Positions 1 through 37,658 of a DNA stretch of 37,658 nt are shown here, piece by piece. Location of the stretch: IMG/VR virus record IMGVR_UViG_3300020442_002599, positions 1-37,658 of that record, one strand, 5' to 3'. The translations under genes and the position numbers were made by a program. The notes under the pieces are model-generated. The model searched no databases and had not been told where the DNA came from. It saw only the letters and a program-made list of their open reading frames with translations. The first letter of the stretch is position 1. Every line of letters starts with the position of its first letter. The DNA comes from a virus.

Positions 1-48
1 CGATGGCTGAAAAAACAAGCCAAAGAAAAAATAGATCGTGGATACTAA
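1..48 (+). CDS. C-terminal end of an upstream gene (partial)
   Basis: The window opens inside a reading frame that gives RWLKKQAKEKIDRGY and stops at a TAA at 46-48, four bases before the next start codon. The lysine-rich end and the tight spacing fit the dense gene packing seen throughout. Only 15 residues are visible, so no function can be given and the frame could be chance. Confidence 0.4.
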   Translation, partial: RWLKKQAKEKIDRGY

Positions 49-51
49 GCC

Positions 52-633
52 ATGGCAATGCACACCGAACTTTGGTTTCCTCAAGTAATATGGTCAAAAG
101 TAGCTACAGATTTAGTTGACAATCAAGAACTAAAACGTTGGGCATATGAACGTAAACAAAATGATGTTGGCCGTGTAGTAAGCAACTTTGGCGGATTTCA
201 AAGTTCAGATATTCTTCCTAAAGACAACTCACAAATTGATATTCTTGTTGAGCATCTAGACAAAGAAGTTAACTGGTGTTCACAACAGGTAGGGCTTCCT
301 GAAATGCAAATTACCAATATATGGTTGAACATAAATCCTCCAGGTTCATATAATCATTTACACAATCATGTTGGTGCAGTATTCAGCGGAGTATACTATG
401 TTCATGCTGAAGAAAATCAGGGTAACATACAGTTCGAACGTATGGACGGGGCAGAGTCCTTTTTACCTGACTATGTTGAAAAGCAAACGTATTACAGTGC
501 AGGTAGAGCAACATATCCATGTAAAACAAATGGGCTTTTAATTTTTCCTGGTTGGTTAAAACATTCAGTTCAGGGCAACCAAAGCAATATAGATCGAATA
601 AGTATTAGTTTCAATTACGAGACTAAGTCATGA
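52..633 (+). CDS. 2OG-Fe(II) oxygenase family protein (TIGR02466-like)
   Basis: Probable non-heme iron, 2-oxoglutarate-dependent dioxygenase; the substrate is unknown. The 193-residue protein carries the expected double-stranded beta-helix signature: an HLHNH segment near residue 103 (HxH/D iron ligands), then FSGVYYVHA, then FPGWLKHSV with the distal histidine, and finally DRISISFN with the arginine that would bind 2-oxoglutarate. This order matches the putative 2OG-Fe(II) oxygenases of the TIGR02466/2OG-FeII_Oxy_5 type, which are common in marine T4-like phages. ATG at 52 gives the full frame; a second ATG at 58 is equally possible. The stop overlaps the next start as ATGA. A second, more divergent oxygenase lies at 8353-8901. 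In phages such enzymes are suspected of modifying nucleic acids or proteins, but nothing here identifies the target. Confidence 0.82.
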   Translation: MAMHTELWFPQVIWSKVATDLVDNQELKRWAYERKQNDVGRVVSNFGGFQSSDILPKDNSQIDILVEHLDKEVNWCSQQVGLPEMQITNIWLNINPPGSYNHLHNHVGAVFSGVYYVHAEENQGNIQFERMDGAESFLPDYVEKQTYYSAGRATYPCKTNGLLIFPGWLKHSVQGNQSNIDRISISFNYETKS

Positions 634-884
634 CACAGATTTCAAACCTACAAAGTAATATGCCTATCCATCATGAAAAGATATTACAACAAGAAAGACT
701 AGAAGAATATTACAATAATAAAAAAAGAATGGAAGAACACCATAATAAACGTATTCAATTAACAGAGTTGATGTTACAAAAGTATTGGGAAAAAATTGCC
801 ATGTTAAACACTTATAATAGACAACGGCAAATACAACAAGCCCAAGCTGACCAAGGCCAATTCTTAGACATAGAGGTAAAATAA
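630..884 (+). CDS. small coiled-coil protein of unknown function
   Basis: An 84-residue hydrophilic protein with a long charged stretch rich in Gln, Glu, Lys and Arg (residues 15-75) that should form one long helix or coiled coil. No recognised domain. Its start is fused to the stop of the oxygenase gene (ATGA), and its last base is shared with the start of the GMP reductase gene. The three genes therefore look translationally coupled in one operon. Confidence 0.65.
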
Positions 885-2053
885 TGCGATTAGAAGAAGA
901 TGTTAAATTAGACTACAAAGACGTCCTGATAAGACCTAAACGTAGTGTATTAGGTAGTAGAAAAGAAGTTGATCTAGAACGTGGTTTCACTTTTAGAAAT
1001 TATAAACCAGAAGCTATGACTATGGAGGATATTAGACCAGAATATAGAAATTGGAGAGGTATTCCTATCATGGCAAGTAATATGGATGGTGTTGGTACGT
1101 TTGAAATGGCAAATGTACTTGCAGAACAGAAAATTATGACTTGTCTAACAAAAACCTATACTGTAGCACAACTGGTTAATTATTTTGAAACAGGCGGAGT
1201 AACACCTGAAAGAACAAACTATGTAGCAATGAGCATAGGAATAACAGACACTGATCACGAAAAGTTTAGAAAAGTGTATGAACAAACAGGATCACAGTTA
1301 AAGTATATTTGCATAGATGTTGCAAACGGATATTCCGAAAGGTTTGCAACCTTTGTAAAGCAATTTAGATCTTTATATCCTAACACAGTTATCATAGCCG
1401 GTAATGTAGTCACTGGAGAAATGACAGAGGAGTTAATATTAAATGGAGCAGATATCGTCAAAGTCGGAATCGGACCAGGGTCGGTTTGTACGACTCGCAT
1501 ACAGACTGGGGTGGGCTATCCCCAACTTAGTGCGGTTATTGAGTGTGCAGATGCGGCGCATGGACTCGGCGGACATGTTATTGCTGATGGGGGCTGTACT
1601 AGCCCTGGTGATGTTGCAAAGGCTTTTGCAGGTGGTGCCGACTATGTAATGCTAGGAGGCATGTTAGCAGGACATGACGAAGGCGGCGGCGAAGTCGTTA
1701 CAAAATACTATAACCCTAAAGGAGAATATTTTTTAGCTAACCAAGAAAAAGGTGAATATGCTCCAGTTATAGAAATGAAACAATTCATGCAGTTTTACGG
1801 AATGAGCAGTAAAAGTGCAAATGAAAAACATTTTGGCGGATTGAAAGACTATCGTTCGTCAGAAGGCAGGACAGTTCTTGTTCCTTACAGAGGATCCGTA
1901 GTGCATAGCATTCAGGAGATACTCGGAGGAATAAGATCTACCTGTACGTATGCAGGTGCAAAAAGACTGAAACATTTAATGAGATGTACAACTTTTGTAA
2001 GATGCACACAAACATATAACAATATGTACGAAACAGCCACGATAGGAAATTAA
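884..2053 (+). CDS. guaC: GMP reductase
   Basis: NADPH-dependent conversion of GMP to IMP, which returns guanine nucleotides to the purine pool. The 389-residue protein follows bacterial GuaC closely: [12 protein letters not shown] at residues 10-21, the catalytic loop [11 protein letters not shown] with C202 and T204, [19 protein letters not shown] at 209-227, then [14 protein letters not shown] and [10 protein letters not shown]. The C-terminal segment [15 protein letters not shown] is also GuaC-like. The [10 protein letters not shown] version of the loop and the lack of CBS domains favour GMP reductase over IMP dehydrogenase. It is about 40 residues longer than E. coli GuaC, partly from an extra segment around residues 40-60. 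A phage could use it to turn host RNA-derived GMP into IMP and then AMP for its AT-rich genome (inference). The next gene starts directly after the stop. Confidence 0.93.
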
Positions 2054-3097
2054 ATGGAGTATTTAGATTTAGTTTTAAAAGGACAAGTGTATCTTTTCCT
2101 AATAGTATTTGTAATGATGATTGCAGGTATGGTGAAAGAAAACAGTTTATTTGATGATGTGTTTTGTTTCTTTGAACAGAATCTTAAAAGTAAAAAAGCA
2201 GTTGTAGCCGTGGTCAGTGCTATTACAGGACTACTACCTATTAAAGGCCGTGTCACAGTAAGTGCAGGACTATTAGAAGCACTTGCACCAGACAAAGGTT
2301 GTTGTGGCAGAGAAAAGTTTGGCCCAATTGATTATGTAAGTACACATCACTATTACTTTTGGTCACCACTAGAAAAGACAGTCATTCTACCTATGGCGGC
2401 ATTTGGATTGACTTACACAGCATTCATGGGAATCATTTGGCCATTACTAGCAGTATCAGTAGCATTTATTATTTCTTATCTAGTTTGGGGTGTAAAAGAA
2501 AGTGAAATTGAACTTAACGATTGTACACGACAAATTAAAGTAAGTAGAATTACTAGATACGTACTGCCGTATGTTGCAGGTGTTGGTGCTATTATTGCAG
2601 GAATTAATTTTCTCTGGGCATTTGGTGCTCTCACATTGTATTATATGATTGTGACACGAACATTTGATATTCCAAAACTTATAAAATATGTTGATTGGAA
2701 ACTAGTTGCTTGGGTAGCACTTATTATTTTTGCGGCAAATGTGGTAAGAGAAAACACAGAAGCAATAAAAACATTTTTAGAATCAAGTGGACTAGATATA
2801 AACACAGTAAGTGGTTTTACTCTGCTGAGTTTGGCTAGTTTTGCAGGTGCATTCGCATTAGGCTCTAGTTCGCGATTTGGTGCCCTTACAGTTCTAATGG
2901 CAAGTATATACGGTATAGAGTACCTACCTTGGTTTTTTGCAGTAGATTTTGTAGGATATTTGATAAGTCCAATGCATAAATGTGTAGCAATTGGTATGTT
3001 GTATTTTGGTACAAAATTACGGTATTATGTAACAATATTAGGTGCATGGGGCGGATTAGTAATAGCTACAGCCGGAATTGGATTAATCTTTTCTTGA
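2054..3097 (+). CDS. polytopic membrane protein, DUF401/ion-transporter-like permease
   Basis: A 347-residue integral membrane protein with roughly nine to ten hydrophobic segments. It starts on the base after the guaC stop, so the two are very likely cotranslated. Two halves each contain a re-entrant-like motif: GLLPIKGRVTVSAG near residue 59 followed by THHYYFWSPLEK, and ASFAGAFALGSSSRFGAL near 262 followed by a YLISPMHKC segment. This layout resembles the DUF401 branch of the ion-transporter superfamily, whose members show a GLLP-x-GG motif and an SPxHLC motif; I judge this by pattern memory, not by alignment. The substrate is unknown. Position beside guaC suggests a metabolite or nucleobase link, but that is a guess. 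The -35 box of the hsp20 promoter lies over its stop codon. Confidence 0.75.
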   Translation: MEYLDLVLKGQVYLFLIVFVMMIAGMVKENSLFDDVFCFFEQNLKSKKAVVAVVSAITGLLPIKGRVTVSAGLLEALAPDKGCCGREKFGPIDYVSTHHYYFWSPLEKTVILPMAAFGLTYTAFMGIIWPLLAVSVAFIISYLVWGVKESEIELNDCTRQIKVSRITRYVLPYVAGVGAIIAGINFLWAFGALTLYYMIVTRTFDIPKLIKYVDWKLVAWVALIIFAANVVRENTEAIKTFLESSGLDINTVSGFTLLSLASFAGAFALGSSSRFGALTVLMASIYGIEYLPWFFAVDFVGYLISPMHKCVAIGMLYFGTKLRYYVTILGAWGGLVIATAGIGLIFS

Positions 3098-3124
3098 CAA
3101 CTTCCGAAAAAGATTGTATAAATA
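3094..3124 (+). promoter_or_regulatory. sigma70-like promoter of hsp20, overlapping a TATAAATA late motif
   Basis: TTGACA at 3094-3099, a 17-base spacer and TATAAA at 3117-3122. The same -10 reads on as TATAAATA (3117-3124), which is the T4 late promoter consensus, so one site could serve early/host and late transcription. The expected transcript start is near 3129. Confidence 0.75.
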
Positions 3125-3128
3125 ATAG

Positions 3129-3207
3129 TGTAGAAAGAGGAAAGAGTCCTTTTACTACTAGATTGCCCAATAGGGGATCTATAATTAATCTTGCTTAATA
3201 AAGGAGA
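3129..3207 (+). promoter_or_regulatory. ROSE-like RNA thermometer leader of hsp20
   Basis: The leader can fold into three hairpins. Hairpin 1 pairs AGGA (3138-3141) with TCCT (3147-3150), extended by AAA/TTT around a bulged G. Hairpin 2 pairs AGAT and CCC (3160-3168) with GGG and ATCT (3173-3180). In hairpin 3, TTGCT (3191-3195) faces the Shine-Dalgarno AGGA (3202-3205): T-A, T-G, one unpaired G, C-G and T-A, extended by C3190-G3206 and T3189-A3207, with loop TAATAA. The motif UYGCU opposite AGGA with an extra G is the hallmark of ROSE elements of alphaproteobacterial small heat-shock genes. The fold is from manual pairing. Confidence 0.6.
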
Positions 3208-3212
3208 AAACA

Positions 3213-3683
3213 ATGACAAGACTAACAACTCTAGACTTAACCCCACTACATAGACACATGGTAGGATTCGACAGAATGTTCGATGAAATGGACAGGCTGT
3301 TTGAAAACAGTGTAAATAGCCAGGGGTATCCTCCATACAACATTGCTAAACTAGACGAAGAAGGAAACGAATTTATGGTTTCACTTGCAGTCGCAGGGTT
3401 TGGTATGGACAATCTAAACATTACTAAAGACGGTAATGCTTTGAAGATTGAAGGTACAACTCCAAAAGGAGAAGACAAAGTTAATTACCTACACAAAGGT
3501 ATTGGCGGCAGAAGCTTCCGTAGAGAGTTCACCCTTGCTGATCACGTAGAAGTGAAAAATGCAGAATTAGCAAATGGTATGCTAAACATTCATCTTGTAA
3601 GAGAGATACCAGAAGAGTTACAGCCTAAAAAGATTGAAATCAATGCAGGCAAAACTATTGAAGGTACATCAACTGACAAGTAA
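3213..3683 (+). CDS. small heat-shock protein Hsp20 (IbpA-like)
   Basis: ATP-independent holdase chaperone that binds unfolding proteins. The 156-residue protein has an N-terminal amphipathic arm (residues 1-35, FDRMFDEMDRLFEN, as in IbpA), an alpha-crystallin domain from about 40 to 138, and the hallmark GMLNIHLVREIP end of that domain. Length equals the family norm. Strong Shine-Dalgarno AAGGAG lies seven bases before the ATG. It has its own promoter (3094-3122) and a leader that could act as a thermosensor. T4-like marine phages often carry hsp20, where a role in capsid or fibre folding or in host stress has been proposed. Here it is followed by clpS, which suggests a proteostasis cassette. 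Confidence 0.93.
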   Translation: MTRLTTLDLTPLHRHMVGFDRMFDEMDRLFENSVNSQGYPPYNIAKLDEEGNEFMVSLAVAGFGMDNLNITKDGNALKIEGTTPKGEDKVNYLHKGIGGRSFRREFTLADHVEVKNAELANGMLNIHLVREIPEELQPKKIEINAGKTIEGTSTDK

Positions 3684-3689
3684 AAAGTC

Positions 3690-3712
3690 TAGGGGGGCTA
3701 ATAACCCCCCTA
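3690..3712 (+). other. G6/C6 hairpin between hsp20 and clpS
   Basis: Perfect 8-bp stem TAGGGGGG (3690-3697) with CCCCCCTA (3705-3712) and loop CTAATAA. No T run follows, so it is not a standard intrinsic terminator. It may protect the 3' end of the hsp20 message or cause partial termination before clpS. Confidence 0.6.
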
Positions 3713-3728
3713 ACACTAGAGGAATATT

Positions 3729-4040
3729 ATGAATACTGAAACTATTGAAGAAGTCAAACTCGACGAAAAAATCGAGAAAACAGTTATTGATCCTGGAAAA
3801 TACCATGTGGTATTTTTAAATGACGATCAAACTCCTATGGAGTTTGTTATTGAAGTCTTGATGGGTATTTTTAAACATTCAAGAGAAACTTCAGAAAAAA
3901 TTACACTTGATGTCCACACAAACGGAAGTGCAATAGTAGGTACATACAGTTTTGAAATAGCAGAACAAAAAGGTACTGAAGCCACTTTAGCGGCTAGGAA
4001 TGCAGGCTTCCCGTTAAATATACGTGTGGAGAAAGCATGA
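3729..4040 (+). CDS. clpS: ClpS adaptor of the Clp protease (N-end rule)
   Basis: ClpS binds N-degron proteins (Leu, Phe, Tyr or Trp at the N-terminus) and hands them to ClpAP. The 103-residue protein shows the full family pattern: YHVVFLNDDQTPMEFVIEVL at residues 25-44, the pocket residues N31, D32 and D33, then DVHTNGSAIVGTY with H63, and EIAEQK at 77-81. The spacing between the NDD motif and the histidine equals that of E. coli ClpS (N34 and H66). The 20-residue acidic/lysine-rich N-terminal extension resembles the flexible arm that engages ClpA. Its stop overlaps the heme oxygenase start as ATGA. ClpS and the ClpP at 11216 sit in the same genome, but no ClpA is in this window, so it would act with host ClpA. 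Confidence 0.92.
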   Translation: MNTETIEEVKLDEKIEKTVIDPGKYHVVFLNDDQTPMEFVIEVLMGIFKHSRETSEKITLDVHTNGSAIVGTYSFEIAEQKGTEATLAARNAGFPLNIRVEKA

Positions 4041-4603
4041 GTAATTTAAAAGAATTAACTTGGGAACACCATAAAAACGCGGAGAGACAATCCTACGTAA
4101 AGGTGTTAATGAGTGGAAAAATAAATCCAAAGTTTTATGCAACATATCTTTGGAACCAACATAAGAAATACGACCTATTAGAAGCACTAGCAGGTGCTCA
4201 AGGTTGTTTAGATGATTTACCTGACATAAGACGTAAAATGAAGATCGAACAAGATTTTCTTGAACTATGGAAAGACGAAGAGCAACCGCCTGTTGTCCAA
4301 AGCACTCGTGATTACATTATGCATATGAAAGAAATTATGAATGATCCGGACAAACTAATGGCTCATGTGTATGTTTTACATATGGGTGATTTGAGTGGTG
4401 GACAAATGATTGCACGTAAGGTACCAGGTGAAGGTCGTATGTATCAATTTGATACTGATAAAAAAGAACTAAAAGAATTGATTAGAGCAAAAACCAATGA
4501 TGACATGGCAGATGAAGCTAAGTTTGTATTTGAGTCTGCAACTAAACTGTTCCAAGATTTGATGGAGTTAGATATTGAGCATTATATGGAACAAACTGAT
4601 TGA
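4037..4603 (+). CDS. heme oxygenase (HO1/HemO-like)
   Basis: Oxidative opening of heme to biliverdin, Fe(II) and CO, using reduced ferredoxin. The 188-residue all-helical protein has the proximal-ligand segment TWEHHKNAE, with H12 in the place of the conserved histidine (H-x3-E spacing), and the distal-helix motif HMGDLSGGQ at residues 115-123. That is the cyanobacterial and plant pattern GDLSGGQ. It is shorter than cyanobacterial HO1 (about 240 residues), mostly at the C-terminus. Translation is coupled to clpS (ATGA), and the downstream bilin reductase starts inside this gene. The product biliverdin is the substrate of that reductase, so the pair forms a two-step pathway. Release of heme iron could be a second benefit. 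Confidence 0.92.
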   Translation: MSNLKELTWEHHKNAERQSYVKVLMSGKINPKFYATYLWNQHKKYDLLEALAGAQGCLDDLPDIRRKMKIEQDFLELWKDEEQPPVVQSTRDYIMHMKEIMNDPDKLMAHVYVLHMGDLSGGQMIARKVPGEGRMYQFDTDKKELKELIRAKTNDDMADEAKFVFESATKLFQDLMELDIEHYMEQTD

Positions 4604-5267
4604 TTGCAAAGATGATATAATTGCAATTTTTGATGAACAAGCCAAAGAAATAGACGAACCAGGATTAGATTATTTTAATAGGCCTGACAGTGGTTGGATA
4701 AACCGTGTTTGGGCTAATGATTATGTCCGTAGAGCCCACATCGATGTAGTAGATGCTAGAGATACAAAAGGCTTATGGATGATGCATGTATGTATTTTTC
4801 CTACTTTAGATAATCCTGCTCCTATATACGGTTTTGATGTTATAGCTGGTAAAAACAAAATGACTGGTGCTTTTCATGACTTTTCGCCAAGTTCAGATCC
4901 TGACCATCCTATGATACAAGGTTATTACGACAGTGTAGAACACTTTGTACCTGAAAAGCCACGTGAGCTTCCTGAGTGGGCAAGGAACATTTTTACAGGT
5001 AAAATGCTGGCCGCAGGTAATGTAAAAACTGACGAAGAAGCTACAGAAATTATACAAATAGCACTAAGCAATCTACATGCTTATTTTGAAGAAGTAGGAG
5101 AAACTAAAGGAGAAGGACCTCCAGACCTAGTTGCCGCTTGCCAAAACTACTATTGCGAGAACCAGCAACAAAACCCACATACAGCCAACGTAATGAAGTC
5201 ATTAGGACTTCCAGAAGCAGATGTAGATCGTTTCTGCACTGATATGCTGTTTCCTAAAATTGCATAA
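4575..5267 (+). CDS. pcyX: ferredoxin-dependent bilin reductase, PcyX-like
   Basis: Reduces biliverdin IXa, probably to phycoerythrobilin if it is a true PcyX. The 230-residue protein has FDBR hallmarks: PIYGFDVIAGKNKMTGAFHD around residues 83-102, with D102 of the DFSP motif in the place of the catalytic Asp (D105 of PcyA), and a C-terminal NYYCENQQQNPHTANVM block (178-194) ending in MLFP. These segments are closer to PcyA than to PebA or PebB. No in-frame ATG exists before residue 69, so the start is TTG at 4575, seven bases after GGAG, inside the heme oxygenase gene (29-base overlap). PcyX is known from oceanic viral metagenomes beside heme oxygenase. PebS-type identity is less likely; only pigment analysis can settle the product. 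Confidence 0.88.
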   Translation: MSIIWNKLIDCKDDIIAIFDEQAKEIDEPGLDYFNRPDSGWINRVWANDYVRRAHIDVVDARDTKGLWMMHVCIFPTLDNPAPIYGFDVIAGKNKMTGAFHDFSPSSDPDHPMIQGYYDSVEHFVPEKPRELPEWARNIFTGKMLAAGNVKTDEEATEIIQIALSNLHAYFEEVGETKGEGPPDLVAACQNYYCENQQQNPHTANVMKSLGLPEADVDRFCTDMLFPKIA

Positions 5268-5270
5268 ATA
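5263..5270 (+). promoter_or_regulatory. late-type promoter motif CATAAATA
   Basis: CATAAATA lies over the stop codon (TAA 5265-5267) of the bilin reductase and 16 bases before the next ATG. Matches the T4/cyanophage late core (T/C)TAAATA at seven positions. Inferred by pattern. Confidence 0.5.
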
Positions 5271-5286
5271 CTTTTAGGAGTATTAA

Positions 5287-6294
5287 ATGCGTTACAACGA
5301 ATTCAAAACAGTACCAAATCCTAATATACTTTTAGAGTATGATCCTAATATTTCTGATGAACAATTAAAAGATTTAATTGTGCAACGTTTACAAACAGAA
5401 CAAGATAGACAAATGCTTGACAAAATATATCAGGCATTAGAAAAATCTACTCTTGATGAAAGGATTACAACTGTATTGGCCGCTGACGAAGATGCTAAAT
5501 CCAAATTGCAAGTATTTGCAGGCATGGTAATGAATACTGAAGGCACATTTGCTGAAAAGCAAAACTTTGTTGCAAAATATCCACAAGGCTTTATTGATGT
5601 AGAAAAATTAATGGCTCCTAATCAAGTTCATGCATATAGTGAATGGTTAATGGGAGATGAATTTACAAAAAGAGTTTTTACTAACATTTACTCATATACA
5701 CCACAAGGTATTGGCGCAGGTGAATTTGCATTAGCAGTCTTAAGTCCATCAATCAGATTCTCAGGCCGATCTGCAGAAATGGCTGGAGACCTTGTTATAG
5801 ACGGAGTAATGACAGAAGTAAAAGCAAAACAAAGCTCAGGCGGTAGATTCATGGATGCTAGAAAAGCAAAAATGAATCAACGTATGGTAGAAGAAGCATT
5901 TAAAGCATTAGGTGTTGAAATAGGTAAAGGTATATCCGGAAGGATGTATGCAATGGATGTCAGACCTAATTTAGATCCAAAAGCCTTACCAAAATTAGCA
6001 GACACAATCATAGCGGGGGCATTTGCATTTGTTGAAGCATCAGAATCCAATGCATTGAAAAATGCTTTAGTAAATGGCGATATGAATCAAATTAAACATG
6101 AATGGGGACTATTAAGTTTTATTAACTATCAAAGAATGAGTAAGTTTGATGCTATGTTATTACTAGATGGTCCTAAAGCTCACAGTCTATTCTTTACTGA
6201 TGCTCAATCAGTTAGTGGTGTACTTATAGCAGGACAGCCTTATGTAGTAGGTCCGGAACAACAAGTTCATCCTCAAATGCATTTTACCATATAA
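5287..6294 (+). CDS. conserved phage protein with a PD-(D/E)XK nuclease-like core
   Basis: A 335-residue soluble protein, not recognised with certainty. The N-terminal 110 residues look helical. The middle holds GAGEFALAVL (143-152), then GDLVIDGVMTEVKAKQSSGG (167-186). The arrangement E146, D168, then E177-x-K179 followed by a GGRF turn is what the catalytic core of a restriction-endonuclease-like fold looks like (E...D-x8-E-x-K). The C-terminal third has no clear motif. Shine-Dalgarno AGGAG precedes the ATG, and a late-type promoter overlaps the previous stop. A nuclease role in host DNA breakdown or genome processing is inference; a structural protein with a chance motif is the main alternative. 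Confidence 0.75.
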   Translation: MRYNEFKTVPNPNILLEYDPNISDEQLKDLIVQRLQTEQDRQMLDKIYQALEKSTLDERITTVLAADEDAKSKLQVFAGMVMNTEGTFAEKQNFVAKYPQGFIDVEKLMAPNQVHAYSEWLMGDEFTKRVFTNIYSYTPQGIGAGEFALAVLSPSIRFSGRSAEMAGDLVIDGVMTEVKAKQSSGGRFMDARKAKMNQRMVEEAFKALGVEIGKGISGRMYAMDVRPNLDPKALPKLADTIIAGAFAFVEASESNALKNALVNGDMNQIKHEWGLLSFINYQRMSKFDAMLLLDGPKAHSLFFTDAQSVSGVLIAGQPYVVGPEQQVHPQMHFTI

Positions 6295-6361
6295 ACTACT
6301 AATATAATCCTACCAGGAAAAATCGTAAATATGTGTAAGCAGAGCGTGAGGGCTTTAGAAT

Positions 6362-6835
6362 TTGATAGATCCAGTAACCGCCATTGCGGGGGCAACCGCG
6401 GCATTTAATGCAATCAAATCCGGTTTTAGTGTAGGCAGGGATATAGAATCCATGGCGGGTGATTTAGGCCGCTGGATGAATCACGTGTCAGATATAAAGA
6501 AAGCTGAAGAATTAAATAAAAAACCACCTCTGTTCAAAAAACTATTCCAATCAGGTTCAGTAGAAGAAGAAGCTCTAAATATTTTCATGGCAAAGAAAAA
6601 AGCCGCTGATATGAGAGATCAACTTCGTCAAATCATTGTTGCAACCAGAGGACCGAGTGCTTGGGACGAACTGATAAAAACTGAAGCAGACATCCGTAAA
6701 AAACGCCAAGAAGCTATCTATGCACAACAAGAACGTAGACAGCAGGTATTAGAAATAGTAGGTATTGGTTTCTTAATGATTGTTATTGCTGGTGCCTTAA
6801 TTGGTTTTGCTTATCTTTATTCGTTACGTAATTAA
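6362..6835 (+). CDS. membrane-anchored coiled-coil protein of unknown function
   Basis: 157 residues. The N-terminus is glycine/alanine-rich and weakly hydrophobic (ITAIAGATAAF-like, residues 2-20). The middle is a charged helix rich in Lys, Glu and Gln (60-128), and a single strong membrane segment lies at about 133-153, close to the C-terminus (tail-anchored topology). The start is TTG at 6362, nine bases after GAGGG; no ATG gives a sensible alternative. Similar tail-anchored small proteins are widespread in marine T4-like phages, but I do not know a function. It could belong to lysis or to envelope remodelling. Confidence 0.68.
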   Translation: MIDPVTAIAGATAAFNAIKSGFSVGRDIESMAGDLGRWMNHVSDIKKAEELNKKPPLFKKLFQSGSVEEEALNIFMAKKKAADMRDQLRQIIVATRGPSAWDELIKTEADIRKKRQEAIYAQQERRQQVLEIVGIGFLMIVIAGALIGFAYLYSLRN

Positions 6836-6837
6836 TC

Positions 6838-7071
6838 ATGATGATACATGCCTTCATATTGATCGTATTAGTAGGTGCAGGCGAAGAAGCAAAACAAGAA
6901 CCCAATCCCATGTATTTTAGAAGTATTGACGTCTGTCAATATTATGCAAAACGTGTGCCAAGGCAATATGGTAATTACGGATCAAAATATCTCGTACCTC
7001 CTGAACATAGAATCACAGCATATTGCAAGCCTGTGTATGTAAAAGACGGTCCTTACATATACGATCACTAA
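6838..7071 (+). CDS. small exported or membrane-tethered protein with two cysteines
   Basis: A 77-residue protein with a short hydrophobic N-terminus (HAFILIVLVGAG) and a hydrophilic remainder that carries two cysteines about 30 residues apart (near 33 and 61), as expected for one disulfide outside the cytoplasm. ATG at 6838 or 6841. It resembles in design, though not clearly in sequence, the small proteins at 13033, 13686 and 18928. Its stop codon is embedded in a CTAAATA late-type motif. Confidence 0.6.
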   Translation: MMIHAFILIVLVGAGEEAKQEPNPMYFRSIDVCQYYAKRVPRQYGNYGSKYLVPPEHRITAYCKPVYVKDGPYIYDH

Positions 7072-7074
7072 ATA
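7067..7074 (+). promoter_or_regulatory. late-type promoter motif ACTAAATA
   Basis: ACTAAATA over the stop codon TAA (7069-7071) of the preceding gene, with CTAAATA as the core, the version reported for T4-like cyanophages. The next possible start codons (GTG 7080, GTG 7083) lie only six to nine bases downstream. Confidence 0.5.
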
Positions 7075-7079
7075 CTAGT

Positions 7080-7325
7080 GTGGTGTATAATTTTGGAAAC
7101 CTTATCTTAGATTTAAATAATTCCGCTAGAGCAAAACTTTACAAAAACAAACAACTAGTTTTTATCGGCGACGGATATATAGCTTTGAAAATGTTTTTAA
7201 AAGATTCAGAATATCACCCAGATGTAATGGCAAAGTTTAAAAATCAATTAGAACAAAGAGAAAAATATAAATGGAAGGAACCTAAAGTAAATGGATCAAA
7301 TGGATTACAGAATAATGGACCTTAA
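7080..7325 (+). CDS. small basic protein of unknown function
   Basis: The frame is open from 7023, but the part before 7080 overlaps the previous gene and reads as out-of-frame sequence. The natural starts are the paired GTG codons at 7080 and 7083, giving about 81 residues (VYNFGNLILDLNNSARAKLY...). There is no Shine-Dalgarno, and the late-type motif CTAAATA lies directly upstream, so the message could be leaderless. The protein is lysine-rich with a predicted beta-beta-alpha start and helical end. No family recognised. The 3' end overlaps the next frame by 35 bases. Confidence 0.5.
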   Translation: MVYNFGNLILDLNNSARAKLYKNKQLVFIGDGYIALKMFLKDSEYHPDVMAKFKNQLEQREKYKWKEPKVNGSNGLQNNGP

Positions 7326-7551
7326 GCAACGAGTAGTTGATATGAAACAACACATAGATAATAAGTCAGATAGTGCAAAGCCTGATCCCCTGCTTGAACC
7401 CTCCAAAACATTGCCGATCCGCGATCTATTTCAAAGTGTCGCACGAGCCGCGACTTCAGATGATCAATATGCCAATGTGTTACATAATCGAGAACTCCAA
7501 TTAAGAAGGCGTATTGCGGCGGTAAGAACCAAATTAGGATTAGAAAAGTAA
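7291..7551 (+). CDS. possible small helical protein, antisense to the DUF3307-like gene
   Basis: An 86-residue frame with a charged helical N-terminus and a C-terminal block rich in arginine (LQLRRRIAAVRTK). GGAAGG stands about 13 bases before the ATG at 7291, which is a long spacing. The difficulty is that bases 7322-7551 are also covered, on the other strand, by a frame with a recognisable membrane-protein family pattern, a promoter and a Shine-Dalgarno. Both may be real, but if only one is, the minus-strand gene has the better support. Confidence 0.4.
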   Translation: MDQMDYRIMDLKQRVVDMKQHIDNKSDSAKPDPLLEPSKTLPIRDLFQSVARAATSDDQYANVLHNRELQLRRRIAAVRTKLGLEK

Positions 7552-7687
7552 GGATACCGTGTTCTGCATAGTGTCTATGAGCGTTGCTGATATACTTTAT
7601 TTTATTGATATTGTTATGGAACGACTGAAGATACAAGTCAACAACTGCATGTTTTAACAATAACAACAAAAAAATATAGATTTCCAA
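7322..7687 (-). CDS. DUF3307-like small membrane protein
   Basis: Read on the minus strand, TTG at 7687-7685 starts a 121-residue protein with a strong Shine-Dalgarno AAAGGGG (7701-7695) seven bases before it and a CTAAATA late-type promoter (7714-7708) before that. The sequence shows what I recall of the DUF3307 pattern: a hydrophobic start followed by HAVVDLYLQ, a second hydrophobic segment FLILIWFLPPQYAFLIGVLD, then HWHIDHLK, and DQALHYLTYY. Spaced His/Asp/Gln residues within the membrane segments are typical of that family, whose function is unknown. The frame stays open 69 bases further upstream, but the Shine-Dalgarno decides the start. The gene lies opposite a + strand frame (7291-7551). 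Confidence 0.65.
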   Translation of the reverse strand: MEIYIFLLLLLKHAVVDLYLQSFHNNINKIKYISNAHRHYAEHGILTFLILIWFLPPQYAFLIGVLDYVTHWHIDHLKSRLVRHFEIDRGSAMFWRVQAGDQALHYLTYYLCVVSYQLLVA

Positions 7688-7707
7688 GTAAATGCCCCTT
7701 TGTAAAA

Positions 7708-7714
7708 TATTTAG
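7708..7714 (-). promoter_or_regulatory. minus-strand late-type promoter CTAAATA
   Basis: CTAAATA on the minus strand, followed after six bases by the Shine-Dalgarno and then the TTG start of the DUF3307-like gene. It abuts the + strand -35 box of the peroxiredoxin promoter at 7715. Confidence 0.5.
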
Positions 7715-7743
7715 TTGACAAACATTGATTGTGATGCTAGTAT
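7715..7743 (+). promoter_or_regulatory. sigma70-like promoter of the peroxiredoxin gene
   Basis: TTGACA at 7715-7720, 17-base spacer, TAGTAT at 7738-7743. Expected transcript start near 7750, which places the hairpin at 7751-7780 at the very 5' end of the message. Confidence 0.55.
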
Positions 7744-7750
7744 ATATGTA

Positions 7751-7780
7751 AATCAAAAAGCAGAAATTACTGTTTTGATT
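7751..7780 (+). promoter_or_regulatory. 5'-terminal hairpin in the peroxiredoxin leader
   Basis: AATCAAAA (7751-7758) pairs with TTTTGATT (7773-7780), and CAG (7761-7763) pairs with CTG (7770-7772), with a two-base AG bulge and loop AAATTA. Eleven base pairs in all. It could protect the message from 5' decay or bind a regulator. Confidence 0.5.
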
Positions 7781-7829
7781 AGATTAAATATATAGTGCAA
7801 AGCACTTATTCACACAAGGAAAAAATGTT

Positions 7830-8363
7830 ATGATCGAAGGGTTTAAAATACCGTGCGTCACTTTCAAAATGAGAGTTCGCGATGAATCAGTTGGCGGAGA
7901 TAATCCTTATCGTTGGCAAGACGTTACAAGTGATTCTTTACTAAAAGGTAAACGGGTAGTGTTATTCAGTTTACCAGGAGCATTCACACCTACTTGCTCA
8001 ACATATCAATTGCCAGGTTTTGAAGAAAACTATGACAATATTAGGAATCAAGATATCGACGAAGTTTACTGTATTTCAGTAAATGATGCATTTGTTATGA
8101 ATGCATGGGCTAAACACCAAAAGATTCAAAATGTAAAAGTTATTCCAGACGGTTCTGGTAACTTTACAAGATACATGGGAATGCTTATAGGAAAAAATCA
8201 TTTAGGTTTTGGTATGCGGTCTTGGAGATATATGGCAGTCATTAATGACGGTGTCGTTGAAAAATGGTGGCAGGAACCTGGTATCAACAACGACGGCGAA
8301 GATGACGATCCGTATGTAGAAACTACACCAGAAAACTGTGTAGGTTATCTAAATGGTGCATGA
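7830..8363 (+). CDS. peroxiredoxin (Prx5-type)
   Basis: Thiol peroxidase that reduces H2O2 or alkyl hydroperoxides. The 177-residue protein contains the active-site motif P49-GAF-T53-PT-C56 with C56 as peroxidatic cysteine, preceded by VVLFSLPGAFTP, and later the block SVNDAFVMNAWAKHQ and a GMRSWRYMAVI segment that supplies the conserved arginine. PGAFTPTCS is the Prx5 subgroup signature. C9 is unusual, and C165 near the end could act as resolving cysteine. Length fits Prx5. It has its own promoter and a structured leader. The ATG at 7830 overlaps an upstream two-codon frame (ATG TTA TGA, 7825-7833). The gene overlaps the next by 11 bases. It probably guards against oxidative stress alongside the superoxide dismutase at 25100. 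Confidence 0.93.
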   Translation: MIEGFKIPCVTFKMRVRDESVGGDNPYRWQDVTSDSLLKGKRVVLFSLPGAFTPTCSTYQLPGFEENYDNIRNQDIDEVYCISVNDAFVMNAWAKHQKIQNVKVIPDGSGNFTRYMGMLIGKNHLGFGMRSWRYMAVINDGVVEKWWQEPGINNDGEDDDPYVETTPENCVGYLNGA

Positions 8364-8901
8364 GTATTTTGATTGGACTAACCTTATAAGCAAAGATGCA
8401 CGTCAACGGATGTGTAACAATGTTGAAATGGGTATCAAGGCCGGAAAGTTCTGGCATAATAGTCCTAAGTTTCAAACTAATTGGAACGTATTCGCAACAC
8501 CAAATGAAGACTTTGTAAACTTAAAAATGAGCTTCATTTGGTCTTGCTTTTCATACATGAGAAAAGAAGTTAAAATACATAATATTCAGAGTTGGAGTTT
8601 TATGACCTGTTTGCCTGGTGAACATAGAGATTCATTGTGGCACAATCATGATCACGATCAAACTACAAAAACTGTCAGTGGAGTGTATTACATGCATATT
8701 CCAGATGATGTTACTGACTTGGAAATGGCAGGTACAGAACTAGCACCCGGAGGGGTAGAAGCCAATGGTAGATATTTTGCTCCGTGGAAGACAGGGCACT
8801 GGATGATCTATCCCGGAAAAGTTTGGCATCGTCCTGGCATACTTCAATCAAAGCAAAATAGGTTTATAGTAGCCGCTGATTTGGAATTTAAAGAAAATTA
8901 A
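8353..8901 (+). CDS. 2OG-Fe(II) oxygenase family protein
   Basis: A second putative iron/2-oxoglutarate dioxygenase, 182 residues. The iron site is suggested by LWHNHDHD (about residues 95-102), the beta-strand SGVYYMHIPDD follows, then GHWMIYPGKVWHRPG with the distal histidine, and RFIVAADLEF with the likely 2-oxoglutarate arginine. It differs from the enzyme at 52-633 in carrying an insertion between the strands. Substrate unknown. It starts within the peroxiredoxin gene (11-base overlap), so the two are cotranslated. Its stop lies two bases into an AATAAATA late-type motif. Confidence 0.8.
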   Translation: MVHEYFDWTNLISKDARQRMCNNVEMGIKAGKFWHNSPKFQTNWNVFATPNEDFVNLKMSFIWSCFSYMRKEVKIHNIQSWSFMTCLPGEHRDSLWHNHDHDQTTKTVSGVYYMHIPDDVTDLEMAGTELAPGGVEANGRYFAPWKTGHWMIYPGKVWHRPGILQSKQNRFIVAADLEFKEN

Positions 8902-8907
8902 TAAATA
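8900..8907 (+). promoter_or_regulatory. late-type promoter motif AATAAATA
   Basis: AATAAATA overlaps the stop codon of the oxygenase (TAA 8899-8901) and lies ten bases before the ATG of the AbrB-like gene, which lacks a Shine-Dalgarno. Confidence 0.45.
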
Positions 8908-8917
8908 GGTATATAAT

Positions 8918-9154
8918 ATGAAACAAGACAAAAAATTAACATTCAGCCAAGAGGAGATATTTTCTCCTGACCCAGACAACCCTAAGAACGTTCGATTGAA
9001 GATTCCTGATGAAATGCTCAAAGCCAAAGGCTGGGGAGAAGGCACAAAAATAAAAGTTAACATTGGTGATCAGGGTACTATCATCATTGAAGAAGTAAAG
9101 GAAGAGAGTGAAAGTAAGTCAGAATCCCCTGGTAAAGTATCTAGTAAAACTTAG
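8918..9154 (+). CDS. AbrB/SpoVT-like small protein
   Basis: A 78-residue protein whose central part VRLKIPDEMLKAKGWGEGTK (25-44) followed by IKVNIGDQGTIIIEEV matches the swapped-hairpin pattern of AbrB/MazE/SpoVT DNA-binding domains (strand, xIP-x3-L, GxxxGTxIxV, dGxIII). The C-terminal 20 residues are acidic and serine-rich, likely disordered. Such proteins act as transcription regulators or antitoxins; no toxin partner is recognisable next to it. In phage it may be a small regulator. The family call is from pattern memory. Confidence 0.65.
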   Translation: MKQDKKLTFSQEEIFSPDPDNPKNVRLKIPDEMLKAKGWGEGTKIKVNIGDQGTIIIEEVKEESESKSESPGKVSSKT

Positions 9155-9275
9155 AGTATTTTATGCTGATATACGTGGTCATCATGGAATGAAATGGAAC
9201 TATGAACCAAGTGAACACTATATGGGTATGAAAAAGAAGAAATCAAGGAAGAAAGATGTCACAAAAATCAGATGA
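9108..9275 (+). CDS. small basic protein overlapping its neighbours (below usual length cut-offs)
   Basis: A 55-residue frame from GTG at 9108, five bases after AGGA, overlapping the AbrB-like gene by 47 bases and the next gene by 20. It reads ...RVFYADIRGHHGMKWNYEPS and ends in a very basic tail (KKKKSRKKDV). The aromatic/His-rich middle does not look random and the region is otherwise an unusual 100-base gap. A shorter version from ATG 9189 (28 residues) is possible. No family known to me. Confidence 0.45.
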   Translation: MKVSQNPLVKYLVKLRVFYADIRGHHGMKWNYEPSEHYMGMKKKKSRKKDVTKIR

Positions 9276-9450
9276 TCAAGGAAAACTAGAAGTTGCAGTA
9301 AGAGTATTAGGCAATGAGCTAATTGCTTTAAAAATGACTGTTGATGACTTCAAAATGAAATGGTTAGTGCTAGGAGTGGTTACAATCCTAGCTTTGGGCT
9401 GGGCCGCCAGTAGTTTTGGTCCAAAATTGATGCAAATGTTCGGTAGTTAG
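9256..9450 (+). CDS. small single-span membrane protein
   Basis: 64 residues: a charged helical N-terminal half followed by one membrane segment (WLVLGVVTILALGWAASSF, about 36-54) and a short tail. AAGGAAG precedes the ATG at good spacing. No function recognised; size and topology would suit a lysis or membrane-protein accessory role. Confidence 0.6.
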   Translation: MSQKSDDQGKLEVAVRVLGNELIALKMTVDDFKMKWLVLGVVTILALGWAASSFGPKLMQMFGS

Positions 9451-9459
9451 CCAAAATAG

Positions 9460-9488
9460 TTGCATTTTACCAATATTTTTGCTATTAT
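9460..9488 (+). promoter_or_regulatory. sigma70-like promoter before the zinc peptidase gene
   Basis: TTGCAT at 9460-9465, 17-base spacer, TATTAT at 9483-9488. A further TATAAT at 9499-9504 has no matching -35. Confidence 0.5.
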
Positions 9489-9523
9489 AAGTATATTGTA
9501 TAATTTAGCAAGGATAAGAGTAT

Positions 9524-9991
9524 ATGCAAGTCTATATTAGAGGTGGCTCAAAGCGTCAAAAACAGCTGGTTCGAAGTATGGCTGAATTTTGTCATCAAAA
9601 ATTGATGCCTCGCATGGGCAGTATTGTTCTCAATTTCCAATTGAAAAGTTTTGGTAGAGATGATTCTCTAGGTTATTGTATACCAGAAGACAATGCAGAT
9701 CCACATAGACCTCGTGAATTTGAAATAGAAATTCACAAAAATCAAAGAAATCGCAGACTACTTGAAACTGTTGCACACGAAATGGTGCATGTTAAACAGT
9801 TTGCTAGAGGCGAATTATATGAAAATAGTGCTAATAAGCATAGGTGGCAAGGTACATGGTTAAACAAAGATCCTGAGTACTGGGACGCACCTTGGGAAAT
9901 AGAAGCACATGGTAGAGAAGTAGGTTTATTTGTGCAGTGGGCTGAGAAGAATAAGTTAGGCCACTTAAAATGGACTCAAAGCTCTAAATAA
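9524..9991 (+). CDS. HExxH zinc metallopeptidase-like protein (SprT-like)
   Basis: A 155-residue soluble protein with a zincin core: TVAHEMVHVKQFARGEL places H85, E86 and H89 as zinc ligands and catalytic base, with a third ligand probably E125 or E127 in WEIEAHGRE downstream. The overall shape (short N-terminal helix-strand part, HExxH helix, then an E-rich helix) resembles SprT/WLM-type proteases that act on DNA-bound proteins. No signal peptide, so it should act in the cytoplasm. Substrate unknown. It has its own sigma70-like promoter. A second, secreted HExxH protein is encoded at 12474. Confidence 0.8.
   Translation: MQVYIRGGSKRQKQLVRSMAEFCHQKLMPRMGSIVLNFQLKSFGRDDSLGYCIPEDNADPHRPREFEIEIHKNQRNRRLLETVAHEMVHVKQFARGELYENSANKHRWQGTWLNKDPEYWDAPWEIEAHGREVGLFVQWAEKNKLGHLKWTQSSK
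9983..9990 (+). promoter_or_regulatory. late-type promoter motif TCTAAATA
   Basis: TCTAAATA overlaps the TAA stop (9989-9991) of the peptidase gene and lies ten bases before the -35 box of a sigma70-like promoter, so two promoter classes stand in tandem before the gene at 10059. Confidence 0.45.
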
Positions 9992-9999
9992 TTTTTTAG

Positions 10000-10028
10000 T
10001 TGACTTTTACATAGTCCTATGCTACTAT
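10000..10028 (+). promoter_or_regulatory. sigma70-like promoter before the gene at 10059
   Basis: TTGACT at 10000-10005, 17-base spacer, TACTAT at 10023-10028. The leader ends in AGAGAGGC before the ATG. Confidence 0.6.
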
Positions 10029-10058
10029 GTAGAAAATAAGGCATAAAGAGAGGCAAAA

Positions 10059-10736
10059 ATGAATCCAGTATTTAATACACAAGAAGTCTTAGCATATGCT
10101 TATGCTATACAAAATAAAAATAATGGGTACATGAAAGATACCCAAAGATTTAGTGAAACAACTAATAAAACAATATTTTCAAATAAAGATTATCTAAAAT
10201 TCCAATTTATTCCCGAACATAGACCACCAGACTTTGTACCTATTAAAGTATGTGAACAAGATTATGATTCTGTTGATAGTGCATTAAAACATTTTAGAAG
10301 ATATACTCTAGGATTGTTAGGTGAAAGTTTAAATGATTTTCAACAGGATATTTTAGATATTGTTTTATCAGAAACAATACCTATGAAGAAATTGGGCATA
10401 GCGGCATATGTTCCAGAACTAGTATCAAGAGAGCAAAAAGAAAACAGCCTCAAAAAAACAATTAGAACAGAATACAGAGATAGCAATGTTATAGGGGAAA
10501 AAGGAGATCCTGTAGAAGGAGTCTGCCTTATTTTAAACTCTAACTACATAAGTCAATATGAAAAGCATGTGTATACTGCTGATATGATGGGTAATTTAAT
10601 TTCATTTTGGACTAAGTGGGAAATACCTGTAAATGAACGTAGAAGAATAAAAGCTAAGGTAAAAGCTCACGTGAAGAACAAGTTATTTGATGTAAACGAG
10701 ACACAACTTAATTATGTCAAACTATATCGTGTGTAG
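10059..10736 (+). CDS. conserved phage protein of unknown function
   Basis: A 225-residue soluble protein with mixed helix and strand. Features: an aromatic N-terminus, a charged middle (residues 125-150) with KKTIRTEYRDSN, and a basic C-terminal helix (NERRRIKAKVKAHVKNK, about 192-208) that could bind nucleic acid. No signal peptide or membrane segment. It stands alone with a sigma70-like promoter, which suggests early or middle expression. I do not recognise the family. Confidence 0.7.
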   Translation: MNPVFNTQEVLAYAYAIQNKNNGYMKDTQRFSETTNKTIFSNKDYLKFQFIPEHRPPDFVPIKVCEQDYDSVDSALKHFRRYTLGLLGESLNDFQQDILDIVLSETIPMKKLGIAAYVPELVSREQKENSLKKTIRTEYRDSNVIGEKGDPVEGVCLILNSNYISQYEKHVYTADMMGNLISFWTKWEIPVNERRRIKAKVKAHVKNKLFDVNETQLNYVKLYRV

Positions 10737-10753
10737 TTTGGTTAAATTTATAT

Positions 10754-10782
10754 TTGCATTTACTTGTGCAATGTGTTATATT
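10754..10782 (+). promoter_or_regulatory. sigma70-like promoter before the gene at 10802
   Basis: TTGCAT at 10754-10759, 17-base spacer, TATATT at 10777-10782. The leader would be only about 13 bases and includes AAAGG. It would drive the run of genes that ends with the exported proteins near 12.9 kb. Confidence 0.55.
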
Positions 10783-10801
10783 AATAGAATAAAGGTAGTA
10801 T

Positions 10802-11032
10802 ATGTTAAGATATGAAGATAAATGTGAAATAGTCTGTAACGACAATGACGTTAAGGCAACTGGTGATGTAATGCAGTTCAAGCCTGAGGACAGACTCATA
10901 GTTGCAATAGCTGGAAACAAAATTCAGCTAAATTATAATGGTAAAGGTATGTATATAGGAAATAAACTTGGTATGGAGTTTATTAGTAAAGGTCCGAAAC
11001 AGTACGAAGTCAATTTAGGGAGACAAAGATGA
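10802..11032 (+). CDS. small beta-rich protein of unknown function
   Basis: 76 residues, mostly predicted strands (LRYEDKCEIVCND..., RLIVAIAGNKIQLNY..., MYIGNKLGMEFISKG). First gene of the operon that holds clpP. Its stop overlaps the next start as ATGA. Similar short beta proteins are common next to clpP-like genes in marine T4-like phages, but no function is known to me. Confidence 0.65.
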   Translation: MLRYEDKCEIVCNDNDVKATGDVMQFKPEDRLIVAIAGNKIQLNYNGKGMYIGNKLGMEFISKGPKQYEVNLGRQR

Positions 11033-11223
11033 ACGATGGTCCATTTGTAACAACCGCTCAAGAAGATATTTCAGACGGTGTATTTTTAAAAGAAGTAACA
11101 GTATATAAAGTCCGAGAAGGTATGATAGTAAAAGAGGTAGCAACTAGAAGATATATGAAGGATGGTGACTATCATGATACATCTTCAACTACTCCACTGA
11201 AAGAGGTAAAACAAGATGCCTAA
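11029..11223 (+). CDS. small protein of unknown function upstream of clpP
   Basis: 64 residues, acidic start, central strands [20 protein letters not shown] and a threonine-rich tail. Overlaps the preceding gene by four bases and clpP by eight, so it is firmly inside the operon. The sequence shows no motif. Confidence 0.6.
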
Positions 11224-11800
11224 TTTAGTGCCAGTAGTCATAGAAAAAGAAGCACGTGGTGAACGTAGCTATGACATTTATTCAAGATTGTTAAAAGATA
11301 GAATTATCATGTTAGATACTGAAGTAAGTCAGACTTCAGCAAGTTTAATTGTAGCACAAATGCTGTTTTTAGAATCACAAAACAAAGAAAAACCAATTAG
11401 GTTTCATATTAATAGTCCAGGCGGTAGTGTAACGGCAGGAATGAGTATATATGATACCATGCAGTATATTAAATGTCCAGTTCATACTATTGTAATGGGC
11501 ATAGCGGCAAGTATGGGTAGTTTCTTAGCCAGTGCCGGAGAAAAAGGCAAAAGATTTGTGTTACCGAATTCGAGACATATGATTCATCAACCACTAGGCG
11601 GAACATCAGGACAAGCTAGTGATGTTGAAATACAATACAAAGAATTACAATTCTGGAAAGATAGACTTACAGATTTGTATGCTAAACACACCGGTCAATC
11701 TGTAGATATTTTGCAGGCTGATATGGATAGAGATAACTTCATGAGTGCGGAAAAGGCAGTAGAATATGGACTCGCAGATAGTGTCATCGAAAGTCGCTGA
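11216..11800 (+). CDS. clpP: ClpP-like serine peptidase
   Basis: Proteolytic barrel subunit of the Clp protease. The 194-residue protein has an intact catalytic triad: S99 in [10 protein letters not shown]124 in [10 protein letters not shown], and D173 in [19 protein letters not shown]. The oligomerisation and strand motifs [20 protein letters not shown] (65-84) are also present, and the N-terminus ([23 protein letters not shown]) matches ClpP after prohead-style removal of the leader, so it may need no processing. The length is that of mature ClpP. No head-maturation context (portal or capsid genes) is near, so a cellular ClpP role is more likely than prohead protease. Together with clpS at 3729 it suggests steering of host Clp proteolysis. 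Confidence 0.93.
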
Positions 11801-12071
11801 ACTTAAAGGTATTCCTACACAAGAAGAACTACTTAAACAATTAAAAGAAGAAGTTCTTGTAGTTACCTTTAACAAATTAAACGGCGACGAACGTGTAATG
11901 AGTTGCACGAAAAATTTTAAAGTAATTCCAGAATCCCATCATCCAAAGAGTGACAAAGAACCTCCTAAGGGAAATGTTACAGTTTGGGATATTAACGCCA
12001 ACGGCTGGCGGTCATTTAAGTATGACAGAGTAACTAAAGTAACTAGAGGAGAAAAGGTTGAAAAAATTTAA
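11766..12071 (+). CDS. DUF2693-like (SH3-type barrel) protein
   Basis: 101 residues. The pattern [20 protein letters not shown] (about 32-51), IPESHHP, then [20 protein letters not shown] (71-90) matches what I recall for DUF2693/Sm-like SH3-barrel proteins of phages. They are small beta-barrels of unknown function. ATG at 11766 lies within the end of clpP (35-base overlap); a later start cannot be excluded because the first 12 residues are the ones in overlap. The following gene starts on a TTG inside this one. Confidence 0.65.
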
Positions 12072-12477
12072 TATTACTTTGGCTACTGTGGCAAGTGCAT
12101 TATGTGGACTTACCGGAGTAGCTAATGCCGAAACTAAAATAACCGATCATTATAAGACAGTAATTGAAAGAGATGCTTATGACGTTGAAGTATGCTATAA
12201 CGAACAAGTATCTGGTGATAAAACAGGTGATACTCTCAAAGGTGCAATCATCGGAGGTATCATTGGTAACAATGTTGGTAATGTCGAGAACGGTGGTGCC
12301 CTGGGAGCAGTTATTGGAGGTATGCTAGGTCATAACAATAGCGATGCTACAGGAGGCACGAAAAGAGTGTGTCGTATTGAAACGAGGTACAATGATACAC
12401 CTAGAGAAATTTACAGTCACAGTATTGTAAGTTTTATATACGAAGGAAGGAATTATACTGTTAGGTTCCAAAAATGA
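12058..12477 (+). CDS. exported glycine-zipper protein
   Basis: 139 residues with a clear signal peptide ([20 protein letters not shown], cleavage likely after ANA at residue 24). The mature part contains a glycine-zipper hairpin, LKGAIIGGIIGNNVGN then GALGAVIGGMLGHN (about 61-94), as in the Rickettsia 17-kDa antigen/2TM glycine-zipper family, flanked by a cysteine on each side (C44 and C102). A C-terminal beta segment follows. The start is TTG at 12058, inside the previous gene. Such proteins insert in or span the outer membrane; in a phage this could aid lysis or block superinfection (inference). The stop overlaps the next start as ATGA. Confidence 0.75.
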   Translation: MKKFNITLATVASALCGLTGVANAETKITDHYKTVIERDAYDVEVCYNEQVSGDKTGDTLKGAIIGGIIGNNVGNVENGGALGAVIGGMLGHNNSDATGGTKRVCRIETRYNDTPREIYSHSIVSFIYEGRNYTVRFQK

Positions 12478-12932
12478 AAAAAATATCTATAATACTTGCG
12501 TCTGTACTTTTTGCTTTAAAAGGATGTCATCCTGCTTTTGCATATGAAGACATAATTACAAAACTTAATAATTATGTGTCAATCGAAGTAGACACCAGTC
12601 TATGCAAAACCAATACAAATTTTGATGGCTTTTACAGACCAGGTATGAATAGATTAGAATTTTGCAAAACCAATCTTGAACGTAATTGGCCAGCTAACCG
12701 ACATGTAGATGTATATAGGAAAATACTTCTACACGAAGCTGTGCATGTTGCTCAAGATTGTAAAGCAGGATTAAATAACAGTGTCCTTGTAGCTCTTGAT
12801 AATAACGTAGTAATACCAGCTTATGTTACTGAGAAATACAGTAAAGAAGATGCATTACTAGAAGCTGAAGCTTTCAGTTATTGGCATAAGGGTGATAAGG
12901 CTTTAGAACTTGTAGATTTATACTGCAAGTGA
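12474..12932 (+). CDS. exported HExxH metalloprotease-like protein
   Basis: 152 residues with a signal peptide (MKKISIILASVLFALKG, cleavage near AFA at 23) and a zincin helix LLHEAVHVAQDC with H87, E88 and H91. The third ligand may be one of the glutamates in EDALLEAEAFSYWHKG (about 125-140). Several cysteines (44, 64, 96, 151) suggest disulfides in the periplasm. It is coupled by ATGA to the glycine-zipper gene. The two look like an envelope module: a membrane-inserting protein and a periplasmic peptidase. Substrate unknown. Confidence 0.72.
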   Translation: MKKISIILASVLFALKGCHPAFAYEDIITKLNNYVSIEVDTSLCKTNTNFDGFYRPGMNRLEFCKTNLERNWPANRHVDVYRKILLHEAVHVAQDCKAGLNNSVLVALDNNVVIPAYVTEKYSKEDALLEAEAFSYWHKGDKALELVDLYCK

Positions 12933-12933
12933 T

Positions 12934-13009
12934 GCCACTGTAGCTCAATTGGTAGAGCAACTGATTTGTAATCAGTAGGTTGTAGGTTCGAGTCCTATCA
13001 GTGGCTCCA
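12934..13009 (+). tRNA. tRNA-Thr (anticodon TGT)
   Basis: Full cloverleaf: acceptor GCCACTG/CAGTGGC, anticodon stem ACTGA/TCAGT with loop TTTGTAA (anticodon TGT at 12967-12969), T-loop TTCGAGT, discriminator T, and encoded CCA. 76 nt. It reads ACA, which is frequent in these genes. Confidence 0.95.
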
Positions 13010-13032
13010 CTTTTTTATCAAAGGAGAAAAAC

Positions 13033-13230
13033 ATGTTAGCATTTGGCGTTGTCGTTCTGGCTCTATGGTCTATGGACAACAGAGAATATATTGATACAAT
13101 GAATGAGCAATTGGCTCAAGGTTATAAATGGGAGCAAATTGAATGTAGAGCTCCTAATGAGTCATTACCTCATATTGCAATAGAAACACCAATTGGCAAC
13201 AAATACGTTTGCCATAAACTAAAAAAATAA
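13033..13230 (+). CDS. small membrane-tethered protein with two cysteines
   Basis: 65 residues: a hydrophobic start (LAFGVVVLALWSM, 2-14) without basic residues, then a hydrophilic part with C38 and C61, as expected for one disulfide on the outer side. Good AAAGGAG Shine-Dalgarno. Same design as the proteins at 6838 and 18928. Function unknown. Confidence 0.6.
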   Translation: MLAFGVVVLALWSMDNREYIDTMNEQLAQGYKWEQIECRAPNESLPHIAIETPIGNKYVCHKLKK

Positions 13231-13233
13231 TAT

Positions 13234-13398
13234 ATGATGTATATATGTCTTACGGCGATGTTACTAGTGCTTACAGTAACATTAGCCGTAATTATAAGAT
13301 TTACTTTTTTGTTGAAAGAAAATATTATGCACAATAGATGCCATACAGACGGTATAAATATTGAGGACGCTCACGGTCATACGGAGCCTCATGTATAA
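13234..13398 (+). CDS. very small membrane protein with a histidine-rich tail
   Basis: A 54-residue frame that fills an otherwise empty gap of 177 bases. Two consecutive ATG codons (13234, 13237) precede a hydrophobic stretch (LTAMLLVLTVTLAVIIRF, 6-23). The hydrophilic tail has a histidine- and acid-rich end (EDAHGHTEPHV) that could bind a metal. No strong Shine-Dalgarno. Below common annotation cut-offs, so it may have been missed before. Confidence 0.5.
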   Translation: MMYICLTAMLLVLTVTLAVIIRFTFLLKENIMHNRCHTDGINIEDAHGHTEPHV

Positions 13399-13407
13399 TA
13401 TTATTGC

Positions 13408-13689
13408 ATGGAAACAATCTATACTAAACACAGACCTGCTCATGAAATCTTAATGGAATACTACTGGTATTGTGATCACCGATCAATGATCGAAGATGAA
13501 TGGCGCATAGAAGATCAAAAGTATAAAAACCATTGCGATAGTTTATATAAAAAATATATTCAAACAGTTGCTTTAGAAAAACGTATCAAAGAAGATTCTA
13601 AATCAGCTAAAGTAGCTCAAAAATTAGAAAAAATCAAAGCAGATTACAGTGATACGATATTACTTAAAAAACTAAAAAACAAAAAATGA
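13408..13689 (+). CDS. charged helical protein of unknown function
   Basis: 93 residues, highly charged, predicted as long helices, with an aromatic/His-rich first third (EYYWYCDHRS). Overlaps the next gene as ATGA. No family recognised. A TATAAT lies nine bases before the ATG, but no matching -35 is seen. Confidence 0.6.
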   Translation: METIYTKHRPAHEILMEYYWYCDHRSMIEDEWRIEDQKYKNHCDSLYKKYIQTVALEKRIKEDSKSAKVAQKLEKIKADYSDTILLKKLKNKK

Positions 13690-20483: not shown

Positions 20484-21581
20484 ATGAGCATTAATGTAAA
20501 AAATATTCGTAACAGTTTAAATGAACTTGTAGACGCAGTAGGCGAACTGCAACAAAAACCAGCACCACAACCTAAAATTTTAGACAGAGAATTAAGTGGT
20601 AACAAAATTAATGGTGGAATGATCACTAATTTTGCATCAGTTGGTATTAAAGATGAGTCTACAAAACAAGTGCTACAAGTACACGATGGTGGAATTTCTG
20701 TAGACAATATCTATGCACGTAAGATTATTAACCCACTTACGGTACAAGGTGAACTTACAGTAAAAGGCCAAATTAAAGCAGAAAAATTACAAGTAGATGA
20801 AATTAGTGCCGACATCAGGAACGAAAGAACATCACCTTTAGAATTCAAAGCTGAGAATGGCAATTTAGGTGGTAAAGGACTTATTTGGTCAGGTGCTGAT
20901 CATACAAGACAATTTGTGTTTATGCAAGGCAACGACCGTATATGGTCAAGTGAAGATATAGATTTACATGGCCAAAAAGCATATAGAGTAGACAATTTGC
21001 CTGTGCTCAATTTAACGTCACTAGGCCCTTCAGTAATAAAAAGTAGCTTACAACAACTAGGTGTTGTCCAGCATTTAGAAACTGAAGGTAATTTGAATAT
21101 TGATCAATTTATCTTCTGGGATAGTGGTGCACAAAAACTAGGAATTGGTACAGCAGAACCTAACGGTCTTGTAAGTATCAAAGATATAGATCACGAATTT
21201 ATTATAGATTCAACACTAGAAAAAACATTTAAAATAGGTACATGGACCACAACTGATTTGGATATTGTTACAGATGACAGTGTTAGAATAAGTGTAAATA
21301 GAAGTGGGCACGTTAGCATTAAAAAAGATTTATTTGTAGATGGTAAACTAGGTATAGGCGTCAGAAATTTTGCAGACGATGCCGATATCACTACATCAGG
21401 ACCTGTAAGGATACAAGGAAAGAAACGTGAAGTTGGAAATGGTATTCCTGACAATGGCAGTTATATAAAAGGCGACATTGTTTGGAACGATAACCCTGTT
21501 CCATCAGGATACGTAGGATGGATTTGTACACGCTCAGGTACACCTGGTGATTGGAAAGCATTCGGGTTAATTCAGGATTGA
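20484..21581 (+). CDS. tail-fibre-like structural protein
   Basis: 365 residues. A helical N-terminus with a Gln/Pro linker (QQKPAPQPK, about 23-31) leads to repetitive beta structure: VQGELTVKGQIKAEKLQVDE, DFVIxx-like strands, KLGIGTAEPNGLVSI, SGHVSIKKDLFVDGKLGIG. This style (LGIGTxxP, VSIKxD) is typical of phage and bacterial fibre proteins. The C-terminal block GDIVWNDNPVPSGYVGWICT ending in GDWKAFGLI is a common tip ending in cyanophage fibres. Probably a trimeric fibre or baseplate-bound protein. A late-type promoter lies directly upstream, without a Shine-Dalgarno. Confidence 0.8.
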   Translation: MSINVKNIRNSLNELVDAVGELQQKPAPQPKILDRELSGNKINGGMITNFASVGIKDESTKQVLQVHDGGISVDNIYARKIINPLTVQGELTVKGQIKAEKLQVDEISADIRNERTSPLEFKAENGNLGGKGLIWSGADHTRQFVFMQGNDRIWSSEDIDLHGQKAYRVDNLPVLNLTSLGPSVIKSSLQQLGVVQHLETEGNLNIDQFIFWDSGAQKLGIGTAEPNGLVSIKDIDHEFIIDSTLEKTFKIGTWTTTDLDIVTDDSVRISVNRSGHVSIKKDLFVDGKLGIGVRNFADDADITTSGPVRIQGKKREVGNGIPDNGSYIKGDIVWNDNPVPSGYVGWICTRSGTPGDWKAFGLIQD

Positions 21582-21868
21582 AAAAATTAAAACAGATAAA
21601 CATTTGGCAATGGTGTGCCAGAGTTATCCCCGTGTTATATCTTGTGGGGTCATTAGCATTCTATTGGATCGACGAAGGGACACCATATAGATTATGGGCA
21701 ATCCTAGGCTTAACATTAGTAAGCGGATTTGCAATTATTTGGTGGTGGTGGGCAATGGATACTATGCAATGGATAATGCAGATGTTTAGAGATAATGTAG
21801 ATAGATATGAAAAAATATCTGAAGAAATAACCGACCTCAGAAAAGATTTAGCAAAAAGTAAAAAGTAA
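21578..21868 (+). CDS. membrane protein with two spans and a coiled-coil tail
   Basis: About 96 residues if started at TTG 21578, which overlaps the fibre stop (TTGA); the frame is also open from TTG 21551. Two membrane segments (VIPVLYLVGSLAFYWI and WAILGLTLVSGFAIIWWWW) are followed by a charged helix. The run of four tryptophans is unusual. Function unknown; position after a fibre gene could point to a lysis or assembly role. Confidence 0.55.
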   Translation: MKKLKQINIWQWCARVIPVLYLVGSLAFYWIDEGTPYRLWAILGLTLVSGFAIIWWWWAMDTMQWIMQMFRDNVDRYEKISEEITDLRKDLAKSKK

Positions 21869-21875
21869 TTAAATA
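21868..21875 (+). promoter_or_regulatory. late-type promoter motif ATTAAATA
   Basis: ATTAAATACTTTATG: the start codon at 21880 comes five bases after the motif. The same string TAAATACTTTATG recurs before the superoxide dismutase gene (25090-25102). Confidence 0.5.
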
Positions 21876-21879
21876 CTTT

Positions 21880-22458
21880 ATGCTGATTATCGGAAATGGC
21901 GAGAGCCGACAAACAATCAATTTATCGGACATAGAAGGTATAAAGATAGGATGTAATGCTATCTGCAGAGACGTTAAGGTCGACCATTTAATATGTGTAG
22001 ACAGGCGTATGGTGCAAGAAGCTATTGATTTACAATATAAAGGAACAATTTATACAAGACAAGATTGGGTAAATTCCTTTAAACAATATAATAACGTAAC
22101 CACAGTACCAGACGTACCTTATGATGGAGATGTAAGAATGGATCAACCATTTCAATGGGGTAGCGGTCCATATGCAGTATTGCTAGGTGCATATATGAGT
22201 ACAAAGTTTACATTAAAATTAATAGGTTTTGACCTTTTTAGCGAAACTGGTCATGTTAATAATATATATAAAGATACCGTACACTATGATAAAGGAACAA
22301 AAGATGCAATCGATCCCAGGTATTGGATCTATCAAATTGGTAAAGTTTTTGAATGCTTTCCAAAAAATAAATTTATTGTATATCAAAAAAGTGGGTGGAA
22401 ATTGCCAGATCAATGGCGTTTAGGTAATGTTTTTCTTGACAATCTAAACAATTTGTAA
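21880..22458 (+). CDS. Rossmann-like protein, DUF115/sialyltransferase-like
   Basis: 192 residues. It opens with a strand and glycine loop MLIIGNGESRQTINLSDIEG (1-20), then IGCNAICRDVKVDHLICVDR, and later WGSGPYAVLLGAYM and LKLIGFDLFS. The GNGxS start followed by CN and D motifs resembles DUF115/MAF-type and GT42 sialyltransferase-like domains, which handle sugar nucleotides. I cannot tell which, and the match is by eye. A glycosyltransferase-like gene lies one gene further on, so surface or DNA glycosylation is a reasonable guess. Confidence 0.65.
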   Translation: MLIIGNGESRQTINLSDIEGIKIGCNAICRDVKVDHLICVDRRMVQEAIDLQYKGTIYTRQDWVNSFKQYNNVTTVPDVPYDGDVRMDQPFQWGSGPYAVLLGAYMSTKFTLKLIGFDLFSETGHVNNIYKDTVHYDKGTKDAIDPRYWIYQIGKVFECFPKNKFIVYQKSGWKLPDQWRLGNVFLDNLNNL

Positions 22459-22464
22459 TATAAT
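22436..22464 (+). promoter_or_regulatory. consensus sigma70 promoter of the queD-like gene
   Basis: TTGACA at 22436-22441, 17-base spacer, TATAAT at 22459-22464: a perfect match to the bacterial consensus. It lies over the end of the preceding gene. Confidence 0.75.
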
Positions 22465-22487
22465 TAATACAAAGCATAGGAGTAAAT

Positions 22488-22964
22488 ATGGCATATTACA
22501 GTACAAAAACATACGGACATAATATAGGCTTGTCGGCAGTATTTCGGCAACCTAATGCAGATCATTCACATTGTCATCTGCTACATGGTTACAGTTTGCA
22601 ATTCAAATTTACATTTGGTTGTTCTAATTTAGACAATAAAAACTGGGCAGTAGACTTTGGCGGTTTGAAACCGTTGAAGGCGTGGCTTGAAGATTCATTT
22701 GATCATAAAACTTGTGTAGATGTAAATGATCCTCACAAGCAAGATTTTTATGATTTACAGGATAAAGATTTATGCGAAGTAAGAGAGTTTGAAGGCGTAG
22801 GTGCAGAAAAATTTGCAGAACATGCTTGGCGATTTGCTGATAAACTTGTTCGAGAAATGACTGATAATCGCTGTTGGTGTGAATCAGCAGAATGTGCAGA
22901 GCATGGAGCAAACAGTGCTATTTACACACCATTTACCACTCAAAAGATCAGCATGGCAGAGTAG
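22488..22964 (+). CDS. QueD-like 6-carboxytetrahydropterin synthase family protein
   Basis: 158 residues of the 6-pyruvoyl/6-carboxytetrahydropterin synthase fold, which in QueD converts dihydroneopterin triphosphate on the way to queuosine and 7-deazaguanines. Seen: SYG-like start YGHNIGLSAVFRQPNADH (9-26), CHLLHGYSL (29-37), WAVDFGGLKPLKAWLEDSFD (53-72) with DH at 72-73, and VGAEKFAEHAW. Against E. coli QueD, the first zinc histidine (AAHR) is F19 and the second histidine of HGH is Y35, while C29 and H33 remain. I recall the same GLSCAFRQ...HGY variant in alphaproteobacteria and cyanobacteria, so it is probably a true subfamily with an altered metal site. No queC, queE or folE is in the window. 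Confidence 0.8.
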   Translation: MAYYSTKTYGHNIGLSAVFRQPNADHSHCHLLHGYSLQFKFTFGCSNLDNKNWAVDFGGLKPLKAWLEDSFDHKTCVDVNDPHKQDFYDLQDKDLCEVREFEGVGAEKFAEHAWRFADKLVREMTDNRCWCESAECAEHGANSAIYTPFTTQKISMAE

Positions 22965-22973
22965 GTCAAGTCT

Positions 22974-23801
22974 GTGGCAAAGTTGGACAAAACAAACCTA
23001 ACTAAAAACCAAATCAAAATTCTTTTACAAGAAAAACGTAACAAAAAACTTGCAAAGACACATCAAAAAAATTTAAAAGACAAAGGACCATTTGCAAATA
23101 ATATTCTTGTTTTAAAACACGGAAAAAAATACGGACCTGAGTATGTTAACAAAATGTACAAAATGGTTAGTAAGCATTGTACCTTACCATTTAATTTTTA
23201 CTGTTTGACAGAAAACGCAGATGGTCTAGAAAAAGAAATAAACGTAATACCATTACCTATTATGAATGTAGAAGGATGGTGGTACAAACCTTATATCTAT
23301 TCTAAAGATTTACCTATTGAAGGGACTATACTTTATATTGATTTAGATATGGTAATTGTTGATGACATAGATAAGTTTTTTACTTATGAACCTAATCGGT
23401 ATTGCGTGTTAAGAGACTTCACTAGAGCAATGCGACCCAAATGGGAGAAATATAACAGCAGTCTGGTAAGATTTAAAAAGGGCCAGTTAGATGATGTATG
23501 GGAAGAATTCAAAAGAAACCCTGATGTAATTACAAGAAGACTCTTTGGTGATCAAGATTACCTTTTTGAAAAAACAAGAGGACAGGCTACTTTATGGCCA
23601 GACAGCTGGTGTCTAAGTTGGAAATGGGAGATTAGACAAAATAAGATGTTTAAAGCAGGAGGAACTAAAGGCAATAGAGTTTTTGATAAAATAGAACATT
23701 GTGAAGCACCTCCGGCATGTTCTATTATAGCATTTCATGGTGATCCAAATCCTCATAGATGCGAAGATCCATTTATCATTGACAACTGGCATAAAATATA
23801 G
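22974..23801 (+). CDS. glycosyltransferase-like protein (DxD, GT-A fold)
   Basis: 275 residues. After a very basic N-terminal helix (1-38), FANNILVLKHGKKYGPEYVN begins a GT-A-like fold. TILYIDLDMVIVDDID carries the DxD metal motif D123-x-D125. Later GDQDYLFEK (near 195) and a C-terminal AFHGDPNPH (His ligand position) follow the order of GT8-like enzymes (DxD, then GDQD, then HxxG/P-K). So it probably transfers a sugar from a nucleotide sugar to an unknown acceptor. Start GTG at 22974 behind AGG. In T4-like phages such genes near fibres can glycosylate virion proteins or DNA (inference). Confidence 0.78.
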   Translation: MAKLDKTNLTKNQIKILLQEKRNKKLAKTHQKNLKDKGPFANNILVLKHGKKYGPEYVNKMYKMVSKHCTLPFNFYCLTENADGLEKEINVIPLPIMNVEGWWYKPYIYSKDLPIEGTILYIDLDMVIVDDIDKFFTYEPNRYCVLRDFTRAMRPKWEKYNSSLVRFKKGQLDDVWEEFKRNPDVITRRLFGDQDYLFEKTRGQATLWPDSWCLSWKWEIRQNKMFKAGGTKGNRVFDKIEHCEAPPACSIIAFHGDPNPHRCEDPFIIDNWHKI

Positions 23802-23807
23802 TATATT
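23779..23807 (+). promoter_or_regulatory. sigma70-like promoter of uvdE
   Basis: TTGACA at 23779-23784, 17-base spacer, TATATT at 23802-23807. The start codon at 23814 lies where transcription should start, so the message would have little or no leader. Confidence 0.65.
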
Positions 23808-23813
23808 AACAAT

Positions 23814-24833
23814 ATGAAACGTATAGGTTTTGCATGTAAATTCATGCATCATGATCAGACACAAAAAAAGAAACTGCTTGAAGAAATTCAACGGCCGCTA
23901 AATACACGAAGCACTACCGTTGCTTGGCTTAATAGACAAACTAAAGAAGTAGCAGAACAACGACTATGGGACATAATGGTTCACAATGTTGAATCATACA
24001 AAAAACTAATTAACTACGTTGGAGGTTTACCAAATGAATTACGAATGGTTAGACTTGGTTCTGATGTACTACCTGTGTACACTGAGCCTACTTGGTCTTA
24101 CTACTGGCGGTTACCTGATGTACGTAATTACTGTGAACGAGCTTTCGCTCCAGTCGGTGAGTTGGCTCGCAACCTTGATGTACGCCTTAGTATGCATCCT
24201 GGTCAGTTTACTGTCCTTGCTAGTGATAGTGACGATATAGTAAATAGAAGTATAGAGGAGTTTGAATATCATGTGGATATCGCAAGGTGGCTTGGATACG
24301 GCAAACAATTCCAAGATTTTAAGATCAATGTACACATCTCCGGCAGGAAAGGTCCAGCAGGCATCCTCGACGTCTACCCAAGACTTTCTAAAGAAGCGAG
24401 AAAAACGATCACAATCGAAAATGACGAAAACTCGTGGGGTATCGAAGCAAGTCTTGAACTCGGACACAAAGTCGCATTGGTCCTTGACATACACCACCAC
24501 TGGGTCAAAACAGGTGAATATATTCAACCAACCGACGATAGATTTTCTCGCATAGTAGATAGTTGGCGTGGTGTGCGTCCTGTAATACACTATTCAGTTT
24601 CACGTGAAGATTATCTTGACGGACATACTGCAAATAAGAAACCTAATATGGAAGCATTGCTTGTAGGTGGCTACAAGAAACAAAAACTTAGAGCTCATTC
24701 TGATTATATGTGGAATACTGCGGTGAATGATTGGGCTATGAGCTTTTGGGAACATGCCGACATCATGGTTGAAAGTAAAGCAAAGAATCTTGCAAGTGAA
24801 AAATTATATGAATACTATCAACAAAATAATTAA
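23814..24833 (+). CDS. uvdE: UV damage endonuclease
   Basis: Cuts DNA 5' of UV photoproducts and some other lesions. The 339-residue TIM-barrel protein has the family motifs in order: RIGFACKF (3-10), RLGSDVLP (80-87), VRLSMHPGQFTVLAS (123-137) with H128, the NVHISG strand (172-177), TIENDEN with E202 and D204, and VLDIHHHW with D225 and H227-H229, as metal ligands of the three-metal site. The end YSVSREDYLDGHTANKKPN fits the C-terminal region. Length is that of bacterial UvdE. ATG 23814 is the only sensible start, although it sits at the predicted transcript start. Surface-ocean phages would gain from light-damage repair. Confidence 0.93.
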   Translation: MKRIGFACKFMHHDQTQKKKLLEEIQRPLNTRSTTVAWLNRQTKEVAEQRLWDIMVHNVESYKKLINYVGGLPNELRMVRLGSDVLPVYTEPTWSYYWRLPDVRNYCERAFAPVGELARNLDVRLSMHPGQFTVLASDSDDIVNRSIEEFEYHVDIARWLGYGKQFQDFKINVHISGRKGPAGILDVYPRLSKEARKTITIENDENSWGIEASLELGHKVALVLDIHHHWVKTGEYIQPTDDRFSRIVDSWRGVRPVIHYSVSREDYLDGHTANKKPNMEALLVGGYKKQKLRAHSDYMWNTAVNDWAMSFWEHADIMVESKAKNLASEKLYEYYQQNN

Positions 24834-25092
24834 CTACTTTAAAGAAAGTTATCAAAAAAGTAAATTAGCATTTTACTGTGAAGTATTTGAAACTATACTT
24901 TTAGTGACAGGTAGTGCAATATTAAGTTTTACAATATTAGATCCTGCAACAAAAATATTTGTGCCTCTGTATCTAATAGGCAGTATCCTAGCTATGGTAA
25001 GCACATACATTAGACGTAGTAGTGCAATACTACTAGTTACTTGGTTTGCTGTAATGAACACTTGGGCGTTTGTCCAATTGTTTGTTATATAA
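24808..25092 (+). CDS. small membrane protein with three spans
   Basis: About 94 residues from ATG 24808 (the frame is open from ATG 24754, but that would overlap uvdE by 80 bases). A basic N-terminal helix is followed by three membrane segments ([56 protein letters not shown]). No recognised family. The stop codon is part of TATAAATA. Confidence 0.6.
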
Positions 25093-25095
25093 ATA
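25088..25095 (+). promoter_or_regulatory. late promoter TATAAATA before sodC
   Basis: Exact T4 late consensus, containing the stop codon TAA (25090-25092) of the upstream gene. The ATG of the superoxide dismutase follows after four bases, so the predicted message is leaderless. Confidence 0.6.
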
Positions 25096-25099
25096 CTTT

Positions 25100-25648
25100 A
25101 TGCGTTTATCAGACCTACCAAATTGTACTAGAACTAAAGCAAATACTTGTTATTGTGAACATATATCTTTGAAAGAAGATAAAGACCAAGTGATAACTGC
25201 TACATCTGTATTAGTTCATTCTGATAAAGTAAAAGGAAAATTTTTATTTAAACAAAAATCCGGAGGCCCTACTATGATTGTAGGCCGAGTAACAGGCTTA
25301 GAGCCGGGACTACACGGATTTCATATACATGAATTTGGAGATTTAAGCAATGGATGCGAATCAGCTGGAGCTCACTACAATCCTGACGGAGTCGATCATG
25401 GAGATCTTGAAAAGGGTCATGTTGGCGATTTGGGAAATATTAAAGCAGATTCTTCCGGTACGGCCAAAGTTGAAATAATAGCAAAGAGAGTAGACTTGAT
25501 AGGTGATAGAAGTATAGTAGGCAGAGCTATTGTTGTTCATGCTGACGAAGATGATTTAGGAAAAGGCGGTGATGATGAATCTTTAAAGACAGGCAATGCA
25601 GGGGACAGATTGGCCTGCGGAGTTATAGTTATAAAGGAGGACAAATGA
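25100..25648 (+). CDS. sodC: Cu/Zn superoxide dismutase
   Basis: Converts superoxide to H2O2 and O2. All ligands are present in the 182-residue protein: Cu by H75, H77, H92 and H148; Zn by H92, H100, H107 and D110; disulfide C86-C173; and the guiding arginine R170 in [21 protein letters not shown] and HVGDLGNI are classical. Unlike bacterial SodC, there is no signal peptide; instead a 35-residue start with C9, C17 and C19 ([13 protein letters not shown]). The enzyme would act in the cytoplasm or be packed in virions. ATG 25100 is chosen over TTG 25070, which lies within the preceding gene. With the peroxiredoxin at 7830 it completes superoxide-to-water detoxification. Confidence 0.93.
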
Positions 25649-25812
25649 TGATTAAAAAATGGATAGATCAAAGAAAAAGTGAAAGGACAACTTGGGACGG
25701 AGCAGTTTTAATAGTCCTTGGACTTTTAGTATTGTTCCTTTCTCCACTTGCAAAAATAGCGGCAGGAATTGCTATTGCGTATGGAGCATGGACTATTTGG
25801 AAAAAAGGTTAG
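25645..25812 (+). CDS. small membrane protein (below usual length cut-off)
   Basis: A 55-residue frame starting at the ATGA overlap with sodC behind a perfect AAGGAGG. A basic N-terminus is followed by two hydrophobic segments ([18 protein letters not shown] and [15 protein letters not shown]). It ends four bases into the 3' end of the convergent minus-strand gene. The strong ribosome site and coupling make it very likely real. Confidence 0.7.
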
Positions 25813-26096
25813 ATTTTACTAATATCTAAATTAGAGGAAGCAGGTAGATCCCATATTTGCTTCCTCTCAACGCCTTTACGTTGTGCAAAAGATTTAGAAT
25901 CACAACTATCACACACATGAAAGAAATTATTACTGATCCTAGTAGGATCCATACTACCTCTAGACCTTTGAAAAATTCTATCACAATTATCGCATCTCAA
26001 TAGCACGACAGTTTTATGCCTAAAATATGCATGTTCTTTACCATTCTTAGACTTGCGTAAGTGCCTAGTTTTCTCTTCAAATTCTTTTATAAACAT
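25809..26096 (-). CDS. zinc-finger protein of unknown function
   Basis: One of only two minus-strand genes. 95 residues: a basic N-terminus, then LRCDNCDRIFQRSRGSM with C-x2-C, and about 25 residues later HVCDSCDSKSFAQRKG with a second C-x2-C, which together would bind one zinc. The spacing and the FQR, HVC contexts recall zinc-binding cores of HNH-type or zinc-ribbon phage proteins, but the catalytic HNH histidines are not evident. It has its own minus-strand TAAATA motif six bases upstream. Confidence 0.72.
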   Translation of the reverse strand: MFIKEFEEKTRHLRKSKNGKEHAYFRHKTVVLLRCDNCDRIFQRSRGSMDPTRISNNFFHVCDSCDSKSFAQRKGVERKQIWDLPASSNLDISKI

Positions 26097-26101
26097 AATT
26101 A

Positions 26102-26109
26102 TATTTACA
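26102..26109 (-). promoter_or_regulatory. minus-strand late-type promoter TGTAAATA
   Basis: On the minus strand TGTAAATA precedes the ATG (26096) of the zinc-finger gene by five bases, the same near-leaderless layout as on the + strand. Confidence 0.45.
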
Positions 26110-26146
26110 TTAAGATTATAAAAATTCTATATAAATACATTAAGAT
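26106..26146. repeat. 11-bp direct repeat between divergent genes
   Basis: TACATTAAGAT occurs at 26106-26116 and again at 26136-26146, 30 bp (about three helical turns) apart, next to the two divergent late-type promoters. Could be a regulator site. Confidence 0.5.
26130..26137 (+). promoter_or_regulatory. late promoter TATAAATA before the Fe-S carrier gene
   Basis: Exact T4 late consensus 19 bases before ATG 26157, with AGGGG between. Confidence 0.6.
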
Positions 26147-26156
26147 AGGGGTTTAA

Positions 26157-26507
26157 ATGTCAATAGTTACACTTACAGACAAAGCAAAAGCTAAAATTAA
26201 TGAGCTTTGTGCAGAAAAAAATGCCTTTGCAGTCAGTTTAAATTTAAAAGGCGGAGGATGTGCCGGATTTGAATATGACTGGGGATTTGTTGAAGAATCC
26301 AAACCAGGAGATGAATTAATTAATACAGGAACAGGAAATTTAGTAATTGGAAAAGAAAGTATTATGTTTTTATTCAATACTGAATTAGACTACGTTAGTC
26401 AGATATTTGGATCAAATTTTGAAATACGTAATCCAAATGCTAAAAGTTCTTGTGGTTGTGGAGTAAGTGTAAATTTTGATTTTGAAAAGCTAAAAGTACC
26501 TGCTTAA
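26157..26507 (+). CDS. A-type iron-sulfur carrier (IscA/ErpA/SufA-like)
   Basis: Holds and passes Fe-S clusters to client enzymes. The 116-residue protein has the three diagnostic cysteines, C35 in LKGGGCAGFEYDW and C99 and C101 in SSCGCGVSVNF, and the usual beta fold with LDYVSQIFGSNFEIRNPNA. Length is the family norm. Phage homologues of this kind are known from marine T4-like phages. Here it lies just before the giant fibre gene and behind a late promoter, so it is probably made late; it may supply host ferredoxin or other Fe-S proteins, on which the bilin reductase depends (inference). Confidence 0.92.
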   Translation: MSIVTLTDKAKAKINELCAEKNAFAVSLNLKGGGCAGFEYDWGFVEESKPGDELINTGTGNLVIGKESIMFLFNTELDYVSQIFGSNFEIRNPNAKSSCGCGVSVNFDFEKLKVPA

Positions 26508-26518
26508 TGGAGTAAATT

Positions 26519-29500
26519 ATGGCAAAACAAGACGTAAACATTGGTGTTGAAGGTAATGACGGCACCGGCGATAGTATTAGAGAATCGTTTAAAAAAGTAA
26601 ACGAAAACTTTACAGAATTATATGCTGTATTTGGTGTTGGTGGACAAATTAATTTTACCACACTCAGTGACACGCCTGATGTGTTAACACCTAATACAAT
26701 AGCTTTTGTAAATAGCTCAGGAACACAATTACAACTAGCTGAACTTGCAAGTAACTCAGCGTTAGGCGGAGGTGCTGTAGATACTATTGCCTTTAATTAC
26801 TCCATACCAGGCAAACTTATTATTAGTAGCTCCTTTACAAAAGTTTCAGATGATTTATCCCCTACTATAGGTGGTCCTGTTAATGCGGCAGGTTACGGAA
26901 TAGCTAATGTAGGAATTAGCACTGAGGCGGCAAATGCTGTTAACGCCTCTCATGATGGTATAAGCGGAATCACAATAGATGATTTAGTCATAACAAAAGG
27001 TTATGCTGATCAAAGATACATTACGTCAGGATTACCTTTAAGAATTGCAACCGAGCCTACTGGCAAACTACACTATACTTGGCAAATTACAGGTTATGTA
27101 GATAACAGTATCCAGATTGATAATCATTATGCTGTAGACCAAACATTACAAACAGGAGGACACGGATTAGATAATGGATCAAATGGATTAGCTGTACGTT
27201 TCACTGTAGAAGATACCAATCCAACTGGACTTACATCAGGAACTTTATATTATATCAGAGTTGTATCTCCCACAAGGTTGTATTTCTATACTGAAGGAAA
27301 TAAGCAATATGCCACTACAGACGTTGAAGCAGATGCAGAAGCAAATAAAATAAACGTATCTGGAACTATTAGTGCAGATGATGTTCATACTATAACAGAT
27401 AACTCGTTAGATAATGCACTAGCAGGAAATTTTCTAGATGATGTAGGTATGCCAAGACAAAGTATTGTGCGTAGACAAGGCGATACTATGACAGGTAGTC
27501 TATTTCTAAACGACCATCCAGGAGAACTTTCCGGACAAGGTGCTCCTAACGGTCCTGAAGATTTACAAGCCGCAACAAAATTTTACGTTGACAACACAGC
27601 ATATAGTTCACCGGAAGTTCTTTTTGTAAGTTCAAAAGGCGATGATTCAATGAAAGGTGTACCGCCAGGAAAAGAAGGTACATCATTTACATATGCTTTT
27701 AAAACAATTAACGCCGCGGCACAGCGAGCTGATATATTAATACGTTCTGCACAGAAAGCACCAGGTTCGTACATGCAAACACTTACTCATACTAGTAAGA
27801 GTAAAAATGCAAGAGTGATGGCGGCAGATGTAGATGCTCCAGTGTTTGAACAAGCAAGATTGCTTATAGAAAGAAATAGAAAATTTGTACAAAAAGAAAC
27901 ATTAGGATTTATAGCATACAATTTTCCTAATTTTTCATATGATGAAGCATTATGTGAAAGAGATACAGGATTAATTTTAGATGCTATAGCGTTAGACATC
28001 AATAGAGGTTTGAACGCAAACTACTTGACTAGACAGGCGGCTGAAAGATATTTTTCAAGTGTAAGTGGTAGAATCGCTGTTACTGTGCAAAAAACAGAAA
28101 CTATTGCAAGTTTAAATTTCCATAAAGAACTTGTAACTAAAATTTTAACCAACGACTTATTACAACAACAGACAATCAGCAACATAACTAGATCAGCAAT
28201 TGGTAGGGTTACTACATCAGGTAACCATGGTTGGTCAAATAAAAATATTGTATTATTCAAGAACATAGGCGGAATGACAGAAATAGAAGGTACAAAAGCC
28301 TATATTAAAGTAATAAGTGTTGATACTTTTGAACTATACACAGATGTCGATTTAACTATTCCTTTAGATACAAGTGCTTTCACAGGCTACACAACTGGTG
28401 GACTAGTTGGTTTAAGATATCAAAAAGATGAAGACCAATATTTTGATGACGGTTTAAAATTTATCAGTAATGCAACCAAAACTGTACCAGTAAGAATTAC
28501 AACTACTACTGATCATTTTATAAACGATAACGAAGATGTAACCATTAGTGGTGTCAACGGAATGACACAACTAAACAACAATACCTATAAAGCAAGACGT
28601 ATAAGTGATAAAGTTATAGACTTGTATAATTCAGAATTTAGTAATGTAGCTATTTCGACTGTAGCGTTAACTACTCCTATTAGAGTAGTGACTACAAGTA
28701 ACCATGGTTTAGTGGATACTAACTTAATTTCAATAACACAATTAAGTTCAATCACAGAGCCTAATCAAACACAATTTTACGCTAAAAAAATAAATGATAC
28801 AACAATAGATTTATATTCAGATATAGGTTTAAGTACAGCCGTAGCTGGTAGTACTTTTGCATCAGCATCTTTTGCAACATTTGGTACTTCTGCTACATCC
28901 ACTGGCGGATTTATAACACAAAACGCTTTAAATGGATCTGCGTTTGGAACATATTCAACCAGTGTAACTCAATTTACTCCTACAACCGGAACAGTATACA
29001 ATCCTGCATCTGGATTAATAACATTAAGTATTGGGTCGCATCAACTACAAGTTGGTCAGGTTATTACAATTCAAGACAATAGTTTGACATTTACTTGTGC
29101 TACAGATAACAATGCAACTACTCATACATATCCAAGATCAGGAGATCCAGCATCAGGAGCACAATTAGAAATATTAGCAAGAACTCCTACAACTATTACA
29201 GTCAACGTAGGGGTATCAAGTAACACCAGTGTGCATACTTTTGTAAGTTCTTCAACAGGAGCAGTTCTATTTACAGACGGAGGACGTTTAACAAAAGACA
29301 GTGATGCTAATGTCAATGCTGTTACAGCTATTGGTGATAAATTTGAAACTGTAAAAACTATTGTATCTGATGGTATTGATGCGGGACCAAGTGTTGTTTA
29401 TGGAAGTACATATAAAATCGTTGTTACAAATGGTTCTTCTAGCTATGTAGATCAAACTGATCCAAATAACACAGACGCATTACCTGGTAAAGTTATTAGA

Positions 29501-32500
29501 GGTAAGAGATCCGAAGCTATAGGACAGATTGTAAGTTTTACAAACAATGTTACCGCAGAGGCAGGACAAGACACTTTTGAAGGTGTTGTCGAACCTAATC
29601 CAACTGTTTTCCAAGTGCATTTATTAAGTGCTAAGGACTTTGAGCCAGAAGAGGATTTAGAGTACGGTAATATTGTTACTGATAAACAAGTGACTATTAG
29701 AGTTGAATCGGGAATATATGAAGAAGATTATCCTATCAAACTTCCTGCAAATACTTCACTCAAAGGTGATGAATTTAGACGTGTTATAATTAAACCAAAA
29801 ACAGAAACTGATAGTAGATCTCCTAGAGTTTCACAAAGTAAATGGGCACAGACTTATTTCTATAGAGATAACGAATTTGACGGAATGACTGTTGCAAGGG
29901 GAGGAACTCCATTCTTAAACCAAGAAGGAATTGAACAAGGTAAGTTTGGATACCACTATTTGTATAGACCAGAATATCCTATTAACTTAGGTGGTACAGT
30001 AACAAATGCAGGTAATTACAATACTGCGGCCGCGATTATCGAAGCTAATAAAGACTACATTGTAGCTGAAACAATACAGTTTATCACTGCAAGATTTCCA
30101 GATCTAGTTTATGATGTAGAAAAATGTAGAAGAGATACTAGGCTTATAATTGATAGCATTGTATTTGATTTAAAAGCAGGTGGTGAAGAAAGGACACTAG
30201 AAACACAAGGATCATATCATGAACTTGGTTACACAGACTTTTTGACACAGTTGGGCGACTCAACCCAAGAAACTGCAACAGAAGCCGCAATACAAAACAT
30301 TAGTCAACTTTGTAACAGTTTGTTGAGTGCAACTGCTCCTACATATACAGATGCTATAAGCCAATTCACACCTACAGCAGGTACACAGAATGCCCAGTAT
30401 ACTCCTTCTAGTGCAACTTACAATCCTGCAAGTGGATTACTTGAAATTACAAACAACGGACACAATGTTGCTGTTAATGATTTAATTACTATTGCAACAG
30501 GTGGTATTACTTTTAGATGTGATTTTGATAGTAATGCAACTACTCATGCTTATCCTAGATCTACAGATCCAGCGGCAGGTAGACCACTCAAAGTATTAGC
30601 CACCACTGCAAACACCTATACTGTAAATGTTGGGCCTTCACTAATAGGTAATCAATACGTACATACTTTTGAATCTGCAACTACTAATGCAGTAACCTTG
30701 TTTAAAGATGTCACCAACTACAATGCAAGTACAGGTGATATGGTATTAAACATAGGCACACATAATTTAAAAGTAGGACAGACAGTAAAATTTGATGCAA
30801 ATAGTTTAACATTTACTTGTGCATCAGATCAAAACATAAGAAGACTGTCTCATCCAAGATTGAGAACTTTTACTCCTGTAGCTGGAGACACAGCTTACAA
30901 CCCAAATACTGGTGATTTAACAATACAGTTACTTGCAAAAGATGAATACACAGCCTTAGGTGGTACTTCATACGATCCTAGCACAGGTAGAATGACACTG
31001 GTAATAGGCACTCATAACTTCCAAGTCAATGATTATGTTGTAATAGATGATAGCTCAATTACTTTTACTTGTACTCAAGACGGTAATGTGTCACAACAGC
31101 AATATCCAAGACCTAGTGATCCTGCTTCAGGAAAAGCTCTAACAGTTAATGAAATTACCTCAACAACGATTACAGTTAATGTAGGTCCTTCAGCTGTAGG
31201 CTCACAATATGCCCACACTTTTGTAAGTGCCACAGCAAACAGTATTAACAAAGCTCATCCTTTAGAAAATGGTGAGAAAATTACATTGGTTCCAAACAGT
31301 TTTACATTTACATGTGCAACAGATAGCAACGCAAGTCTTCATACATATCCAAGAGTAACAGATCCTGCATATAATACAAAACTAACTATTTCTGCTCATA
31401 CACCAGAATCGATTACAGTAAATGTAGGAGTAAGTTCAGATACAAGCACACATACCTTTGTTAGTGCGACAGCAGATGCTGTAAGGATATCAGATCCTGT
31501 TTATGGTGAACAAGTACCAATCACTGCTGTAGGAGCAAATACTATTACAGTAAACGTTGGTGCATCACCAGGAGCGGCACAATACGATCATACCTTTTTC
31601 AGTGCTACAACAAATGCAGTTACTTTTGGAGGCACATATACAGCAGGTGGTGTAATAGAAACACCAGACCTTACTTTAGGTTCAGGTGAAGCAGGTACAT
31701 CTACAATAGTTGGAAACTTAATCGATAAAATTACTTTTGTATTTGATGTTGATTATAATCCACCTTTAAGAAACGACCAAATGGACGTATTCCTAATGGG
31801 AGACCAAACTATTATTAGAAATGTAACGGTCAGAGGACACGGAGGGTTTATGTGTGTGCTTGATCCTGAGGGACAGGTACTAGTTAAATCGCCGTACATT
31901 CAAACTGCATCAAGTTTCAGTAAAAGTATTAACCAGAAAACATTTTCTGGAGGTATGTATGTAGATGCATACGTGGGTAACTTACCTACACGAATTTTAA
32001 GTAAAAACGGAAATTTCCAAGTCAATGTACAAAGTCCAACTGGTCAAGGACTTAGACTAAGACCTCCTCAGTTACCATGTCCGTTCTATGTAGAAGGTAG
32101 ACGTTATCAGGTAAATGCTATTGCAAACTATGACGGTGGTCAAGGAACAGCAACGTTATTTTTAGATGCAGGTTCAAATGACGGTGCAGGCTATGATGAA
32201 TCACAGTTTACATCTGCTACTGTAGCAAGAGATATTTTTCTACAAACAGCTGGTAACAGATCTATGCTGGCAAATGACTTTACACAAATTAACGACTTAG
32301 GATACGGATTGATTGCAAACAATGCGGCTTTCTCAGAGCAGGTATCAACATTTACTTACTACTGTCAAACAGCAATGTATGCAAACAATGGATCTGAAAT
32401 TAGAGCATTAAACTGTTCAAATGGTTATGGTAATTTTGGATTAATTGCAGAAGGTGCTGATCCAAATGAGATTCCGGATCAAACTACACTTACACATAAC

Positions 32501-35500
32501 ATGATGCAACCTATTAAGGCATACACAGATTCTGCATTGACAAATGCTAATTTAGATCCTAGCATCACAGTTTACAACTTTGCAACTCCGCCAACATCAC
32601 AAAGTGAATTTACAATCGATCATGGCGGTGCAACAGGAATATTAAGATATAAAGTAAGTGCAGTCACTAACCTTTCTGATACAGACAATGACGGTGTTGT
32701 AGGTGAAAGCGGAGACATACTTAGAACAGGTGTAAAAACTGCAACATACGCTTCTGGCACAATACCTAACTTGGGGCAAACAACAACTTTTGGCCAAGAT
32801 GCAAATGGATTAGCTACAACAAATGTTAGTGGTTCTGGAACAGGTTTAACTGTTGCTGTAACTGTTCAATCAGGTGGTTCAGGTGCAACTGCAACTGTAA
32901 TAAAATGTGGAACAGGATATGCAGGAAGCGATACTTTTAAAGTTGCAGGCGATCTTATAGGTGGTGCAACACCTACCAATGATTTAACATTTACTGTAGG
33001 TACAGTATATGGCAGTAGTGGACCTACTAATACTGCTGGTGCAGTAACTTCTGAAATGTTTAACATTTACAGATTAGAACTAGTAGCAGATGATGTGCAA
33101 AAAGATGATTTCTATGGTACACTCCAGGCAACTGTAACTGATAACACTGATATTGCATTTAGGAATAACTTTAACCATGTGTTCAGCGATGTAACTGATC
33201 CGCCATCATTGGTTACTAGACCAAGTACTGCTATTAACTTTGATGAAAGCGATACTACAACTTATAGAAGTACAAGTTTTGCAACAAGTGACAGTTTAAG
33301 TCAAGCATTACCTGCAAACCAAGTTTTGACAACATTTGAGCAAGGCTACAACTTTATTGATTTGTCTCCATTACCAGCAAGGATGTCTGAAAATAACAAT
33401 GCTGGTTCAGGTAAGTATGGTGCAAACGCAGGTGATACAAGACTGGCGATTAATAAAGTAACATCAGGTGGTACTAGCCAATTCACACAAGCTCTGAGAT
33501 TAACAAGAGATAGTTTGACACAAGCAGGTAAACAACCAGGAGATGCAGGTTACAGTGGAGGAATGATATTCCTATGGGATGGTAAAGTCCATCAAATTAC
33601 AAACTATAACGAAGTTGATGTTATAGACTTTAACTCAGGTAAAACAGCAACCGCAGGTCAAACAGTTCAGCAAACAGTTGGTTCTACCACTGTTACTGCT
33701 ACTGTGAAGAATACTATTTCAGGACAAGCAGAATTACAGGTAATAAATGCAACAGGTGCATTTACAACCACTGCTGATATAATATTAGATCCTTCTGGTG
33801 CAAATACAAATCTAGGCACACCTATTATTGTAAGCACAGCTGAATTTGCATTTATTGATTTTGACGATTCTCCAAATGTAAACATAAGTGGAGTATCTGG
33901 TTCGGGATTAGCAACGGCTATTCCAACTACTGGAACTGTTGAAAGATTAGAAGCAGGTTTACAAGCAGGTTCTACAGCAGAAATTACTGTAGCTATATCA
34001 TTGTTAAGGGCAACAGGACATGACTTCACACAGATAGGTACTGGATCATTTAATGATTCAAACTATCCAAATGTTATTCTAGGTGAACCAGTAAATGCTC
34101 TTGCAGACTTTTATACTGACGCAGATAGTGCAAGTAATTCACAAGTTTGGGAACGTAGAAAAGGTAGAGTGTTCTTTGTAAGTACAGACCAAGACGGATT
34201 CTTTAGAGTTGGTAAATTCTTTAGTGTTGATCAATCAACAGGTGACATTACTTTTGCAGGTGAAATTGGACTTTCAAATGCAAACAGCTTAGGATTTAAG
34301 AAAGGTGTTACTATTAATGAATTTAGTGCAGACGATGCTTTTTCAGATGAATCAGGCCAAGCTGTACCAACAGAAAGAGCAATAGGAAACTTTATCAACA
34401 GAGCATTAGGTTTTAACGTAAAATCCGGTGCCCAAATACCAGGAACATCAAATAGAATAGGACCAGGCTTTTTACCTCTAAATGGTTTAAGCCCAATGGA
34501 AGGTAATTTAAATCTTAACAGTAATAATATTACTAACGTAGGATTACCTGCTAGTGGTACAGATGTTACAAACAAAAATTATGTAGATGGTAACGCTGAA
34601 GCATTTAGTACTTTAGGAAAAATGAGAGACTTCTCAGAAGAAACACCAGGTACTAATGAAATAATGGTTGCTACTGGTAATAAAATTATTATAACAGATG
34701 CAGAAACAGGCGGAACTTTTGTAGCAGGAAATAATTTAGAAAATAATGGCGGAAGTGCGTCAGGTACTATTGTACAAGTCACAACTGTAAACGACGAGCA
34801 GTTTGGAAATAGTAAAAGAAGAATTGTTTATACACCTGTAACAGGAACTTTTGATCCTGACACTGATGCATCTTATACAAATGGTACTGCAACTGCAAAC
34901 GCAATTAGTAACGCTTTGGTAAACAATGTATCCGGACCATTTGATGAATATACACATGCCTCTGAAGCTTCTGGTAGTGATGTTAATATTACTGTAACAA
35001 GAACAAGCAGTAATACAGAAATAAATCTACAATATGAGCCAGGATCACTTGTTAATGCAGACGTAAATGCAAGTGCCGCAATAGCCCAAAGTAAATTAGC
35101 AATGACTGCGGCTAGCACTAGAGCAAACGCTACAGGTATATCACAAGCTGATTTAGGACTTGCAAGTTTTAAAGCAAGTGAATTTGACTCTACAAATGGT
35201 TGGATAGAATTACAAACAGCAACATCAACAACTGACGGTATTGCTCCTGGAAAATTACAACATATTGCAACAGATACAGTTTTAGGTAGAAGTGACGCAA
35301 ATGCGGGTGCTGTAAGTGCTGTGGCATTTTCAACTATCATTTCTGAAGGTGGCGGACTTGCTGATGGCGACTTTAGCACATATAATACAACAGGCGGTAC
35401 AATAGATGTCTTGTTAAGAAATGGTGCTGGTACTTATACAAATAAAAAATTGTCAGATAGTTCAGGTGCAGACACTATTGCTTTGAGAAAAACTGCAAGT

Positions 35501-36793
35501 GCAGGAGTTGCGGCAGGTGCTTTACAAGCAGAGGCAATTATATTAGGTGGTAATGACACTTACGAAGTGCTTTCTTTGAATGGTACTACTTTACAAGTAA
35601 AAACACCAGGACAAGCAACTGTGCTTGAAGCGGCGGGTACATCAACAAATTCACTTAATGTAGATATTCCAGGACTTATAAATGTTGGTAAACCATATGT
35701 CGATACACAAACTGATACAGCCAATCTATTAGTAACTGCTGAAAGTAATGCACAAACCAATAGTGGTACTCCTAGCACAACTGTTAAGGGTAGAGCAGGA
35801 AAAGGATTTGTAGCTACAAACTGGGTATACTCAAAAGCTATTGAAGCCATTGACGAAGGAGCAAATGGCGGAACAAACAGTACAGGAATAGTGTTTGGTG
35901 CCGATACTGGTTTTGCAGAAAGTTCTGCAAACACTGTTGTTGTATTTGCAAACGGAGCGGCTCAGGCAAGAGTAGACATTAATGGGCTACAAACAGACGC
36001 TGTTAGCAGTTTAACAGCAGATACAAACTTAACTTTAAGTGCTAATGGCACTGGAACTGTACAAATTGACGATACTGCGACAGTAACAGGCTTATTGACA
36101 GTATCAGATGCTACAGGTATAGAAGTCACAGCTGGCGGATTATATGCAAATTCACTAACAAGTTATGCGGCAGATTCTAATTTAACACTCCAAGGAAAGG
36201 GCACTGGAAAAGTTGTTGTAAATGATGGATTAAGTGTCACCGGAGATACGGATATAGGAAATGCAACAAGTGACACAGTAACATTTACTGCAAGAGTTGA
36301 TTCTAATTTTGAGCCAGATGCTACTGCGAATAATAGAAACATAGGTCATACAGATAGAAAATGGAATACTGTTTATGCCTCTGTGTTTGAAGGAACAGCA
36401 ACTTCAGCACAATACGCTGACTTGGCTGAGAAATATCTTGCAGATGCAGATTATGAGCCAGGTACAGTATTAGTATTTGGCGGAGAACAGGAAGTAACTG
36501 TAACAAAATATAAAGGTGACAGGAAAGTAGCAGGTGTTGTTACAACTGATCCTGCGTACTTAATGAATAGTGAACTGCAAGGAGAAAATGTAGTGGCTAT
36601 TGCATTACAAGGACGGGTACCTTGTAAAGTGTTAGGAAAAGTTGAAAAGGGAGACATAATTGTTTCCAGTGCAATTAAAGGCTATGGTATAGTTCAAAAC
36701 GATCCTGTAGTAGGTACAGTGATTGGTAAAGCAGTTGGTACTAAAGACGATGACGGCAGAGGTATTGTTGAAGTCGTTGTAGGGAGAGTGTAA
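26519..36793 (+). CDS. giant tail-fibre protein with C-terminal self-cleaving-type domain
   Basis: 3424 residues. Residues 17-38 (GDSIRESFKKVNENFTELYA) form the attachment motif also found in the next gene. Then come a fibre segment with GDTMTGSLFLNDHPG (about 322), a pectin-lyase-like start (LFVSSKGDD), a helical module with a YD...CxRD motif (about 440-510, repeated at about 1160-1240), three modules like E1 FCCH domains (about 561-771), four or more TFTC/TITVNVG/HTF repeats (about 818-1708), a beta-helix part, a second fibre segment SPMEGNLNLNSNNITNVG (about 2660), and a C-terminal domain (about 3275-3424, SAQYADLAEKYLADADYEPG ... VALQGRVPCKV) resembling the Peptidase_G2/IMC autoproteolytic domain. 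Host recognition is the likely role. Confidence 0.9.
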   Translation: MAKQDVNIGVEGNDGTGDSIRESFKKVNENFTELYAVFGVGGQINFTTLSDTPDVLTPNTIAFVNSSGTQLQLAELASNSALGGGAVDTIAFNYSIPGKLIISSSFTKVSDDLSPTIGGPVNAAGYGIANVGISTEAANAVNASHDGISGITIDDLVITKGYADQRYITSGLPLRIATEPTGKLHYTWQITGYVDNSIQIDNHYAVDQTLQTGGHGLDNGSNGLAVRFTVEDTNPTGLTSGTLYYIRVVSPTRLYFYTEGNKQYATTDVEADAEANKINVSGTISADDVHTITDNSLDNALAGNFLDDVGMPRQSIVRRQGDTMTGSLFLNDHPGELSGQGAPNGPEDLQAATKFYVDNTAYSSPEVLFVSSKGDDSMKGVPPGKEGTSFTYAFKTINAAAQRADILIRSAQKAPGSYMQTLTHTSKSKNARVMAADVDAPVFEQARLLIERNRKFVQKETLGFIAYNFPNFSYDEALCERDTGLILDAIALDINRGLNANYLTRQAAERYFSSVSGRIAVTVQKTETIASLNFHKELVTKILTNDLLQQQTISNITRSAIGRVTTSGNHGWSNKNIVLFKNIGGMTEIEGTKAYIKVISVDTFELYTDVDLTIPLDTSAFTGYTTGGLVGLRYQKDEDQYFDDGLKFISNATKTVPVRITTTTDHFINDNEDVTISGVNGMTQLNNNTYKARRISDKVIDLYNSEFSNVAISTVALTTPIRVVTTSNHGLVDTNLISITQLSSITEPNQTQFYAKKINDTTIDLYSDIGLSTAVAGSTFASASFATFGTSATSTGGFITQNALNGSAFGTYSTSVTQFTPTTGTVYNPASGLITLSIGSHQLQVGQVITIQDNSLTFTCATDNNATTHTYPRSGDPASGAQLEILARTPTTITVNVGVSSNTSVHTFVSSSTGAVLFTDGGRLTKDSDANVNAVTAIGDKFETVKTIVSDGIDAGPSVVYGSTYKIVVTNGSSSYVDQTDPNNTDALPGKVIRGKRSEAIGQIVSFTNNVTAEAGQDTFEGVVEPNPTVFQVHLLSAKDFEPEEDLEYGNIVTDKQVTIRVESGIYEEDYPIKLPANTSLKGDEFRRVIIKPKTETDSRSPRVSQSKWAQTYFYRDNEFDGMTVARGGTPFLNQEGIEQGKFGYHYLYRPEYPINLGGTVTNAGNYNTAAAIIEANKDYIVAETIQFITARFPDLVYDVEKCRRDTRLIIDSIVFDLKAGGEERTLETQGSYHELGYTDFLTQLGDSTQETATEAAIQNISQLCNSLLSATAPTYTDAISQFTPTAGTQNAQYTPSSATYNPASGLLEITNNGHNVAVNDLITIATGGITFRCDFDSNATTHAYPRSTDPAAGRPLKVLATTANTYTVNVGPSLIGNQYVHTFESATTNAVTLFKDVTNYNASTGDMVLNIGTHNLKVGQTVKFDANSLTFTCASDQNIRRLSHPRLRTFTPVAGDTAYNPNTGDLTIQLLAKDEYTALGGTSYDPSTGRMTLVIGTHNFQVNDYVVIDDSSITFTCTQDGNVSQQQYPRPSDPASGKALTVNEITSTTITVNVGPSAVGSQYAHTFVSATANSINKAHPLENGEKITLVPNSFTFTCATDSNASLHTYPRVTDPAYNTKLTISAHTPESITVNVGVSSDTSTHTFVSATADAVRISDPVYGEQVPITAVGANTITVNVGASPGAAQYDHTFFSATTNAVTFGGTYTAGGVIETPDLTLGSGEAGTSTIVGNLIDKITFVFDVDYNPPLRNDQMDVFLMGDQTIIRNVTVRGHGGFMCVLDPEGQVLVKSPYIQTASSFSKSINQKTFSGGMYVDAYVGNLPTRILSKNGNFQVNVQSPTGQGLRLRPPQLPCPFYVEGRRYQVNAIANYDGGQGTATLFLDAGSNDGAGYDESQFTSATVARDIFLQTAGNRSMLANDFTQINDLGYGLIANNAAFSEQVSTFTYYCQTAMYANNGSEIRALNCSNGYGNFGLIAEGADPNEIPDQTTLTHNMMQPIKAYTDSALTNANLDPSITVYNFATPPTSQSEFTIDHGGATGILRYKVSAVTNLSDTDNDGVVGESGDILRTGVKTATYASGTIPNLGQTTTFGQDANGLATTNVSGSGTGLTVAVTVQSGGSGATATVIKCGTGYAGSDTFKVAGDLIGGATPTNDLTFTVGTVYGSSGPTNTAGAVTSEMFNIYRLELVADDVQKDDFYGTLQATVTDNTDIAFRNNFNHVFSDVTDPPSLVTRPSTAINFDESDTTTYRSTSFATSDSLSQALPANQVLTTFEQGYNFIDLSPLPARMSENNNAGSGKYGANAGDTRLAINKVTSGGTSQFTQALRLTRDSLTQAGKQPGDAGYSGGMIFLWDGKVHQITNYNEVDVIDFNSGKTATAGQTVQQTVGSTTVTATVKNTISGQAELQVINATGAFTTTADIILDPSGANTNLGTPIIVSTAEFAFIDFDDSPNVNISGVSGSGLATAIPTTGTVERLEAGLQAGSTAEITVAISLLRATGHDFTQIGTGSFNDSNYPNVILGEPVNALADFYTDADSASNSQVWERRKGRVFFVSTDQDGFFRVGKFFSVDQSTGDITFAGEIGLSNANSLGFKKGVTINEFSADDAFSDESGQAVPTERAIGNFINRALGFNVKSGAQIPGTSNRIGPGFLPLNGLSPMEGNLNLNSNNITNVGLPASGTDVTNKNYVDGNAEAFSTLGKMRDFSEETPGTNEIMVATGNKIIITDAETGGTFVAGNNLENNGGSASGTIVQVTTVNDEQFGNSKRRIVYTPVTGTFDPDTDASYTNGTATANAISNALVNNVSGPFDEYTHASEASGSDVNITVTRTSSNTEINLQYEPGSLVNADVNASAAIAQSKLAMTAASTRANATGISQADLGLASFKASEFDSTNGWIELQTATSTTDGIAPGKLQHIATDTVLGRSDANAGAVSAVAFSTIISEGGGLADGDFSTYNTTGGTIDVLLRNGAGTYTNKKLSDSSGADTIALRKTASAGVAAGALQAEAIILGGNDTYEVLSLNGTTLQVKTPGQATVLEAAGTSTNSLNVDIPGLINVGKPYVDTQTDTANLLVTAESNAQTNSGTPSTTVKGRAGKGFVATNWVYSKAIEAIDEGANGGTNSTGIVFGADTGFAESSANTVVVFANGAAQARVDINGLQTDAVSSLTADTNLTLSANGTGTVQIDDTATVTGLLTVSDATGIEVTAGGLYANSLTSYAADSNLTLQGKGTGKVVVNDGLSVTGDTDIGNATSDTVTFTARVDSNFEPDATANNRNIGHTDRKWNTVYASVFEGTATSAQYADLAEKYLADADYEPGTVLVFGGEQEVTVTKYKGDRKVAGVVTTDPAYLMNSELQGENVVAIALQGRVPCKVLGKVEKGDIIVSSAIKGYGIVQNDPVVGTVIGKAVGTKDDDGRGIVEVVVGRV
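28200..28830 (+). repeat. three FCCH-like repeats in the giant fibre
   Basis: Three consecutive modules of 55-60 codons share the plan T-x-x-HG/HF ... I-x-GM-x-x-(L/I) ... Y-x-x-(R/K)-x-I-x-(D/V)-x-x-(I/F)-(D/E)-LY: residues about 561-610 (GNHGWSNKNIVLFKNIGGM), 651-707 (VTISGVNGMTQLNNNTY) and 718-771 (SNHGLVDTNLISITQ). Confidence 0.6.
28972..31640 (+). repeat. degenerate beta-repeats (YNP.G / TFTC / YPR..DP / TVNVG / HTF) in the giant fibre
   Basis: A unit of about 90-110 codons built from YNPASGLITLSIG, SLTFTCATD, HTYPRSGDPASG, TTITVNVG and VHTFVSS recurs at about residues 818-916, 1283-1391, 1399-1578 (partly doubled) and 1579-1708. The copies differ at the DNA level, which speaks for old duplications under selection. 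Confidence 0.8.
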
Positions 36794-37658
36794 TGGCTAA
36801 ACAACTAGTAAACATTGGTACAAGTATTAACAAAGGAGACGGCGATCCTTTAAGAACAGCTTTTGATAAAATAAATCAAAACTTTAATGAACTTTATGCT
36901 TCTACTACATTAGACTTAGACAGCATTGGCTCTAATATGATTCCAACAAGCGATGGAGGATTTGCATTAGGATCAGCAACTAAACAATGGAGTGATTTAT
37001 ATGTAAGAGATTTCATTTACATTGGTGGAACTAGATTACAGTCAGATGCACAAGGTAACATCACAGTAGATGGTGGTAGTTTACAGATCAAAGATGTACA
37101 AGGTGATATTTTTGCAGATGACAGTACAAAGGTATTTGATAGTTCTACACAAACATTTACAGGAAAGTTTGAAGGTGAACTGATAGGCACAGTGGCCGCA
37201 GATGATTCAACTGTACTAATAGACGGTGTAGCAGGTACAATCAATGCAGGTGCGTTAACAGGAGCTCTACCAGCAATAGACGGTAGTGCATTAACTGGTA
37301 TAAGTGCCAGCAGTGTTGCATTTTCAAACATTACAAGCAAACCAACAACAATATCAGGTTATGGCATAACTGATGCTTATACACAAACACAGGTTGATAC
37401 TGCTATTACAAATGCAACTTCAAGTATTGTTATCCCAAGTGGTTCTGCTCAATCAATAGACGTTGTTGCCGCAGACTCAACTGTATTAGTTGACAGTGTA
37501 AATGGCACACTAAATGCAACTACACTCACAGGTGCTTTACCAGCAATAGATGGTAGTGCGTTGACAGGTGTGACAACGGCATTTTCCAACATTACAAGTA
37601 CACCAACAACACTTGCTGGTTATGGAATTACTGATGCGGCAACATTAAACAATATGGC
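36793..37658 (+). CDS. second tail-fibre protein (5' part, runs off the window)
   Basis: The ATG at 36793 overlaps the stop of the giant fibre by one base; 288 residues are visible and the frame stays open to the edge. The N-terminus MAKQLVNIGTSINKGDGDPL and RTAFDKINQNFNELYA repeat the attachment motif of the giant fibre, so the two bind similar partners, probably the baseplate or each other. The rest has typical fibre features (GGFALGSATKQWSDLYVRDF, LTGALPAIDGSALTG, SNITSKPTTISGYGITDAYT). A 90-residue unit is present twice. Confidence 0.85.
   Translation, partial: MAKQLVNIGTSINKGDGDPLRTAFDKINQNFNELYASTTLDLDSIGSNMIPTSDGGFALGSATKQWSDLYVRDFIYIGGTRLQSDAQGNITVDGGSLQIKDVQGDIFADDSTKVFDSSTQTFTGKFEGELIGTVAADDSTVLIDGVAGTINAGALTGALPAIDGSALTGISASSVAFSNITSKPTTISGYGITDAYTQTQVDTAITNATSSIVIPSGSAQSIDVVAADSTVLVDSVNGTLNATTLTGALPAIDGSALTGVTTAFSNITSTPTTLAGYGITDAATLNNM
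37198..37638 (+). repeat. 90-codon tandem repeat in the second fibre gene
   Basis: The unit with GALTGALPAIDGSALTG (coding from about 37251) and SNITSKPTTISGYGITDA returns 270 bases later as TTLTGALPAIDGSALTG and SNITSTPTTLAGYGITDA. The second copy is shorter by a few codons between the two blocks. Confidence 0.7.

Follow-up and report, generated by a model that had tools for sequence, protein, structure and literature searches.

We report that the leader of the hsp20 gene in a 37,658-base IMG/VR virus record (the window) is very probably a ROSE-like RNA thermometer belonging to a phage branch of these elements, and that such elements probably form a viral chaperone regulon. The widespread structured RNA is real and not the product of chance. 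The window carries phage-type genes (e.g., with PHROG matches to phage DNA ligase and Hsp20), and the features of the leader and its surroundings are listed in Table 1.

Table 1. Promoter, leader and gene features around hsp20, in positions of the window.
Feature	Position	Strand	Basis and remarks
-35 box TTGACA	3094-3099	+	sequence; 17 nt before TATAAA (3117-3122)
TATAAATA, -10 box and T4-late-type promoter box	3117-3124	+	sequence
Hairpin I	3130-3158	+	folding; present in only part of the relatives
Hairpin II	3159-3181	+	unpaired G3165; tip CCC-AAUA-GGG; conserved and covarying
Hairpin III	3189-3207	+	thermosensor candidate; unpaired G3193
hsp20, small heat-shock protein, 156 aa	3213-3683	+	Pfam PF00011, E 9.5e-16; PHROG 432, E 1.8e-35
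CAAGA of codons 2-3	3217-3221	+	complement of UCUUG 3189-3193; may act as alternative partner, suggestive only
clpS, next after hsp20	3729-4040	+	Pfam PF02617, E 9e-27

RNA folding of positions 3129-3212 predicted exactly three hairpins, with an energy of -21.2 kcal/mol compared to -13.4 kcal/mol (sd 2.9) in dinucleotide shuffles (z -2.67). Folding thus recovered the three hairpins that a preliminary description of the sequence had claimed for an 84-base leader; the claimed TTGCT facing AGGA, with one unpaired G and two further pairs, was likewise present in hairpin III. There, the anti-Shine-Dalgarno CUUGCU (3190-3195) is opposed to its Shine-Dalgarno partner AGGAG (3202-3206). The UUGCU/AGGA pairs are U3191-A3205 and U3192.G3204 on one side of the unpaired G and C3194-G3203 and U3195-A3202 on the other, extended by two outer pairs (C3190-G3206 and U3189-A3207) and one inner pair (U3196-A3201). 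Hairpins II and III are conserved across the family, and three hairpins are not the norm. Judged by sequence, TTGACA-17-TATAAATA (3094-3124) is predicted to act as a consensus-like sigma-70 promoter and as a T4-late-type box. Either reading would place the transcript start at about 3130, and the 84-base leader length given earlier is therefore about right. A promoter scan did not pick up the box at 3094-3124, because it demands T as the last -10 base. Of 112 relatives, 93 have TAAATA in the 90 nt preceding the element, compared to 17.9 expected, and the unpaired G sits 14-18 or 41-51 nt after the late-type box.

In 40 hsp20 relatives on viral contigs, down to 44% identity, the same layout was found before the gene: a hairpin with varying stem sequence, followed by a near-invariant CU(U/C)GCU...AAGGAG. 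Two DNA-pattern scans that were blind to protein, one for a GAAA form and one for a UUCG form, identified the two-hairpin element in at least 240 viral contigs. Among the listed matches of the GAAA form (at least 120), hsp20 was behind 117, dnaK behind 2 and a contig end behind 1. Among those listed for the UUCG form (at least 120), which is typical of cyanophages, hsp20 was directly behind 102 by sequence search; truncated ORFs, most with an Hsp20-like beginning, were behind 7, and a small ORF came first in 11, with hsp20 directly downstream in 11 of 11. The small ORFs at these 11 loci form a family of 61-98 aa without good Pfam or PHROG match (e.g., L223 9561-9785 and L288 6071-6367, plus nine similar). 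The element was also detected before groES (L015, L019 and L079), groEL (L078) and dnaK (8 loci), as identified by Pfam, and the contig often had another copy in front of its hsp20. At five loci (L078, L079, L106, L193 and L194), groES, groEL or dnaK share an island with hsp20, clpS and a GMP reductase-like gene. Nearly all of the hsp20 leaders sampled from T4-like marine phages have this design. In Prochlorococcus phage P-HM1 (L170 942-996), the annotated GTG start of hsp20 falls inside the RNA element, and translation probably starts at the ATG behind AGGAG.

The element was also located by covariance models. Model R2, trained on other phages without the window, matched 3158-3207 (54.1 bits, E 4.9e-12) as its sole match in the window, and no element was thus found before clpS; Melnitz-3 was matched by R2 with an E of 4.8e-10. 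Model R3 found 34 sites, one or two per genome, in 29 of 30 phage genomes, S-TIM5 alone being without a match, and the R3 sites examined were chaperone leaders with the exception of one before a 75-aa ORF. The independent tests are those of R2 on the window and on Melnitz-3, because most R3 sites helped build R3. In L192 (G008), a second good match to the element (1024-1074, 35.7 bits) lies before a 75-aa ORF that is no recognised chaperone. An earlier MAFFT alignment (A1) and its model (R1) were set aside due to misaligned stem arms, and A2/A3 with R2 and R3 were used instead.

Comparison of homologous phage leaders for compensatory changes, a check proposed in the preliminary description, gave a strong signal in hairpin II. 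Over 69 distinct sequences with a fixed GAAA tip, 92% of stem cells were paired compared to 71% with shuffled partners, and 127 cells carried a double change compared to 39.9 (sd 7.8) in shuffles. The covariation score was 0.62 compared to at most 0.16 in slid controls, a shift of register killing the signal. A wider alignment of 65 sites, which had been fitted to the structure, scored 0.43 compared to 0.15. The unpaired G of hairpin II lies between a Y-R pair and CC/GG. Little covariation was found in hairpin III, as this hairpin hardly varies: its unpaired G is invariant, and the one frequent change, U.G to C-G, is exactly how U(U/C)GCU varies among ROSE elements. In the S-TIM5 leader, CCACGCUUUUUCAAGGUGG, a different Shine-Dalgarno sequence is accompanied by a partner changed to match and the unpaired G is retained, as judged by eye in this one sequence.

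We compared the element to the described thermometer families. By the published definition (PMC3669281), a ROSE-like element has U(U/C)GCU imperfectly paired with the Shine-Dalgarno sequence in the 3'-proximal hairpin and one or more further and more stable 5' hairpins, belongs to the 5' UTR of small heat-shock genes, and opens for translation on heating. The phage family has UUGCU or UCGCU in this position, hairpin II on the 5' side, and, in the window, hsp20 at 3213 behind a promoter-predicted start; on opening by heat, folding predictions were equivocal. Four consecutive U against the Shine-Dalgarno sequence, which mark a fourU element, are absent, the anti-Shine-Dalgarno being CUUGCUU. At gathering cut-offs, Rfam gave no match in the window leader or in 20 related loci; in a permissive search, ROSE_3 (RF02523) was the top family (3157-3218, 25.4 bits, E 0.0013 for 171 nt searched). 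Scores with ROSE_3 in these phages were 21-36 bits (best relative 35.8) compared to a cut-off of 43, and neither the window nor its relatives thus reach the score of at least 43 for Rfam membership. The best ROSE_3 match in whole phage genomes was the hsp20 or dnaK leader (E 8.6e-8 to 5e-3). Permissive matches to freshwater-2 (E 0.6) and preQ1-II (E 1.8) were rejected as driven by the shared start signal AAAGGAGAAAAC. In a record named 'Pseudomonas phage Y7' (unverified, possibly host DNA), the hsp20 leader scored 69.2 bits with ROSE_3, which therefore describes the Pseudomonas ibpA type; this leader was weakly picked up by the phage-trained R2 (16.9 bits, E 0.11). As the phage element agrees with the published motif definition and misses the Rfam cut-off, we name it ROSE-like and not a member of Rfam ROSE_3. 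The original proposal of a ROSE-like thermometer before a phage hsp20 is thus supported by conservation, covariation, gene association and the sub-threshold ROSE_3 match, and a temperature response would be expected on the model of known elements.

The view that this geometry is diagnostic of Alphaproteobacteria and points to an alphaproteobacterial host was not supported. Cultured carriers include phages of Methylophilales (Melnitz-3), Agrobacterium (Atu_ph07), Synechococcus and Prochlorococcus (S-ShM2, Syn33, P-SSM3, S-RIM2 and others) and, with divergent forms, Pelagibacter of the SAR11 group (HTVC103P and HTVC115P), and the closest Rfam family matches the Pseudomonas-type element. ROSE elements are known from both alpha- and gammaproteobacteria (PMC3669281). 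An alphaproteobacterial host of the window phage cannot be read from the element. Blast with one cyanophage leader as query reached 323 phage genomes. When 84,980 species of bacteria and archaea were scanned with a strict pattern, matches turned up on three contigs, all with the gene order of these phages, which are therefore read as phage DNA in metagenome-assembled genomes; on these grounds, a host origin was rejected for the element as defined by the strict pattern. The three (L161, L162 and L163) are metagenome-assembled genomes, two of Halobacteroidaceae and one of Neomarinimicrobiota, with phage DNA seemingly inside.

Other genes of the window were noted. Directly behind hsp20-clpS (4037-5264) are genes for a heme oxygenase and then a ferredoxin-dependent bilin reductase (Pfam PF01126 and PF05996), a pair that constitutes a phage HemO-PcyX-type pigment cassette. 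A ClpP-like protease is also encoded (Pfam PF00574), and superoxide dismutase-like and IscA-like proteins were recognised by eye only; the coordinates for these three are, jointly, 11216-11800, 25070-25648 and 26157-26507.

In the proposed mechanism, the late/sigma-70-type promoter at 3094-3124 would fire and the leader would fold. Hairpin II, backed by covariation, would be stable; hairpin III, backed by conservation and folding, would be weak, and its CUUGCU, with a U.G pair and one unpaired G, would cover the hsp20 Shine-Dalgarno sequence. When the infected cell warms, hairpin III would melt first, the ribosome would bind and Hsp20 would be made. That heat melts hairpin III and raises translation is what we infer from the Pseudomonas ibpA design. 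The element is also found before dnaK, groES and groEL and may therefore work as a virus-borne chaperone regulon, the association being observed and the regulation presumed. Folding programs gave the expected closed-to-open trend on warming for the window leader, both by itself and extended by 28 coding bases. Family-wide, with the first 12 coding bases included, the temperature trend in Shine-Dalgarno access was nearly gone by nearest-neighbour folding, a type of model that does not describe the non-canonical ROSE core; the trend is weak because codons 2-5 offer the anti-Shine-Dalgarno strand another partner. The outcome of the folding comparison with control genes depends strongly on the amount of coding sequence included, and two-state energies were dropped as too model-dependent.

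The alternative pairing is reflected in codon choice. Codon 2 is ACA in 55 of 57 MTR starts compared to 49% for threonine codons in other places. Synonymous choice over 29 N-terminal types favours pairing, with a mean rank of 0.27 (null 0.5, standard error 0.054) compared to 0.43 for control genes and about 0.5 for three of four scrambled strands. Thus, the pairing of codons 2-5 with the anti-Shine-Dalgarno strand is probably not random. As the sequences are related and start regions have a codon bias of their own, we put forward only as a hypothesis, and as a rather doubtful one, a bistable thermometer on hsp20, dnaK, groES and groEL, in which the anti-Shine-Dalgarno would pair with either the Shine-Dalgarno sequence (off) or codons 2-5 (on) and the coding start would have been selected for this in unrelated chaperones.

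Other explanations of the leader were weighed against a thermometer, a reading that has against it that most hosts live in the sea, where temperature swings are modest. The element could mask the Shine-Dalgarno sequence in response to a protein or small RNA (e.g., the phage translational repressor RegA, or Hfq) instead of temperature. The presence of regA next to or near hsp20 in S-CAM7, ACG-2014f, P-HM1 and C48C1 and the weak predicted temperature response in coding context would fit such a signal. We consider it improbable, however, since the element is restricted to operons of chaperones, genes of the kind that a heat sensor would be expected to control, its core, UYGCU, is a known heat-sensing motif, and no regA lies beside hsp20 in the window or near relatives.

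A stable 5' hairpin can protect mRNA, and the transcript, by its predicted start, would open with hairpin II or I. The 5' hairpins might thus mainly shield a late transcript from RNases and set a constant low translation without switching; this account leaves the invariant imperfect anti-Shine-Dalgarno, the unpaired G and the restriction to chaperones without explanation, and we regard it as very improbable. That the hairpins arose by chance in an AT-rich leader, as the Rfam score under cut-off and a fold z of only -2.7 might suggest, is barely conceivable given conservation and covariation in hundreds of phages, and the compensatory variation already refutes chance.

The ROSE-like thermometer favoured here is closest in design to the two-hairpin ROSE element of Pseudomonas ibpA, whose control by temperature has been demonstrated by probing and with reporters (PMC3669281). 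Like that element and ROSE_3, the phage forms have a stable first hairpin with an unpaired G by the CC/GG tip and a second that pairs U(U/C)GCU with the Shine-Dalgarno sequence of a small heat-shock gene. By contrast, they have shorter tips (CC-GAAA-GG and CC-UUCG-GG), an A/U-rich hairpin III loop and late-type phage promoters, and also front dnaK, groES and groEL. The U(U/C)GCU core masks the Shine-Dalgarno sequence of small heat-shock genes in Bradyrhizobium hspA ROSE1 and E. coli ibpA as well (PMC3669281), although these have three to four hairpins, whereas the phages usually have two and the window three. Temperature-sensing RNAs in phage or prophage leaders are represented by lambda cIII and the SP-beta blyA fourU thermometer (PMC4166951, PMC10586365), which are single cases and not a family, without ROSE motif or chaperone genes. 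Synechocystis hsp17 is likewise a thermometer of a small heat-shock gene, in a cyanobacterium (PMC4166951), but has only one short hairpin, where cyanophages have the two-hairpin, ROSE-like form. Previous descriptions place ROSE elements in bacteria and, as regards heat-shock genes, link them to the small heat-shock class (PMC4166951). No earlier description of phage ROSE elements turned up in full-text searches of mostly open-access literature.

Repetition of the ROSE-like design before Hsp70 and chaperonin genes, in viruses, extends it beyond the bacterial small heat-shock setting. In the ocean, temperature becomes a candidate input to infection by viruses, and the conserved element suggests that phage chaperones may be made when infected cells warm. 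Hsp20 is a core gene of cyanomyophages, and the element offers a handle on the purpose of phage Hsp20.
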